Source: Phycisphaeraceae bacterium (lineage in GTDB: Bacteria > Planctomycetota > Phycisphaerae > Phycisphaerales > SM1A02). Taken from it: a stretch of 64,000 bases of DNA. The first letter of the stretch is position 1. Each line of letters opens with the position of its first letter. The position numbers were made by a program, and so were the translations under genes. The notes under the pieces were generated by a model. The model was not told the DNA's origin, did no database searches, and saw only the letters and a list, made by a program, of their open reading frames with translations. Below are positions 1 through 64,000 of the stretch, one piece after another. The stretch spans positions 186,001-250,000 of the forward strand of contig JAHBWZ010000004.1 of assembly GCA_019636755.1 (NCBI GenBank). The letters run 5' to 3'.

Positions 1-2401
1 TCCGTATGACCTCGACGGCCGATCGATCCCGGAGGCAGCGCGCATCATCTGCGAGGTCACGCCGCGTCCTGCCGGCGAGTTCGACCGCGGGCTGCGCGGC
101 GATCTGGCCACGATCCTCGGCGCGGCACTGGAGAAGGACCGCCGGCGACGATACCCATCCGCTGCGGCGCTCGCCGAGGACCTTCGCCGTGTCCTGGCGC
201 GCCGACCGATCTCGGCGCGGCGTCCGTCCGCGCTCTACGTTCTCTCCAGGTTCGTTACCCGCCATCGGGTCGCGACGGCGCTTGGCGTGCTGCTCGCGAT
301 GGCGGTGATCGCGTTCAGCGTGGTCGGCGCTGGCCTGTATGCCGAGGCGCAACGCGAGCGGGACCGTGCGCAGGCCCAGGGCATCCACAGGGAGGCCATC
401 GCGTACCGGCATGCCATCGCGCTCGCCCAGCTCCTCTACGACCAGCGGGATGTCGAGGCCATGGTGCGCGTCCTGGACGCCTGCCCGCCGCACCGGCGAC
501 GCTGGGAGTGGGGATGGCTCCGGAAACTGGGCACGCAGGTGGAGCGGACCGTCGAGGCGGCGGGCGCCCACCTGGTCTTCGAAACTCCGAACGGCCTTCA
601 GATCGTGACTCGCACCGTGGACCAGGTGTTCATCCGCCCGCTGGATGGCTCGACGCCGGGCCGGCACCTGGACGCGGGCGGGAGCATCATCACTGCGCTC
701 CATGCCGATCCGTCGGGCAGACGTCTCGCGGCCGGCGACACGCTGGGCCGGGTGCACATCTTCGATCTCGCCACGGGCCGGCGCACCGACGAGATCGCGG
801 CGCTCAGCGGGCCGGTCGGTATGCTCGCATTCGACGCGGCGGGGTCGCGCCTCGCCGCCGGCCTCGGGTTCACGCCGCCGGCGGTGATGTCCGCCGGGGG
901 CGACCACGACCAGGCGCCGGACATCGCGGTCATCGACGGCATCGACTCGGCGCGTCCCGTGCTCGTGCTGCAGCGGGAGATCTCCACCGTCGAACCGATC
1001 AGCGGGCTCGTCTTCGCACCGGGAGACCACGACCTCGTGGTGTCCGCAGGACGACTGCTCCTGATCCTGGACGCGACCACCGGCGAGAGCCGCCGCTGGA
1101 CCCGCGACATGGATGAGGGCATCAGCGGCATGGCACTTCTGCCGGGATCCCAGCTTCTCGTCACCGGGCATCGCAGCCGGATCAACCGGGCGCCCGGCAC
1201 GGCGCGGCCGGGGCAGGTCCGCCTGTGGCGGCTGGATCCGTTGCGCATCGTCGAGACCCTGACGCACCACGAGCGCGGCGTGGTCGCCGTCGCCGTAGAT
1301 CCCGCCGGGCGGTTCGTGTACTCCGCCGACGGCGATGATGTCGTCCGGGTGACGGCCATCGACACGCTGCGGAGCCACGACCTGCTCATCGGGAACGTCG
1401 ACGCCATGGGCGTCACCCGCGCGGGTGACGCGCTGTGGTGCATGGAGCGCGATCATCGCGTCCGGGTCCGGCGACTGACCGCGGCCCGATCGGAGCACCG
1501 CCTGCAGGCCGCCGACATCGTCACGTCCGGCGCGGTGGACGGCGGCGGCACCGTCATTCTGACGGGCGATCGCCACGGAGGCGTCGCCCTGCATCGCACC
1601 GATGACGCCGCGCCGACCACGGTGGAACTCGGTCGGCATGACGGCGCCGTCATCTCGCTCGCCATCGCGACCGAGGCGCACATCGCCGTTTCGGGCGGTG
1701 CGGACGGTGTCGTCCGCATCTGGGACCTCGAGACGATGCAGGAACGCGCGCGTCTCGGGAACCATGCGGGCGCCGTACGCGCCGTGGCGATCTCACCCGA
1801 CGGCCGGACGGCGCTCACCGGCGATGACGGCGGCACGGTGCGTCAATGGAGGTCCGATGACCCGGTCTCGCCGCCGCACCGGCACAGTGGGCATCAGGGC
1901 GCGATCCAGGCGATCGCCGCCGATTGGGACCGCATGGTCATCTACTCGGGCGGCGCCGACGGTTCGATCCGGGCGTGGCGCATGCGCACGGGCGCATGCA
2001 TCGGTGTCCGCACCGGGCACGCCGACGGCGTCACGGCGCTCGCGCTCCATCCATCCACGCGGCGACTGGCCTCCGGTGGCACGGACGGCGCTGTGCGCAC
2101 CTGGTCGACGGACGCATTCGACGACGAGCCGTTCACGCTCGCCGGTCACCGTTCGACGATCCTCTCGCTGGCGTTCTCGCCGGAGGGCGACCGCCTCGCC
2201 TCGTCCTCCACGGACACGACCCAGCGACTCTGGGTACCCGGCGAGCGCGAGGCGACGCTCAAGTTCTCCTGGCGCGGCCGACCCGCGCTGTGCATCGCCT
2301 TCGACCGTGACGGCTGCGCGCTCACCGCGGTTGACCCGGCGGGACTGGTCATCCGGCGCGATGCGCTGCCGCTCACGGCGACGGCGGATCATGGGGAGTG
2401 A
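1..2401 (+). CDS. Ser/Thr protein kinase C-terminus fused to transmembrane segment and WD40 repeats (5' partial)
   Basis: The gene enters the window already open; its reading frame runs from base 2 and stops at TGA 2399-2401. The first residues match the end of a Hanks-type kinase domain (GDLATILGAALEKD, then RYPSAAALAEDLRR and a basic RRPISARRPS linker), a layout typical of planctomycete sensor kinases. One hydrophobic segment follows (about bases 270-340), so the kinase should be cytoplasmic and the rest extracytoplasmic. The remaining 650 or so residues carry WD40-type blades, clearest at the C-terminus (SGGADGVVRIWD, YSGGADGSIRAWRM, ASGGTDGAVRTWS, ASSSTDTTQRLW). Presumably it signals through protein contacts made by the propeller; substrate unknown. 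The catalytic lobes lie outside the window. Confidence 0.85.
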   Translation, partial: PYDLDGRSIPEAARIICEVTPRPAGEFDRGLRGDLATILGAALEKDRRRRYPSAAALAEDLRRVLARRPISARRPSALYVLSRFVTRHRVATALGVLLAMAVIAFSVVGAGLYAEAQRERDRAQAQGIHREAIAYRHAIALAQLLYDQRDVEAMVRVLDACPPHRRRWEWGWLRKLGTQVERTVEAAGAHLVFETPNGLQIVTRTVDQVFIRPLDGSTPGRHLDAGGSIITALHADPSGRRLAAGDTLGRVHIFDLATGRRTDEIAALSGPVGMLAFDAAGSRLAAGLGFTPPAVMSAGGDHDQAPDIAVIDGIDSARPVLVLQREISTVEPISGLVFAPGDHDLVVSAGRLLLILDATTGESRRWTRDMDEGISGMALLPGSQLLVTGHRSRINRAPGTARPGQVRLWRLDPLRIVETLTHHERGVVAVAVDPAGRFVYSADGDDVVRVTAIDTLRSHDLLIGNVDAMGVTRAGDALWCMERDHRVRVRRLTAARSEHRLQAADIVTSGAVDGGGTVILTGDRHGGVALHRTDDAAPTTVELGRHDGAVISLAIATEAHIAVSGGADGVVRIWDLETMQERARLGNHAGAVRAVAISPDGRTALTGDDGGTVRQWRSDDPVSPPHRHSGHQGAIQAIAADWDRMVIYSGGADGSIRAWRMRTGACIGVRTGHADGVTALALHPSTRRLASGGTDGAVRTWSTDAFDDEPFTLAGHRSTILSLAFSPEGDRLASSSTDTTQRLWVPGEREATLKFSWRGRPALCIAFDRDGCALTAVDPAGLVIRRDALPLTATADHGE

Positions 2402-3125
2402 CCGGCTGCGGCGGCATGTGCGCCACGATCACGTCGTCATCCTCACCCATGGTCATCGGCAGCGTGCGCAGATACCAGCATCCGTTCCGATCGCGCGCGT
2501 AGATCACCATCTCCAGGCTGCCGTCCGGGTAGAGAATGATGACCAGCAGTTCGTTCTCGGAGAGCGTCAGCACCAGCACCGACTCTCCACCGGGCCCCGG
2601 CTCGGTGCACGTCGGCTGCTGCTCCCCGGTCGGCGGTTCACCGGAGTCCGGGATCATCGACACCGCCTCCTCCACCCAGACCGCGGTGGATGATCCGTAT
2701 CCGTCACCAGTCGCGGTGGCACTCAGGAACGCGGCGAACGGCCCGGGGACGGGATCCCACCCGGGCGGCACCGGCTCCAGGATCAGGCCGGCGAGGACCA
2801 CCGTCTGTTCTGTCACGCGCCCGCCCCGAATGGCGTACATACCGCCCTCCGCTTCAAGTACGATCGGGATCCATTCCAGCCCGGGCCCGGATCCGCCGCC
2901 ATCGTCCGGCGGCGCAGGCAGCAGCCACGCATCCGTCACGACCGCGCGACCGGCCGTCGTGAAGTGCACCCAGCCCCCGATGACCGCGCCGTCATCGAAG
3001 AGCACGTTGAACGGCTGCAGGTCCGGTCCGTCGGCACGGACCGTCGGCGCGCCGAGCATCGAAAGCACCAGCGCGATGATCCGGACGAACCGGCAGGTTC
3101 CACGATGCCTGTCCCGATGACGCAT
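2373..3125 (-). CDS. Secreted hypothetical protein
   Basis: About 250 residues, family not recognised. I chose ATG 3125 because GGAGG (3134-3138, - strand) sits 8 nt upstream; an earlier in-frame ATG at 3140 actually contains this ribosome-binding site. The N-terminus is basic (RHRDRHRG) followed by a hydrophobic stretch ending VRADG, a plausible signal peptide. The middle is rich in Gly, Pro and acidic residues and the end is Pro-rich (PPQPVTPHDPPSP). The 3' end overlaps the convergent kinase-WD40 gene by 29 bp. No catalytic motif is visible. Confidence 0.6.
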   Translation of the reverse strand: MRHRDRHRGTCRFVRIIALVLSMLGAPTVRADGPDLQPFNVLFDDGAVIGGWVHFTTAGRAVVTDAWLLPAPPDDGGGSGPGLEWIPIVLEAEGGMYAIRGGRVTEQTVVLAGLILEPVPPGWDPVPGPFAAFLSATATGDGYGSSTAVWVEEAVSMIPDSGEPPTGEQQPTCTEPGPGGESVLVLTLSENELLVIILYPDGSLEMVIYARDRNGCWYLRTLPMTMGEDDDVIVAHMPPQPVTPHDPPSP

Positions 3126-3133
3126 AGGGCGTA

Positions 3134-3138
3134 CCTCC
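3134..3138 (-). promoter_or_regulatory. Shine-Dalgarno GGAGG fixing the start at 3125
   Basis: GGAGG read on the - strand, 8 nt before ATG 3125. It lies directly after the upstream candidate ATG (3140), which argues that the downstream ATG is the true start. Confidence 0.5.
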
Positions 3139-3410
3139 ATGAGAGATCATGCGTCAGAAGCGGCCTCGGTGCGCAGGAATCCGGCGGAATGGCCGGCGTC
3201 GACGGGCCGTCCGCCCGCGCGCTTCGCGCCGCCGGCAGGCGCCCACCGATCCGGCGGACGGCATCCCGGCGCTGGCCCGGTCCGGCTCGAATCGTACGTT
3301 CAGCGGCAGGTCAGGTCGGGCCCGGCGCACGCCGGATCCGGCGTGCGCGACGGTCGACGATGCCCCTCACCATCCATCCGGACCGGCCGCCATGGGCGCG
3401 CCCGGTCCAT

Positions 3411-3415
3411 AGGAG
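3411..3415 (+). promoter_or_regulatory. Shine-Dalgarno AGGAG fixing a GTG start
   Basis: AGGAG lies 7 nt before GTG 3423. This selects a GTG start whose first residues (MRSHAIPPSLG) lead into a signal peptide, over far-upstream ATGs in the same frame that add hundreds of bases of low-complexity coding. Confidence 0.6.
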
Positions 3416-3422
3416 CCATGCC

Positions 3423-5975
3423 GTGCGATCACATGCCATTCCTCCGTCCCTCGGCACCGGAATCCGTCCGCGTCCGCGGTGGATCGGGGAACTCCGCCGT
3501 CAAGGACGGGCGTCGTCCGCGCGAGCCGCACTCGTCGCGCTGGTGACGCTCACGGCCACCCTGGTGCAGCCGGCGCGCGCGCAGGTGCCGTCGAGCCCGG
3601 TGATCGACCCGATCCCGGCGTCGGCACTCGTGACGATGGCGGAGGCGCTGGGCCTCAGCCGGGATCAGCAGGCGGCCGTCCTCGCCTTTCATGATGCCTA
3701 TGCGGAGGCGTGTCGATCGCTGCGGGCGGATGTGATCGAGCCCGCCTCGGCGCAGCTCCTGGCGGCGCTCCGCACGATGGACCCCCGTGCCATCGACGCC
3801 GCCGTGCAGGCGGTCGAGCAGGCTCAGCAGCGGGGCGCCGACCAGGACGCGCGCTTCCTGGACCAGGTCCAGGGCGTTCTGACGCCCGAACAGGTGGAGC
3901 GTCTCCCGCGCATCCGCATGCGCCGGGAGCGGGACCGGGCAACGCAGTCCTTCGCGATCTTCGCCGGCCTCTCCCTGGAGGGCGGCGCCATCGAACTGGA
4001 CCCGCTGATCCGAAGGCTGCCCGGCGTCGTCATCGCGCCGGACGTCCTGCCCGCCGTGGAGAAGGCGCTGGAGGCGTACGAGACGCCGATGACCGCGGCA
4101 CTGCAGCACCTGAGCCGGGAGGGCTTCCGGGCCATGGGCTCCCTCACGACGAGGGCCGCGCAGTCCGAGGCCGCGCAGGGCGGCGCCGCGACCGCCGACC
4201 ATCGCCGCGATCACGCGTACAACGCGATGCTCGAACAGATGGGCGCCATGCAGGCGCGGCAGGCCGCGGTCCGGCGCGACACCCGCGCACACGTGCGGGA
4301 CACGGCGAACCGGCTTGCATCGATCATCGGCGGACACCAGGGGCGCCACGTCCGCGTGATGTGCCTCATGTCCGCCTGGCCCGACCTGTACCAGATCGTC
4401 TCCTGGCCCGGGACGCCCGACCTGGTGCACACGACACTCGCCGCCGCCGCGGTCATGGATGAGAGCGCCGCCCGCACGGCGATCCTCGACGCCGCCGAAA
4501 GCGCGGCGTCGCGCCTGGATCGCCTGATCCCGGAGGCGATCGACGTGCTGGAGGCGCGCGATCGCCCGGGCGGCGCGGGTGTCGATCCTCGCGCAGCGCA
4601 CGCGATCGCGGAGCGCGCCCTCGGTCGGCTGACCGAGGCCGCGGCGGAGGCGCGCAGCGCACTCGTTCTCGTCCTGAAGGACGCGCTCGGAGCCCGGTGG
4701 CTGCCGGAACTCACCCGACTGGTCATGACGCCTCCCGGCACGGCGGACGACCGGCCGCCGACCGCACCGGACGCGGAGGGTCCGGACGAGGCCTTCGCCT
4801 TCTTCGACTGGACCCGTCCCACCCGGCTTCGACGGCAGGACCTGCGGCGGATCCTGGAGGCGCTGACGCTGCGCGACGACGAGCGGGCGCGCGTCCGCGA
4901 CGTGGTGGGCGCCTACCTGGACCACGCCGGCACGCTGGAGTCCGCGGATCGACTGCGCACGGCGCTCGACCAGGCGCAGCCGCGCCGACGGCCGGACGAC
5001 GCCGCACGCGTGGCACCCACGCCGGCCACGTTCCGTGAACTCGCCGAGTTCCGCCGTCGCGCGATGGAGGACCGGATCGCCCACGACCGCGCGTTCTTCA
5101 TGGCGCTCGCCGGCGCGCTGACCGACCCGGCGCAGGCGCGCCTGATCACCGTCCTCGGCCTCCTGCACGACATCGACCTCCGCAACCGGGCACCGCAGCG
5201 CGATGCGACGGTCCTGGTGCATGATCCCGGCGCCACCGCGGTGCTGCCCATCGTCGTGCATGCGCTGCGCGCCGGCGCGTCGGAACCGCAGGTGCCCGCG
5301 CTGCTGGAGGCGTACGCGACGCAGGTCGGCCCGGTCGCGCGGAACATCCTCCGGTCGGGCATCGAGTTCGAACGGCTGAGGGAGACCTGGTCTCTGATCG
5401 AACGCGGCGCGGCATCGGCCGACGACGCATCGGCGCCGACCCCCGACGACCTGATGCGCGAGATGACCACGCACGCGCAGGCGATCCGCACCGATCGCGC
5501 GGCGATCCGGACGCGCCTCCGCGCGCTCGTCCAGGATCTCATGCGCGCGCTTCCCGCCGACGCAGCGCTCGACGTGGATCGTGCCTTTCACCAGAGCGCG
5601 TACCCCATGGAACTGGGCACCGTCGCCCGGCTGCCCGGCTACCTCGGCCGCGCCGTGGCGCTTCCGTCGCTGACGCCGGCGCAGCGCGCGGACCTCGAGG
5701 AACTCGCAGCGCACCATCACGAGGCCTGCCGGACGCTCATGCGTACCCTGACCGGACTGATCGACGCCGTCGCTGACCGGGACCCGCCTTCCGGCGCCAC
5801 CGATCAGGCGCAACTGGCGGCGTTCCGCGCCCGGCAGCAGCAGGACGCCGAGCGCCACCGGATCGAACAGGACCTGCTGGAACTCCTCCACCGCGCTGAA
5901 GCGGCGCTGCGCGTCGTGCTGACCGAGGCGCAGCGGGCGGAACTCGGACCGCCGCCGGGGAAACACGCCTGGTGA
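3423..5975 (+). CDS. Large secreted alpha-helical protein with LTxxQ-like motifs
   Basis: Starts at GTG 3423 (strong AGGAG 7 nt upstream), giving about 850 residues. After a basic N-terminus comes a signal-peptide core (ALVALVTLTATLVQPARAQ) with an AxA-type cleavage region. The rest is almost entirely predicted helix, rich in Ala, Arg, Asp and Glu. At least three LTxxQ-type motifs are visible (LTPEQVERL, LTPAQRADL, LTEAQRAEL), the hallmark of the CpxP/Spy periplasmic chaperone and metal-sensor group, but the protein is several times longer than those. A role in envelope stress or scaffolding is a guess; no enzyme motif is seen. Upstream is the divergent secreted protein, downstream a convergent dockerin protein. 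Confidence 0.65.
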   Translation: MRSHAIPPSLGTGIRPRPRWIGELRRQGRASSARAALVALVTLTATLVQPARAQVPSSPVIDPIPASALVTMAEALGLSRDQQAAVLAFHDAYAEACRSLRADVIEPASAQLLAALRTMDPRAIDAAVQAVEQAQQRGADQDARFLDQVQGVLTPEQVERLPRIRMRRERDRATQSFAIFAGLSLEGGAIELDPLIRRLPGVVIAPDVLPAVEKALEAYETPMTAALQHLSREGFRAMGSLTTRAAQSEAAQGGAATADHRRDHAYNAMLEQMGAMQARQAAVRRDTRAHVRDTANRLASIIGGHQGRHVRVMCLMSAWPDLYQIVSWPGTPDLVHTTLAAAAVMDESAARTAILDAAESAASRLDRLIPEAIDVLEARDRPGGAGVDPRAAHAIAERALGRLTEAAAEARSALVLVLKDALGARWLPELTRLVMTPPGTADDRPPTAPDAEGPDEAFAFFDWTRPTRLRRQDLRRILEALTLRDDERARVRDVVGAYLDHAGTLESADRLRTALDQAQPRRRPDDAARVAPTPATFRELAEFRRRAMEDRIAHDRAFFMALAGALTDPAQARLITVLGLLHDIDLRNRAPQRDATVLVHDPGATAVLPIVVHALRAGASEPQVPALLEAYATQVGPVARNILRSGIEFERLRETWSLIERGAASADDASAPTPDDLMREMTTHAQAIRTDRAAIRTRLRALVQDLMRALPADAALDVDRAFHQSAYPMELGTVARLPGYLGRAVALPSLTPAQRADLEELAAHHHEACRTLMRTLTGLIDAVADRDPPSGATDQAQLAAFRARQQQDAERHRIEQDLLELLHRAEAALRVVLTEAQRAELGPPPGKHAW

Positions 5976-6109
5976 GGGCGCGACCTGGGCGACCTGGACC
6001 GGGCGCAGCGCCGCGCGGCCCCTCGCCCGTTGAGCGCGTTCCGTGCCCGATCAGCGCTCTCGCGCCCGACCCGGGGGGATCGTCCCGGGCACCGGTGCAG
6101 CACCCCTGA

Positions 6110-7756
6110 CTACGGGCACGGTCCCCACTGTGCAAGGAAGTCCAGCAGGTCACCGAACCCGACGGCGCCGTCCGCATCGAAGTCCCCGATGCACGCCGTC
6201 TCCGGTTCGCACGGTCCCCACGCGGCCAGCAGCACCAGCAGGTCGCCGAACGCGATCGACCCGTCACCGTCCAGGTCCCACAGGCACGGCGCGCCGCACA
6301 CGTCGGGCACGCCGTCGCCGTCCGCATCCTCCGCGCCGAACTCCAGGATGTCCTGCCAGTCCGGGATGCCGTTGCCGTCGCAGTCCAGGAACGGAACGTC
6401 GGCGATGTCCACCTCGTCGAGCAGCGGGTTGAACGGACACGACGGACACCCGAGGCAGGCGCAGCAGGCGGGGCACGTGTTGGCGGGACCGACGCACAGA
6501 CTCATGGCGCCCGCGGACGGCGACTGCACGATGAGCCACGCGGTCGATGAGAAGAACGGAAGCGCGATCGCCGTGGCCTGCAGCGAGGAACACCCATGCG
6601 CCACCCCGTACGCGTTGATGCTGTCGCGGAACCGCTGCGCCACCCGGAACGCCGTGCCGGTGACCCCCGGCACGCTGCACGCGCCGATCGTCGTCTGGCC
6701 CGCGTACACCATCTTCCACGACCACGGCAGGCCGGTGCCCGTGTTCCGCACGGTGTAGAAACGTGTCGACACGGGCCCGGTGGGACATCGCGGCTGGCAC
6801 GGCAGACCACAGACCGTCTCGATGCACGCAGGCGGCGGCGTGCCGGTCACCGTGACCAGCGCCTCCCACGCGTTTGTGCCGCCCGGACACGGGTATCCGC
6901 TGAAGATGCCCGCGCCGCCCGCGCCGCCCGTCGCGAGGAAGAGCCGGTTCGTGCCCGGGCCCGGCGCGGTGTACGTGGCGACGGCGGTCCCGCAGACACC
7001 GCCGGAGTCGCCCGCGCCGAGCAGCTGGATGTTCGCGCAGTCCGTGTTCAGAATGAACGCAACCACCGGGAACTCCGCGTCCACGGTCCACGTGATCAGT
7101 CCGCCGCAATGCGAGAACTGGAACCAGTCCGTGTCGCGCAGGCCCGCGTCCGCCCACGCGGTCCCGCAGGCGGGCACGCCGGGCGTGATCGCGCCGAACT
7201 GCGGCACCGGCATGTTGCAGCCGCCGTTGACATCCGTGCCGCACGGCTCCCCTTCCGTGTCCGTGCATGTGATCGAGCACGGCAGGCAGTCGTTCAGGCA
7301 GAGAAGGTACGACCCGCAGTCTCCGAAGGCGCCATCGACGGCCACGAAGTACGTATCACCCGGCGTGAGCCCGGTCACGCAGAGGCGCGACTGCAGGCCG
7401 TTCGGGCCGCACCAGTCATCGTTGCAGGCGACGACGTTGAAGCCCGCGTCCAGGACGTAGATCTTGGTGTCGTACTGGGCGCTGCACACTTCGACCTCCA
7501 CCGCGAACGACGGCGCGACGAACACGTACCATCGATCCGGCGATGGGGATCCCTGCGGGCAGGGCACGTCGAAGTTGTCGAAGGACGTACAGGTGTTGCC
7601 GGCGTTGCAGTCCGGAACACCGATCGGCTGCGGTGCAAACGGGCCCGGCCCTCCCTGCGCATGCACCCGCGCCGTCGATCCGCACAGTGCCGCCGCGAAC
7701 AGAACGACCGCCGGCACGACGCGCCGCCGGGCACGAACGAAGCGAGTGGGTGTCAT
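6110..7756 (-). CDS. Secreted Cys-rich protein with C-terminal dockerin-like repeats
   Basis: 548 residues from ATG 7756; the open frame continues upstream but only this Met leads into a signal peptide (RRRVVPAVVLFAAALCGS, then VHAQ). The body has many paired cysteines and aromatic-rich strands (DRWYVFVAP, GDTYFVAVDG), suggesting disulfide-stabilised beta domains. The C-terminus has a calcium-binding-like DCDGNGIPDWQDI segment and then two dockerin type I-like repeats (DLDGDGSIAFGDLL and DFDADGAVGFGDLLDFL), each ending in AxWGPC. In planctomycetes such repeats occur on many surface or secreted proteins; here they may serve sorting or assembly rather than a cellulosome. The substrate or partner is unknown. 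Confidence 0.75.
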   Translation of the reverse strand: MTPTRFVRARRRVVPAVVLFAAALCGSTARVHAQGGPGPFAPQPIGVPDCNAGNTCTSFDNFDVPCPQGSPSPDRWYVFVAPSFAVEVEVCSAQYDTKIYVLDAGFNVVACNDDWCGPNGLQSRLCVTGLTPGDTYFVAVDGAFGDCGSYLLCLNDCLPCSITCTDTEGEPCGTDVNGGCNMPVPQFGAITPGVPACGTAWADAGLRDTDWFQFSHCGGLITWTVDAEFPVVAFILNTDCANIQLLGAGDSGGVCGTAVATYTAPGPGTNRLFLATGGAGGAGIFSGYPCPGGTNAWEALVTVTGTPPPACIETVCGLPCQPRCPTGPVSTRFYTVRNTGTGLPWSWKMVYAGQTTIGACSVPGVTGTAFRVAQRFRDSINAYGVAHGCSSLQATAIALPFFSSTAWLIVQSPSAGAMSLCVGPANTCPACCACLGCPSCPFNPLLDEVDIADVPFLDCDGNGIPDWQDILEFGAEDADGDGVPDVCGAPCLWDLDGDGSIAFGDLLVLLAAWGPCEPETACIGDFDADGAVGFGDLLDFLAQWGPCP

Positions 7757-8116
7757 GATCTGGGGATCCTGCCGGCGATGCGGCGCGGCATGCGTCCATC
7801 GCGTCTGGCCAGAGCGTGGCCGGAGCGAGGGATATCCGACCGGGAGCCGCGTCGCGGCCGTCAGGATCCGTGGAAATCCCCGCCGGCAGCGCAGCATACC
7901 GCGCGCGGCCGGCGGCACAAGCCCCCTGATCTCGAGGCGGCACCCGCACATGCCGGGCAGCCATGGGCCCGGCGCCGCGCATTCCGGCGGAGCGGTGCTG
8001 AAGCCACGCCGCCGACTGGCCGATCGTCCCCCGGGAAGGCCGCGCCCGGGGGGCGGCGACCAGGGTGACCCGGTCGCGCCGAGGTCGCGTGCCCCCCGGC
8101 ACCCTGGGGACGGCAC
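7757..8116. other. Intergenic, divergent promoter region
   Basis: 360 bp between the divergent dockerin gene and cas4-cas1. It must hold both promoters, but I see no convincing -10 box, RNA gene or repeat. The base composition matches the very GC-rich flanks. Confidence 0.4.
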
Positions 8117-10153
8117 ATGGATGAGACGACACATGTGAACGGAGACGCGGGGGGGAACGACCGCGGCGGTCAGCCATCGCGCGCCATGCCGGACAGTCGC
8201 CGCGACTCTGCGGATCCGCCGGCGCCACCGGATGGCCCACCGCCGCCACCGTCCGCCGCACGCCATCCCGACAGCGACGATGATCCGCCGTGGCCCTGTC
8301 GCGGCGTGGCCGAGTACGCGTACTGCCCGCGCCTCTTCTATTACATGACCGTGGAAGGCGTCTTCGTTCCGAGTGCGGATACCGAACTCGGCGCGCGGGT
8401 ACATCGGCGCGTCGATCGTCCGAGCAAGGGGATGGCACGCCTTCGCGCCAGCGCGGCCGATGGCGAGGGACCAGGCGCGCAGGACCAGGCGCCCAGCGAC
8501 GCCGACGAAGACGAAGACGGTGATGACGATCGCCCGGACGACGCCGACCGTCCGCGGTCGGTGCGCTCGCTCACGCTGAGCAGCGCGTCACTCGGCGTGA
8601 CCGGCCGCCTGGACCTGGCCGAGATCTCCGGATCGACCGCCATCCCCGTCGAGTACCGCAAGGGACGCCCCGATCGACGCAACCGCGACCCCGAGCCCGT
8701 CGACGAGATGATGGCGGACGTGCAGCCGTCGCTGCCGTACGACGGCGCGCAGCCGTGGCCGACCGACCGCGTGCAGGTCGGTCTGCAGGTCCTGCTCCTG
8801 GAGGAGGCCGGATACCACGTCCCCCACGCGGTCCTGTACTACGCGGCGGAGCGGCTCCGCCTGGAGGTGCCCGCCGACGACGCGCTTCGCGCCGAAGCGC
8901 GGCGCACGCTCGAGGCCGCGCGCCGCGCCGCGCGCGGGCCACGCCCGGCGCCGCTGGTCAACGACCCGCGCTGCCCCCGCTGCTCGCTCCAGCCCGTGTG
9001 TCTGCCGGACGAGGTCAATCACCAGCGCCAGTGCGCCGCGGCCACCGCTGTCCCCGCCGACCCGCCGGCCGGCGATCTCTTCGCGCGAACGCCGCCGTCC
9101 GTGCCCGCACCACCGCGCCGGGCGATGTGGCCCCCGCGCGACGACGGGATCCACGTGGTCCTGCAGCGCGAGGGCATACGCGTCGGCGTCCGCGGTCAGT
9201 CCGTGCGCGTCACCGATCGCGACGGCGCCACCGTCCGGGATCTCCCGCTGGCCAACATCGAGTCTCTCGCGGTGCTGGGCGGCGTGCAGGTCTCAACCCA
9301 GGCGCTCACCGTCTTCGCCGACCACGAGATCCCCGTCGCCTTCCTCAGCGCAGCCGGACGACTGGTCGCCATGATGGACCCGCTCGGTCCGACCAGCAGC
9401 GCGGTGCGCAGCGCGCAGGTCCGCGTGCTGGACCGCGCGTCCCGTGCCCTGGAACTGGCACGCGCGGTCGTGATGGCGAAGATCAGCAATCAGCGCACGC
9501 TGCTGATGCGCAACCACGCCGACCTGCCGGCGCGCGTCGCCAGCGAACTGCTGCTCGCGCTCCAGGGCGCGGAGCGGGCTGCCACGATGAATGAACTGCG
9601 CGGCCACGAGGGCAACGCCGCGTCGATCTACTTCCGCCATTTCGCGGGGATGTTCAAGCCCGGCGCGATCGAGGTGGCGCAGGCGTTCTCCACCCACGGT
9701 CGCGCCCGCCGGCCGCCGCCCGACCCGATCAACGCCGTCCTTTCGTTCGGATACGCGATGCTGGCGAACGAGTGCACCGCGGCGTGCCGGCTCGCCAGCC
9801 TGGAGCCCTCCCTCGGCGCCCTGCATACGACGCGCCCGGGCCGCCCCGCGCTGGCGCTCGACCTCATGGAGCCGTTCCGCCCGCTCATCGCCGACTCCGT
9901 GGCCATCTCCGCGTTCAACCGCGGCGAACTGACGGAAGGCCACTTCCTCCGGACCGCCGCCGGCTGCGCGCTGACCGACGCCGGCCGGCGCGGCTTCTTC
10001 TCCGCGTACGGACGGCGGATGGAGACGGTCATCAGTCACCCGGTGTTCGAGTACCGGCTGTCCTACCGCCGCATGCTGATGCTGCACGCACGGCTGATCG
10101 CCGCCTGGCTGCTGGGCGAGGTCCCCACGCTTGCGTTCCTGACGACACGATGA
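8117..10153 (+). CDS. cas4-cas1: Cas4-Cas1 fusion, CRISPR adaptation nuclease/integrase
   Basis: 678 residues. Cas4 part (about 60-310): first Fe-S cysteine in YAYCPRLFYY (C70), nuclease residues H96, D166 (GRLDL), E179 and K182 (VEYRKG), then the Cys triplet C286, C289, C295. Cas1 part (about 345-678): beta-sheet N-domain followed by a helical domain with metal ligands E498 (GHEGN), H570 (ALHTTRPG) and E585 (DLMEPFRP). Cas4 trims prespacers and checks the PAM; Cas1 with Cas2 inserts them at the leader-proximal repeat. Fused Cas4-Cas1 is known from V-B and some type I loci. Oddities are a 50-residue Pro/Asp-rich N-terminal tail and an acidic insert (residues about 125-148) after H96. cas2 follows 104 bp downstream. 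Confidence 0.95.
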   Translation: MDETTHVNGDAGGNDRGGQPSRAMPDSRRDSADPPAPPDGPPPPPSAARHPDSDDDPPWPCRGVAEYAYCPRLFYYMTVEGVFVPSADTELGARVHRRVDRPSKGMARLRASAADGEGPGAQDQAPSDADEDEDGDDDRPDDADRPRSVRSLTLSSASLGVTGRLDLAEISGSTAIPVEYRKGRPDRRNRDPEPVDEMMADVQPSLPYDGAQPWPTDRVQVGLQVLLLEEAGYHVPHAVLYYAAERLRLEVPADDALRAEARRTLEAARRAARGPRPAPLVNDPRCPRCSLQPVCLPDEVNHQRQCAAATAVPADPPAGDLFARTPPSVPAPPRRAMWPPRDDGIHVVLQREGIRVGVRGQSVRVTDRDGATVRDLPLANIESLAVLGGVQVSTQALTVFADHEIPVAFLSAAGRLVAMMDPLGPTSSAVRSAQVRVLDRASRALELARAVVMAKISNQRTLLMRNHADLPARVASELLLALQGAERAATMNELRGHEGNAASIYFRHFAGMFKPGAIEVAQAFSTHGRARRPPPDPINAVLSFGYAMLANECTAACRLASLEPSLGALHTTRPGRPALALDLMEPFRPLIADSVAISAFNRGELTEGHFLRTAAGCALTDAGRRGFFSAYGRRMETVISHPVFEYRLSYRRMLMLHARLIAAWLLGEVPTLAFLTTR

Positions 10154-10257
10154 TCTCTGCTGACCGTCGCGCCGGCGCGACGGATGACACCTGACGCGTT
10201 CCATCCGCCACACGCCCACGCTCCCCGCGCGCCATCCCCCCCCCGAGGTCCGCCGTC

Positions 10258-10548
10258 ATGCGCCGATGCTTCCTGGTCTGCTACGACATCCGCGACCCGA
10301 AGCGCCTGCGGCAGGTCCACAGACTCATGAAGGCGTACGGTGAACCGTGGCAGTACTCCGTCTTCTGCTGCGTCCTGCGGTCGATCGACCGCGTCCGCAT
10401 GGAAACGGAACTGCGCGACATCACGAACCTGCGGGAAGACCAGATCCTGATCGTGGACCTCGGCGCCCGGGAAGACGCCGCCCGCGAATCCAGCACCTTC
10501 CTCGGGCCCGGGATGCCGGAGCCGGAGAGCGGGATGGTGGTGATCTGA
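10258..10548 (+). CDS. cas2: Cas2, CRISPR adaptation subunit
   Basis: 96 residues, normal family length. The ferredoxin-like N-terminus FLVCYDIRDPKRLRQV carries the conserved Asp (D10), and YSVFCCVL is the typical second strand. GAGG precedes the ATG by about 9 nt. Cas2 dimers bridge two Cas1 dimers during spacer integration. It lies 104 bp after cas4-cas1 on the same strand and 245 bp before the first clear repeat, so the two form the adaptation operon. Confidence 0.95.
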   Translation: MRRCFLVCYDIRDPKRLRQVHRLMKAYGEPWQYSVFCCVLRSIDRVRMETELRDITNLREDQILIVDLGAREDAARESSTFLGPGMPEPESGMVVI

Positions 10549-10650
10549 AGGTGTGCGGTTCGTGCTTCGAGGCACTCTGGAGGACGCGCGACCGAGTGCC
10601 ACCTCTGGACACAGTTTCGATGCACTGCTTCGTATGCTGCCGTATGTGCT

Positions 10651-10758
10651 GTGTCATCCGGCGATCAGGGCGCGTCGACCATCGGAGTCGCACTCTGCGC
10701 TCGACTGGTCACCCCCCGGCCAGGTGTCCTGGATCAAGGCGGCGTTGGCCATCGCGAC
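10651..10758. repeat. Two decayed CRISPR repeats at the trailer end
   Basis: A 35-nt copy at 10724-10758 matches the array repeat at roughly three quarters of positions (begins GTGTCC, ends GGCCATCGCGAC) and is separated from the first good repeat by a 34-nt spacer-sized gap. One unit further out, from 10651, a weaker copy keeps GTGTC, CGATCAGG and CGCGTCG. The graded decay away from the array marks this as the old end. Confidence 0.7.
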
Positions 10759-10792
10759 GCATCGCCGGGCCATTCGGCCTGTGACGAGACCC

Positions 10793-13700
10793 GTGTCCAT
10801 CGATCAGGATCGCGTCGGCCACCGCGACGGTCTCCTCGTACGCCTCTCCGAGCGTCTCCGTCCGGTGTCCACCGATCAGGATCGCGTCGGCCACCGCGAC
10901 ATCGAGGCGTTGAAAGATTCAGGGCGTCCGTCGTTGTGTCCACCGATCAGGATCGCGTCGGCCACCGCGACACGTCATCAGCCGTCCTCCAGGTGCTCTT
11001 CCTGGTCGTCGTTGTGTCCACCGATCAGGATCGCGTCGGCCACCGCGACGGCAAGGCCGTACGACGCGATGTCGAACAGCAGATCGTGTCCACCGATCAG
11101 GATCGCGTCGGCCACCGCGACAACTCGCAGGAGGCCGAACCGGACGAGGCCGAGGAGTGTCCACCGATCAGGATCGCGTCGGCCACCGCGACCAACGTGT
11201 TCGCGGCCGAGATCACGCCGACGCCGCAGTGTCCACCGATCAGGATCGCGTCGGCCACCGCGACGCGCGACCTATGGAATCCACGGGCGAGATTATCCAG
11301 TGTCCACCGATCAGGATCGCGTCGGCCACCGCGACTCAGCACGCCTCCAGGCCTTGAGCCCGAGCCGAAGTGTCCACCGATCAGGATCGCGTCGGCCACC
11401 GCGACACCAACGCCGCAGCCACGGCGTCCGGCTACGTGCTGTGTCCACCGATCAGGATCGCGTCGGCCACCGCGACATCGGGACGGCGCGAAGATGCGCG
11501 TGATCGCGCCGTGTCCACCGATCAGGATCGCGTCGGCCACCGCGACAGGGCGGCACCGGGGCAGGGCGGCACCGGGGCCGATGTGTCCACCGATCAGGAT
11601 CGCGTCGGCCACCGCGACCGGCAACGGGACAGTCAACGCGCTCCCGCCGAACCAGTGTCCACCGATCAGGATCGCGTCGGCCACCGCGACCCGTCGCACC
11701 ATGGCGGTCCTGCTCGCAGCCGGCGCGTGTCCACCGATCAGGATCGCGTCGGCCACCGCGACCATCTGGACGGCGAGAAGATGCGCGTGATCGCGCCGTG
11801 TCCACCGATCAGGATCGCGTCGGCCACCGCGACCCTGCGGGCTCTGCAGCCGGTCCCGGCCGGGGGCGGGTGTCCACCGATCAGGATCGCGTCGGCCACC
11901 GCGACCTGTGTGTGTATCGTCACTGGGACGCCCATCTAGTGTCCACCGATCAGGATCGCGTCGGCCACCGCGACCGGTGGGATAGGTCGGTGGTTCCGTA
12001 CGAGTGCAAGTGTCCACCGATCAGGATCGCGTCGGCCACCGCGACCACACCGCTTCGGCCGCGTTCGCGGTGGGCATCATGTGTCCACCGATCAGGATCG
12101 CGTCGGCCACCGCGACGCCCCATGCGGCTGCCAGGCCCGCCAAGATAGGCTGTGTCCACCGATCAGGATCGCGTCGGCCACCGCGACGACTACAACGTGG
12201 CCATGGCGCTGTTCACCTACGAGCGTGTCCACCGATCAGGATCGCGTCGGCCACCGCGACCGTCGCGGGGCGGGCTCACGCGCCCGCCCCGTGATCGTGT
12301 CCACCGATCAGGATCGCGTCGGCCACCGCGACGGTGCCGGCGCGTCCAGTGATGCGGATGGCGCCCGAGTGTCCACCGATCAGGATCGCGTCGGCCACCG
12401 CGACGGGTCGTCGACGTCAACGACTACATCTGGACCGACCCGTGTCCACCGATCAGGATCGCGTCGGCCACCGCGACCGCAGTGATGGAGGCGAACAACG
12501 ATGACCCAACTGGTGTCCACCGATCAGGATCGCGTCGGCCACCGCGACGTCTGCGCCGCTCATCACCCCGACTGGCAGGCGCAGTGTCCACCGATCAGGA
12601 TCGCGTCGGCCACCGCGACCGCACCGCGATGCCCAGGGTCTGCATGGCCGCTCCGTGTCCACCGATCAGGATCGCGTCGGCCACCGCGACCTTCCGCCGC
12701 TTCTTCGCGGCGATGGAGGGAGTAGTGTCCACCGATCAGGATCGCGTCGGCCACCGCGACGGTCAGCGAGAAATCGCCGCCCGCCGGGTCCACCAGTGTC
12801 CACCGATCAGGATCGCGTCGGCCACCGCGACTCAAGCGTGACCGGCACCGCCTCGCGAACTTCATGTGTCCACCGATCAGGATCGCGTCGGCCACCGCGA
12901 CCGACGCTGGAGCATGAGCGTCGGTCAGGCACTCGGGTGTCCACCGATCAGGATCGCGTCGGCCACCGCGACCGCGACGGTCGAGATCATCGCGATCCGA
13001 GGCGGCGTGTCCACCGATCAGGATCGCGTCGGCCACCGCGACCTCCGGCTTGTCGCCGACCACTGCCTCGATGGCAGGTGTCCACCGATCAGGATCGCGT
13101 CGGCCACCGCGACGCCGCCGATCGGGACTGGCTCCAGTCGGACGCCGGCGGTGTCCACCGATCAGGATCGCGTCGGCCACCGCGACCATGTCGCTGATCC
13201 GATTCGCCAGCGGTCTCGGGATGTGTCCACCGATCAGGATCGCGTCGGCCACCGCGACCAGATCAAGGACATGCACGCTCGCATGGTGGCCGCGGTGTCC
13301 ACCGATCAGGATCGCGTCGGCCACCGCGACGTGATCCGTGGGCGTCGATGATAGTCGATGGTGCGTGTCCACCGATCAGGATCGCGTCGGCCACCGCGAC
13401 GACGCGCTTCGCCCACGCGCGGTCAGAGCCGCACGCGTGTCCACCGATCAGGATCGCGTCGGCCACCGCGACCACCATCCCGCCCACGTGTCAACTCGGT
13501 TCGACTCGGTGTCCACCGATCAGGATCGCGTCGGCCACCGCGACGCTCGACGACGACAAGATCGCGTCGATGGAGGACACGTGTCCACCGATCAGGATCG
13601 CGTCGGCCACCGCGACCGCATGCCGGCCGGCTGGGATGAGTTGGTCGACGAGAGTGTCCACCGATCAGGATCGCGTCGGCCACCGCGACGGAGCCGGACT

Positions 13701-16172
13701 GTGTCGAATACGTGCTTCATCGCGGTGTCCACCGATCAGGATCGCGTCGGCCACCGCGACATGGCGTACCCCGCATTACGGTTGAGCCCCTTGATAGGGT
13801 GTCCACCGATCAGGATCGCGTCGGCCACCGCGACACCCCGTGCGCGTGCTGGTGACGTACAGGCACATCGAGGTGTCCACCGATCAGGATCGCGTCGGCC
13901 ACCGCGACCGGGGCGCCGCAGCCAGCGCCTCCGAGCGGCATCGTGTGTCCACCGATCAGGATCGCGTCGGCCACCGCGACGTTGAGCTGACAGCTATGCC
14001 GCCGATCCCTGTTCGAGTGTCCACCGATCAGGATCGCGTCGGCCACCGCGACAACCGCCTGCCGTCGATCACCAGGCTGCAGCACCAAGTGTCCACCGAT
14101 CAGGATCGCGTCGGCCACCGCGACTCCGCGTGCCAGGCATGCGGCATATTGTCCACCCGTGTCCACCGATCAGGATCGCGTCGGCCACCGCGACTCCGGA
14201 GCCGGGCGGGGCAAGATCCGGCGAGGCTAGGTGTCCACCGATCAGGATCGCGTCGGCCACCGCGACGTTCTGGCCGGCGCAACGACCGCGTCGTACTTCT
14301 CGCCGTGTCCACCGATCAGGATCGCGTCGGCCACCGCGACCCGACGCGACCGGGCCGGCGCAACTTCCGGACCACGTGTCCACCGATCAGGATCGCGTCG
14401 GCCACCGCGACTCCCTTCCTGCCGGCGTCGCCGGCGATTGAATGAGTGTCCACCGATCAGGATCGCGTCGGCCACCGCGACCATCGGCGGCATAGCTGTC
14501 AGCTCAACTCATTTTCGTGTCCACCGATCAGGATCGCGTCGGCCACCGCGACTGGCTGATTCAGGACCCGCGTATCCGAGATTGTGGAGTGTCCACCGAT
14601 CAGGATCGCGTCGGCCACCGCGACTCGGCGGCGTCGACCCGGCCTCTCGGGACACCACGAGTGTCCACCGATCAGGATCGCGTCGGCCACCGCGACCCAC
14701 CAGTGCGTCGTGCTCACGCTGCGATCGATCAGGTGTCCACCGATCAGGATCGCGTCGGCCACCGCGACCTGGCGCGCCTTTCGCGCCGAAGACGCCCTCG
14801 TCATGTGTCCACCGATCAGGATCGCGTCGGCCACCGCGACCAGTTGCGTTCGTGGCGCACAAAGAAAACGAATCGGTGTCCACCGATCAGGATCGCGTCG
14901 GCCACCGCGACCGCCGCTCAGCCGAGCTTGCGGAGTTCCTCGTCGTAGTGTCCACCGATCAGGATCGCGTCGGCCACCGCGACCACCAGAGAGGCGTGGT
15001 CCGCGTCAGCCGCATCGCGTGTCCACCGATCAGGATCGCGTCGGCCACCGCGACGTGACCCAGACGAAACCCAAGATCACCGACAACGCGTGTCCACCGA
15101 TCAGGATCGCGTCGGCCACCGCGACCCCCGCGGAATCTCCGCGAGAGCCAGCGAAGCTGCTGTGTCCACCGATCAGGATCGCGTCGGCCACCGCGACCTC
15201 TCAGGAATCGACGCGATCGGCGGTGGACTCGTGTGTCCACCGATCAGGATCGCGTCGGCCACCGCGACGGCAGAGCGAGTGGACGCGGGAACGAGGTCAT
15301 TGTGTCCACCGATCAGGATCGCGTCGGCCACCGCGACGCGACCCGCCGAGATCAGGCCGCAGTGTCGCAAGGGTGTCCACCGATCAGGATCGCGTCGGCC
15401 ACCGCGACCGCCTCTCGCGTCCATGCCAGCTGTCTCCGTCATCAGTGTCCACCGATCAGGATCGCGTCGGCCACCGCGACGTTCGCCGGCGGATATCTCA
15501 TCGGCTGACCGCCGCAGGTGTCCACCGATCAGGATCGCGTCGGCCACCGCGACCCCTCCGCGGAAGGGCTGGCGCCATGCTCGTCGTAGTGTCCACCGAT
15601 CAGGATCGCGTCGGCCACCGCGACCTCCGCTGTCGCGACTGCCGCCGCCAAATCTATACGTGTCCACCGATCAGGATCGCGTCGGCCACCGCGACCACGG
15701 TGCCGCCGTCCATCCCCCACACCGCCAGCTGGGGTGTCCACCGATCAGGATCGCGTCGGCCACCGCGACGCGCGCGATCAAGGGCGCCCCGACTGCAAGC
15801 ACTTCTCGTGTCCACCGATCAGGATCGCGTCGGCCACCGCGACCCACCTGCGCCCAATAGTCACCAACTGGGATGATGTGTCCACCGATCAGGATCGCGT
15901 CGGCCACCGCGACTACACGCCATCGACCGGGACGCAGGTGCCGCGTCCGATCAGATCGCGTCGGCCACCGCGACGGGAGGGGTCGGTCCGCGGACGTGTC
16001 CACCGATCAGGATCGCGTCGGCCACCGCGACTCCTGCTCCGTCCACTGGTCGAGGTGGGTGCCGCGTGTCCACCGATCAGGATCGCGTCGGCCACCGCGA
16101 CGCCTCGTCGGAACCCGGACAGCGCAGGTGGGGGAAGTGTCCACCGATCAGGATCGCGTCGGCCACCGCGAC
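10793..16172 (-). CRISPR. Type V-B CRISPR array, about 76 repeat units
   Basis: 36-bp repeats recur every 69-78 bp, mostly 70-73, leaving spacers of mainly 33-38 nt (one of 42). On the + strand each reads GTGTCCACCGATCAGG then ATCGCGTCGGCCACCGCGAC. I counted 75 full-length copies plus one shortened copy ending at 15974; the terminal copy at 10793 has T for C at position 8. On the - strand the repeat begins GTCGCGG and ends CGGTGGACAC, resembling V-B repeats, which end in GTGGCAC. Together with decayed copies at the left and the anti-repeat at the right, this indicates transcription from about 16.2 kb towards 10.8 kb. Spacers look like coding DNA of GC-rich phage. Repeats are nearly invariant, as expected of an active array. 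Confidence 0.97.
15914..15995 (-). repeat. Collapsed repeat-spacer unit inside the array
   Basis: Between good repeats at 15878-15913 and 15996-16031 lies one damaged unit: a repeat of about 30 nt (15945-15974) missing bases near its + strand 5' part (reads GTCCGATCAGATCGC) and a following gap of only 21 nt. It lies three repeats from the presumed leader. Confidence 0.75.
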
Positions 16173-16390
16173 GCCCCACCTCCCGGCCCCTCGAAAACAA
16201 GCCATTTGCTCAGCAACTCGCGAGCGTGACTCGACTCGAGGGCCCGGACGGCACCTCGCAACGACCTTCGGTGCAGCGAATTCGGCGGAATCTGGCACGC
16301 CACAGCCGCTGCGAGCGTGCCCGGCACCCCCCATCACCACCGTCGCACTCGCGGTGGGGGCCGCAGGAGGCCGACTTGTCAACGAGCACC
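16173..16390 (-). promoter_or_regulatory. Presumed CRISPR leader
   Basis: Non-coding stretch between the last repeat and the tracrRNA candidate. Read on the - strand, it ends with a locally AT-richer segment (GCAAATGGCTTGTTTTCGAG) about 20-40 nt before the first repeat, as leaders often do. No clear promoter was identified. The call rests on array polarity. Confidence 0.5.
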
Positions 16391-16497
16391 GGCTCGCCCA
16401 TGATCGGGCCGAGCCAACGCGAACCTGATCGATGCCGAGTGCCAAGCCCATCGAAGGGGAAGACACGTCCTCGGAGTTCCGACGGCCTGTAGCCGCC
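16391..16497 (-). ncRNA. Candidate tracrRNA for the Cas12b-like effector
   Basis: On the - strand, bases 16434-16414 are complementary to positions 11-31 of the crRNA-strand repeat: 18 of 21 Watson-Crick pairs, two of the three differences are G-U wobbles, and one is U-U. The anti-repeat lies at the 3' part, as in known V-B tracrRNAs. Upstream sequence can fold: CCGAG near 16471 pairs with CTCGG near 16438, enclosing CCC/GGG around a CTTCGAT loop. Downstream, 16415-16391 forms a GGCTCG/CGAGCC stem plus CCC/GGG that could end the RNA, though no U-tract follows. A promoter-like pair lies just upstream. The predicted length is about 107 nt. Both ends are inferred. Confidence 0.75.
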
Positions 16498-16503
16498 GCG
16501 GTG

Positions 16504-16532
16504 AATGTATCAGCCCTCTCGTTCCGGCACAA
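16504..16532 (-). promoter_or_regulatory. Promoter-like element before the tracrRNA candidate
   Basis: TTGTGC (16532-16527) and TACATT (16509-16504) are separated by exactly 17 nt on the - strand, a reasonable sigma-70 pair. It sits in the last codons of cas12b and would start RNA near 16497. Confidence 0.5.
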
Positions 16533-19500
16533 GATCAGCAGATGGGGCGGGCAACCCGTTCGCCAGCCAGAGCGCGGCAACGACCCGCTTGCGGACCCAT
16601 CGCCAGTATGCGGGGGTTGGGAGCCAGAACCCGCCGCTCGCAGCATTACGCAGCGCGTTGCCGCGTGGATCAGACCAGAAGTTGGTGGTCTCCTTGTTGC
16701 CATCGGCGGTCGAGCCTCGCAGCCTCTGCCGGCGAGTAGAGCGTGCCTGTCCGTCGGAGGAGTCACGGGCGCTTGGCGTGAGAAGCGAGCCAAACTGCTC
16801 CGGCTTCGAGGAATCGGGTCCGAAGCACACGGAGCCCTTCACTTTGTCCGCACGAGGAACGGCGGTGCCCGTGACCTTGTCCTCGATGCACGGGATGTAC
16901 CACCACCTGCCGGGGAAGTCCGGGTCGAGCAACGCCCGCAAACCAATGTTGGCCGCCGCGTTCAGGTCTGCCTGGAGAGCGCTACGGTGACGACTGTTGG
17001 TCGCGGCCACGTTGGACGGCGCGGTGACGAACAGGTCGCCACCGGCACGCGGAAGACGGAGCGTACGTTGACTGCTCGTGTCCAGGTCACTCGCACCGAT
17101 CCACTTCTCCCGCAGCGCCACGAGCAAGTGATCCAGCGAGTCGGCGCCGTTCTCCCGGAGCCGCCTGACCGCGCCGTTCACCGCCCTGTTCCACCACGGA
17201 GCGGTCAGGAACTCGTCAATCGGCACATCGTCGCAACGCAGCCCCGGCAACCCGGTACGGCTGCACTGCCGGCTCGTGTAGTTGGGCATGACCTCACGCA
17301 AGTGCAGGCCGTGGAGCTGGCAGGCTTCTTCAAGGTACTTGCGGACCCTGCCGGCGGACCAGTTCATCAAGGCGCGGTTTTCGCGGCGGGTCTGGAGTTC
17401 GTCGGGGCGGTAGTTGCGGAGTGATTCGATGACGACGGCATGACAAATGGCATCCACGGGCGCCTGCGGACGTTTGCGATCACGACCGTGTGTCATCCGC
17501 GCACGACCCACACCAAGAGCCGCTTCGACGATCCGACTGGCGATCTGCTTGACGCGCTGTTCGCGCAGGCGCTCGACGGTCTCCAGTACGGAACGTCCGA
17601 ACCCGGCGAACCGATCATCATTCCTTTCGGCGATATTCTTCCGCAGGCCCCCCGGCTCTGGGCGCATGGCATACGCCTTCTGCACCTGATACAGATCTCG
17701 GATCGTCGCTATGCGCGCCAGCGATAGTCCCCCGACGTTGCGTGCTGCGCCGCGCCGGGCCTTGCGCGCCGCAGCCTGCGCGCCGGTCTCCCCATCAACA
17801 GGTCGAAGACCTCGCGGCAGGAGCAGGCGTCGAAGCTGCCTGAGGCGCGGGCGCCACGCGGCGTCGTCCACCGTCCAGCGTTCGGCCCAGACGGCGAACA
17901 TCCCATCGGTCCCTCGCTGAGTGAGCGACACCGCGACCGGAGCCAGCGCTTGTTCCGCTGCCGCACGGTGGCGCTTGCGTTCGCCGGCGTCCGCATCGGG
18001 TGCGATCGACGGCAGGTCCGCTTCGAGCATCGGTCGTATGTGAGCCTGCCAGGCTTGCTTTGCTTCGCGATCGTCCCAACGGTCACTTGTGGCAAGTCCA
18101 TGCCAGAGCATCAGCGCGTCGAGAATCGCTCGCGTTCGCGTCTCCGCAGTGTGCTCCTCTGCCCCTCCGCCCGGTGTGAGTCTTGCAGAACCGGGCTTGA
18201 ACGCGTAAGCGATGCGAGCCGCATCGCCATGCCGACGCAGTGCCAGGCGCGCCAGTCGCACCGCATCGCTCAGAAGGTCATCGATGCGCATTGGAAGCTG
18301 GTTTCGATCCTCGCGGGCATATCCCAACTCGGACTCCATCCGCCTGACCGCATTGAACTCATCCGGTGATGCCTTGCGAGCGGAGGACTCCTCGCCCTGG
18401 AGTTTGATAAGGAACTGGCGATCAAGCCTTGCCCAGGGGGCAGGGTGCTCTGAACCGTTCGGCAGTTTGTCGCAGCCTATGCGACGATAGATCGTCGTGC
18501 GCTCGTTACCGGCACGATCCGTATGACGCGTGTGGAGGTATAGATCAGTCGCGTCGGCGCCACCATCGATTACCGAACGACCGGCGACTTCTCTCACAAG
18601 TTCAGCCTGCGAGAGTGTCTCCCACACGGCACATGCCCCCGCGAAGCGATGGCCGAGATCAACGGAAAGGACACGAAGGCCGGGCAGTCGCGAGAGGATC
18701 AGTTTGGCGTGGCCCTCCCGTCTATCGGCCTTGTTCCGATCTGCGTTCGGATAGTATTCCCCTTTCCGGTTCGCATTGATTCCATTCTGCGCCGCATAAT
18801 CGATGAACGATCCACGGCACTCCAATTTCGCGGAGAACGTGACCAGCCACGCGAGTCGGTCTCGCATCCGTTTCGCCTTGTCATCCCATCGGCCGCCGTT
18901 GCGATCGAGGTATATGGCGAGGTCGTCCAGTTGCGACCGCGGCGCCTGGAGCCGGGCGTTCCATTCCGCCTGCGAGAGCAACCCTGCAGGCGACGGAACT
19001 TCACCGGGCCTGATACCTGAAGCGGCGCGGCCCAGGCGGTCCGCCCGCGATACGCTGCGGATCTGTCCGCTGGGCGCGGCCTGACCGAGTGCGAGGTCCG
19101 CTGATAGTCGCTTGCAGCTCCACCGCAGGTCGACGTCGCTCATCACGTCGCCCGTCCACAGCCCGAGTCGGACAATGCGCGGATTCCCGAGGCGGCGTTC
19201 GTCCTGAGCGCTGATGCGCCGCCCGCCACGCGCTGCCTTTGCGGCTTCAAGCGCTGAGTACTCCACTTTCCATCGCGAGTTACCGAAGTCACCAAACACC
19301 GGATGGCGCAGGGCATCCGGGTGACGGTACGCAGGCACCTTGAATCGGCGCTGCTTGAATCGCGCGTCGTGGGCGAACACGTAGTCCTTGAGACGATCAG
19401 GCGCTACCTTGTTATCGTTCTGCCACACACACAGGGCATCGTCCGAGGCGAGCGCCTCGAAGAGCTGAATGTCACCGAACTTCTCGATCTCAGGATCGGC

Positions 19501-20916
19501 CTGCACTTCGCGTGCAGCGGCAACCCGATCCACTGCGGACGCGCAAGGCGGTCTCTTCCATCGCTTCAGGACCTCATCCCACCCTTCGACCGCGCGACGC
19601 CGGATGCGGTATTCACCTCCGGCAGAGCCGCCTCGCTCCTGCACATAGGCATCAAGCCAGACAGCGGCATTGGCTGGAACGGTGCCGAGCCTCTGCGCGT
19701 CGGCTTCGAATCGGCGGCGCTCGGCTTCGGCACGCTTGATCCATGAGTGGCCGATGGCGACCCGCCGGGCAGCGTGATCGAGCATGACGGAGAACTCACC
19801 GATGTGGTTCCGATGATCGACAAACGGCATTCCAACTGCCGCTTCGAGGGAGGACCGGAACGCGGACATCCAGCCAGGGACGTCCCGTGTCCCAGACTTC
19901 GCCTCTTTGTCATCCGCCTCTTCTGCGAACTTCTGCTGCACCGCCTCAATTTCGGCCTTCGTCGGGCGATCCGGGAGCTTCTCGACGGCGAGCCGCCCCT
20001 TGGACGGGCGACCGGTGGTCCATCCGATTCCGACGCGCAGCCCGTCAAGGTCGGATGTTGGGCCGTTCACCTTCCCGGACATCGCTTCGATGAGTTCAGC
20101 CTTGGGACGATTCGCAAACCCGACCAACTCCGCCTTGGCAAGTCGACGAAGTGACGTGACGATGTGATCAGTGTCGCTCTTCAGGCCTGTACCGAAGTTT
20201 GTGCTGATCCATTGGCGGGCCTTCTGCTTGAACTTCGAGTCGTCGTCGCCTGCGGCGAGTGTGACACCGTCATCGGGGCCCGTATCTGGAAGTGAGAAGT
20301 AGTCGTCGGCAGGACCAAAGAACGACAGCACTATCTCGGTGGCATACGCGCGTGTGAGCCCCTTGAACTCGGCAGCTTTGGCGTCGAATAGTGCGCTGCG
20401 ATTCACCCATACGGCGTCATCGCGAATACTCGCCGAAAGAGAATCGGCGCAATCCTCAACCCATGAGTCAATCGAGCGTGTGTCGATCCTGTGACCCACA
20501 AGGATGGATCGGAACGCCGCGAGCACCTTGTCGCGCCGAATAGAGTCGGTGTCCTGCCCGCTGGCGACTCGAGTTGCGCCCTCTGGAGCGCCTCGCGCGT
20601 CCTCAACACTCAGCCACGACAGCGCAAGCAGAATGCGGCGGTTCTTCCGCAGCGCGGCGGTGCCGTCATCATGAAGGCTCTTCTCACTCGACGGTGGCAG
20701 CTCAGCCAAGTCGTGGCGAAGTCCACCGCGCAACGTCAACAGCCACTCCCCGAAGGCTCTGGCGCCCCTGTTGACCGCCTCATGCGTGGCCCACAGGGCT
20801 TTTCGCCATGCGTTGTCTCTCGAGTCGGCGCCGCGCAGACGGAGTGTGTAGGCTCGCTGCGTAGAGTGACTCGGGGTCTCCCGGGGCGTGGCGACTGGAC
20901 CGGATTCATGCGCCAT
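16510..20916 (-). CDS. cas12b: Cas12b-like type V-B effector nuclease, extra long
   Basis: 1468 residues; RNA-guided DNA nuclease. The RuvC triad is intact: D753 (LSVDLGHRFAG), E1164 (VVIESLRNY), D1317 (ALQADLNAAANIG). Strong Cas12b signatures lie between II and III: ALMNWS (about 1183-1188), TSRQCSRTGLPGLRCDDVP (about 1214-1232) and PWWNRAV, which parallel the Alicyclobacillus enzyme. The N-terminus (WRKALWATHEAVNRGARAFG) also fits the family start. Compared with AacCas12b (1129 aa; D570, E848, D977), the distance from RuvC-III to the C-terminus is almost the same, whereas about 180 extra residues lie before RuvC-I and about 130 between RuvC-I and II. ATG 20916 has TATACT 7 nt upstream. Base composition looks less GC-rich than the neighbours, suggesting transfer. 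It faces the adaptation genes across the array. Confidence 0.93.
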   Translation of the reverse strand: MAHESGPVATPRETPSHSTQRAYTLRLRGADSRDNAWRKALWATHEAVNRGARAFGEWLLTLRGGLRHDLAELPPSSEKSLHDDGTAALRKNRRILLALSWLSVEDARGAPEGATRVASGQDTDSIRRDKVLAAFRSILVGHRIDTRSIDSWVEDCADSLSASIRDDAVWVNRSALFDAKAAEFKGLTRAYATEIVLSFFGPADDYFSLPDTGPDDGVTLAAGDDDSKFKQKARQWISTNFGTGLKSDTDHIVTSLRRLAKAELVGFANRPKAELIEAMSGKVNGPTSDLDGLRVGIGWTTGRPSKGRLAVEKLPDRPTKAEIEAVQQKFAEEADDKEAKSGTRDVPGWMSAFRSSLEAAVGMPFVDHRNHIGEFSVMLDHAARRVAIGHSWIKRAEAERRRFEADAQRLGTVPANAAVWLDAYVQERGGSAGGEYRIRRRAVEGWDEVLKRWKRPPCASAVDRVAAAREVQADPEIEKFGDIQLFEALASDDALCVWQNDNKVAPDRLKDYVFAHDARFKQRRFKVPAYRHPDALRHPVFGDFGNSRWKVEYSALEAAKAARGGRRISAQDERRLGNPRIVRLGLWTGDVMSDVDLRWSCKRLSADLALGQAAPSGQIRSVSRADRLGRAASGIRPGEVPSPAGLLSQAEWNARLQAPRSQLDDLAIYLDRNGGRWDDKAKRMRDRLAWLVTFSAKLECRGSFIDYAAQNGINANRKGEYYPNADRNKADRREGHAKLILSRLPGLRVLSVDLGHRFAGACAVWETLSQAELVREVAGRSVIDGGADATDLYLHTRHTDRAGNERTTIYRRIGCDKLPNGSEHPAPWARLDRQFLIKLQGEESSARKASPDEFNAVRRMESELGYAREDRNQLPMRIDDLLSDAVRLARLALRRHGDAARIAYAFKPGSARLTPGGGAEEHTAETRTRAILDALMLWHGLATSDRWDDREAKQAWQAHIRPMLEADLPSIAPDADAGERKRHRAAAEQALAPVAVSLTQRGTDGMFAVWAERWTVDDAAWRPRLRQLRRLLLPRGLRPVDGETGAQAAARKARRGAARNVGGLSLARIATIRDLYQVQKAYAMRPEPGGLRKNIAERNDDRFAGFGRSVLETVERLREQRVKQIASRIVEAALGVGRARMTHGRDRKRPQAPVDAICHAVVIESLRNYRPDELQTRRENRALMNWSAGRVRKYLEEACQLHGLHLREVMPNYTSRQCSRTGLPGLRCDDVPIDEFLTAPWWNRAVNGAVRRLRENGADSLDHLLVALREKWIGASDLDTSSQRTLRLPRAGGDLFVTAPSNVAATNSRHRSALQADLNAAANIGLRALLDPDFPGRWWYIPCIEDKVTGTAVPRADKVKGSVCFGPDSSKPEQFGSLLTPSARDSSDGQARSTRRQRLRGSTADGNKETTNFWSDPRGNALRNAASGGFWLPTPAYWRWVRKRVVAALWLANGLPAPSADLVPEREG

Positions 20917-20923
20917 GCGCCGG

Positions 20924-20929
20924 AGTATA
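20924..20929 (-). promoter_or_regulatory. -10 box TATACT of cas12b, probably leaderless
   Basis: TATACT on the - strand ends 7 nt before the cas12b ATG, so transcription would begin at or next to the start codon. No Shine-Dalgarno is present. No clear -35 was found. Confidence 0.5.
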
Positions 20930-21950
20930 CGAGCGCGGCGTCTGGATCACCAGCACCTGTCGTTCTGGTTCAGCGGCATTCGGTCGAAGAGCGACGCAGA
21001 AGCGCGCGTCGCCATGTGGTCACCGGAATCACAAAGAAACGGTGCCGGTCGTGTCCAGGTCTCAGAGTCAGGCCAACTATTCCGCCCGACAGATGCGGAC
21101 GGCGGGGGTAACCGTGCAATCACCGGCGACATTGGAATGTCACCCAGGCAACGCGCCGTTCGTCGCCGAATCCAGCCTGATGGCATTGGAAGGGATCGAC
21201 CACCCCCTGTCAATCACCGCGATGACAGCGCCATGTCACCGGGCCCGCCGCAGGTCGATGACGACTGGGGCGAGAGGCAGGTCATGGTCGCCGCACCCAC
21301 CCTCGCGCCCCTCCGTGCCGACATGACCGGAAGGGCGCCGCGATCGTGTCTGCGCGTCATCGCCGATCGCCGCCGGCCAGATCGGGAGACCGGGGAACGC
21401 GAGCCAGGTGAAGATCACAGGCGCCCTGATGATCCATACCATCGGCCGGCGCCAGAGAATCGCCACGGTGGCCACCGCAACGCTCATACCGATGGCGGGC
21501 GACCCGGAGTTTCCTGCGGCGGTGCCTCTGGAGAGGCGCGTGGATCTGTCGCGCGGTCTTCCTGGACTGCGTCATCATGATGGCGCGGCGCTCGAGCCGG
21601 GTCCGCGACCTGAGCACGGGCGCGGGCACGGAATCGCCCGATCCAGACCACCGATCGAACCTCCGTGCCCTCTGTGACCTCCATGTGATTCCTCCGCCGC
21701 CGCCGCCTTCTCCGTCGACCCCGCCCACCCGCGTCGACTCAGCCCCCCGGCCGATCTCCCGGATCCCCTGCCCGTCCAGCCCGGATCACACAGCGGCCCG
21801 AGCCGTCGCAGGCCCGGGAACACCAGATTCTCGAGAATTCCGGTCCGGCTCTGACGTCCGGCGGCGGCTGATGGCCGCGGCCCCGTCGTGGGCGCTGCCG
21901 GCGTCGTGTACGGCGGCGACGTCGCCGGCGGGCTCAGAGCGCCAGAGAGA
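20930..21950. other. Intergenic, about 1 kb, no convincing gene
   Basis: Open frames here lack conserved motifs and ribosome-binding sites. The best candidate is an 83-residue - strand frame (21236-21487) whose start is membrane-like (VWIIRAPVIFTWLAF), without a good start signal. One copy of the dispersed CTCTGTG-type element lies at 21661-21695. This may be a junction left by insertion of the effector module. Confidence 0.35.
21661..21695 (+). repeat. Dispersed intergenic element, copy A
   Basis: Core CTCCGTGCCCTCTGTGACC followed by TCCATGTGATTCCTCC. The 45 bases before it (CGGAATCGCCCGATCCAG, CGATCG) resemble those before copy C. It is oriented towards the S74 operon that starts at 21965. 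Confidence 0.55.
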
Positions 21951-21964
21951 AGGAGGACCGGACG

Positions 21965-24055
21965 ATGCGGCGTGGGTCATCAGGAGCGGAGGAAACGATG
22001 CCTGGGATGTCTTCTTCAGCCGCGGCCCGGCCGGCCCCGGCTCGTGCAGGCCGTCGCGTCCTGCGCCCGTCGTTGTTCACGTGGTGGGTGCGCTGTGGGG
22101 TCGCGGCCGCGATCCTGCACACCTCGACAGCCAGCGCGTCCGATCCCTCCCACGACGCGTTCACCTACCAGGGACAACTCCGGCACGACGGCGATCCCGT
22201 CACCGGACCCGTCGGACTGACGTTCCGCCTGTTCGACGCCGCGAGCGGCGGTGTCCAGGTCGGCCCTGACGTCAGCGCGCCTGGCTTCAGCGCCTTCGAC
22301 GACGATGGCCGCTTCACCATCGACCTCGCCTTCGGCAAGGGCGTGTTCGACGGCGCGGCGCTGTGGCTGGAGATCCAGGTCGACGACACGGTGCTCTCGC
22401 CGCGCCAGCCGATCATGCCCGCGCCGTACGCGGTCCGCGCGCTGAACGTGGCGGTGGTCAGCAACGCCGCGCTCGCGGGCACGTACAGCGGGGCTCTCAA
22501 CTTCACCAACCCGGGCAACACCTTCGTCGGCTCGGGCGCGGGGCTCACCTCGCTCCATGCCGGCAGCCTCACCACCGGCACGGTCGGCATCGAGCGCATG
22601 CCGCCGGGCGGATCATGGTCGCTGGCGTCGAACCTCGGCATCACCGGGGGCAACGTCGGCATCGGCGCCGGCAGTCCGACGATCACTCTCGCCATCGGCG
22701 ACAACGGCACCGGGTTCCACCGGCCAGCCACGGACGTGCTCGCGCTGCATTCCGCCGGCACGGAGCGCGTCCGCGTCACGAGCAACGGCGACGTGGGCAT
22801 CGGCCAGGACTCGATCCCGACCGCGAACCTCGACCGTCGTCGCCTGCACGTCAAGGGCCATGGCGGGACCAATGTCAACGGCATCCGCCTGACGCACGGG
22901 ACGTCGGGAGTCAACTGGGACCTCCTCATCGGCGGCTCCGCCAACAGTTTCCCCGGTGGTCTCGCCATCGCGCACGAGGGCAGCGCCACGACCGGCCTCG
23001 TGCTCCGGGACAACGGCCATCTCGGCGTCGGCACCGCGGCGCCGCCACACCGCCTGACCGTCCAGACGTCCCCGGGCGCCTTCGGCATCCAGCACACCGA
23101 CGGGGTCCGCGACGTGACGACGTTCGTCAGCGCGACCGGCGGCTGGATCGGCACGCGCGCCGATACGCCGCTCCATCTGTACGCGGCGGACTCGCCGGCG
23201 CGGATGACGATCACGCAGAGCGGCAACATCGGCATCGGGACGGCTGCGCCGGACTATCCGCTGACCGTCTCCGGAAGTGCGAAGATCAGTGGCAACGTCG
23301 CGATCGGCAATGCGATCCCGTTTCATCCGCTCACCGTCGTCGGCAACGCGACCGTCAGCGGCAACTTCGGCATCGGCGCCCTGATCCCGCAGCGCAGACT
23401 CCACATCATCGGAGAGGGCGGCAGCCAGGTGAACGGAATCCGGGTCATGCATGGCAGCGAAGGAAGCAACTGGGACCTCGTCGTCGGCGGCGACGCCACC
23501 GGCTTTCCCGGCGGTCTCGCCATCGCGCGCGAAGGCAGTTTCACGACGGGCATCGTCCTCTCCGCCGCCGGGAACGCCGGCGTCGGTCTCACGAATCCCT
23601 CGTTCCGCCTGGACCTGCCGAACATCGCCGGCCCAACCGGCCAGGGGCGGGCCAATGCCTGGACGACCTACTCCTCCGTCCGCTGGAAGGAGAACATCGT
23701 CTCCATCGACGACGCCCTCGGAAAGTTCCTGGCGCTGCGCGGCGTCGCGTTCGACTGGAAGGCCGGGAACGGCGGCGGCCGCGACATCGGCTTCATCGCC
23801 GAGGAAGTCGGCGCGGTCGTCCCCGAACTCGTCGACTGGGAGGAGGACGGCGTGCATGCGAAGTCGCTGAAGTATGACCGCGTCGCGGCCATCGCCGTCG
23901 AAGCCCTGCGCGAACTCCGCGCAGAGAAGGATGCGGACATCGCATCGCTCCGCGCGGAGAAGGACGCGCAGATCGACGCACTCCTGGCGCGGGTGGCCGC
24001 GCTGGAGGCAACGCTGGAACGCGTGCTTGCCGGGGCACGACGCGGTCCCATGTGA
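21965..24055 (+). CDS. Secreted tail-fibre-like protein with C-terminal S74 chaperone domain (1)
   Basis: 696 residues; ATG 21965 is preceded 8 nt by AGGAGG. A long N-terminus (RPAPARAGRRVLR, then a hydrophobic WWVRCGVAAAILHTSTASA) suggests export. Residues about 60-160 form a domain shared with the next gene (DAFTYQGQLRHDG, TFRLFDAASGG, LWLEIQVDDTVLSPRQPI). The middle consists of repeats of the type GNVGIGxxxPxxxLxV seen in phage tail fibres. The end (about 566-640) is a peptidase S74-type intramolecular chaperone (SSVRWKENI, DIGFIAEEVGAVVPELV), followed by a coiled coil (LRAEKDA repeats). The S74 domain typically trimerises a beta-helical shaft and cuts itself off. It is probably a trimeric surface fibre; the ligand is unknown. 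Confidence 0.75.
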   Translation: MRRGSSGAEETMPGMSSSAAARPAPARAGRRVLRPSLFTWWVRCGVAAAILHTSTASASDPSHDAFTYQGQLRHDGDPVTGPVGLTFRLFDAASGGVQVGPDVSAPGFSAFDDDGRFTIDLAFGKGVFDGAALWLEIQVDDTVLSPRQPIMPAPYAVRALNVAVVSNAALAGTYSGALNFTNPGNTFVGSGAGLTSLHAGSLTTGTVGIERMPPGGSWSLASNLGITGGNVGIGAGSPTITLAIGDNGTGFHRPATDVLALHSAGTERVRVTSNGDVGIGQDSIPTANLDRRRLHVKGHGGTNVNGIRLTHGTSGVNWDLLIGGSANSFPGGLAIAHEGSATTGLVLRDNGHLGVGTAAPPHRLTVQTSPGAFGIQHTDGVRDVTTFVSATGGWIGTRADTPLHLYAADSPARMTITQSGNIGIGTAAPDYPLTVSGSAKISGNVAIGNAIPFHPLTVVGNATVSGNFGIGALIPQRRLHIIGEGGSQVNGIRVMHGSEGSNWDLVVGGDATGFPGGLAIAREGSFTTGIVLSAAGNAGVGLTNPSFRLDLPNIAGPTGQGRANAWTTYSSVRWKENIVSIDDALGKFLALRGVAFDWKAGNGGGRDIGFIAEEVGAVVPELVDWEEDGVHAKSLKYDRVAAIAVEALRELRAEKDADIASLRAEKDAQIDALLARVAALEATLERVLAGARRGPM

Positions 24056-24086
24056 ACCACACACGCACGCAGAACACCAGGCAGCC

Positions 24087-26264
24087 ATGACCCACACCAC
24101 GATCATCCTGACGACGCTCGCCCTCGCGGCGACCACGCTACTCCCCGCCCCCGCGGTGCGGGCCGACGATCCCGGCCACGATGCGGTCACGTACCAGGGG
24201 CAACTGCGGCACGACGGCTCGGCCGTGGCCGGGCCGGTCGATCTGACGTTCCGGCTCTACGACGCGGCGACCGGCGGCCGGCAGGTCGGCGAGGAACTGC
24301 TTGCCGGCGGATTCGCCGACTTCGACGCCGAGGGGCGCTTCACGCTGGACCTCCAGTTCGGGAAGTCCACGTTCGACGGGACGCAACTCTGGCTGGAGAT
24401 CCAGGTCGACGACACGGTGCTCTCGCCGCGCCAGCCGATCCGCCCCGCGCCGTACTCGATCCGTGCGCTGGACGTGGCGGCGGTCAGCGACGGCGCCCTC
24501 GCCGGCGCGTACTCCGGCGCCCTCCAGATGACGAATCCGTTCAACATGTTCAGCGGCTCGTTCTCCGGCAGCGGCGCTGGACTGACCGCCCTTGACGCGG
24601 CCCACGTCAGCACCGGCAACCTCAGCAGCGCCAGAATGCCCACGGGCGGACCCTGGACGCTCGCGTCCAGCCTCGACGTCAATGCGGGCACGTTCTTCAT
24701 CAGTTCCGCCAGCAGCCACGTCGGCATCGGCACCGATGCGCCGGCATCAAGACTCCATGTCGTCGACACCGGCTCCGTGGCGATGTCGGTCGAGTCATCT
24801 TCGGTCATCGGCACCTGGCTCAACCTGCGAAACACCAGCGCCGGCGGGAAGTTCTGGCGCCTCATCTCGACGGGCAGCGGAAACGGCGAAGGCGCCGGCA
24901 GGCTGCTCATCGGCCATGGAGCGACCGCGGGTTCGCAGGTCACCCGGATGACACTCGATGACAGCGGCAACGTCGGCATCGGCACGACCTCGCCCCTGGC
25001 CAGGCTGCACGTCCAGGGACAACTGCACCTCGCCGGCACAGGTCAGGACATCACCTGGCCCGCCGCCGAGGCGCTCCAGTTCGGCCAGTGGGACGGTACG
25101 GCATTCACAGAGCGGGCCCGCATCACGAGTACGGGCAACGTCGGCATCGGCACGGCCTCGCCGACGAATCGACTCTCCGTCGACGGCGACGCGAACGTCA
25201 CCGGTTCGCTGACCGCGGCGTCCTTCAGCGGCAGCGGTGCGGCGTTGAGTTCGCTCCACGCCGGCAACATCAGCACGGGGACGCTCAGCGTCAACCGGAT
25301 GCCCACGGGGGGAACATGGTCACTCTCCAACACGCTCAACATTGCCGGCACTGCTGACCCGCTCATCCATGCGTGGACCACGGGCGCCATCGTGCAACGG
25401 CTCGTATCACCCCATTCCTTCGGCACACAGCTGCTCCTGACGAATGTATCGACGGGAGGTACCACGTGGTCCGTGATCTCCGCGGGCGAGGTCCATGGTG
25501 CCGGCAAGCTCGTTTTCCAGAATGGAGCCCTGGTCCGCCTGGCGATTCAGCCTGACGGCAACGTCGGCATCGGCACCTCATCTCCCACGGACAAGCTCTG
25601 CGTGGATCCCAATGGCAGCGGCGGCATTGTCATCGGCACGCCGGAGATCACCGACGGCGGGCGGTCGGCCCTCGTGCTGCGGGTCAAGGGCGCCTCGAAC
25701 GCCCACAGCAGCATCCAGGCGATCCGCAGCGCCGGCAGCCAGTATGGCAACCTGCTTCTGAATGAAAGCGGCGGCAACGTCGGTATCGGTGTCAGCGTGG
25801 CCTCGTACCTCCTGCACGTCGGCGGAGACGCCGCGAAGCCCGGCGGCGGCTCGTGGTCCGTCGCGTCCGATGCGCGCCTCAAGACCGGCGTCGACGATCT
25901 TCACGGGTCGCTGGACGCGCTGCTTGCCCTGCGCGGCGTCAGTTTCGAGTACATCGATCCTGAGTCCATCAGCGAACTGCCCGGGCGCCAGGTGGGCTTC
26001 ATCGCGCAGGAGGTCGAGCAGGTCTTTCCGCAGTGGGTCGACGAGGCGGGGGACGGCTACAAGCGCCTGACCATCCGCGGCTTCGAAGCCATCGCCGTCG
26101 AAGCCCTGCGCGAACTCCGCGCGGAGAAGGATGCGCAGATCGAGGCCCAGCAGGCGCAGATCGAGGCGCAGCAGAGCGACATCGAGGCGCTGCGCGAAGA
26201 GATTGCCCGGCTGCGCCATGTCGTACACGAGATGATCTCGAATCAGAAGGAACGCGTCCGATGA
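24087..26264 (+). CDS. Secreted tail-fibre-like protein with C-terminal S74 chaperone domain (2)
   Basis: 725 residues; the ATG at 24087 opens a clean signal peptide (IILTTLALAATTLLPAPAVRAD). It is a paralogue of the preceding gene: the same N-terminal domain (DAVTYQGQLRHDG, LWLEIQVDDTVLSPRQPI), more GNVGIGTxSP-type repeats (at least four), and an S74 chaperone from about residue 590 (SVASDARLKTGV, VGFIAQEVEQVFPQWV) ending in a Gln/Glu-rich coiled coil (QQAQIEAQQ). It starts 31 bp after the first paralogue and overlaps the next gene by ATGA, so the three genes form an operon. Probably a second subunit of the same surface structure. Confidence 0.75.
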   Translation: MTHTTIILTTLALAATTLLPAPAVRADDPGHDAVTYQGQLRHDGSAVAGPVDLTFRLYDAATGGRQVGEELLAGGFADFDAEGRFTLDLQFGKSTFDGTQLWLEIQVDDTVLSPRQPIRPAPYSIRALDVAAVSDGALAGAYSGALQMTNPFNMFSGSFSGSGAGLTALDAAHVSTGNLSSARMPTGGPWTLASSLDVNAGTFFISSASSHVGIGTDAPASRLHVVDTGSVAMSVESSSVIGTWLNLRNTSAGGKFWRLISTGSGNGEGAGRLLIGHGATAGSQVTRMTLDDSGNVGIGTTSPLARLHVQGQLHLAGTGQDITWPAAEALQFGQWDGTAFTERARITSTGNVGIGTASPTNRLSVDGDANVTGSLTAASFSGSGAALSSLHAGNISTGTLSVNRMPTGGTWSLSNTLNIAGTADPLIHAWTTGAIVQRLVSPHSFGTQLLLTNVSTGGTTWSVISAGEVHGAGKLVFQNGALVRLAIQPDGNVGIGTSSPTDKLCVDPNGSGGIVIGTPEITDGGRSALVLRVKGASNAHSSIQAIRSAGSQYGNLLLNESGGNVGIGVSVASYLLHVGGDAAKPGGGSWSVASDARLKTGVDDLHGSLDALLALRGVSFEYIDPESISELPGRQVGFIAQEVEQVFPQWVDEAGDGYKRLTIRGFEAIAVEALRELRAEKDAQIEAQQAQIEAQQSDIEALREEIARLRHVVHEMISNQKERVR

Positions 26265-26749
26265 CACGCGCTCACGTTCGCACCACGTCCAGCGTCCGGA
26301 ACGCGACGTGCCTGCGCCGCCGCGGGCGGCCCTGGTCGCTCGCGCTCATGGCATCGCTGCTCGTCACCATCGCGGGCGTCCGCGCCGGCGACTTCGACCT
26401 CGCCTGGCACACCATCGACGGAGGCGGCGGGTCGTCCGCCGGCGGCGTCCCCGGAGGTGTGTTCTCGCTCTCCGGCTCGATCGGTCAGCCCGATGCCGGG
26501 GCCATGTCCGGCGGCGGCTTCACGCTGGCCGGCGGCTTCTGGGCCAGTGCGGGAGCGTCGCCGGATGACCCGCCGCCATGCCCCGGCGACCTCACCGGCA
26601 GCGGAAGCGTGGGCGTGCCCGACCTGCTCGCACTGCTCGCGTCCTGGGGACCGTGTCCGGCGCCCTGTCCCGCCGATCTCACCGGAGACGGCAGCGTCGG
26701 CCTGCCGGACCTGCTCGCGCTGCTCGCCGGCTGGGGTGCGTGCCCGTGA
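26261..26749 (+). CDS. Small secreted protein with two dockerin-like repeats
   Basis: 162 residues. Its ATG overlaps the stop of the S74 gene (ATGA), which indicates translational coupling. A signal peptide (ALMASLLVTIAGVRAG) leads into a Gly-rich motif (DLAWHTIDGGGG, LSGSIGQPDAG, FTLAGGFW) that recurs in planctomycete secreted proteins, then two dockerin-like repeats (DLTGSGSVGVPDLLALL and DLTGDGSVGLPDLLALL), each ending in WGxCP. It may be an anchor or partner of the fibre proteins encoded just upstream. Confidence 0.75.
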   Translation: MTRAHVRTTSSVRNATCLRRRGRPWSLALMASLLVTIAGVRAGDFDLAWHTIDGGGGSSAGGVPGGVFSLSGSIGQPDAGAMSGGGFTLAGGFWASAGASPDDPPPCPGDLTGSGSVGVPDLLALLASWGPCPAPCPADLTGDGSVGLPDLLALLAGWGACP

Positions 26750-26804
26750 TGATCCGGTGGTCCCCGAACGGCGCACACAGGCGCGGAGTCCATGCGGCGG
26801 TCGA

Positions 26805-27005
26805 CTCCTGGTGTCGGCGTTCGAACTCCGCGGGTGTCAGGGAGCCGAGCGCCTGGTGCAGGCGTCGGCGGTTGACGCAGAACTCGATGTACGTGAACGT
26901 GCTCTGCCGGACCGACTCCACGTCCGCGACGCGGTGGTGCCGGATCCACTCATTCCTGCAGGAACCGAAGAAGCGTTCCGCGCAGGCGTCGTCCGAGGTC
27001 GGACG
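26805..27005 (-). pseudogene. IS3-family transposase C-terminal remnant
   Basis: About 65 codons encode the end of an IS3-type integrase core: SDDACAERFFGSCRNEWI holds the last acidic residue of the DDE triad, followed by FTYIEFCVNRRRLHQALG and LTPAEFERR. The first two catalytic acids and the whole upstream part are missing, and the frame continues from the neighbouring dockerin gene without a start. It is a relic wedged between two dockerin genes; terminal inverted repeats were not identified. Confidence 0.8.
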
Positions 27006-27009
27006 GTGA

Positions 27010-28260
27010 TCAGCATCCGGTGCCCCACGCAGCCAGGAGGCTGAGCAGATCGGCGAAGTCCACGGACTCGTTCCCGTCGAGATCAGCGGCGCAGGGTGTA
27101 CCGTCGCAGGGGCCCCACGCGGACAGGAGCAGCAGTGCATCGGCGAAGTCGACGGTCCCGCTGCCGTCGAGATCTGCCGGGCATGTGCTGCATGTGTCGC
27201 TGAACGTGTTGCTGCCCAGGTCGACCCAGCCGCCGTCGATGTGCTCAGGGACGTTGCCGCAGAAGTGAGACTCACCGATCGCCGGATCCATGGATCCGCT
27301 GCCACTGTGGATTGCGCCGCCGCCTTCCGGGGCGGTGTTGCCTTCGAACAGGCAGTCGATCACTGATGGCTTGCTGCCCCCGCTGCTGAGCATGCCGCCG
27401 CCGAACATGGATGCCGCATTGCCTGTGAAGTTGCAGCCGACCACCTCCGGATTGCTGCTCGAGGTGCTGTCCATCCCACCGCCGAGCGGTGCTGAGTTGC
27501 CGGAGAAGATGCAGTCATGGACCGCGGGGCTGCTGGACTGATTGAGCATGCCGCCGCCGCTGGTGCCCGCCGTGTTGTCGGCGAACAGGCAGCCGCTCAC
27601 CGTCGGGTGGCTGCCGTTGGTGTTCCGCATGCCGGCGCCGAAGTTCGCGGTGTTGTTGACGAAGGTGCACCCGGTCACGACCGGGCTGCTCCCGGAATCG
27701 TTGTTCATCGCGGCGCCCATATGCGCCTGGTTTCCTTCGAAGTGGCAGTCGGTCACGGTCGGGCTGCCGGAGTGGACGGCCATGCCGCCGCCCTCGCTGA
27801 AGGAACCGGTGGCCGTGTTGTTCAGGAACCGGCAATCATGGACCTCGGGGCTGCTGTTCACGATGAGCATGCCGCCGCCGATGTTGAGTGGCGTCGGCGC
27901 GCCGGCAACGCCGCCGGTCAGCGTGAAGCCCTCGACGCGCGTCCCGGCGCCGGATCCCGAGATCCGCATGACGCGGACGCCCAGGCCTCCGGCGTCGATC
28001 ACGGTCACAGCCGGACCGTCACTGCCGCGCAGGTGAAGCGCCTTGCCCAGAAAGTCGATCGACTCGCCGTAGATACCCGGCGCGACCACGATCTCGTCGC
28101 CCTCAGCGGCGGCCGCGATGGCCGCCTGGATCGTGCCGTAGTCGCCGGGAACGTGAATCGTGTCGGCGCACGCCCGATCGGTGATCGGAAGCCAGAGCGA
28201 AAGAGCCAGGACGATCCCGCAGGCCGGCACGCCGGAGTGAACGATGGGGAGCGAAGTCAT
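27010..28260 (-). CDS. Secreted parallel beta-helix protein with dockerin-like C-terminus
   Basis: 416 residues from ATG 28260, with AGGAG 8 nt upstream. The signal peptide is GIVLALSLWLPITDRACAD. VPGDYGTIQAAIAAAAEGD is the usual opening of right-handed beta-helix (pectate-lyase-like/NosD-like) proteins, then VVAPGIYGE. About nine coils follow, each with a GGGM or GAGM turn and a C-x-F-x-N-N/D pattern (CRFLNNTA, CTFVNNTA, CLFADNTA, CIFSGNSA). The end has two dockerin-like repeats (DLDGSGTVDFADALLLL, DLDGNESVDFADLLSLL) with AWG. No catalytic residues are obvious; polysaccharide binding or a structural surface role is likely. Confidence 0.8.
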   Translation of the reverse strand: MTSLPIVHSGVPACGIVLALSLWLPITDRACADTIHVPGDYGTIQAAIAAAAEGDEIVVAPGIYGESIDFLGKALHLRGSDGPAVTVIDAGGLGVRVMRISGSGAGTRVEGFTLTGGVAGAPTPLNIGGGMLIVNSSPEVHDCRFLNNTATGSFSEGGGMAVHSGSPTVTDCHFEGNQAHMGAAMNNDSGSSPVVTGCTFVNNTANFGAGMRNTNGSHPTVSGCLFADNTAGTSGGGMLNQSSSPAVHDCIFSGNSAPLGGGMDSTSSSNPEVVGCNFTGNAASMFGGGMLSSGGSKPSVIDCLFEGNTAPEGGGAIHSGSGSMDPAIGESHFCGNVPEHIDGGWVDLGSNTFSDTCSTCPADLDGSGTVDFADALLLLSAWGPCDGTPCAADLDGNESVDFADLLSLLAAWGTGC

Positions 28261-28431
28261 GGAAGAGTCTCCTTGGATCGGCCCCGGTTCAATGGACAGG
28301 AGGCGCGTGGTACACAGGCGACCCTGCGCCCCTGCCCGAGAGAGCCGCAAGTGCGTCGACTCGGCGCGGGAAAGACGAGGAAACCTGGGACCGGCACTCG
28401 CGCCGGCCCGCTCCCGCGCGGCGTGCGGGGC

Positions 28432-28465
28432 TTACCACAGAGGGCATAGAGGGCACAGAGATGGA
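28432..28465 (-). repeat. Dispersed intergenic element, copy B
   Basis: On the - strand it reads CTCTGTGCCCTCTATGCC then CTCTGTGGTAA. It is upstream of, and oriented towards, the beta-helix gene starting at 28260, and forms an inverted pair with copy C. Confidence 0.6.
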
Positions 28466-28619
28466 CTCGGTGGGGTCAGTTCGTCGATGAATGCGCTGAT
28501 CGAGTGTGCCGACACGGCCCGCCGGGTCCTGGGAGGCGCACAGCCCCGATCAGCGCGTGCATCGTGACTGGCGAGGAGGCGACAGAGACGGAACAGCCCG
28601 ACCCAGCAGTCGATCGGCC

Positions 28620-28658
28620 CTCTGTGCCCTCTGTGTCCTCCCTGTGATTCCATCCTCC
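28620..28658 (+). repeat. Dispersed intergenic element, copy C
   Basis: CTCTGTGCCCTCTGTGTCCT then CCCTGTGATTCCATCCTCC. It lies 36 bp before the membrane-protein gene at 28695, in the same direction. Confidence 0.6.
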
Positions 28659-28681
28659 CCGCCGCGCGGGCAGGCGCGCGG

Positions 28682-28687
28682 TATCGT
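28682..28687 (+). promoter_or_regulatory. -10-like TATCGT, 7 nt before ATG
   Basis: TATCGT ends 7 nt before ATG 28695; no Shine-Dalgarno is seen, so a leaderless mRNA is likely. Confidence 0.4.
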
Positions 28688-28694
28688 TCCCCGC

Positions 28695-29534
28695 ATGATG
28701 ATGATCACGTCACTGCTGCTGGTCGCCGTGGTCACGCTGTCCGCGCTCCTGGCCGGTGCGGCGGTGCTGCACCTCCTGCCGCGCGTGGGCGGAGAGACCG
28801 GGGCGCGTCTCTCCCGCGCGCTGTGCCGGGCGCCGTGGCTGGACCTGCCGGTCACGTGGTTCACCGTCATGCCGCTGATCGTCGGGCCGATCGTGGCCGG
28901 CTGGGTCGGCCTGGGGGGCGCGCTCGTCGGACAGGTCGCGTGCGTGATCACGTGGTGCCGGCTGCATGAACTGGCCAACCGGCAGCACGCCGGGGGCGAC
29001 CGGCCGCGCATCGTCTGGACGCTCAACCGGCTGGTCGGGCGCTGGCGAAATCACGCGGCCCTCTGGGTGACCGCGGTCGTCACGCCGCTCTTCTGGCTGG
29101 TGCGCGTGGCGCAGGTCCTTCTCTATCCCCTGCTGTCGCGGCTCGTCGGGTTGCCGCGGTACCGGCACGGCGAGTGGATCAACGTGTCGCGCCAGAAGTT
29201 CACGGGGCTGGTCGGACACGATCTCATCTGGTGCCTCTACTGCGACTGGATGACAGGCGTCTGGTCGCTGGGCAGCGAGATGCTGCGGAACGTCGAGAGT
29301 TTCTGGTGCCCGATCCGCTTCCTCGATGCCGCCAAGTGCGCCAACTGCCGGATCGATTTCCCCGACGTCGACGGTGGCTGGGTCCGCGGCGACGGCACGA
29401 TGGCGGACGTCGTGACGGTGCTGGAGGACAGGTACGGTACTGCCGGGGCGCGGGAGCGCCGCGCGCATGCGTGGTTCGGTCATCCCGCGCGGCTCACGAT
29501 CGACGGTCAGCCGACGGACGCAGACGCTTCGTGA
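28695..29534 (+). CDS. Hypothetical membrane protein with CxxC motifs
   Basis: 279 residues, family not recognised. The first half is hydrophobic: a segment right at the start (ITSLLLVAVVTLSALLAGAA), one near VTWFTVMPLIVGPIVAGWVG, and another around ALWVTAVVTPLFWLVRVAQV. The second half is soluble and has Cys-rich points (WCLYCDW, CANCRIDFPDVDGGW), perhaps a metal site. There is no enzymatic signature. The ATG was chosen at the end of a -10-like box; two further ATGs follow at once. Confidence 0.6.
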   Translation: MMMITSLLLVAVVTLSALLAGAAVLHLLPRVGGETGARLSRALCRAPWLDLPVTWFTVMPLIVGPIVAGWVGLGGALVGQVACVITWCRLHELANRQHAGGDRPRIVWTLNRLVGRWRNHAALWVTAVVTPLFWLVRVAQVLLYPLLSRLVGLPRYRHGEWINVSRQKFTGLVGHDLIWCLYCDWMTGVWSLGSEMLRNVESFWCPIRFLDAAKCANCRIDFPDVDGGWVRGDGTMADVVTVLEDRYGTAGARERRAHAWFGHPARLTIDGQPTDADAS

Positions 29535-29654
29535 CCGGCCCGGCGCAGCCCTGTCCCCGCACGCGCGACCGACGTCGCCGGGTCGCCGACCGGACTCCTG
29601 CTGGAAGTGACCGGGCGCCGCCTCGCACCCGGCCACGACCGCCTGCGCCGACGG

Positions 29655-30470
29655 TCACGGCGCTTCCTCCGGCAGCGTGACACCGGGAACGTCCGGCGTC
29701 AGCAGGTCGAACACCCAGGTGGGCGGGCGGACAACGAGGACGTGACGAGTCTCTGCTCCACTCATATCGCCCTTGCTGATGTCGTCACTGCCGCCCCCGA
29801 CGACGCCAAGCACGCGCCACCTTTCACCCGTACGGTCCCATACGATGACCGACCCACCGGACCATCCGCGTCCGGCCAGAGGATGAACAAGTCGGATCCA
29901 GTAGAGCGTCCCGGAGGGTCTCCGCTCTGTCGCCTCCGATGAATGATGAGCAGCCTGGACGACCTCCTCGATGACACCATGCACGAGTCTCTGCCGAAGC
30001 ACGCGCAATGATTCCTGACCACTGTCACGTGAGAACGGATACGCCAGCACCAGCACACAGTCGCCCGCCGCGGGTGGGGTCAAGGGGTACAGATCGATCG
30101 ACACGTTGTGCGTACCGACGGGTGGCGCCACACGGAGTACTACCCAGTCATATGCGAACCCAGAACCCTCTCCTCCTGCCAGCAGCGAGAGCATGATCGG
30201 CCGGTCGCGCCGCCGCGCCGCGACGCGGTGCCTGTCGCCCTCATGGTCAAGCGCATCCCACTGATGTCGCGTCATCATGACTTCGTGCCGGCCGAGCCAC
30301 GTCACATTCAACGGCGTCGCATTGGCGACGAACAGGTCATTCGCGCGAGGGATGGGGGTCTCTCTCGGCAGTCGGTCTGCGCTGCAACCCAGGGTGAGTA
30401 TGCACAGAGTGGCCGCGGCGCACACCTGCATGGACGCACACACGCAGCGGTATCGTTGAATCGCGGGCAC
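29655..30470 (-). CDS. Trypsin-like serine protease-like lipoprotein
   Basis: About 271 residues if GTG 30470 is used (ATG 30431 is the alternative). A short signal ends in a lipobox (CILTLGCS), so the protein should be lipid-anchored. The C-terminal half suggests a chymotrypsin-fold protease: DWVVLRV resembles the Asp strand and GRGWSGGSVIVWD resembles the catalytic GxSGG loop, followed by VLGVVGGG. The His region (VMMTRHQWD) is less typical, so activity is uncertain. The next gene upstream, on the same strand, is also a lipoprotein. Confidence 0.5.
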   Translation of the reverse strand: MPAIQRYRCVCASMQVCAAATLCILTLGCSADRLPRETPIPRANDLFVANATPLNVTWLGRHEVMMTRHQWDALDHEGDRHRVAARRRDRPIMLSLLAGGEGSGFAYDWVVLRVAPPVGTHNVSIDLYPLTPPAAGDCVLVLAYPFSRDSGQESLRVLRQRLVHGVIEEVVQAAHHSSEATERRPSGTLYWIRLVHPLAGRGWSGGSVIVWDRTGERWRVLGVVGGGSDDISKGDMSGAETRHVLVVRPPTWVFDLLTPDVPGVTLPEEAP

Positions 30471-30592
30471 GCGCAGTCCTCGGGCCGGTGGCGGCGCCGC
30501 ACCCGCATCCACCTGCGGGCGCGGCGCCTGTCCACACCATTCTGACTGAGGGGCCGCCGGTCCGGCAACGTGCGCCCCGGACCGCGCCTTCA

Positions 30593-31435
30593 TCACGAAG
30601 GATCCGGGGGCATCGTGATCCGGGCGAGCAGTTCGATCAGCCCGCCCGGCACCGGCCCGTACCCGTCCACCGTGAGGTCCACCACGGACACCCCCAGCGC
30701 ATCCCCGTACCGGATCACCTCCGCCCGCGGCCCGGCCACGCGGTGCAGCATGAGGCCGAGCACCGGGTCCGGCAGCACGATGAGTTCGAAGGACAGGTCG
30801 AACGACCCGGGATCGGGCAGCGGCACCGACCAGTCCAGACAGAGCGAGAGATCCAGCACGTCCGCGCCACGGTCGTATGACCACGCACCGCCGGCGATGA
30901 CGGCGCCATCGGGCGCGACCGACCCGCCCCATTCGGCCAGCACGTCCGCCGGCGCGCCGTCCGGGACCTCGAGCACCAGGCGCGGCGGCGCGGGCGGCAG
31001 CGCGTAGTGAATCCCGTCGTGCATGAACTGCGGCAGGTCATCCGGCAGCATCGGCAGCGGGTCCATGATCACGCGGTACCAGCGCCCGGTGACGACGTCG
31101 CGCGCCAGGATGATGCGCCCCTGCCCGTCGCAGTGCAGTTCGTACGTCCGGCCGTCGTGGATCAGCGTCCCGCAGACGCGCGTGCCGCTGGCGGGCGTGC
31201 CTCGCCTGACCTCGACCTCGATCTCGCCGTCGCCCCAGGGTGAACCCTGCACCCGCACCCGTCCCGAACACCCCGCCGCCACCGCGCACGCCACCACCGT
31301 GCAGACGAGCATGGCCGCCGACACCACCCTGCGCCACCGCCTGCGGAAACGCTGCCCCGCCCGCGGCGCGCCCAGCGGTCGCTTCGGCGCGTGCGCATCG
31401 CCCCTGGTCATCGCTCGCATCCCATCCCTGGTCAT
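30593..31435 (-). CDS. Putative lipoprotein, unknown function
   Basis: 280 residues from ATG 31435, selected because AGGAG lies 8 nt upstream. A long basic N-terminus (KRPLGAPRAGQRFRRRWRR) precedes a hydrophobic stretch and lipobox (CAVAAGCS). The mature part has beta-rich sequence, including SFDLSFELIVLPDPVLG and a C-terminus ending LLARITMPPDPS. No known family is recognised. It shares strand and type with the following protease-like lipoprotein, 123 bp away. Confidence 0.6.
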   Translation of the reverse strand: MTRDGMRAMTRGDAHAPKRPLGAPRAGQRFRRRWRRVVSAAMLVCTVVACAVAAGCSGRVRVQGSPWGDGEIEVEVRRGTPASGTRVCGTLIHDGRTYELHCDGQGRIILARDVVTGRWYRVIMDPLPMLPDDLPQFMHDGIHYALPPAPPRLVLEVPDGAPADVLAEWGGSVAPDGAVIAGGAWSYDRGADVLDLSLCLDWSVPLPDPGSFDLSFELIVLPDPVLGLMLHRVAGPRAEVIRYGDALGVSVVDLTVDGYGPVPGGLIELLARITMPPDPS

Positions 31436-31769
31436 CGCCGTCTCTCCTGTGTTCCGTCGCCCCGGCCTGCCCGGCCCGGGCACACTCCCCGGCCGCGCGC
31501 TCCGGTGCATGTGCCCCGAAGACATCCACAGTGACGCCGCCCCCCCGCCGCCGCCGGAATCACCGCGGAGAAGCGCGGCACACGACCCGCGCGTGCCGCC
31601 GCGAATGTACCGGCCCCGGACGCGCTGACCCGACCGCGCGACGGAAATGCCGTGCCCGTGCCGGGTGACCGGCATGCCCCTTCCGGCGCGCCGCATGTGC
31701 GACCGGACACCCCGCCGGGTCGGCCCGCAGCGGGCCACCCGCCTCGGGTATCGTCCGGCACCAGCGCGC
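31436..31769. other. Intergenic, divergent promoters
   Basis: 334 bp between divergent genes. A TATCGT box at 31749-31754 may serve the oxidoreductase. Nothing else is recognised. Confidence 0.4.
31749..31754 (+). promoter_or_regulatory. -10-like TATCGT upstream of the oxidoreductase
   Basis: Ends 15 nt before ATG 31770, which would give a leader of under 10 nt. The same GGTATCGT-type sequence precedes other genes here. Confidence 0.35.
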
Positions 31770-32837
31770 ATGAACACCCAGGATCCCATCCGCGTCGGCA
31801 TCATCGGCTTCGGCTTCATGGGCCGCACGCATCTGGCGGCGTACCGCGGCGCGAAGCGGTCCGGCATCCCGGCGGAGGTGGTGGCGGTGTGCGACCGCGG
31901 CGACGGCCTGGTCGCGCGCGGGAACCTGGCCTCCGCGGCAGGAGCGCCGGACCTGCCGGAGCCGGCGCGGGTCGACGATCCGGACGCACTCATCGCGCGT
32001 GACGACATCCACCTGGTCAGCATCTGCACGTGGACGGACTCGCACGTCGACCTGGCCGCCCGGGCGCTCCGCCGCGGCCGGCACGTCCTGGTGGAGAAGC
32101 CGGTCTCGCTCGATCCGGACCCGATCGCCGCGCTGCACGACCTCGCGCGCCGGCAGGGGCGACTCTGCATGCCGGCCATGTGCATGCGCTTCTGGCCCGG
32201 CTGGGACTGGCTGCGCCGGCGCATCCGCGACGGCCGCTACGGACCCGTGCGCAGCGCCCGCTTCGAGCGGCTCAGTGCCGCGCCCACCTGGGGCGGCGCG
32301 TTCTACCACGACCACGCGCGGAGCGGCGGCGCGCTCTTCGACCTGCATATCCACGATGCGGACTTCATCCTGCACTGCTTCGGCATGCCGGCGTCCGTCG
32401 TGAGCGCCGGCGATGCGAACCACGTCACGACGCTCTATCGCTTCGGCGACGGCGGCGCAGGATCACGGGCGCCGTCGCCGGTCAGTGCCACCGGCGCCTG
32501 GCTCAGCACGCCCTCGGCGCCGTTCCGGATGCGGTACCAGGTGGAGTTCGAGCGGGCCGTCGCCGACTTCGATCTCGGCCGCCCCGCGCCGCTCGAACTG
32601 GCGGATGAACACGGCGTCCACGCCGTCGCGCTGGAGGCGGGGACCGGCTACGACGGAGAGATCCGCGCCCTCCTTTGCGCGATTCAGCGCGGCGATCCGT
32701 CGATCGATCCGTCGCTGGCGGAAAGCGTGCGCGTCACGCACCTGCTCCGCGCGGAGCGTGACAGCCTGCGGACCGGACGGGAGGTCGCCGTGCGCGTGCC
32801 GGACGCCGCCGTCAGAGAGGACCCGGTTCACCGATGA
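31770..32837 (+). CDS. Gfo/Idh/MocA family NAD(P)-dependent oxidoreductase
   Basis: 355 residues, normal family length. The N-terminal Rossmann fold shows VGIIGFGFMGRTHLAAY (GxGxxG). HVLVEKPVSLDPD contains the EKP motif whose Lys contributes to catalysis. SGGALFDLHIHDADFI matches the C-terminal domain motif with its catalytic-region His and Asp. Members oxidise or reduce sugars, inositols and related compounds; the substrate cannot be told. The stop overlaps the next ATG (ATGA), so the downstream DinB-like protein is co-translated. Confidence 0.88.
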   Translation: MNTQDPIRVGIIGFGFMGRTHLAAYRGAKRSGIPAEVVAVCDRGDGLVARGNLASAAGAPDLPEPARVDDPDALIARDDIHLVSICTWTDSHVDLAARALRRGRHVLVEKPVSLDPDPIAALHDLARRQGRLCMPAMCMRFWPGWDWLRRRIRDGRYGPVRSARFERLSAAPTWGGAFYHDHARSGGALFDLHIHDADFILHCFGMPASVVSAGDANHVTTLYRFGDGGAGSRAPSPVSATGAWLSTPSAPFRMRYQVEFERAVADFDLGRPAPLELADEHGVHAVALEAGTGYDGEIRALLCAIQRGDPSIDPSLAESVRVTHLLRAERDSLRTGREVAVRVPDAAVREDPVHR

Positions 32838-33379
32838 CACCGGCACCAGCCGTTCCGCCCGGGCGTTCCCCCACCGGCGGCCGCGTCGCGCTCGAGTCGC
32901 TGGACGAGGTCGGACGCATGCTCGACCGGATCGAACTCGCGTCGCGCCAGGGGCGGCTGCGCCGACACGGCACATGGACGGCAGACCAGATGGCGTGGCA
33001 CATCGGCGAGTTCATGCGGGCGTCGATCGACGGGTTCGGGTTCCGGGCCCCGCTCCTCATCCGCCTCCCGGCCGCGCTGTTCAGGGGCTTCGCGCTCGGA
33101 CCACGGCCCACCCCGCGCGGCATCCGGCTGCGCGGCGCGCTGTCACGCTTCGACCCGGCACTCCACGCGGATGGCGTCGACGGCGTCGCACACCTGCGGG
33201 CGCAGATGGACCGGGTGGCCGCCGGTGAACGGTTCCACCAGCCGAGTCCGCTCTTCGGCCCGCTCACGCACGAGGCATGGATGCGACTGCACCTCAAGCA
33301 TGTCGCGCACCACTTCGGACACCTGGAGATCGTGCCCGCCCCGGGCGACCGCGCCGACGCGGCACCGGCGGAACCGTGA
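32834..33379 (+). CDS. DinB-like (DUF1569-type) protein
   Basis: 181 residues, coupled to the oxidoreductase by ATGA. Its helices carry the metal-type histidines of four-helix DinB/DUF1569 proteins: WTADQMAWHIGEFM, and near the end HLKHVAHHFGHLEIV. The spacing fits the superfamily, whose members bind divalent metals and sometimes act as thiol transferases. The biochemical role here is unknown. Confidence 0.7.
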   Translation: MTPAPAVPPGRSPTGGRVALESLDEVGRMLDRIELASRQGRLRRHGTWTADQMAWHIGEFMRASIDGFGFRAPLLIRLPAALFRGFALGPRPTPRGIRLRGALSRFDPALHADGVDGVAHLRAQMDRVAAGERFHQPSPLFGPLTHEAWMRLHLKHVAHHFGHLEIVPAPGDRADAAPAEP

Positions 33380-33408
33380 CGGCGCTCTCCCGTGCGTGCG
33401 CCCGCCGG

Positions 33409-34866
33409 TCACCGGCACGGTGCGCACGGCGCCGCGGCACCGCGCTCATGCGGCAGCCCGGCGCGCTGCCATGCCAGCATGCCGCCGGCCACGTTGACCG
33501 CGTCCAGGCCGCGGGCGCGGAGGAACGCGGTCGCCACCGTGGAGCGCGCGCCGGAGCGGCAGTGCACCAGGATCGTGCCGTCCCGCGGGATCTCGTCCAG
33601 CCGCGCCGCGAGCCGCGTGTGCGCGATGTTGTGCGAGCCGGTGATCCGGTCCTCGGCGTACTCGGCCGCCCGCCGGACGTCGAGGACGTACACTCCCGCG
33701 CCGCCCATCCGCGCCGCGGCCCCGTGGACATCGACCTCCGGCAGCGCCGCCAGTCCCGGGTCCTGCGCGAGCAGGTCCGGAGGCAGCCACCCGGTGATGC
33801 GATCGATCCCGATGCGGATCAGCGCGCGGACGGCCGGCTCGACCTGCGGTGGCGCCGCGACCAGCATGACCTCGCGTTCCGGATCGACGTACGAGCCCGC
33901 GACGTGCAGGAACTGCGGATCGAACGGCGCCGAGAGCGATCCCGGCACGTGCGCGCGACGGAACTCCGACGACCGCCGGCAGTCGAGGATCGTCGCGCCG
34001 TCGGCGCCCGCCGCCCGCAGCGACGCCGCGGATGAAAGGGACGCGGGCCTCGGCAGTTCATCGAGGATCCTCGGTCCCTCGCGATTCTCCACCTTCATGC
34101 GCCCGAAGTAGAGCGGCGGCTCCGGCTGTCCTTCGAGGATGTCCGCCACGAATCGCGCTTCGTCATCCGCCAGGCGGAGCGCCGGGTTGAACCGGCGCTC
34201 ATATCCGACGGTGGTCTGCGGAACCGCGCCGAGCGCCTTGCCGCAGGCGCTGCCCGCGCCATGCGCCGGCCACACCTGGAGGAAATCCGGGAGTCTCAGG
34301 AATGCCTTGACGGACGCGTGCAATTGATGCGCCGAAGGCTCGGCGACGCCCGCGACGCCGGCGGCCGACTCCAGCAGGTCCGGCCGTCCGAGGTCACCCA
34401 CGAAGACGAAGTCGCCGGAGAGGACACCCATCGGTTCGTCCGCGCCGCCGCCCAGATCCGTCACCAGGTACGCGATGTGCTCCGGCGTGTGGCCGGGCGT
34501 GTGCACCACGCGGAAGAGGATGTTGCCGATGCGGAACTCGTCGTCGTGGTGCAGCTCCACGGCGTCGTACGCGCCACCCCCGCGCTTGGCCGACAGCCAG
34601 CGGGACCGCCACTCGCTGCCGCCCTCGCCGGAGACGTAGACACGGCAGCCGGTCCGCTCCGCCAGTTCCCGCGCGCCGGAGAGGAAGTCCGCGTGGATGT
34701 GCGTCTCCGCGACGGCGACGATGCGCAGCCCCTCCGCGCGTGCCGCCTCGATGTACCGATCGACATCCCGTTCCGGATCGATGATGATCGCCTCACCGCT
34801 GCGCTGGCACCCGATGAGGTACGCGGCCTCGGCGAGCACGGGGTCGTAGATCTGGCGGAAGAACAT
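33409..34866 (-). CDS. MBL-fold hydrolase fused to two rhodanese domains
   Basis: 485 residues; ATG 34866 is preceded by AGGAGG at 6 nt. Residues 1-250 are a metallo-beta-lactamase fold of the persulfide dioxygenase/glyoxalase II type: THIHADFLSG (H56, H58, D60), HTPGHTPEH, SGDFVFVGDLGRPDLL. About 260-360 is a rhodanese-like domain whose active-site loop lacks Cys (MLVAAPPQ), so it is probably inactive. About 385-470 is an intact rhodanese with C436 (VHCRSGARS). Such fusions act on glutathione persulfide and sulfane sulfur. The C-terminal tail adds two more Cys (APCAPC). Confidence 0.85.
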   Translation of the reverse strand: MFFRQIYDPVLAEAAYLIGCQRSGEAIIIDPERDVDRYIEAARAEGLRIVAVAETHIHADFLSGARELAERTGCRVYVSGEGGSEWRSRWLSAKRGGGAYDAVELHHDDEFRIGNILFRVVHTPGHTPEHIAYLVTDLGGGADEPMGVLSGDFVFVGDLGRPDLLESAAGVAGVAEPSAHQLHASVKAFLRLPDFLQVWPAHGAGSACGKALGAVPQTTVGYERRFNPALRLADDEARFVADILEGQPEPPLYFGRMKVENREGPRILDELPRPASLSSAASLRAAGADGATILDCRRSSEFRRAHVPGSLSAPFDPQFLHVAGSYVDPEREVMLVAAPPQVEPAVRALIRIGIDRITGWLPPDLLAQDPGLAALPEVDVHGAAARMGGAGVYVLDVRRAAEYAEDRITGSHNIAHTRLAARLDEIPRDGTILVHCRSGARSTVATAFLRARGLDAVNVAGGMLAWQRAGLPHERGAAAPCAPCR

Positions 34867-35137
34867 GCGGGGCCTCCTTCCGGGTGCGCCCGGGCGCGGC
34901 GGGCGCGGCGCGCGGCGCCGGAACGGGCCAGTATCGCTGATCCGCGGGTGGCCCGCCACCCGCATTCGACCACCGGGGCGTCGCGCGGCCGACGGCGCAT
35001 TCCGGCAATGTCCGACGCACCGATCGGCCGATCACCGGAGGACTCCGGACCGCGGGCCCGCTCGCCGGAGTGCAGTCCGCGGGGCCGGTATGCTCCCGTT
35101 CTCCCACCCCGCCCCCCGAACGCGACGCTCCGCCTCC

Positions 35138-36898
35138 ATGTCCCACCGACGATTCGGCCTGCTCCACATCGCGTACTTCACGATGGAGATCGGACTGCGC
35201 TCCGATCTTCCCACCTACGCCGGCGGTCTCGGCGTTCTGGCCGGCGACACGACGAAGGCCGCCGCCGATCTCGGCCTTCCGTTCTGCGTGGTCACGCTGC
35301 TCCACCGGCGCGGGTACTTCCGGCAGAGTCTCGACGCGAGCGGCTGGCAGCACGAGGCGCCGGTCGAGTGGGCGCCCGACACGATCCTGGAGAAACTCCC
35401 CGGCGAGGCATTCATCCAGATCGAGGGACGGATGGTCACCATCCACGCCTGGTGCCTGCGCGTGCATGGCCAGGCCGGCCACGAGGTGCCCGTCATCTTC
35501 CTTGATACGGCGCTGGCGGTGAACGACCCGCAGGACCGCGAACTGACCCAGGCGCTGTACGGCGGCGATCATGCCTATCGCCTGCGGCAGGAGATCCTGC
35601 TCGGCATCGGCGGCATCCGGATGCTCCGCGCCATCGGCGCCGGGCACATCCGCCGGTATCACCTCAACGAGGGACATGCCTCGCTCCTCTTGCTGGAACT
35701 GCTGCGCGAGGAGTCGGATGCCCGGGGCATGCCCAGCCATGAACAGGGCGTCGTCCGGCAGGTCCGGCGCCGGACCGTGTTCACGACGCACACGCCGGTC
35801 TCGGCCGGCCACGATACGTTCGACCTGCCCCTGCTGCGGCGCACGCTGGACCAGGAATCGCTCATCCGCTTCGAATCGCTGGTCGAACATGGCGTCCTCG
35901 CCCGATCCGAGACGCTCAACATGACCCACCTGGGCCTGGCGCTGAGCGGCTACGCCCATGCCGTCGCCCGGCGACACGGTGAAGTGTCCGCCCGGATGTT
36001 CCCCGGACATCGCGTGGACTGGATCACGAACGGCGTCCATGCGACCACGTGGGCCGCCCCGCCGATGGCGGCGCTCTTCGACGAGTTCGCGCCGGGATGG
36101 CGCCGCGACGCACAGAACCTCCGTCTTGCCGACGGTATCCCGCTGGAGCGCATCGCCGGAGCCCACGCCGTGTCGAAGCGGCGACTCGCGGACCTCCTGT
36201 CGGAACGAGCCGGGATCACGCTGCCCGACCGCGCGTTCGTCATCGCGTTCGCACGACGGGCGACGTCCTACAAGCGCATGGACCTGCTGCTCTCGGATCC
36301 CGCGCGGCTGCGGCGCCTGGCGGAGCAGCGCGGTCCCATCGCGCTTGTCTTCGCGGGCAAGGCGCATCCGCGCGACCACCACGGGAAGGAGATCATCAAG
36401 GCGGTGCGGGGTGAACTGCAGGCGCTGTCGCCCGCGATCACGACGGCGTACCTGCCCGGCTACGACATGGACGCGTGCGCGATCATGATCGCCGGCGCCG
36501 ATCTCTGGCTCAACACGCCGATGCCGCCCATGGAGGCGTCCGGAACCAGCGGAATGAAGGCGGCGATCAACGGCGTGCCGTCGCTGAGCACGCCGGACGG
36601 CTGGTGGATCGAGGGATGCATCGAAGGCATCACGGGATGGTCCATCGGCGCGGACGAGCATGTCACGACGCTCGACGAGGCGCGCCTGGGCGACGATGCG
36701 CACCGTCGCGCCGACGCGGGCCATCTCTACGACCGGCTGGAGCACGACATCCTGCCGCTGTACCGCGATGACCCGGCGGGCTGGCGCGCTGTCATGCGGA
36801 ACGCCATCGCCGTGAACGGCTCGTACTTCAATACCCACCGGATGGTGATGGAGTACGCCACGCGCGCGTACCTCGCGCGGCCGGGCGGTCAGGCCTGA
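35138..36898 (+). CDS. Alpha-glucan phosphorylase (GT35-like)
   Basis: 586 residues, the short form of the family. It would release glucose-1-phosphate from glycogen or maltodextrins using pyridoxal phosphate. Visible motifs: an N-terminal AYFTMEIGLRSDLPTYAGGL with the LGVLAGD phosphate loop, HLNEGHASLLLLEL, FTTHTPVSAGHD, WITNGVHATTW, and EASGTSGMKAAINGV, where the Lys should hold PLP. ATG 35138 fits the conserved start; an in-frame ATG at 35090 overlaps a TATGCT box and is less likely. It stands alone, without glycogen synthesis genes nearby. Confidence 0.88.
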   Translation: MSHRRFGLLHIAYFTMEIGLRSDLPTYAGGLGVLAGDTTKAAADLGLPFCVVTLLHRRGYFRQSLDASGWQHEAPVEWAPDTILEKLPGEAFIQIEGRMVTIHAWCLRVHGQAGHEVPVIFLDTALAVNDPQDRELTQALYGGDHAYRLRQEILLGIGGIRMLRAIGAGHIRRYHLNEGHASLLLLELLREESDARGMPSHEQGVVRQVRRRTVFTTHTPVSAGHDTFDLPLLRRTLDQESLIRFESLVEHGVLARSETLNMTHLGLALSGYAHAVARRHGEVSARMFPGHRVDWITNGVHATTWAAPPMAALFDEFAPGWRRDAQNLRLADGIPLERIAGAHAVSKRRLADLLSERAGITLPDRAFVIAFARRATSYKRMDLLLSDPARLRRLAEQRGPIALVFAGKAHPRDHHGKEIIKAVRGELQALSPAITTAYLPGYDMDACAIMIAGADLWLNTPMPPMEASGTSGMKAAINGVPSLSTPDGWWIEGCIEGITGWSIGADEHVTTLDEARLGDDAHRRADAGHLYDRLEHDILPLYRDDPAGWRAVMRNAIAVNGSYFNTHRMVMEYATRAYLARPGGQA

Positions 36899-36994
36899 GC
36901 CGCGCGGCAGGCGCGATCGCACGCGGCCCCGGCGGCGGTCCCGGGCCGGGCACGATCGGGGCCTGCGGCGATGGTCGATGCCGCTCCGGGCGGG

Positions 36995-37000
36995 TATCGT
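36995..37000 (+). promoter_or_regulatory. -10-like TATCGT upstream of the M28 peptidase
   Basis: GGGTATCGTCC, about 27 nt before ATG 37028. Same sequence type as before genes at 28695 and 31770. Confidence 0.3.
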
Positions 37001-37027
37001 CCGCCCTCCCCCGATGAGTCCCTCCCC

Positions 37028-39667
37028 ATGCCGATGATCGCCCGCTCCCCCCGCCTCCCCCGGTCCCGGCCGTGCGCGCGCCGGACCACCCCCCTGGCAC
37101 CGGCCGGCGTCGTCACCGCGCTGAGCATCACGCTGCTGGCCGGCACCGCGTGCTCGCGCCCGACGGCTTCCCCGGTGCCGCCCGGCCCCGACGCCGCGAT
37201 CGGCCGCACGCTCTCGGAGTCGGACTTTCTCGAGGCACCGGTCCAGCTCACCTTCGCCGATCGCTTCAACCGCGCGGGGGAGGCGTACTTCGATCCCTCC
37301 GTCCGCTGGATCATCTTCCAGGCGACGCCGCAGCCGGAAGGCGACGCACCGCCCTCGCCCCACTACGCGATGTACGTGGCGAAACTGCGCTTCGACGGCG
37401 CCGGGCAGATCACCGGCATCGAGGATCCGATCGAACTGAGCGCGCCGGGCACGGCGAACACCTGCGGCTGGTTCCACCCGACGCTGCCGGGCGTGGTGCT
37501 CTTCGGCTCCACCCTGGCGCCGCCCGCCGACCAGACCTCGCCCGGCTACTCACGGGATCGCAGCCGGTACACCTGGCAGTTTCCCTCGGAGATGGAGATC
37601 GTCACCTCGACGGTCAGTGCGATCGTGGACGACCTGGTCACGGATCCTGCCGAGCGGAGCCGCCTGCGGGCGCGCCCCGATCTCGACCGGCCGACGGTCC
37701 TCTTCTCCCGTCCGGGGTATGACGCGGAAGCATCGTGGTCGGCGGACGGACGGTGGGTGCTGTATGCCAACGTGGATCCCGCAACCGGCGACGCGGATCT
37801 CTGGGCGTGGATCGAGGCGCGGAACGAACATGTCCCGCTGGTCCGCCAGCCCGGGTACGACGGCGGACCGTTCATCTCGCCCTGCGGCGGGTGGATCTGC
37901 TATCGATCAGACCGCCGCGGCGACAACCACCTGCAGCTCTTCGCGGCGGCGCTCGACCTCGACTCGGACGGCCTGCCGCGCGGGATCCGCGCCGAGTACC
38001 AGCTCACCGACAATGAGCACGTCAACTGGGCGCCGTTCTGGCATCCCCGCGGCGACTACATGGTGTTCGCCTCCAGCGAGGTCGGGCACCACAACTACGA
38101 GGTCTTCGCGATTCCCTTCGATCGCGCCGCGCCGGAGGCCAGGCAGCCCACGTTCCGGATCACGGAGTCGCCGGGCTTCGACGGCCTGCCCGTCTTCAGT
38201 CCCGACGGCCGGTACCTGATGTGGACCGCGCAGCGCGGCGCCGATCGCGGCGCCGACGGTCGTCCGAGCAGCCAGATGTGGCTCGCGCGCCTGCGCCACG
38301 AGCGCCCCGCCGGGCTCCGGTCGGCGAGCGAGCGCGCCGAGCAGGCCGTCGGCATGTCCCTGGTTGCGCGGGATGCGGACCCGGTCTCCGCGGCGCTGCA
38401 GCGCGGCGGCCCGATCGTGCAGCGGTTCGATCAGCACGTGACGACGCTCGCGAACCCGTTCCTGGAAGGACGGCTGCCGGGCACGCCCGGCATGGAGATC
38501 GCGGAGTCCTACATCGAGTGGTGGATGCGCACGATCGGTCTCGAGCCCGCGTTCGCGCCGGCGTCCGCCGCCGATGGCGGCGGCGGTTTCCGGCAGGCGT
38601 TCGAACTGCGATCGGTCTCCGGCTTCCGTCCGACCGGGAGCGAGGCGCCGCCGGTGCCGGTCACCGCGTACAACGTGGGCGGCATCCTGCCCGGGCGCGG
38701 CGCCCTCGCGGACGAACTCATCGTCATCGGCGCCCATCACGATCACCTGGGCACGGGCCTGTTCGGATCACGGACGGGCGCCGGAAGGATCCATCCCGGC
38801 GCGGATGACAACGCCTCGGGCGTGGCCGGCGCGCTCGTGCTGGCGGAGCTGCTCAGGGATGAATGGAACAGGCTGGGCCGGCGCGACCGCCGCAGCGTGC
38901 TCATCCTCACGTTCAGCGCCGAGGAGTCCGGCCTGAACGGCTCGGCGCACTACGTGGCGAACCCGGCCCGGCCGATCGACCGGCATGTCCTCATGATCAA
39001 CCTGGACATGATCGGGCGCATCACGCAGCAGCGCTTCCGGATTCACGGCACGAACAGCGGCGACGGCCTGCGCGCCCTGGTGGAGCCGCTGGCGGCGCGA
39101 TCCCCGCTGGTCGTGGAGATGCCGGCGGAACTGCCCGGGCGCAGCGACCACATGTCGTTCTACCGGAAGGAGATCCCCGTCCTCTTCGGCATCATCACGG
39201 AGTTCCACGAGGACTACCACATGCCGACGGACGAGTCCTGGCGGATCAACCGCTTCGGCAGCGCCCGGGCGATCGAACTGCTTCGGGACATCGTCGTGGA
39301 GGCCGCGCTCCGGCCGGACCGGTTCGCGTTCACGCCGGTGCCCGGCGCCGACGCGGCCGAGGGCGGCCCCGCGATGCGCGCCCTGCGCATCCGGTTCGGG
39401 ATCACCCCGGGCAACTACAACGATCCGCACCCCGGCATCGTCGCGCAGGCCGTGGCCGCGGGCACTTCGGCCGAGCGCGGCGGCGTCCGGCCCGGCGACC
39501 GCATCATGCGCTGGGACGGCGAACTGCTGGACTCGATGACCACGTGGATGACGCTCATGGGCCGCCACGAACCGGGCGACATCGTGACGCTCGAGATCGA
39601 TCGCGCGGGCGAGACCGTCACGCTGAGGGTCGTGCTCCAGGGACGGTCACCGTCGCCGCAGGAGTAG
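37028..39667 (+). CDS. Lipoprotein with TolB-like propeller, M28 metallopeptidase and PDZ domains
   Basis: 879 residues. The signal ends in a lipobox (LLAGTACS). Residues about 70-440 hold PD40/TolB-type blades (SWSADGRWVLYANVD, PVFSPDGRYLMWTAQ). From about 490 comes an M28 aminopeptidase with all zinc ligands: IGAHHDH, GADDNASG, FSAEESG, INLDMIGR, DYHMPTD. A C-terminal PDZ domain begins near 770 (AGTSAERGGVRPGDRIMRWDG). It is probably a periplasmic or outer-membrane aminopeptidase that degrades peptides. The start could also be ATG 37034. Confidence 0.88.
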   Translation: MPMIARSPRLPRSRPCARRTTPLAPAGVVTALSITLLAGTACSRPTASPVPPGPDAAIGRTLSESDFLEAPVQLTFADRFNRAGEAYFDPSVRWIIFQATPQPEGDAPPSPHYAMYVAKLRFDGAGQITGIEDPIELSAPGTANTCGWFHPTLPGVVLFGSTLAPPADQTSPGYSRDRSRYTWQFPSEMEIVTSTVSAIVDDLVTDPAERSRLRARPDLDRPTVLFSRPGYDAEASWSADGRWVLYANVDPATGDADLWAWIEARNEHVPLVRQPGYDGGPFISPCGGWICYRSDRRGDNHLQLFAAALDLDSDGLPRGIRAEYQLTDNEHVNWAPFWHPRGDYMVFASSEVGHHNYEVFAIPFDRAAPEARQPTFRITESPGFDGLPVFSPDGRYLMWTAQRGADRGADGRPSSQMWLARLRHERPAGLRSASERAEQAVGMSLVARDADPVSAALQRGGPIVQRFDQHVTTLANPFLEGRLPGTPGMEIAESYIEWWMRTIGLEPAFAPASAADGGGGFRQAFELRSVSGFRPTGSEAPPVPVTAYNVGGILPGRGALADELIVIGAHHDHLGTGLFGSRTGAGRIHPGADDNASGVAGALVLAELLRDEWNRLGRRDRRSVLILTFSAEESGLNGSAHYVANPARPIDRHVLMINLDMIGRITQQRFRIHGTNSGDGLRALVEPLAARSPLVVEMPAELPGRSDHMSFYRKEIPVLFGIITEFHEDYHMPTDESWRINRFGSARAIELLRDIVVEAALRPDRFAFTPVPGADAAEGGPAMRALRIRFGITPGNYNDPHPGIVAQAVAAGTSAERGGVRPGDRIMRWDGELLDSMTTWMTLMGRHEPGDIVTLEIDRAGETVTLRVVLQGRSPSPQE

Positions 39668-39699
39668 CGGCTGCTGGATCCGGCCCCCGAGGCTTCCGT

Positions 39700-39750
39700 C
39701 CACCACGGGGGTTCCGGCCCCCGGGGTTCCGGCCCCCGGGGGGCGCCAGG
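39700..39750. repeat. Short GC-rich tandem repeat
   Basis: GGTTCCGGCCCCCGG-type units repeat three times between the peptidase and the convergent FmdB-like gene. It may fold and help termination between the converging genes. Confidence 0.4.
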
Positions 39751-39757
39751 GCCGCGG

Positions 39758-40009
39758 TCACCCCGGATGGCAGCCGCAGCCGGGACCGCAGCCGCGCGGC
39801 GCCATCGGCAGCGCGGACGTCGCGGCCTCGCTGGTGCGCACGACGCCGGTTCCCATGAGGCGCTCGACGGGGCTGTCGGCGCGGGTCTTCCCGGGATCGA
39901 TCTCGGCCCGGGCGCACACTTCGCCCCAGGTCGTCATGCGCTCGTTCATTCCGTGGCGGACCTCGATGGTCCGTCCGTTCGCCGGGCAGTGATAGTCGTA
40001 GGACGGCAT
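39758..40009 (-). CDS. Small FmdB-like zinc-ribbon protein
   Basis: 83 residues from ATG 40009. The start MPSYDYHCPANGRTIEV resembles the FmdB/CxxC regulatory family (usually MPxYxYxCxxCG), but the second Cys of the first pair is replaced (CPANG). A further Cys lies in EVCARAEID and the tail is GCGPGCGCHPG. It might bind zinc through a rearranged set of cysteines. Function unknown; small proteins of this family often influence gene regulation. Confidence 0.6.
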   Translation of the reverse strand: MPSYDYHCPANGRTIEVRHGMNERMTTWGEVCARAEIDPGKTRADSPVERLMGTGVVRTSEAATSALPMAPRGCGPGCGCHPG

Positions 40010-40158
40010 GGCTCGGGAGACTCCGTGGAACGCCGCGGCATGGGGCGCGCCGTCGTCGCGGGCGTGCGCGCCGCCTGCCGCGGCGGTCATGATAGTCGGC
40101 GGATCACCGCCCCCTCTCCGGTGCGTCCGGCACGGCGCGGCGCGCGGCGGATCTCGCG

Positions 40159-40164
40159 CATAAT
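40159..40164 (+). promoter_or_regulatory. -10-like CATAAT, 9 nt before ATG
   Basis: CATAAT ends 9 nt before ATG 40174; no Shine-Dalgarno is seen. Confidence 0.4.
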
Positions 40165-40173
40165 CCCGCGAGC

Positions 40174-42468
40174 ATGACGTTGCCCGCCGCGCCTCCGCCG
40201 TCCCCCGCGCTCCGCGGAACAGGTGTGCGCAGCGGGATTCCGCAGGACCGTCGGCGCCGGCGCCCGCCGCCTGCACTCGCGCCGCTGCTGGCCGGGGTGA
40301 TCGCGGGACTGATGACGTCCGCCGGGGCCACATCCCATGCAGCGCTGCATGGGGCGAGCGAGCCGATGGACGCGCGGGCCGACCAGCCGTGGCTGCCGGC
40401 GCTGATCCCGGTCGCGCACGCCGCCAGGACCGACGCGGCGCCCGTCATCGACGGCGTCCTGGACGATGCCTGCTGGGCGCAGGCGACGCCGATCGAGTCC
40501 TTCATCCAGGTCGAGCCGCTGCCCGGGGTGGCGCCGACGGAGCGCACCACCGTCCGCGTCCTCTGGGACGATCGCGCGCTGTACATCGCCATCCGGTGCC
40601 ACGACCGGCATCCCGCGCAGATTCTCGCGCGGCAGATGCGGCGCGACTCCAACGTCAGCGCCGACGATCACGTGACGATCATCCTGGATCCCGTCCTGAC
40701 GCGGCGATCCGGCTATCTGCTGCGGGTGGGCGCGGCGGGCGGCCGGTACGACGCGCTGGTGGAAGACGGCGCCCGGCTGCGCGCCGAGTGGGACGGCACG
40801 TGGATCGCGCGCACGACGATCGACGACGGGGGATGGACCGCGGAGTTCGAGATTCCCGCGGCAGGCATCGCCTTCGGCCGGCAGGACGGCGCGTGGGGCC
40901 TGAACATCGAGCGCGTGATCCGCCGCCGGAACGAGACCGTGCGCTGGGCCGGGGCGACGCGCAACCGGAAGATCGAATCGCCCGCCGACGCCGGACTCCT
41001 GGAAGGCATCGGCGCGCTGGATCCCGGCCACGGCCTGACCGTCAAGCCGTCCATGGTCGGCACGATGGACCTGGACGCCGACTCGCTGCGCGGCGCGCCG
41101 TCCCTGGACGTCTTCCAGCGGCTCTCGCCGACGACGACGCTCGCGATCACCCTGAACACGGATTTCGCGGAGGTGGAGGTGGATGACCGCGTGGTCAACC
41201 TCACCCGCTTCCCGCTCTTCTTCCCGGAGAAACGGGAGTTCTTCCTCCAGGACGCGGGCGTCTTCTCGTTCGGCGGCCTGCGCCGAAGTCCCATCCCGTT
41301 CTTCTCAAGGCGCATCGGCATCGGCCCCGACGGCCGTCCCCGCGACATCCTGGCCGGCATGAAACTCACCGGCCGCGAGCGGAGCCTCTCCTTCGGCACG
41401 CTGGTCGTGCAGATGGATGAGCCGCGCGACCGCGGCCAGCGCACGCTCGCCGTGGGCCGCGCGCTCCTCAATATCCTGGATGAATCGACGCTGGGAATCA
41501 TCGCGACCCACGGCAATCCCGCCGACCCGTCGGACCGCAGCCTGGTGGGCGGTGATCTGAACCTGCGCTTCGGCGGACTGAACGGGGATCGCACGCTGGA
41601 GGCGAACCTCTGGGTGCAGGGCACGCACAGCGGCGCGGACCTCGCCAACCGCGACCCGGTCGCGTTCGGCGGCCGCATCGCCTGGCCGAACGAGCCGTGG
41701 TCGTTCAGCGCCTACGCGGCCAGGATCGGGCGCGACTTCCGTCCGGCGCTCGGATTCACGGAGCGGATCGGCAGGCACGAGTACAACGCGAACCTCCGGC
41801 GACGGTGGCGGCCGGACGGACCGATCCGCACGATCGATGCGTCGATCGGCGGCAACGCCTGGACGGATCTCTCCAACCGCCTGGAGAGCGGAAGCGCGAC
41901 GCTTCCGGAGTTCGACGTGACCATGGAGACGGGTGATTCGCTCGGCACCTCGGTTCTCCTCCAGAGAGAGGTGCTGACCGGGCCCTTCAACCTGGTCGGC
42001 CGGATTCCGATCGGTGCCGGCACCTACGACTGGACACGGCTGGCGCTGCGCGGCGGAACATCGACCAACCGCGTCCTCGCCGCGCGGGCCGGCGCGTCGG
42101 TCGGCGGGTTCTACGACGGCGAACGCCGCGACGCCACGATCGCGGCCGACTGGCGGCCGGCGGCCGGCGTGCTGCTCTCCGCCGAGTACCAGGTCAACGA
42201 TCTCGACCTGCCGTCCGGCGACTTCATCGTGCGGATCGGTCGACTTCGCTTCGACGCCATGCTCTCGCCGGACATCTCCTGGAGCACGCTCGTGCAGTGG
42301 GACAACGTGTCGGAACTGCTCGGCCTCAGCAGCCGCCTTCGCTGGGAAGTGCGACCGGGAAGCGACCTCTGGCTGGTCATCAACCATGCGATGGCGCGCG
42401 ACGACGACACCTGGACCACCGGACAGAGCGAAGTGACCACGAAGGTCGGGTGGTCGTTCCGGTTCTGA
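40174..42468 (+). CDS. Secreted DUF5916/CBM9-like outer-membrane-type protein
   Basis: 764 residues. After a basic N-terminus and hydrophobic segment (LLAGVIAGLMTSAGA) comes a CBM9-like domain (PVIDGVLDDACWAQA, VRVLWDDRALYIAIRCHD). The following region has the DUF5916 signature (FPLFFPEKREFFLQDAGVFSFG). The C-terminal half has alternating strands and ends in an aromatic Phe (VGWSFRF), typical of outer-membrane beta-barrels. The function of the family is not established; carbohydrate-related binding is inferred from CBM9. Confidence 0.75.
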   Translation: MTLPAAPPPSPALRGTGVRSGIPQDRRRRRPPPALAPLLAGVIAGLMTSAGATSHAALHGASEPMDARADQPWLPALIPVAHAARTDAAPVIDGVLDDACWAQATPIESFIQVEPLPGVAPTERTTVRVLWDDRALYIAIRCHDRHPAQILARQMRRDSNVSADDHVTIILDPVLTRRSGYLLRVGAAGGRYDALVEDGARLRAEWDGTWIARTTIDDGGWTAEFEIPAAGIAFGRQDGAWGLNIERVIRRRNETVRWAGATRNRKIESPADAGLLEGIGALDPGHGLTVKPSMVGTMDLDADSLRGAPSLDVFQRLSPTTTLAITLNTDFAEVEVDDRVVNLTRFPLFFPEKREFFLQDAGVFSFGGLRRSPIPFFSRRIGIGPDGRPRDILAGMKLTGRERSLSFGTLVVQMDEPRDRGQRTLAVGRALLNILDESTLGIIATHGNPADPSDRSLVGGDLNLRFGGLNGDRTLEANLWVQGTHSGADLANRDPVAFGGRIAWPNEPWSFSAYAARIGRDFRPALGFTERIGRHEYNANLRRRWRPDGPIRTIDASIGGNAWTDLSNRLESGSATLPEFDVTMETGDSLGTSVLLQREVLTGPFNLVGRIPIGAGTYDWTRLALRGGTSTNRVLAARAGASVGGFYDGERRDATIAADWRPAAGVLLSAEYQVNDLDLPSGDFIVRIGRLRFDAMLSPDISWSTLVQWDNVSELLGLSSRLRWEVRPGSDLWLVINHAMARDDDTWTTGQSEVTTKVGWSFRF

Positions 42469-42599
42469 GCATGGCACGCCGGCGTCCCCGGGTCCGCGCC
42501 GAGGCGACACGGCGCATCGAGCGGATCCGGGAGGGTGCCCGCGGAAGCCGCCCCCATGCCGCACGCATGCCGCCCCCATGCCATACGGGCCGCGACTGG

Positions 42600-42605
42600 T
42601 ACCAT
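42600..42605 (+). promoter_or_regulatory. -10-like TACCAT, 8 nt before ATG
   Basis: TACCAT ends 8 nt before ATG 42614 and no Shine-Dalgarno is visible. Confidence 0.35.
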
Positions 42606-42613
42606 CCGCGCCC

Positions 42614-43696
42614 ATGCAGATCGGACCCGTGCGCCTGACCGACCGCGTGCTCGTCATCGCCGAGGTGGGGACGAATCACGAGGGTGACATGGACCTCGCG
42701 CGGCGCCACATCCACGCCGCGGCCGCGTGCGGCGCGGACGCCGTCAAGTTCCAGACGATCGACCCGGACCTCCTGGAGCGCGCGCCCAGCGCCGAGCGCC
42801 GGGCGCGACTGGAGCGCGTCGCGCTGCCGGCGGACACGTGGCCCGTGCTTGCCGCGGAAGCGGCCGAGTCCGGCGTTCTCTTCCTCTCGACGCCGCTCTA
42901 CCCGGCCGCGGTGGACCTCCTGGCGCCGCTCGTCCCCGCGATCAAGGTGGCCGGCGGCGACAACGACTTCCTCCCGCTGATCGATCGCGCCGCGCGCACC
43001 GGGCGGCCCATCCTGCTGTCGACCGGCCTGCTCGACCGGGCGGCCACCGCGCGCATCCTGCACCGGATCTCGTGGGTGCGCATGCAGGCAGGACTGGGCA
43101 GCGATCCCATGACCGTGCTGCTGCACTGCGTGACGTCCTACCCGGTGCCGGACGAGCAGGCGAACCTGTCCGCCCTGATCGACCTGGCCACCCTGTCCGC
43201 GCCCATCGGCTACTCCGATCACACGCTGGGTTCGACGGCGTGCCTCGGCGCCGTGGCGCTCGGCGCGCGGGTCATCGAGAAGCATTTCACGCTCTCGCAC
43301 GCGCTCTCCGATCACCGCGACCACGCGCTCTCCGCCGAGCCGGAGGAGTTCGCCGCGATGGTCCGCGGGATCCGGCGCCTGGAGCGCATGCTCGGCCGCG
43401 CGCGGAAGGAACCGCAGCCGTGCGAGATCGAGATCCTGCCGCAGGTCCGGCGCTCCATCGTGGCCGCACGGGACATCCCGCCGGGCACGGCGCTGACGGA
43501 GAACGACCTCAGCTTCCTGCGCCGGGGCGGCGGCCTGGCCTGCACGGAGATCGATCGGGTGATCGGGACCGTCACCCGAACCCCGCTGCGCGCCGGCGAT
43601 CCCATCGACCAGGGCGCGGTGCAGCCGCCCCCGTCCCGGACCAGCCCGTCCCGGATCAGCCCATCCCGGATCAGCCCGTCACGCCAGGACGGCTGA
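42614..43696 (+). CDS. neuB: NeuB-family sialic/nonulosonic acid synthase
   Basis: 360 residues. The TIM-barrel motifs are clear: IAEVGTNHEGDMDLA, DAVKFQT, GYSDHTLGST, VIEKHFTL. A C-terminal SAF (antifreeze-like) domain follows (IVAARDIPPGTALTENDL). The family condenses phosphoenolpyruvate with N-acetylmannosamine-type sugars to make nine-carbon nonulosonic acids for surface glycans or flagellin. No other nonulosonate gene is adjacent. The last 15 residues are an unusual Pro/Ser/Arg tail (PSRTSPSRISPSR) built on a tandem 15-bp repeat. Confidence 0.85.
   Translation: MQIGPVRLTDRVLVIAEVGTNHEGDMDLARRHIHAAAACGADAVKFQTIDPDLLERAPSAERRARLERVALPADTWPVLAAEAAESGVLFLSTPLYPAAVDLLAPLVPAIKVAGGDNDFLPLIDRAARTGRPILLSTGLLDRAATARILHRISWVRMQAGLGSDPMTVLLHCVTSYPVPDEQANLSALIDLATLSAPIGYSDHTLGSTACLGAVALGARVIEKHFTLSHALSDHRDHALSAEPEEFAAMVRGIRRLERMLGRARKEPQPCEIEILPQVRRSIVAARDIPPGTALTENDLSFLRRGGGLACTEIDRVIGTVTRTPLRAGDPIDQGAVQPPPSRTSPSRISPSRISPSRQDG
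43625..43685 (+). repeat. 15-bp tandem repeat at the 3' end of neuB
   Basis: About four units close to CCCGTCCCGGATCAG encode the repeated SPSRI tail. Confidence 0.6.
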
Positions 43697-43816
43697 TGCC
43701 GGACGACGTCACGCTCGACGGATGCCGCCTGCTTCAGAACGGACTGCACTCCCACGCAACCTGATCGCGCACGCCAATGCAGACCGTGCCCCGGTCGCAT
43801 GCGACCACGCCATCCG

Positions 43817-43855
43817 GCTCTGTGCTCTCTGTGTCCTCTCTGTCATGCCTCCTCC
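43817..43855 (+). repeat. Dispersed intergenic element, copy D
   Basis: GCTCTGTGCTCTCTGTGTCC then TCTCTGTCATGCCTCCTCC. It matches copy E at 37 of 39 positions and lies 88 bp before the gene at 43944. Confidence 0.65.
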
Positions 43856-43930
43856 AGCACCGCCGGGGAGACCGGCGACACGGACGTGCACCCGTTCGCG
43901 TGGACCATCGCAGCCCATGCCGGCGCCTGA

Positions 43931-43936
43931 TACCCT
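43931..43936 (+). promoter_or_regulatory. -10-like TACCCT, 7 nt before ATG
   Basis: GATACCCT ends 7 nt before ATG 43944; no Shine-Dalgarno is seen. Confidence 0.35.
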
Positions 43937-43943
43937 GCCTCCC

Positions 43944-44480
43944 ATGCTGTTCTCCGATCGTTCGATCTGGACGATGGTGCACGGGATCGTGCTGGGCGGC
44001 GGATCGCTGCTGGGAATCACCGCCCTGCTGACCGCGCTCACCCTGCTCCGCCCGGCCGGTCGCGAGGCGCCACCCGCCGTGGCCGCCCCGTCGAAGATGA
44101 TCGCGCTGGCCGCGCTCTGCACGAGCGTCATGCTCTGGCTGACCGTGGTCATCGGCACATACGTGAGTTTCCCGACGTACCGGGCCGTGCCCCCGCCCGG
44201 GACGACGGACCTGGGCGCGTATCCCAAGTCGCTCATCCAGTCGAATCCGCAGACGGCGTGGCTGCACTCGTTCGCGATGGAGTCGAAGGAGCACGTTCCA
44301 TGGATCGCGGCGATGCTGGTGACGGCCGTCGCGTTCACGGCGATGCGCCATCACCGCAGCCTGCTGCAGGACGCCCGGGTCAACGGCACGGCCCGGCTCT
44401 TCCTCGTCATGGCCTTCCTGCTGGTGGCGTATGCGTCTGTCCTGGGCATCTTCGTCAACAAGGTTGCCCCGCTGGCCTGA
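43944..44480 (+). CDS. Hypothetical four-helix membrane protein
   Basis: 178 residues with about four membrane segments (starting near residues 8, 52, 110 and 145; for example IALAALCTSVMLWLTVVIGTYV). Two His-rich points, WLHSFAMESKEHVPW and MRHHRS, could bind haem or metal but are not diagnostic. The next gene, 37 bp downstream, is also a small membrane protein, so they probably form one operon. Confidence 0.6.
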   Translation: MLFSDRSIWTMVHGIVLGGGSLLGITALLTALTLLRPAGREAPPAVAAPSKMIALAALCTSVMLWLTVVIGTYVSFPTYRAVPPPGTTDLGAYPKSLIQSNPQTAWLHSFAMESKEHVPWIAAMLVTAVAFTAMRHHRSLLQDARVNGTARLFLVMAFLLVAYASVLGIFVNKVAPLA

Positions 44481-44517
44481 TCAGGCGCACCGCGCCGCGA
44501 GCGAGGAGATCCGTTCC

Positions 44518-44841
44518 ATGACGTCCCAAGGCCATGAAGCCCCCGCACCCGGCGCCGTGCATGCCGCGTTTCTCGCCGCCGGCATCGGGTCGTTCGCCAT
44601 GGGGTTCATCACCGTGCTCCACGAAGCCGGCGTGTATTCCGCGCCGACGATCTACGGCCCGGCGGGCGGCGTCTCCGGGCGCACCACGTTCGCCGTCGCC
44701 GCCTGGCTGATCGCGTGGGCCGTGCTCCACCGTCTCTGGCGACGGCGGCCGATCCGGGGCGCCGTCCCGGGCGTCGCGTGCGCGCTGCTCGTCCTGGCGG
44801 GGCTGCTGTGCACGTTCCCGCCCCTGTGGCAGCTTCTGTAG
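44518..44841 (+). CDS. Hypothetical small membrane protein
   Basis: 107 residues; GAGGAG lies 9 nt before ATG 44518. Three hydrophobic segments are visible (AAFLAAGIGSFAMGFITVLH, TTFAVAAWLIAWAVLHRLW, VACALLVLAGLLCTFPPLW). No family is recognised. It is a likely partner of the preceding membrane protein. Confidence 0.6.
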   Translation: MTSQGHEAPAPGAVHAAFLAAGIGSFAMGFITVLHEAGVYSAPTIYGPAGGVSGRTTFAVAAWLIAWAVLHRLWRRRPIRGAVPGVACALLVLAGLLCTFPPLWQLL

Positions 44842-45032
44842 GAACAGGCCTCCCGGCAGGCACACACCCGCGGGCCCGGTCGGATCACCGGCACTCCGGC
44901 GTCCGGCAGGCGCCGGTCGAAGGAACGAACCGCGAAGCAGGGGCGGGCGATCGAAGGCGCCCATGGCACCCCTGCCGAGCATTGATTGGAGCAACACCAG
45001 TCTCGACCGGATCCGTGCGCCGCAACCATCCT

Positions 45033-45071
45033 GCTCTGTGCTCTCCGTGTCCTCGCTGTCATGCCTCCTCC
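45033..45071 (+). repeat. Dispersed intergenic element, copy E
   Basis: GCTCTGTGCTCTCCGTGTCC then TCGCTGTCATGCCTCCTCC, nearly identical to copy D. It lies 42 bp before the hydrolase gene. Confidence 0.65.
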
Positions 45072-45113
45072 TGCCCCCCCGCCTCCCGCGCTTCGTGCGA
45101 GAATCCGCGCCGC

Positions 45114-46010
45114 ATGACCTCCACGCGTGACTGGACCATCCGCGGCAGCGCGGGCGAGGTGATCCGCGGCACGACGCACGCAGCGGCGGCGGACGCGCCC
45201 GCGCGCGGCGCCGCGATCGTGCTGCACGGCTTCAAGGGGTGGAAGGACTACGGCCTGATCCCGCGCATCGCCGAGGCGTTCGCCATGGCCGGATGCACCA
45301 CCCATCGCTTCACGTTCAGCCATGCGGGCATCGACGATGATGCGCGGGGCACGTTCGGCCGACCCGATCTCTTCCGCCGAGATACGTGGAACCGGCAGGT
45401 CGAGGACGTCCACCACGTGCTCGCGGCGATGGATGCCGGCACGATCGACGGCGGCGGTTCGCCGGTCCGGCTGGTCGGGCACTCGCGCGGCGGGGTGACC
45501 GCGATCCTGGCCGCCGGGCGCGCGGCCGACGGCACGCCGCAGCCGCGCGTGGCCGGCATCGCCACGTTCGCCGCGCCGGATCGCTGCCTCTCGCTTGGCG
45601 CCGAAGAAGAGGCCGCGCTCCTGCACCGGGGATCGCTTCCCACCGTGTCCGCGCGCACGGGTGACGTCCTGGAGATCGGCGCGGACTTCGTGCGCGAGGT
45701 GCGTGCCGAGCCCGCCGCGCACGATGTCCCCGCCCTGCTCGCGGCGACGCGCTGCCCGGTCCTCATCGTGCACGGCGACCACGATCACACCGTCCCGCTG
45801 GACAGTGCCCGCGCCCTCGCCCGCGCCGCGGGCCGCCGCGCCACGCTGCACATCGTTCCAGGCGGCGACCACACCTTCGGCGTCCGGCATCCGCATCCCG
45901 CCCGTGCCCCCCTGCCCGCCGCGCTGGACGATGCGCTCGGCGCCCTGCGCCGATGGATCGCGACCGCCGACACGACCGCCGGCACGACCGCCGGAACAGA
46001 TACACCATGA
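45114..46010 (+). CDS. Alpha/beta hydrolase
   Basis: 298 residues. Oxyanion-loop region IVLHGFKGWKD, nucleophile elbow GHSRGG (S124), acid in HGDHDHTVPLDSA and His in GGDHTFG complete the triad. This resembles small carboxylesterase or acylaminoacyl-peptidase-like hydrolases; the substrate is unknown. No signal peptide, so it is cytoplasmic. The C-terminus is a Thr-rich tail (TADTTAGTTAGTDTP) made by short tandem repeats. Confidence 0.8.
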   Translation: MTSTRDWTIRGSAGEVIRGTTHAAAADAPARGAAIVLHGFKGWKDYGLIPRIAEAFAMAGCTTHRFTFSHAGIDDDARGTFGRPDLFRRDTWNRQVEDVHHVLAAMDAGTIDGGGSPVRLVGHSRGGVTAILAAGRAADGTPQPRVAGIATFAAPDRCLSLGAEEEAALLHRGSLPTVSARTGDVLEIGADFVREVRAEPAAHDVPALLAATRCPVLIVHGDHDHTVPLDSARALARAAGRRATLHIVPGGDHTFGVRHPHPARAPLPAALDDALGALRRWIATADTTAGTTAGTDTP

Positions 46011-46683
46011 GCGCGTCGCGCCGGCTTCCCGACCCCTGTGACTTCCTCCGGCGATGTCTGCCGCAGAGGGCGGGACTGGTGCCCAGAGATTCTGAGGGTC
46101 TTCCGGCCGTCGTGTGGGGAGACCGGGCCGTGGACGACGCACGCCCATGGAGGCTGGCGTCCCGGCAGCCCCTCTTGCGCGCATGAGGGTGGGTGGTGGT
46201 CAGCCGGCGCGCGCGTGGTGGTGCCTGCGCGCGCAGGGTCCAGGGTCGCGCGCTGAGGACGTCTGGCGACGATGGCGCGTCCGATCCGGCGTTTCCACGA
46301 TCGACGATTCACGAGCCAGGGCGCTCCCGCCGTCGTCCATCCGCCGGGGGGGTTGCAGGGAGGCGCTTCAGCCCCCCTGCGCATGCGCGTCCAGAAAGCG
46401 ATGGCGTGCACGGCGGAGCGCCTGAGTGCGTCGCCAGGTCGCTCGCTCGTCCATGCGTGCGCGCGCGCGCGTTCGATGTCGTTCAGGAACCGCGATCGAC
46501 GTTGCGTCTCCTGGATCCTGATGATCGGCGTCCGGGTGCGCGAGCGCATGGGGGGCTGAGGCCCCCCCCTGCAACCCCCTTGCGCGCATGAAGGTGGGTG
46601 GTGCTCAGCCGGCGCGCGGGTGGCGGCGCGGGGGCGCCTCCGTCACCGTTCCGATGCCTCGCGCCACCCCCGCCGCGGACGAC
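46011..46683. other. Intergenic region with direct and inverted repeats
   Basis: About 670 bp without a convincing gene. A direct repeat of about 48 bp (46174-46220 and 46579-46626, start CTTGCGCGCATGA) brackets an inverted repeat (46346-46377 and 46550-46580; GGGTTGCAGGG and CCCTGCAACCC, with TCAGCCCCCC and GGGGGGCTGA). The layout looks like a small non-autonomous mobile element or a structured RNA; no transposase is present. Confidence 0.55.
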
Positions 46684-47865
46684 TCATCGCTCACGGCGAC
46701 CGTCGTCACCGTCACCGTCACCGTCCTCGTCATCCGCCGGCGCCTCGGGGTCCACACCGGCCAGGTCCAGCAGGCGCCGGGTCAGGTCGTCGTCGAACTG
46801 CACCGGCGCACCGTCGAAGACACCGAAGGACTCCTCGCCCGCGGCGCGGAGCCGTTCCACCTGCGCGGTGCGCCACGGCGGCAGCCGGAACATCCGGCCC
46901 TGCCAGCGGGCGATGCGCTCGGCGGAGAGCGCGGTGCCGGCGCTGCCGTCCTCGCCGTCCCCCTCGGGCTCGTCACCGCCGGCGGCGCCCGGCCGGAACG
47001 CCAGGGTCAGCCAGACCGCGTCGCCATCCTTGCGGAACGTCACCTGCACGCGTCCCTCCGCGATCTCCGCGGCGGCGTCGAACAGCGGCGCCCCCATCGA
47101 GTCGAACGTCGTGTCGGCGCGGACCTCCTCGAAGTCCAGGCGGGCGAGCAGCGTCGGCAGCGTGGTGCGCACGGCCTCGCGGCGCGCCTCCGGCCAGTCG
47201 GCGCGCCAGCCGCCCTCCGGCGGCACCAGCGTCCACGCGCCGGATTCGCCGCGGCGCATGACGATGTCATCGCCGATGTGCACGGCGCGGACCTGCTCCG
47301 CGGGGAGGACCAGCAGTTCGCGGTCCATCCAGCGCGAGAGATCCGTCTCGAACGGAATCATCTGTCCGACCCGATACGCCTGGTCGTCACCGAGGCGCCG
47401 CGCATAGGTGCCGCGCGGCTGCCACGTCTGCCGACCGATCACCACCTCCGCGATGACCGGCCCGCCGTCCCCCAGGATCCGCACGAGGCGCGCGTTCCCG
47501 TCCGCATCCGGCCACGCCAGTTCCAGCGCGCCGTGTCTCTCCGGACGCGCGGTCAGCACGTCGTCCACCGTCGCGGTCGCCAGCGAGACCAGCAGTTCCC
47601 GCACCCGCGCGGACTCCAGCGGGTATCCCGTCGCCTCCGGCGCCACCCACGCGCCGTCATCGCGCACGATGACGGCCGTCGCCCCGCCGCGCACGAGTTC
47701 GATGCGCGCGACGCTGTCGAGCCTGGCGTCCAGGTCCGCCAGCAGCCGTTCGCCGCGCCCGCCGTCGGGCGCATCCCGCCGCTCCCGCAGGGAAGCGACC
47801 AGCAGACCGCCGGCGATGATCACGGCAGACACGAGCACGAGGATCCAGGTCGAACGGCGGCTCAT
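46684..47865 (-). CDS. DUF4340-like membrane-anchored protein
   Basis: 393 residues; the ATG overlaps the stop of the upstream gene (ATGA at 47865-47862). One N-terminal membrane helix (WILVLVSAVIIAGGLLVAS) is followed by an extracytoplasmic domain of alternating strands with DUF4340-like pattern (RIELVRGGATAVIVRDDGAW, then YRVGQMIPFETDLSRWMDRELL). It ends in an Asp/Gly-rich low-complexity tail. DUF4340 genes regularly follow GldG-like genes and are thought to work with that ABC complex. Confidence 0.75.
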   Translation of the reverse strand: MSRRSTWILVLVSAVIIAGGLLVASLRERRDAPDGGRGERLLADLDARLDSVARIELVRGGATAVIVRDDGAWVAPEATGYPLESARVRELLVSLATATVDDVLTARPERHGALELAWPDADGNARLVRILGDGGPVIAEVVIGRQTWQPRGTYARRLGDDQAYRVGQMIPFETDLSRWMDRELLVLPAEQVRAVHIGDDIVMRRGESGAWTLVPPEGGWRADWPEARREAVRTTLPTLLARLDFEEVRADTTFDSMGAPLFDAAAEIAEGRVQVTFRKDGDAVWLTLAFRPGAAGGDEPEGDGEDGSAGTALSAERIARWQGRMFRLPPWRTAQVERLRAAGEESFGVFDGAPVQFDDDLTRRLLDLAGVDPEAPADDEDGDGDGDDGRRER

Positions 47866-49757
47866 GCGGTCGATCCTCCCGTGCGGCGGCGCTGGCGCAG
47901 CGTCCGGCGGATGCTCCACGCCGCCGCCAGCACCGCGACGATGAGCGGCCACAGGATCACGTTCATCACCATCAGCCGCGTGCCGAGCGCCTCGATGTCC
48001 TTGCGCAGCCCGTGCTGCACCTGGCGCAGTTCACGGCGGGCCGAGACCATCCGCTCCTGGAGGCGGTCGATCTCCTGCATCTGCTCCGGCGTGAGCGTGA
48101 ACGACGCGTCCGTCCCTCGATCCCGCTGCAACTGCTGGATGCGCTGCTCGGTCTCCCGGATCTCCGTCTGGAGCTGCTGCTCCCGGTCCAGGTAGACGCG
48201 CTCCGCCTCCCGACGCAGATCGCGGACACGATCGAACGGCCGCGTGTACCGCTGCCGCCCGCGGAGTCCGCTGAGCGCTTCATCCCCCGCCAGCACCTCG
48301 ACGGCGTTCAGCACGAACGCGCCGTTGTCGGCATAGGTGCGCCATCCCAGCGAGATGGGTCCCAGTCGCTCCTCCTGCGCCCAGTACTGCTCCTGGAGGA
48401 AGTCCACGTCGCCCACCAGGATCGCGTTCAGCGTGCCGGTCACCGGCGTCCCGCCGTCCGCCGCGCCGTCGGCATACGCGGAGCGGACGGCGCCCGTCGC
48501 GCGCACGGCAAGCCACTCCGAACGGCCGTCGGAGGTGAAGTCGCGGAGCAGCGCGGCCGGATCCATCATGAACATGAGGCCGTCCGTCCCGTACCGCTTT
48601 GCATCCTCCGACGAGCGCAGGAGCGGTTCGAGCGTGACCGAGGACCCTGCCGGCGGCTGGGCGACCGGCCGGAAGAATCCGGGCGTCGCGAGATTGACCT
48701 GCTTCAGCGCGCCGGTGATCGGATCGCCTTCGGCCATCCGCGACGGCTCGACGGCCAGCCAGAGGACGAAATCCAGGACCGCCGGTCCACCCTGCCCCTG
48801 CGTCCGGACGCGCTGCGCCTGCCCGCGATCGCCGATCACCTCCTGCCGGCTCCACGCGATGCCCCATGCCTCCAGCAGCGGGCCGAGGTCGGACGCGCTG
48901 CCGGCCTGCATGCCGCCCATCGATCTCCCGCCGCCCGCGTCGACCGGATCCGCGTCGCACCAGGGATCCATGCAGATCATCAGCGGCCGACCGGCCAGCG
49001 CCCATCGGTCGATGTCTCGCAGCAGCGGCTCCGGCAGTTCCCGCGGATGCACGATGAGCAGGACATCGATGCCGTCGGGCAGGGCATCGGACTCCGGTGG
49101 AATGAACTCGATCCCGTACATCGAGCGCAGTTCCGTCAGGATGTGCCACGCCGGCACGACCTGCCGCGGATTCCGCGGATCGATCTGCGCGTCCAGGTTG
49201 ATCCGGCTGATGAGCCCCACCGTCGGCGGCTTCGACCGGCTGACGGCGTGGATGGACCGGATGACCTCGTACTCGAGGAACGACTCGCGCGTCGGATCCA
49301 GGAACGGCAGCACCTCGCGCTCATCGACCGCGTTGACGATGACCAGTCCCAGCGTCAGCGTCCGGCCGAACTCGTCCACGCGCAACTGCGCCAGGCCGTT
49401 CGTCCGCGCCGCGTCCTCCGCCTCCGACCAGGGCTGCGGGTCCAGCCGGCGCAACGTGAGTTTCCCGCGCGATGCGCCGACCAGTTCCTCCAGGAACTCG
49501 CGGACGCGGTCCGCGTAGGCCCGGAACTGCGGCAGGTCCCGGCCGCTCTCTTCCGACCAGTACAGTTCCATCCGGACCGGCTCGTCCAGCCGGGCGAGGA
49601 GCGCCTTCGCGCCGGGCGAGAGGCTGTAGATGCGGCCCTCGGTCAGGTCGATCCGGACCCCCCGCACGACGACGCTGGAGATGAGATTGAAGCCCAGCAG
49701 CGCCGCGAGCAGCGAGAGCACGGCGACGATCGCGATGTTTCTCCGGTTGCCTCCCAT
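47862..49757 (-). CDS. GldG-like ABC-associated auxiliary protein
   Basis: 631 residues from ATG 49757. It has an N-terminal helix (IAIVAVLSLLAALLGFNLI), a large extracytoplasmic part with the GldG/IFT-like start (RIDLTEGRIYSLSPGAKALLARLDEPV), a long coiled coil near 530-595 (YLDREQQLQTEIRETEQRI) and a C-terminal helix (LWPLIVAVLAAAWSIRRTL). In Bacteroidota, GldG pairs with GldA/GldF; the same trio outside gliding bacteria is an uncharacterised exporter or envelope machine. It is followed by DUF4340 with an ATGA overlap and preceded by the permease with a 2-bp gap. Confidence 0.8.
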   Translation of the reverse strand: MGGNRRNIAIVAVLSLLAALLGFNLISSVVVRGVRIDLTEGRIYSLSPGAKALLARLDEPVRMELYWSEESGRDLPQFRAYADRVREFLEELVGASRGKLTLRRLDPQPWSEAEDAARTNGLAQLRVDEFGRTLTLGLVIVNAVDEREVLPFLDPTRESFLEYEVIRSIHAVSRSKPPTVGLISRINLDAQIDPRNPRQVVPAWHILTELRSMYGIEFIPPESDALPDGIDVLLIVHPRELPEPLLRDIDRWALAGRPLMICMDPWCDADPVDAGGGRSMGGMQAGSASDLGPLLEAWGIAWSRQEVIGDRGQAQRVRTQGQGGPAVLDFVLWLAVEPSRMAEGDPITGALKQVNLATPGFFRPVAQPPAGSSVTLEPLLRSSEDAKRYGTDGLMFMMDPAALLRDFTSDGRSEWLAVRATGAVRSAYADGAADGGTPVTGTLNAILVGDVDFLQEQYWAQEERLGPISLGWRTYADNGAFVLNAVEVLAGDEALSGLRGRQRYTRPFDRVRDLRREAERVYLDREQQLQTEIRETEQRIQQLQRDRGTDASFTLTPEQMQEIDRLQERMVSARRELRQVQHGLRKDIEALGTRLMVMNVILWPLIVAVLAAAWSIRRTLRQRRRTGGSTA

Positions 49758-49759
49758 GG

Positions 49760-50494
49760 TCAGGATGCCTTCTTCCAGTCGATCAGGATCGCGTTCAGCA
49801 CGAGGAAGACCACGATGGTGGATGCGAAGAAGAGCAGGTCGCGGGCGTCGATCACGCCGCGCGACATCGACTCGAAGTGCGTGAGCACGCTCAACGATGC
49901 GATCGCGCGGACCAGCGGCTCCGCCATCCAGCCGCTGAAGAAGTCCAGCACGATGCCGAAGCCGCTCAGCAGGAAGAGGAAGCAGACGACGACGCAGAGG
50001 ACGAAGGCGATGACCTGGTTCTTGGTGAGCGCCGAGAGGCACGCCCCGATCGCCAGGAACGCGCCGGCCATGAGCAGGCTGCCCAGGTACGCCGCGGCGA
50101 TCACGCCGTGATCCGGATCGCCCAGCCAGCTCACCGTGATCCAGAGCGGCGTGGTCAGCGCCAGGGCGACGCCCGCGAACGCCCAGGCGGCCAGGAACTT
50201 TCCGAGCACGAGATCGCGCAGGGAGAGCGGCAGCGTCGTCAGCAGTTCGATCGTGCCGGTCCGGCGCTCCTCCGCCCAGAGTCGCATGGAGATCGCCGGC
50301 ACCAGGAAGAGATAGAGCCAGGGATGGAACTGGAAGAACGGTCGCAGGTCCGCCTGCCCGCGGTCGTAGAACGCGCCCAGGTTGAACGTGAACAGCCCCG
50401 CCAGGAAGAGAAAGATCACCAGGAAGACGGCGGCGAGGGGCGTATTGAAGTACGCGCCGAACTCGCGCCGGAAGACCGCGATGGTGGTGCTCAT
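49760..50494 (-). CDS. ABC-2 type permease (GldF-like)
   Basis: 244 residues with six membrane segments; FRREFGAYFNTPLAAVF and RLWAEERRTGTIELLTTLP are the usual motifs of GldF/NosY-type permeases. ATG 50494 overlaps the stop of the ATPase gene (ATGA), so ATPase, permease and GldG-like protein are coupled. It should form the channel of the complex. Confidence 0.85.
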   Translation of the reverse strand: MSTTIAVFRREFGAYFNTPLAAVFLVIFLFLAGLFTFNLGAFYDRGQADLRPFFQFHPWLYLFLVPAISMRLWAEERRTGTIELLTTLPLSLRDLVLGKFLAAWAFAGVALALTTPLWITVSWLGDPDHGVIAAAYLGSLLMAGAFLAIGACLSALTKNQVIAFVLCVVVCFLFLLSGFGIVLDFFSGWMAEPLVRAIASLSVLTHFESMSRGVIDARDLLFFASTIVVFLVLNAILIDWKKAS

Positions 50495-51300
50495 GCGTGC
50501 CCTGCTCCGCTCGTCGCCCGCGTTCCGGCGTCCCCCGCCCGTCCCCCGCGACCGGCGCCCTCGCCGGTGGTCAGGCTGCGGAAGACATGATCGAGACGGT
50601 TGCGCTCGACCGACGCCGGCGCCTTCGCATCCAGGTCCGCCGGCGTCCCGTCGAAGACGACGCGCCCGCGATCGATGATGACCGCCCGCGTGCACACGGC
50701 GTCGACCTCCTCCAGGATATGGGTGGAGAGCACGATCGCCTTGCGCCCCGCCATGTCGCGGATGAGCGTGCGGACCTCGTGCTTCTGGTTGGGATCCAGT
50801 CCGTCCGTCGGTTCGTCCAGGATGAGCACCGGCGGATCATGCAGGATCGCCTGCGCGAGGCCGACCCGGCGTTTGAAGCCCTTGGACAGCGTCTCGACCG
50901 GCTGATCCAGCACGCCCGCGAGCTGGAGCCGCCGGACCACGCCGTCGATGCGCGAGGCCGCCTCGGCGCCGCGATAGCGCCGAGCCCGCGCGATGAACCA
51001 GAGGAACTCCCGCACCGTCATGTCCGGGTAGACCGGCGCGCCTTCCGGCAGGTAGCCGATGCGCTGCTTCGCCCCCAGCGGATCCCGTTCCAGGTCGATC
51101 CCGCAGATCCGGACGGAACCGGCCGTCGGCTCCAGGAACCCGGTGATCATGCGCATCGTGGTCGACTTCCCGGCGCCGTTCGGGCCCAGGAAGCCCAGCA
51201 CCTCTCCCGGCCGCACCGCGAGATCGACGCCATCGACCGCGCGGATCGACCCGAAGACCTTTCGAAGCCCAGTGGCCTGAATGAACAGCTCGTCCGGCAT
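50491..51300 (-). CDS. ABC transporter ATP-binding protein (GldA-like)
   Basis: 269 residues. Walker A GPNGAGKST, signature LSKGFKRRVGLAQAI, Walker B VLILDEPTDGLDP and the switch His in LSTHILEEVD are all present. A weak link is the missing canonical LSGGQ, replaced by LSKGFK as in many GldA/CcmA-type ATPases. It is the first gene of a four-gene operon with ATGA overlaps at two of its three junctions. Confidence 0.9.
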   Translation of the reverse strand: MPDELFIQATGLRKVFGSIRAVDGVDLAVRPGEVLGFLGPNGAGKSTTMRMITGFLEPTAGSVRICGIDLERDPLGAKQRIGYLPEGAPVYPDMTVREFLWFIARARRYRGAEAASRIDGVVRRLQLAGVLDQPVETLSKGFKRRVGLAQAILHDPPVLILDEPTDGLDPNQKHEVRTLIRDMAGRKAIVLSTHILEEVDAVCTRAVIIDRGRVVFDGTPADLDAKAPASVERNRLDHVFRSLTTGEGAGRGGRAGDAGTRATSGAGHA

Positions 51301-51509
51301 GATGCCTCCGGGGTAGGGATGCGGAGCATACGCGCCCGTGCCGTGCCGTCAAGACGCGCGGGGTCCGCGACGGCGATGGCGTCCCCCGGACGGCTGACCG
51401 GATCTGCCGGCGCGAGACGCCGCCGGCATCGGCGCGGACGCGGCTTCGCCCGCGCCCTCCGCCGCGACGTCCGTCCGTGTCCGCGCTCACGCCCGCGGCG
51501 ATCGTCCGC
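51301..51509. other. Intergenic between ABC operon and cheB end
   Basis: 209 bp that must contain the ABC operon promoter and the end of the chemotaxis transcript. No specific element is recognised. Confidence 0.35.
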
Positions 51510-52577
51510 CTACGCCACCGTGCGGCGCGGAGCGCGGGCGAAGCCGACGATCGCATCCGCGATCCGGTCGAGCGCAAGAACGTGCGCCGCCGCGCCGAGC
51601 CGGATCGCCTCCCTGGGCATCCCGAAGACGACGCATGACGCCTCGTCCTGCGCGATCGTGACGGCGCCGGCATCGCGCATCGACCGCAGTCCGGCCGCGC
51701 CGTCCCCGCCCATCCCCGTCAGGATGATGCCGAGCGCCCGCGGACCGGCCGCGCGCGCCACGGAGTCGAACAGCACCTCCACCGACGGTCGGTGCCGGCA
51801 GACGCGCGGCCCGTCCACGACGCGGGCGACGAGGACGCCGTCCATCGACGCGACACGCAGGTGCCGGTCGCCCGGCGCGACCAGCACCGACCCCGGCATG
51901 ATGCGGTCGCCATCCGCGGCCTCCCGCACCCGGAGCGCCGAGAGCCGGTCCAGTCGCGCCGAGAACGACCTGGTGAATCCCGCCGGCATGTGCTGCGCGA
52001 TGACGAGCCCCGGCACGTCCGTCGGGAGCGATGCGAGGACGCTGCACAGCGCCTCTGTTCCGCCCGTCGAGGCGCCGATCGCGACGACCGACGGCGCCGG
52101 CCGCGCCGGACCACCTCCCGGGCGCGTTTCCACCGCGGTCGACCCGGCCGCCGGCGCATCCCGGCCCGTCGCCGGAGCGCGCACGCCGACCGCGGCACGG
52201 ATCGCCTGCACCAGGCGCCGCGTGACGTCCGTCATCGTGCTGGTTCCGTCCGGCTTCCCGACCACCGCGGCCGCCCCCGCGTCCATGCACGCGCGCGCCA
52301 GCGCCTGGTCCCGTGCGGTCAGGGCAGAGACGACCACGCACGGCAGCGGACTGTGCGCCATGACGGCGCGCAGGAACGACAGGCCATCGAGGCCGGGCAT
52401 CGTCAGGTCGACGGTCATCACGTCCGGGCGCAGGGCCACCACCATCTCCCGCGCGGCATACGGATCGGGTGCCTGCCCGATCACGCGGATGTCCGGCTCC
52501 CGTCCCAGCGCGGTCGAGAGCGCCGCCCGGATGGTGGCCGAGTCATCGACGATCAGGACGCGGATCGATTCGACCAT
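51510..52577 (-). CDS. cheB: CheB, receptor methylesterase/deamidase with receiver domain
   Basis: 355 residues. The receiver domain (1-125) has D11/D12 (VLIVDDSA) and phospho-acceptor D57 (VMTVDLTMPGLDG). A variable linker is followed by the methylesterase domain with S170 (AIGASTGGTEA), H196 (IAQHMPAGFT) and D292 (TGMGGDGAAG). It removes methyl groups from the receptor glutamates that CheR adds. ATG 52577 has GAGG about 7 nt upstream. It is the last gene of the cluster. Confidence 0.93.
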   Translation of the reverse strand: MVESIRVLIVDDSATIRAALSTALGREPDIRVIGQAPDPYAAREMVVALRPDVMTVDLTMPGLDGLSFLRAVMAHSPLPCVVVSALTARDQALARACMDAGAAAVVGKPDGTSTMTDVTRRLVQAIRAAVGVRAPATGRDAPAAGSTAVETRPGGGPARPAPSVVAIGASTGGTEALCSVLASLPTDVPGLVIAQHMPAGFTRSFSARLDRLSALRVREAADGDRIMPGSVLVAPGDRHLRVASMDGVLVARVVDGPRVCRHRPSVEVLFDSVARAAGPRALGIILTGMGGDGAAGLRSMRDAGAVTIAQDEASCVVFGMPREAIRLGAAAHVLALDRIADAIVGFARAPRRTVA

Positions 52578-52618
52578 CCGGAACCTCGGAAACGCGCGGC
52601 GCCGTGCCCGGACGCCGC

Positions 52619-53107
52619 TCAGCCCGCCTTGCGCAGGTCGACCTCGCCGGCGGAGGCGCGCGGCAGCACGCACACGTCGAGCGTGCCGAACTCGGAGACG
52701 ACGCCCGCGCGGATCGACGATCGGAGGCACTCGTCGAGCGTCGGCGCATCCGCCTGCGCCGGCAGCCCGAGCCGGAACGGCTGCTCATCTCCGCCGAGCG
52801 CCAGCACGACGGATCCACCGATGATGTTCGCCAGTTCATCGATCGCCTGGCGGCCCTGCTGGCCGGGATCAACCTCCTCCGGCTCGATGCCGAGCAGGCC
52901 GGCGGCGAGTTCACGCGCGAATCCGTCGGAGGCCGCGAGCACGACGCGACCGCACTGCGGACCGGCGAAGTCGACCCGGCTCACGTACCACGGTACGGTC
53001 GCGGCACCGGCCGCGCCGTCCGTTGCGGGCTCGGCGAGGACGAACGCCGTCCGCTCCAGCGCGTCCAGGACCAGTCCGGCGAGCGCATTCGGTGTCAGGC
53101 TGCGCAT
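52619..53107 (-). CDS. cheX: CheX-like CheY phosphatase
   Basis: 162 residues. DELANIIGGSVVLAL contains the E-x-x-N pattern of CheC/CheX/FliY phosphatases, and the flanking pattern fits a single-site CheX. Its ATG lies inside the end of cheY (13-bp overlap), which supports a role in dephosphorylating the adjacent CheY. Confidence 0.75.
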   Translation of the reverse strand: MRSLTPNALAGLVLDALERTAFVLAEPATDGAAGAATVPWYVSRVDFAGPQCGRVVLAASDGFARELAAGLLGIEPEEVDPGQQGRQAIDELANIIGGSVVLALGGDEQPFRLGLPAQADAPTLDECLRSSIRAGVVSEFGTLDVCVLPRASAGEVDLRKAG

Positions 53108-53490
53108 ACGGATTCTCCCGTCAACTGCGTGACCAGCCGTCGCAGTTCCTCCGGCTCGAACGGCTTGTGGAGGATGGCCATCGCGCCGAGCGCCCGGAGG
53201 CGATCCAGCCGTTCGCGATTGACTTCGGTACTCACGACGATGATGCGTACCCCGCGCGCGACCTCCGGACGGCTGCGGAGTTCCGCGGCGAACCGCTCGC
53301 CGTCCATGACCGGCATGTTCAGGTCCAGGAGCACCAGGTCCGCCGGGTCCTGCTCCAGGGAGGCGAGCGCCTCGACACCGTTGCCCGCCTCGCGGATGCG
53401 ATCCGTCGCGATCCCGGCGATGCCGACGGCCTTGCGGATCGCGCGGCGGAGAATGGGCGAGTCATCCACGATCAGGACCGAGAGGCTCAT
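53095..53490 (-). CDS. cheY: CheY-like single-domain response regulator
   Basis: 131 residues: D9/D10 (VLIVDDSP), phospho-acceptor D56 (LVLLDLNMP), S87 (VVSTE) and K109 (LHKPFEPEE). AAGGAG lies 8 nt before the ATG, which also overlaps the HDOD stop (ATGA). It acts downstream of a CheA that is not encoded in this window. Confidence 0.9.
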   Translation of the reverse strand: MSLSVLIVDDSPILRRAIRKAVGIAGIATDRIREAGNGVEALASLEQDPADLVLLDLNMPVMDGERFAAELRSRPEVARGVRIIVVSTEVNRERLDRLRALGAMAILHKPFEPEELRRLVTQLTGESVCAA

Positions 53491-54359
53491 GCGATGTGCT
53501 CCTTCCGATGCGCCGAGGCGATCGCGGGTTCGAGTTCCACGACCGTGCTCCAGGTCCGCGCGATCTCCTGCTCGATCACGATGCGATCGAGCCGGAGGGA
53601 CTCGCGGACTCTCCGGTCGAGCCGCTCCTGCAGTCCGTCATCGCCGATGCCGAGCCCCGCCCAGTGTGCGACCGCGTCCGCCGCGTGCACGACATCGATG
53701 GTGGGATCCGCGGCGGCACCCTCGGCCGGCGGATGATGGTGCCAGCGGACAATGGACGCGACCCGCGCAGGAAGCCCCCACGCCTCGACGAGGAGCGCGC
53801 CGATCTCGGCGTGGTCGAATCCGTACGCTTCGCGCTCGGTCTCCGAGAACGAGGCGCCCTCGGTCATGCGCGCGAGAATCCGGTCGACGTATCCGGCACC
53901 GAGGGCCTCCTCCAGGGCCAGTTTCCCGATGTCCCGCAGCAGGGCGCCGACGTAGCAGAGGTCGGTATCCGCGCCGTTCGCGCGCCGCGCGAGTGACTCC
54001 GCGGCCACGGCGCCGCCCAGCGCGCCGGCCCAGAGCGCACCGCGCTCCAGGCCCCACCCCGCCGCCCCCCGGCCGAGCACGGCCCTCGACTGCGCCTCGA
54101 CACCGATCCGGAAGAGCCGCCGGATACCGAGCCGGATCACGCTCTCCCGCAGCGAGAACACCCGCCCCGGCGCCCCGAACCGCGCGGAGTTGGCGGCCTT
54201 CAGCACTGCGAGCGTCAGCGCCTCGTCGCGGGCGACGACGCGCTCGATCTCATCCATCCGGGCCTCCGGCCGGTGCAGCAGCGCGGAGAGCTGGACCACG
54301 GACGCCGGCATGGGCGGCAGGTGCGAGAGCTGATCGATGATTGCGGCTACGCCGACCAC
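53487..54359 (-). CDS. HDOD domain protein
   Basis: 290 residues starting at GTG 54359, with GGAG 8 nt upstream and a 13-bp overlap with cheD. The HDOD core is evident: LPPMPASVVQLSALL, KAANSARFGAPG, LRDIGKLALEEAL, FDHAEIGALLVEAWGLP, IVRWHHHP. HDOD proteins are HD-like regulators in signalling, often beside chemotaxis or c-di-GMP genes. Some HD residues are kept, but enzymatic activity is doubtful. Its place between cheD and cheY suggests an accessory role in this pathway. Confidence 0.85.
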   Translation of the reverse strand: MVGVAAIIDQLSHLPPMPASVVQLSALLHRPEARMDEIERVVARDEALTLAVLKAANSARFGAPGRVFSLRESVIRLGIRRLFRIGVEAQSRAVLGRGAAGWGLERGALWAGALGGAVAAESLARRANGADTDLCYVGALLRDIGKLALEEALGAGYVDRILARMTEGASFSETEREAYGFDHAEIGALLVEAWGLPARVASIVRWHHHPPAEGAAADPTIDVVHAADAVAHWAGLGIGDDGLQERLDRRVRESLRLDRIVIEQEIARTWSTVVELEPAIASAHRKEHIA

Positions 54360-54904
54360 AGGACACGCTCCTCACTCCGATTCCGGATCGTGACGCGCCC
54401 GCCGGCCATGCTGAGCACCAGCGTGCGGCTGATGGTTCCCCCGGTCTCCTCGGCCGCGAGCAGGACCCCGTTCTTCCAGAAGATCCTGCGCACGAGCGTC
54501 CGGTTCCGATGACCGATCCGGAACTGCCCGTCATCCGAGAGGAGTTCCGCCCCGCCCGCCGCGCAGACGACCAGACGCTCCTTCCGGGCGCCGAGCGCGT
54601 AGACCGCGTGAAAGAGCGCGGGGATCCCGGTATCGCCGAACATTGCAGGATTCGCGGCGGCCTTCTCCGGGTTCAGCGACGACATCGGGAGCATGAAGTG
54701 CAGCATGCCGCCGACCCGTGCGACCGGGTCGAAGAGCGTGACGCCGATGCAGGAGCCCAGTGCGAAGGTGATGAGTTCGGCGGCAGGGTCGCAGGAAGTG
54801 CGCGCATCCGCCACGCCCACCACGATCCGCGCGCCGGTGCCCTCCGTCATCCGCGCGGGAACCGCGGAGATGCCGCCCATGACTCGTCCCTGCGTCCGGC
54901 TCAA
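54347..54904 (-). CDS. cheD: CheD, receptor glutamine deamidase
   Basis: 185 residues starting at TTG 54904 (AGGAG 5 nt upstream); the in-frame ATG at 54880 has no such site. Catalytic residues C52 (ALGSCIGVTLFDP) and H69 (GMLHFMLP) are conserved, with AGGAELL and IGHRNRTLVRRIF further on. CheD deamidates receptor glutamines and can modulate CheC-type phosphatases. Confidence 0.9.
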   Translation of the reverse strand: MSRTQGRVMGGISAVPARMTEGTGARIVVGVADARTSCDPAAELITFALGSCIGVTLFDPVARVGGMLHFMLPMSSLNPEKAAANPAMFGDTGIPALFHAVYALGARKERLVVCAAGGAELLSDDGQFRIGHRNRTLVRRIFWKNGVLLAAEETGGTISRTLVLSMAGGRVTIRNRSEERVLWSA

Positions 54905-54909
54905 TCCTG

Positions 54910-54914
54910 CTCCT
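54910..54914 (-). promoter_or_regulatory. Shine-Dalgarno AGGAG fixing the TTG start of cheD
   Basis: AGGAG on the - strand, 5 nt before TTG 54904. Confidence 0.5.
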
Positions 54915-54929
54915 CGATGGGAAGTGCGT

Positions 54930-55811
54930 TCAGGTCCTGAAGATCGACGCCTGCGCCTGCCTCAGCGACGGATGAAGGCCCGCGAGCGTCTCGGCGCTTC
55001 CGACCGCGATGATCCCGCCCGGCCTCAGCATGCTGCAGAAGCGTGACACCAGGTGCTCCCGCTCCGGCGCGTCGAAGTAGATCATCACGTTCCGGCAGAA
55101 GATCACGTCGAACGGCCCGCGCATCGGCCAGGCGTCCATGAGATTCAGTCGCGCGATCGAGACCAGGGAACGCACCCTGGGCACGACCTCCCAGGCGCTC
55201 CCGGTCCCGCCGCGGCCGATGGGGCGGAACCAGCGCCGGACGATGTCCGGCGGCAGCGACTCCAGCTCATCCGCGGCGTAGATGCCGCGGCGCGCCGCGG
55301 CCACGGCGCTGTTGGAGAGATCCGTGGCGAGGATCCGGACATCCCACGCATCCATCGGGGAGAGCGACTCCAGCGCACTGATCGCCATCGAGTACGGCTC
55401 GCACCCCGTGGAGCATCCGGCCGACCACAGGCACACCCGGCGCCCGGGCAGCGTCAGCGCCCCGCGGCTCAGCGGCGTCCAGAGTTCCCGCTCGAGGAAC
55501 TCGAAGTGCGCCGGGTCCCGGAAGAAACTGGTGACGTTCGTCGAGAGGATGTCGAAGAAGACGAGCAGGTCCTCCTCGCCCGCGGACCGGTCGAGATGGT
55601 CCAGGTAGGCATCGACATCCGGAAACGAGGACGACGCACGCACGAACGATGCGAGCCGGTTCGTGACGAGCGGCAGCTTGCGCGGCGTGAGGTTCAGCCC
55701 CCACCGCCGCCGGGCGAGCTGCGCAATCCGTTCGAACTGTCGATGTTCGATCTCTCGCATGGCCATCGATCGATCCGCGTGCCTGTCATCGGCGGTCGTG
55801 CCGGCCGCCAT
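54930..55811 (-). CDS. cheR: CheR, receptor methyltransferase
   Basis: 293 residues; GGAGG lies 6 nt before ATG 55811. The helical N-domain is followed by the SAM-binding domain: TNVTSFFRDPAHF, WSAGCSTGCEPYS, ILATDLSNSAV, DVIFCRNVMIYFD, LRPGGIIAVGSAETL. It methylates receptor glutamates; CheB reverses this. The next gene upstream is a receptor, 45 bp away. Confidence 0.93.
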   Translation of the reverse strand: MAAGTTADDRHADRSMAMREIEHRQFERIAQLARRRWGLNLTPRKLPLVTNRLASFVRASSSFPDVDAYLDHLDRSAGEEDLLVFFDILSTNVTSFFRDPAHFEFLERELWTPLSRGALTLPGRRVCLWSAGCSTGCEPYSMAISALESLSPMDAWDVRILATDLSNSAVAAARRGIYAADELESLPPDIVRRWFRPIGRGGTGSAWEVVPRVRSLVSIARLNLMDAWPMRGPFDVIFCRNVMIYFDAPEREHLVSRFCSMLRPGGIIAVGSAETLAGLHPSLRQAQASIFRT

Positions 55812-55856
55812 GAAGTCCCTCCGGTGGTTCCGCGCGCCGGAACGTCCGGTATCCGC

Positions 55857-57752
55857 TCAGAAGGATGCCAGCGTCTCCTCATCGTCGAAAGGAATCGCCT
55901 TCCGCGCCGCGGTCGGGGCACCGGTGGACCGGCGCCGACCGGACGGTCCGTCTGTGCCGGTCGCGCCGGATCGGGGACGCCGGACCGGCGCCCCGTGCGT
56001 TCCGGCACGATCCGCGGAGGGCAGTTCCGGCGAGCACAGCGCGCCGCGTGCGCGCCCGCCCTCGCGATCCGCGCTGACACGGAACTGCGTCACGAGATCG
56101 CGGAGCAGGGCAACCTGTGCGGCGGTCTGCTCTGCGCTGGACGCCAGTTCCTCTGCGTTTCCGGCATTCTGCTGCGTGACCCGGTCCAGGCGGCCGACAC
56201 CGTCGTTCACCTGGCCGATGCCCGCCGCCTGCTCGGCCGCGGCGGACGCGATCCCCGCCAGCAGCGCGTTCACCTCGTTCGTCCCGGCCGCGATCTCCTC
56301 GAGCGCGTGCCCCACACGGTCGGCAATCTCCACGCCGTTGTCAGCGCGCTTCACCGACTCGTCGATCATCTCCGCCGTACTCCGCGCCGCATCCGCCGAG
56401 CGCCGCGCGAGATTGCGGACCTCCTCGGCCACGACGGCGAAGCCCTTCCCCGCCTCGCCGGCGCGGGCGGCCTCGACGGCGGCATTGAGCGCCAGCAGGT
56501 TGGTCTGGAACGCGATCTCGTCGATGACGCGGATGATCTTCGAGATCTCCGCCGCGGACTGCCTGATCCCGCCCATGGCCGCGGCCAGATGCCGCATTTC
56601 CTCCTGGCCGCGATCCGCGGAACGCTTCGCGCCGGCGGAGAGTTCATTGGCCCGCCGTGAGTTGTCGGCGCTCTGCTGCGTCATCGCGGACATCTGCTCC
56701 AGCGACGCGCTGATCTCCTGGAGGCTGGATGCCTGCTCGGAAGCACCGTCCGCCAGCGACATGCTGGCACTGGCGATCTGACCCGCGCCGGCGTCGATCT
56801 CCTCGGTCGCACTCCGCACGCGGCCGACGACATGCTCCACCGTGTCCACGAACCTGTTGAACCACGTGCCGAGTCGACCGATCTCGTCGGCCGATCGGAC
56901 GTCCACGCGCTGCGTGAGGTCGCCGTCACCCTGGGCGATGTCGCGGATCCGATCGACCAGCGACCCGATGGGACGCCCCAGGATCGCGCGGAGCAGCAGG
57001 ATGAAGTACAGCCCGGCGCCGATGCCGAGCGGGACGGTCCAGAGGATGCCGTTCGCGATGAGCCCGGCCACTTCCCGGTCGACCGGTGCCAGCGGCATCA
57101 CGACGTGGAAACTGCCGTGCATCTGCCCCACGCGCCAGCCCTCCATCGGGAACCCCAGGACATCCCGACCGTCTGCGTTCTCCGGACCGGGCACGCCGTG
57201 GCAGCTCATGCAGTCCTGCGTCAGCCGGATAGCGCGCATGTAGTGCAGGCTGTTCGAGTCGCGGTCGATCCGCGAGAGCACCTCGGATCCGTTCGATGCG
57301 ACCTGCGCGGCGAGATCCCGGAGCATCGTCGCCTCGAATGAACCCGGCGCCGGCTCGTGCCGGCGGTTCCGCGCCTCGAACGACGTGACCCGGAAGTCGA
57401 TCCCCTCCGACTCCGCCGCCCGCTGCGCGGTCGTCCAGCCGAACACGATGGGAATCGTCCCGAACGCGCGGGCCTCCGCGTACGGTCGTCCCGCCGCGCG
57501 GATCTGCTTCAGTTCCGCGTGCAGCGCGTCGGCATCGAAGACGCCCCGCTCCTGGAGGTCCCGCGCGCGGTTCTTCGCCTCGTCCGCGACCGCGACGAAC
57601 GCGGCGGCGCGGCCGATGTACGCGATCTCCCGGTCGTGCCGGAATCGCTTGATGTAGACGAAGGAGTTCACGGCCACGACGACCGCGAGGATGAACATCG
57701 AGGCGACGGTGATCCGGATCCCCAGTCCGAGCGACTTGATCCTTGCCATCAT
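55857..57752 (-). CDS. Methyl-accepting chemotaxis protein with haem-binding sensor domain
   Basis: 631 residues. Membrane helices at about 10-34 and 231-255 bracket a periplasmic DUF3365/Tll0287-like domain with a c-type haem motif CMSCH (181-185). A HAMP-like region ([19 protein letters not shown]) and a long signalling coiled coil follow, with the conserved hairpin ([32 protein letters not shown]). The C-terminus ends in an Arg/Pro-rich linker and DDEETLASF without the NWETF pentapeptide. It probably senses redox state, NO or another haem ligand. Confidence 0.9.
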
Positions 57753-58073
57753 GATGCAGGGCTCCACGGTCAGGACGGGGTGTATCACCGGCCGGCGGAC
57801 GCGGAACCGCCGGAGCATGCCGGCGCTCCGTGCCCGCCGGTCCCGCCAGCGGGGACCCGACGTCGGGCCGACAGTGCCGCGCATCACGGGGGCCTATCGA
57901 CGGCGAACGCCGGTCGGCCCAGCCCGATCGCAGGACGGGCTGGCCGGGCCGGGCCGGTCGCGCCGTCTGTGCGGCCCGGTGGACGTGCACCGCGCGACGG
58001 TCGGGCCGGACCCGCGGCGCTGCCGCCACAGCGCGGTGCACCTGCCCGCCCCTGCATCGTGTACAACGCCACC
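57753..58073. other. Intergenic, divergent promoters
   Basis: 321 bp between the divergent MCP and amidohydrolase genes. Apart from the TACAAC box next to the amidohydrolase ATG, I recognise nothing. Confidence 0.4.
58062..58067 (+). promoter_or_regulatory. -10-like TACAAC, 6 nt before ATG
   Basis: GTACAAC ends 6 nt before ATG 58074; no Shine-Dalgarno is seen. Confidence 0.35.
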
Positions 58074-61000
58074 ATGTCGATTCGAACCGCACCCTTCCGT
58101 TCACCGCCCGCCGCCCCGTTCCGTCCGCTCCACGTGATGGCGGCGACCACCGCGCTCGCGGTCGGTGCCGCTGCTTCGGTCGCAACTGCCCAGAGTGCCG
58201 CGCATCCGCCGGCCAACGGCATGCGGACCGCCGATCTCCGCGCCCATGCGCTCACCGGTGCCACCGTGATCACGGGACCGGGCGAGCGGCTCGAGAAGGC
58301 GACGATCGTGGTGCGCGACGGTCTCATCGATGCCGTGGGCGTCGACATCGCCATTCCGCCCGATGCCCGCCTCTGGCCCGCCGACGATCTGGTCATCTAC
58401 GCCGGCTTCATCGATGCCGCACTGCTCATCGACGCGGAGGACATGCCGGAGTCCGGCGGGCGCCATGCGAACCCGTCGATCCGCGCCGAGCGTCGCATGG
58501 CGACGCAGCCCGTCATCCCCGAGGCGCAGCGGACGGCCCTGCGCGCGCTCGGCTTCACCACCGCCGCGGTGCATCCGTCGCGCGGCATCCTCCGCGGTGA
58601 CGGCGCCGTGATCCTGCTGGGCGACGAGACCCGCATCCTCATCGAGCGCTCATTCGCCTCGGCGGGCTTCGACCGCACCGGCGGAGGCTACCCCGGCTCG
58701 CTCATGGGCTCGATCGCGCTGCTTCGGCAGACGTTCGCGGACGCCGCGTGGTACCGCGACGCGCTGCTGGCCTGGAGCGAGCACCCCGATCGCAATGCGC
58801 CGCCCGCGCCGCAGGAGTCGCTGGCCGCGCTGTCGAATGTCGTCCGCGGCGCGCACACCGTCCTGTTCGACGCCGCCGATGAACTCAACGCGCTGCGCGC
58901 CGGCGCAATCGCGCGGGAGTTCGGCCTCCGGATCGCGGTCCTCGGGAGCGGGACGGAGTTCCGGCGCCTCCCGGAGATCGCGGCGCTCGGTGCACCGTTC
59001 ATCGTGCCGCTCCAGTACCCGGAGGCGCCGAACGTCGCCTCCGTGCACGGGGCAGAGTCCGTCTCGCTCCGCGATCTCCAGACGTGGGAGCAGGCACCGA
59101 CCAATCCGCGACGACTGAAGGAGGCGGGCGTCGAGTTCGCGCTGACCTCGCATCGCCTGCGGAACCGGGCGGACTTCCATCGCAATCTCCGGGACGCCGT
59201 CCGGCACGGTCTCACCGAGGACGACGCGCTTGCCGCCGTCACCACGACACCGGCCCGGATGCTCGGCATCGATCGACTGACCGGCACGATCGCGCCGGGC
59301 ATGATCGCGAACCTGGTGGTCATGGAGCAGGGACTCTTCGCGGAGAACGGCAAGGTCCGCGACCTCTGGATCGCGGGACGCCGATTCGAGATCAATCGTC
59401 CATCGCCCCCCGCCATCACCGTCGCGGGCGTTCTGCGGACGGATCTCGGCCACGCGCTCCCCTTCCGGCTGGACACGGGCAAGTCAACGGCGGAGATCCG
59501 ACGCAGCGCCGAGGAACGCCGGACGGTCCGGGCGAAGACGGTCACGCGCAAGGGCGAGGTCGTCGAACTGCTCATCGACGCGGCGCCGTTCCATCGCGCG
59601 GGCAGCGCGCCGCTTCCGGGCTACGTCCGCCTGACGGGCACGTGGGCCGCCGATCGCCTGGCCGGCACCGGCGTCATGCCGAACGGCGTCCGGTTCACGT
59701 TCGACGTGGAGCCCGGTCCGTTCGAGGCGGGCCCCGACGAGAACGACGCCGCGCCCGCGGGGCGCGGCGCGGGACGACGGCGCGGCCGCGACGGGGGAGA
59801 CGGCGCCGCACCGACGGCGCCGACCGGCGCACCGGCGCCGAAGCCCGATGACGGCATCTCCGGCACCTGGAATCTCCTCGCCCGCGTGGAGATGCTTCCG
59901 GATCCGCTGCCCATCACGCTCGAACTGGTCCGCAACGCGGACGGTTCGATCTCCGGCACCGCGACCGCGATGGAGAACCCGGCGGAGATCAGCGGCGGCA
60001 CCTTCGATCCGGCGACCGGCGCGCTGAACCTCGCGTTCACCGGCGGCACGGGCATGGCGACGACGCTCACCGGGACCGCGCGGAACAACCGGTTCGAGGG
60101 CACCAGCACCGCCGGTCGCTTCACGGCGACGCTGACCGGTGAGCGCATGAGCGACGATGCCGGCGACCGCGGCGAGTCGCCCGCGGCGAAGGACGACGTC
60201 TTCGAACTTCCGCCGGACCATCTTCCGCTGCCGCTCGGCGCCTACGGCGTCAGCGCCCCGGCGACGGCGGGCTTCGTGCTCTTCCGCGGCGCCACGCTCT
60301 GGACCGCCGGACCGGACGGCATCATCCGCGGCGGCGACCTGCTCATCCAGGATGGCCGCATCGCGTATGTCGGACCGGCACGGACGTGGACCTTCCCGGG
60401 CGGCACCGGACCCGAGGTGATCGACGCCGCGGGCCTGCACATCACGCCCGGGCTCATCGACTGTCACAGCCACACCGGCATCTCCGGCGGCGTCAATGAA
60501 GGCACGCAGGCGAACACCGCCGAGGTGCGCATCGGCGACGTCATCAACCCGGACGACGTCAACTGGTACCGGCAGCTCGCCGGCGGCCTGACCGCCGCGA
60601 ACCAGCTGCACGGATCCGCCAACCCGATCGGCGGGCAGAACAGCGTGGTGAAACTGCGCTGGGGCGGCACGCTGGAATCGATGCGGATTCCCGACGCCAG
60701 GCCCGGCATCAAGTTCGCGCTGGGCGAGAACGTGACGCGATCGACGACCCGGTATCCGAACACCCGCATGGGCGTGGAGACGTTCATCCGCGATGCGTTC
60801 ACGGCCGCCGCCGAGTACGACGCCGCACGAACGCGCTACGCCGCCCTGCCCCCGGGCGAACGCACGCGGCGCACCCCGCCGCCCGTCGATCACGAACTGG
60901 ACGCGCTGGTGGAGATCCTCCGCGGAGAGCGCATCATCCACTGCCACTCCTACCGGCAGGACGAGATCCTCATGCTCATCCGGCTGGCGGATGACTTCGG

Positions 61001-61718
61001 CTTCCGCATCGGGACGTTCCAGCACGTGCTGGAAGGCTTCAAGGTGGCGGAGGCGATCGCCGCCCACGGGGCCGGGGCGTCGTCGTTCAGCGACTGGTGG
61101 GCGTACAAGGTGGAGGTCATGGACGCCATCCCGCACAACGGGACGCTCCTTGCCCGCGTCGGCGCGAACGTCTCGTTCAACTCCGACTCCAACGAACTGG
61201 CGCGGCGCATGAACACGGAGGCGGCAAAGGCCGTGCGCTACGGCGGACTCGATCCGCACGAAGCCCTGCGCTTCGTCACGATCAACCCCGCGTGGCAACT
61301 GGGCATCGACCATCGCACCGGATCCCTGGAGGTCGGGAAGGATGCGGACCTGGCGGTCTGGTCCGCCGATCCGCTCAGCACGTACGCACGCTGTCTCCAG
61401 ACCTGGGTGGATGGCGCCCGCCTCTTCGATCACGAGGTCGACCGCCGGATGCAGGCCGAAGCGGCGGCGGAACGGGACCGGCTCATCCAGAAGGCGCTCG
61501 CCCGCGCGCACGGCCGCCCGCAGACACCGCAGGACGGCGAGACGGGCGCTGGTGATGATGCGGCGGCCCCCGAGTCACCGGAGGACGCGCTGTGGGCCCA
61601 CCTGGACGACGACGCCCGCCGGTGGATGGAGGAACAGGTCCGCCTGGGGCGCGATCCGCTTGCCTGCATGCCCGGCGACTGCGGCTGCGCGTGGCCCGTC
61701 TTCGGGATGCGGCCATGA
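58074..61718 (+). CDS. Secreted double amidohydrolase (first copy degenerate, second intact)
   Basis: 1214 residues with a signal peptide (AATTALAVGAAASVATAQS). Residues 50-440 are a first amidohydrolase-like half whose metal motif is lost (AGFIDAALLIDAED instead of GxxDxHxH). The middle (about 550-700) has repeated beta segments around an Asp/Gly/Ala linker. From about 740 a full imidazolonepropionase-like domain follows: GLIDCHSHTGISGG, IIHCHSYRQDEI, TFQHVLEGFK, NSDSNELARRM, with the closing HRTGSLEVGKDADLAVW. It probably hydrolyses a cyclic amide or peptide outside the cytoplasm. The stop overlaps the next ATG (ATGA). Confidence 0.85.
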   Translation: MSIRTAPFRSPPAAPFRPLHVMAATTALAVGAAASVATAQSAAHPPANGMRTADLRAHALTGATVITGPGERLEKATIVVRDGLIDAVGVDIAIPPDARLWPADDLVIYAGFIDAALLIDAEDMPESGGRHANPSIRAERRMATQPVIPEAQRTALRALGFTTAAVHPSRGILRGDGAVILLGDETRILIERSFASAGFDRTGGGYPGSLMGSIALLRQTFADAAWYRDALLAWSEHPDRNAPPAPQESLAALSNVVRGAHTVLFDAADELNALRAGAIAREFGLRIAVLGSGTEFRRLPEIAALGAPFIVPLQYPEAPNVASVHGAESVSLRDLQTWEQAPTNPRRLKEAGVEFALTSHRLRNRADFHRNLRDAVRHGLTEDDALAAVTTTPARMLGIDRLTGTIAPGMIANLVVMEQGLFAENGKVRDLWIAGRRFEINRPSPPAITVAGVLRTDLGHALPFRLDTGKSTAEIRRSAEERRTVRAKTVTRKGEVVELLIDAAPFHRAGSAPLPGYVRLTGTWAADRLAGTGVMPNGVRFTFDVEPGPFEAGPDENDAAPAGRGAGRRRGRDGGDGAAPTAPTGAPAPKPDDGISGTWNLLARVEMLPDPLPITLELVRNADGSISGTATAMENPAEISGGTFDPATGALNLAFTGGTGMATTLTGTARNNRFEGTSTAGRFTATLTGERMSDDAGDRGESPAAKDDVFELPPDHLPLPLGAYGVSAPATAGFVLFRGATLWTAGPDGIIRGGDLLIQDGRIAYVGPARTWTFPGGTGPEVIDAAGLHITPGLIDCHSHTGISGGVNEGTQANTAEVRIGDVINPDDVNWYRQLAGGLTAANQLHGSANPIGGQNSVVKLRWGGTLESMRIPDARPGIKFALGENVTRSTTRYPNTRMGVETFIRDAFTAAAEYDAARTRYAALPPGERTRRTPPPVDHELDALVEILRGERIIHCHSYRQDEILMLIRLADDFGFRIGTFQHVLEGFKVAEAIAAHGAGASSFSDWWAYKVEVMDAIPHNGTLLARVGANVSFNSDSNELARRMNTEAAKAVRYGGLDPHEALRFVTINPAWQLGIDHRTGSLEVGKDADLAVWSADPLSTYARCLQTWVDGARLFDHEVDRRMQAEAAAERDRLIQKALARAHGRPQTPQDGETGAGDDAAAPESPEDALWAHLDDDARRWMEEQVRLGRDPLACMPGDCGCAWPVFGMRP

Positions 61719-63235
61719 TGATGTCGACGACGACGACGACGACGACGGTCCCACCCCCGCGCCGGTTGCCGATGCACCGCACGCACCCCGCGCCCTTCCG
61801 ATCACCCGATCCGCACGACACCGCGACCACCGACATGACCGCACCGCACCATGATCGACCGGGCCGACGCCGCCGATGTTCCGCGATGATGCGCCCCGGC
61901 GGCGTCCTCGGCCTGCTCCTCCCTCTCCTGTTCCTCTCGCTCGGACCGGCGGCATCGCCCGCGTCCGCGCAGTCGCGACAGATCCCGGCGCCCGCGCAGA
62001 GCCGCCCCGTCGTCCTGCACTCCGCGACGATCCATCCGGTCTCGGGCCCGACGATCACGGACGGCTACATCGTCTTCGAGGACGGCGTCATCACCGCCAT
62101 CGGCGCCGGCGCCTGGCCGACACCGTTCCGCGCCGAACTGCTCGACGCCGGCGGACTGCACGTCTATCCCGGCCTGATTTCCGCGGACACGCAGCTGGGC
62201 CTGACGGAGACGGCGTCGGTCAGCGTCACGATCGACACGTCGGAACTGGGCGACATGACGCCGGAGGTCCGCGCCGCCGTCGCGGTGAATCCCGACAGCG
62301 ACCTGCTCCCGGTCACGCGCTCCGCCGGGATCCTCACCGCCGCCACGCTGCCCTTGAGCGGCACGATTTCCGGCCGCGCCTCGCTCATCCGGATGGACGG
62401 GTGGACGTGGGAGGACCTCACGATCGATCCGGAGTGCGGCCTCGTGCTCAACTGGCCGCGCACCGAGCCCATCTCCGCGCGGTGGATGAACCGACCGTCC
62501 GCGCAGCAGCGCACGGAGATCGAGCAGGAACTGCGGAAGATCGACGACTTCTTCGACGATGCCGAGGCGTACTTCCGCGCCAAGGCAACAGAGAATGGCG
62601 CCGAGACGCGCACAGATCTCCGCTTCGAGGCGATGCGCGAGGCGATCGCCGGGCGCATGCCGATCTACATCCGCGCTTCGTCCGCGGGACAGATCGAGTC
62701 CGCGGTGGCCTGGGCGATCCGCCGCGGCCTCTCCATCGTGATCGTCGGCGGACACCAGGCCGATCGCGTCACGGACCTGCTCCGTCGTCACAGCATCCCG
62801 GTGATCGTGGGCGGCACGCACCGCCTGCCCGACTTCCGCCACGACGCCCACGACCGTCCCTTCCGTCTTCCCGCGGCGCTGCACGAGGCCGGCATCCGCT
62901 TCTGCATCGCCTCCGGCGTCGAGACGGCGCACGAACGCCAGTTGCCGCACGTCGCCGCCACCGCCGCGGCCTACGGCCTGCCGAAGGACCTCGCGCTCCG
63001 GGCCGTCACCCTCTCCGCCGCCGAGATCCTGGGCGTCGGCGAACGCCTGGGCTCGCTGGACGTCGGCAAGTCCGCCACGCTGATCGTCACCACCGGCGAC
63101 CCGCTGGAGATCATGACGGACGTGCTGGTCGCATACATCGACGGCCGGCGCCTGGACCTGGGCGACCGGCACAAGATGCTGTACCACAAGTACGCGGAGA
63201 AGTACCGAAGGCTGGGGGTGCTGGGGGAGGAGTGA
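61715..63235 (+). CDS. Secreted amidohydrolase-family protein lacking HxH
   Basis: 506 residues from ATG 61715 (ATGA overlap with the previous gene); ATG 61718 or 61835 are alternatives. The N-terminus encodes a poly-Thr run from (GAC)n and then the true signal peptide (RPGGVLGLLLPLLFLSLG). The amidohydrolase frame is clear (GGLHVYPGLISADTQLGLTE, LGSLDVGKSATLIVTTGDP) but HxH is replaced by SADTQ, so it is likely a non-catalytic or altered partner of the upstream enzyme. Confidence 0.8.
   Translation: MMMSTTTTTTTVPPPRRLPMHRTHPAPFRSPDPHDTATTDMTAPHHDRPGRRRRCSAMMRPGGVLGLLLPLLFLSLGPAASPASAQSRQIPAPAQSRPVVLHSATIHPVSGPTITDGYIVFEDGVITAIGAGAWPTPFRAELLDAGGLHVYPGLISADTQLGLTETASVSVTIDTSELGDMTPEVRAAVAVNPDSDLLPVTRSAGILTAATLPLSGTISGRASLIRMDGWTWEDLTIDPECGLVLNWPRTEPISARWMNRPSAQQRTEIEQELRKIDDFFDDAEAYFRAKATENGAETRTDLRFEAMREAIAGRMPIYIRASSAGQIESAVAWAIRRGLSIVIVGGHQADRVTDLLRRHSIPVIVGGTHRLPDFRHDAHDRPFRLPAALHEAGIRFCIASGVETAHERQLPHVAATAAAYGLPKDLALRAVTLSAAEILGVGERLGSLDVGKSATLIVTTGDPLEIMTDVLVAYIDGRRLDLGDRHKMLYHKYAEKYRRLGVLGEE
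61729..61749 (+). repeat. GAC microsatellite
   Basis: Seven or so GAC/ACG units near the coupled start, encoding a Thr run; prone to length change. Confidence 0.6.
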
Positions 63236-63479
63236 GGTGAGGAGCCGCTGGGGGAGGATGCGATGTCAGCCGCAGCGGTCCTGGCCGGTTCGTGGCGCGA
63301 GACGTTTGATACGGTCATCGCTTCTGCGGAGGTCCGGCTGACGGTGTGTTCGCCGTTCATTTCGGGGTTCGGGGTGAGCGCGGTTCAGTCGGCCAGGACG
63401 GGGCGGTCATGTCTGCTCCCTTCTACCGGCACTCTGCTGGTCCGCGGAACGTGTCAATGCGGCTGAGGCGCGCCGGCTC
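63236..63479. other. Intergenic after the amidohydrolase
   Basis: Less GC-rich sequence without a convincing gene, leading into the decayed integrase; possibly mobile-element debris. Confidence 0.35.
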
Positions 63480-63719
63480 ATGATGCGAGCACTCGCTTCA
63501 GGCGAAAGCGGTGCGTCTCGCTGCTACACGCCGTCATACCGCAACGTGGGTGAGAATCGCCGCGACCTCCGCCGCACCCATCTCCGACGGATGCCGCCAT
63601 CCAGAGGGTCCGGGGTGAAAGCGCAGAACGCCATGATCCATCCCAAGCAGGTCCGTTCGGTGCGGGGGGGAGTAGTGCTTCCGTCGAATCACCGCCGTGA
63701 ATTGCTCCCGGAGCGTCAT
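63480..63719 (-). pseudogene. Decayed integron-type tyrosine recombinase, N-terminal remnant
   Basis: From ATG 63719 the - strand reads MTLREQFTAVIRRKHYS, then GWRHPSEMGAAEVAAILTHV, matching the N-terminal DNA-binding domain of integron/phage-type integrases (typically RRKHYSxRTExAYxxWIRRF ... HPxEMGxxEVxxFLTHLAV). The helix between the two parts is scrambled, and stop codons appear directly after THVAV; the catalytic domain is absent. It is a relic of integron-like or phage-type activity. Confidence 0.7.
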
Positions 63720-63945
63720 GGTGGGCGACGATACTGCCGGCTGAAGCCCAGGTGCCGGACCGCAGCCAAAGGGCCCCGGGGTCAGTCTGCAGCCTTGCTC
63801 GAACCGGTGCCGCCCCAGTTCTTCAATCCGCCCCTCTCTGCGCATATCCCCCTCGATCGCCATGTTCTGCGGAAAACCAGTTAACATGGTCGCAGGACGG
63901 TGGTATGGGGAATTCCGCAGAATCAATGGTTCGGCGAGGTGAAAC

Positions 63946-64000
63946 ATGAGCGCACCGGTTCATCGTGATCCGCAGTCCGCTTGGCGGCATTTGTGCGCGT
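63946..64000 (+). CDS. Possible gene start, cut by the window end
   Basis: ATG 63946 preceded by GAGGTG (about 4 nt) opens a frame of 18 codons without a stop up to the window edge (MSAPVHRDPQSAWRHLCA). Too short to classify. Confidence 0.35.
   Translation, partial: MSAPVHRDPQSAWRHLCA

Follow-up and report, generated by a model that had tools for sequence, protein, structure and literature searches.

Two spacers of a type V-B CRISPR array in a Phycisphaeraceae bacterium, numbers 44 and 51, very probably go back to variants of one invader lineage, from which they would have been captured in two separate, PAM-directed events. The two share a 26-nt stretch on opposite strands, and because this overlap goes beyond chance while the ends of the spacers differ, independent captures of one locus are the most likely reading of their sequences. 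The analyzed window is a 64,000-nt stretch (positions 186001-250000 of contig C15) of an assembly of 4.11 Mb, which is estimated to be 99.43 per cent complete; all coordinates below are those of the window.

The window carries a V-B CRISPR-Cas locus made up of a cas4/1 fusion, cas2, the array, and cas12b.

8117-10153, plus strand: cas4/cas1 fusion gene, 678 aa (NCBIfam NF049935, 610.9 bits; cut-off 560)
10258-10548, plus strand: cas2, 96 aa (Pfam CRISPR_Cas2 and TIGR01573, both above cut-off)
10793-16172, probably minus strand: type V-B CRISPR array with 74 exact 36-nt repeats, its leader end probably at the right
16173-16332, minus strand: conserved array flank with a GCGAGYRTG motif, the likely leader
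16510-20916, minus strand: cas12b, 1468 aa (NCBIfam NF033949, 987.5 bits; cut-off 150)

The product of the fusion gene also exceeds the cut-offs of Pfam Cas_Cas1 and Cas_Cas4, as does the Cas12b product that of Pfam C2c1_RuvC-like. The locus shows these features of V-B membership: a Cas12b above its family cut-off, cas4/1 and cas2 genes that adjoin the array, and regular repeats. The fusion resembles its type I-G counterpart in that the family it matches, NF049935, is named Cas4g/Cas1g, and the Cas4 domains of V-B and I-G fusions are closely related according to the cited part of a V-B adaptation study (PMC9419969). The locus differs from type I-G in its effector and is assigned to V-B rather than I-G because that effector is Cas12b. 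The Cas12b frame of 1468 aa compares with 1253 positions in the family model and with stop-to-stop frames of 1148-1781 aa in full-length relatives; one relative, in a Phycisphaerae bacterium, is 66 per cent identical over the best segment. Elsewhere in the window, two adjoining large open frames (21965-24055 and 23874-26264) each have a near-C-terminal Peptidase_S74 domain (chaperone of endosialidase; Pfam PF13884), with scores of 50.3 and 56.6 bits, respectively.

Besides the exact repeats, the array contains a one-mismatch repeat at 10793 and a shortened repeat within 15914-15995. Between the 74 exact repeats lie 73 intervals, 72 of which are well-formed spacers of 33-42 nt (35 or 36 nt in 49 of the 72). 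The other one, interval 71 (15914-15995), is an 82-nt composite, and it was excluded from the spacer counts, shuffles, simulation, and cross-array comparison. In it, a shortened repeat of about 30 nt, with bases missing in its first half, sits between spacers of 31 and 21 nt, two intervals from the presumed leader end; the other 74 repeats are identical. Spacer 10 (11547-11582) consists mainly of two copies of one 16-nt unit.

The opposite-strand pair comprises the following features.

13981-14016, minus strand: spacer 44, 36 nt, probably the older member; it overlaps spacer 51 over minus-strand guide positions 11-36
14482-14516, minus strand: spacer 51, 35 nt, probably the younger member; it overlaps spacer 44 over minus-strand guide positions 9-34
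13981-14006, plus strand: the 26-nt overlap as carried by spacer 44, the exact reverse complement of 14483-14508
14483-14508, minus strand: the 26-nt overlap as carried by spacer 51 (reverse complement)
14007: discordant base, C in spacer 44, where the equivalent base of spacer 51, at 14482, implies G

The initial annotation had described an exact 26-nt reverse-complement overlap with one discordant base just past it, and both are directly observed. Among the 72 well-formed spacers, a match of this kind is expected by chance about 1e-9 times. Both spacers are flanked by exact 36-nt repeats. Only 27 positions can be compared, of which 26 match, as the remaining ends meet repeats; the merged known stretch of the target is 44 nt long. 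In 200 Markov-shuffled spacer sets, in which only distinct spacers were compared, the best ungapped score was 10-16, against an observed 26 for the pair 44/51 and 28 for a further pair, 9/13. A spacer was also allowed to match its own reverse complement in an earlier control with 40 sets, of which 39 scored 11-16 and the remaining one 24.

A palindromic or repeated host element shared by both spacers had been named in the initial annotation as the alternative to double sampling. With up to three mismatches allowed, the 26-mer has no occurrence in the host genome other than the two spacer copies, and no self-match of spacer 44 or 51 is among the best 25 rows of the all-versus-all comparison. 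We therefore rejected a host repeat or palindrome as the source, although a repeat or insert in the roughly 0.6 per cent of the genome estimated to be missing from the assembly may provide one. Duplication or inversion within the array was also rejected, because each spacer holds sequence that is absent from the other: 8 nt are private to spacer 51 and 10 nt, the first being the discordant base, to spacer 44. Since each carries such private nucleotides, neither spacer was copied from the other. The overlap, the lack of further copies in the host genome, and the private ends support the proposal that the same invader was sampled twice, from both strands, and the single mismatch among 27 positions suggests that the sampled genomes differed slightly.

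The only other pair above background in the comparison of all spacers of the window is on one strand.

11477-11510, minus strand: spacer 9, 34 nt, probably the older member of the second resampled pair
11763-11797, minus strand: spacer 13, 35 nt, with the same target and right end as spacer 9

Spacers 9 and 13 differ at positions 22 and 31 from their common right end. In a manual reading of the minus strand, one frame would make one of these changes synonymous and the other a Ser/Ala swap.

Resampling of this kind also occurs in related arrays. Related loci were gathered by BLAST with the array and by Cas12b searches; Cas12b was above its cut-off in 6 of 392 genomes of the phylum, 21 of 397 genomes of the class (the host is counted in both), and 11 of 16 genomes chosen from BLAST matches. 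Of 31 loci fetched, 4 gave way to a different stretch of their genome, and the 27 examined yielded 24 arrays, 5 of which have three or fewer spacers. Cas12b exceeds the cut-off in 21 of the 24 array genomes, has a match below it in one (G417), and has no match in two (G462 and G375). Together with the window, the comparison set comprises 25 arrays and 595 spacers.

Twenty-three rows of this comparison score at least 16, and all except one join spacers that belong to the same array. In the exception (G184/G264), two genomes that share their repeat share an identical spacer as well. We treated 16 of the 22 within-array rows (11 in G357, 4 in G234, and 1 in G323) as duplications of a unit or as non-array repeats and did not count them as pairs, since their members either match in length and ends or fall into one small family; a few bases separate some of them. 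Setting these rows aside was a matter of judgement and would hide identical re-captures. The six pairs kept are 9/13 and 44/51 of the window, 83/101 and 109/114 of G001, 16/17 of G200, and 21/33 of G268; they score 21 to 33, and ten shuffled collections did not exceed 16.5. Two pairs (44/51 and G268 21/33) are opposite-strand, four share an end on the same strand, and none is shifted on the same strand. All six differ in sequence (apart from 44/51, by two to four substitutions or apparent small indels), a count that is favored by the treatment of identical equal-length copies as duplications. Five of the six were already present in an earlier round of 12 arrays and 388 spacers. The G268 pair (locus L044) overlaps over 34 nt with two mismatches. 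In the two same-end pairs of G001 (L028), the PAM-distal parts differ by apparent small indels, and one spacer is 46 nt long. The second resampled pair of the window and the four pairs from related arrays, one of them opposite-strand, argue for two captures as the origin of 44/51.

The same pairs bear on the orientation of the array. All four same-strand pairs have coincident right ends and differing left ends. This fits a right spacer end that is fixed by the PAM, with guides that would be read on the minus strand next to a 5' PAM; in the cited part of a study of overlapping spacers, the ends are uniform on the PAM side and heterogeneous on the opposite side (PMC3468723). By inspection, 8 of the 10 arrays compared have the GCGAGYRTG motif roughly 50 nt away from their last repeat (the exceptions are G213 and G323), and no such conservation was seen in the left flanks of the compared arrays, of which that of G200 is just 45 nt long. 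At its left end, the window array has the one-mismatch repeat and a more degenerate copy, and the mismatched terminal repeats of G424 and G213 are likewise at the left. Contrary to a right-hand leader, the shortened repeat of interval 71 is near the right end, and G001 has mismatched repeats near both ends. The conserved right flank and the coinciding right ends of the same-strand pairs lead us to place the leader at the right. With the leader there, both PAMs of 44/51 lie outside the known 44 nt, and spacer 51 is the younger of the two. The tail-to-tail layout proposed in the initial annotation, in which the flanks that can be reconstructed are PAM-distal on a minus-strand reading, agrees with this orientation.

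Under the favored explanation, the Cas4/1-Cas2 machinery would have sampled a single locus of one invader lineage on two occasions, each time taking a separate fragment. One fragment would have adjoined a PAM on one strand and the other a PAM on the opposite strand, so that the protospacers would overlap tail to tail by 26 bp with their PAMs facing outward, and the sampled invader genomes would differ by one base among the 27 comparable. We infer that the source was a phage or other mobile element, that 51 was acquired after 44, that the PAM is 5', and that the discordant base reflects a difference between invaders. Alternatively, fragments of one site could have been inserted in opposite orientations, one of them without a PAM on the proper side. 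Two opposite-strand pairs do exist, and the nearly complete 34-nt overlap of G268 21/33 needs either PAMs near both ends or such a flip. For 44/51, in contrast, the ends differ by 8 and 10 nt, which makes the fragments distinct, and the known flank, where the PAM of a flipped spacer would fall, reads ATGA (spacer 44) or CAGG or AGGG (spacer 51) instead of NTTN, a 5' PAM that was measured for another V-B system in the cited assay (PMC9419969) and is assumed for the window array. A flipped insertion was on these grounds rejected for 44/51 and is the least probable of the explanations considered, being highly improbable.

Spacer 51 ends on its PAM-distal side with the discordant base, which corresponds to position 10 of guide 44. 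Its simplest reading is a polymorphism of the invader, because the other five pairs also differ in sequence. The base alone, as distinct from the double sampling, could instead be an artefact of end processing or an untemplated addition. Its position at the PAM-distal end of spacer 51 would suit such an artefact, as would the frequency of a plus-strand C there (34 of 72 spacers; P = 0.026 before correction for the twelve positions tabulated). Among seven PAM-distal terminal bases that are comparable by inspection, that of spacer 51 is the only one in disagreement with its partner; those of window spacers 44 and 9, G001 83, G200 16, and G268 21 and 33 agree. This comparison left out G001 109/114, in which an indel makes the alignment ambiguous, and window spacer 13, G001 101, and G200 17 end outside their partners. 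Such an artefact is rather unlikely.

If the base is the invader's, it could reflect an escape: the invader would have changed position 10 of target 44, and spacer 51 could have been taken from the escaped form. Counted from the expected PAM side of guide 44, the discordant base is indeed the tenth, and the spacer that contributes it is presumably the younger one, and the mismatches of G200 16/17 fall at positions 1, 3, 10, and 12. Yet it is a single base at a terminal position of spacer 51, the sole differences between spacers 9 and 13 are at positions 22 and 31, at which an escape would be less expected, and ordinary divergence between invader strains accounts for the pairs equally well. We consider escape followed by re-immunization improbable. 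Even less credence is due to the broader proposal that the V-B lineage prefers, for re-immunization, loci that are among its existing targets and have since changed in the invader, which is based on the six differing pairs and on the change at position 10 of the target of the older guide; it would be very unlikely.

The initial annotation had also raised primed or hotspot acquisition. In a primed-like process, recognition of the invader by guide 44 would stimulate capture nearby and give rise to spacer 51, which is on the presumed leader side, overlaps the target of 44, and differs by one base. Cas12b may cut its target within positions 10-36; spacer 51 spans these very positions of target 44, and if the cut falls there, spacer 51 does not come from a cut end. 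Moreover, seven positions of the array separate the two spacers, and spacer 51 is the sole one of the other 72 intervals to overlap the target of 44 above background. The cited part of the V-B study reports no sign of primed adaptation, and acquisition there did not require Cas12b (PMC9419969). That study assayed the Alicyclobacillus acidoterrestris system in Escherichia coli from plasmids (PMC9419969), and so does not exclude priming in the system of the window. Neither the pair itself nor that assay lends support to priming, and target-linked acquisition appears only marginally less improbable than a flipped insertion.

A hotspot, at which a locus is captured unusually often owing to free DNA ends or a strong PAM, is the more plausible of the two suggestions, if still doubtful. 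Two targets were resampled in one array of 72 spacers, and the cited part of the V-B assay describes a bias toward sites of RecBCD activity (PMC9419969). However, 44/51 and 9/13 are different sequences, and neither site was captured more than twice in the array. We simulated 72 spacers drawn by uniform, PAM-limited sampling from random 40-kb genomes of 66 per cent GC, with 60 runs for each number of invaders. At least one opposite-strand pair appeared in 72, 32, and 10 per cent of runs with one, three, and six invaders, respectively. An opposite-strand pair and a same-PAM pair appeared together in 47 per cent of runs with one invader and, in favor of a hotspot, in just 7, 2, and 3 per cent with three, six, and twelve. 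Against a hotspot, a single 40-kb lineage under uniform sampling already gives on average 1.27 opposite-strand and 1.13 same-PAM pairs (and 1.40 shifted same-strand pairs), so that no excess is shown if one such lineage supplied the array. The corresponding means for opposite-strand, same-PAM, and shifted pairs were 0.33, 0.33, and 0.45 for three genomes, 0.10, 0.12, and 0.17 for six, and 0.08, 0.18, and 0.13 for twelve. One dominant invader lineage would thus need no hotspot, whereas with many equal lineages the two pairs together would be unlikely without one. The six observed pairs (two opposite-strand, four same-end, none shifted) are too few for a test against the simulated proportions.

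Against the preferred reading of two PAM-directed captures, the invader and both PAMs were unseen in all sequence scans, and NTTN is borrowed from another V-B system. The initial annotation had proposed that the protospacer be located and its PAM flanks read; for the two resampled targets of the window, no protospacer was found in viral contigs, genome contigs, or family genomes, and no window spacer had a convincing one in named phages or plasmids. The exact 26-mer had no match in viral contigs or genome contigs, and a search of 181 family genomes with up to three mismatches returned only the spacers themselves. The 9/13 target was likewise absent from viral contigs and, at up to three mismatches, found in the 181 family genomes only as the spacers themselves. 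Codon-degenerate patterns made from assumed reading frames of the 44/51 and 9/13 targets, and patterns from three related-array pairs, had no match in viral contigs. BLAST of the whole array against named phages gave five records and nothing convincing, all being one 29-nt Gordonia phage stretch that straddles a repeat and spacer 8 (E = 0.5); against plasmids it gave 26 records (best E = 0.01), which we read as chance in GC-rich DNA. The G001 array (7952 bases) gave 77 phage records, with E-values of 0.06 to 0.7 among the 15 matches listed. Class-wide BLAST of the array, a weak search for protospacers in which two candidates per genome were scored, matched 59 of 397 genomes, and the strong matches that were fetched are other arrays. 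Within the host genome, 40 of 168 BLAST candidates were scored, and six matches outside the array (81-93 per cent identity, E = 2e-4 to 0.01) were judged to be chance.

Several traits of the locus are shared with known systems. Like the A. acidoterrestris V-B system, as described in the cited part of its study, it has a cas4/1 fusion, cas2, and Cas12b; the commonest spacer length is 35 nt there and 35-36 nt here; and protospacers are on both strands, as they appear to be for the window pair (PMC9419969). The two differ in that the former was studied in a plasmid assay with a measured PAM, whereas the window holds a natural array with an assumed PAM (PMC9419969). In Sulfolobus, the cited text describes contigs of overlapping spacers from both strands with uniform PAM-side ends, a likeness to the present pairs, in a different CRISPR type with a CCN PAM and newly and hyperactively inserted spacers (PMC3468723). 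Overlapping spacers are rare in natural Sulfolobus loci according to the same text (PMC3468723), compared with 6 pairs among 595 spacers of natural arrays here. Overlapping spacers from both strands are, going by that text, a phenomenon already in print (PMC3468723), here seen in a known type of system.

The pair 44/51 leaves the known picture of V-B adaptation unchanged, as repeat sampling is known and also occurs in the related arrays. If preferential re-immunization were nonetheless true, it would amount to a target-linked route of V-B acquisition that the E. coli assay missed. The related arrays provide natural, assay-independent support for one fixed, PAM-side end of V-B spacers. For the host itself, the resampled targets indicate repeated encounters with at least one invader lineage, which had drifted from one encounter to the next.
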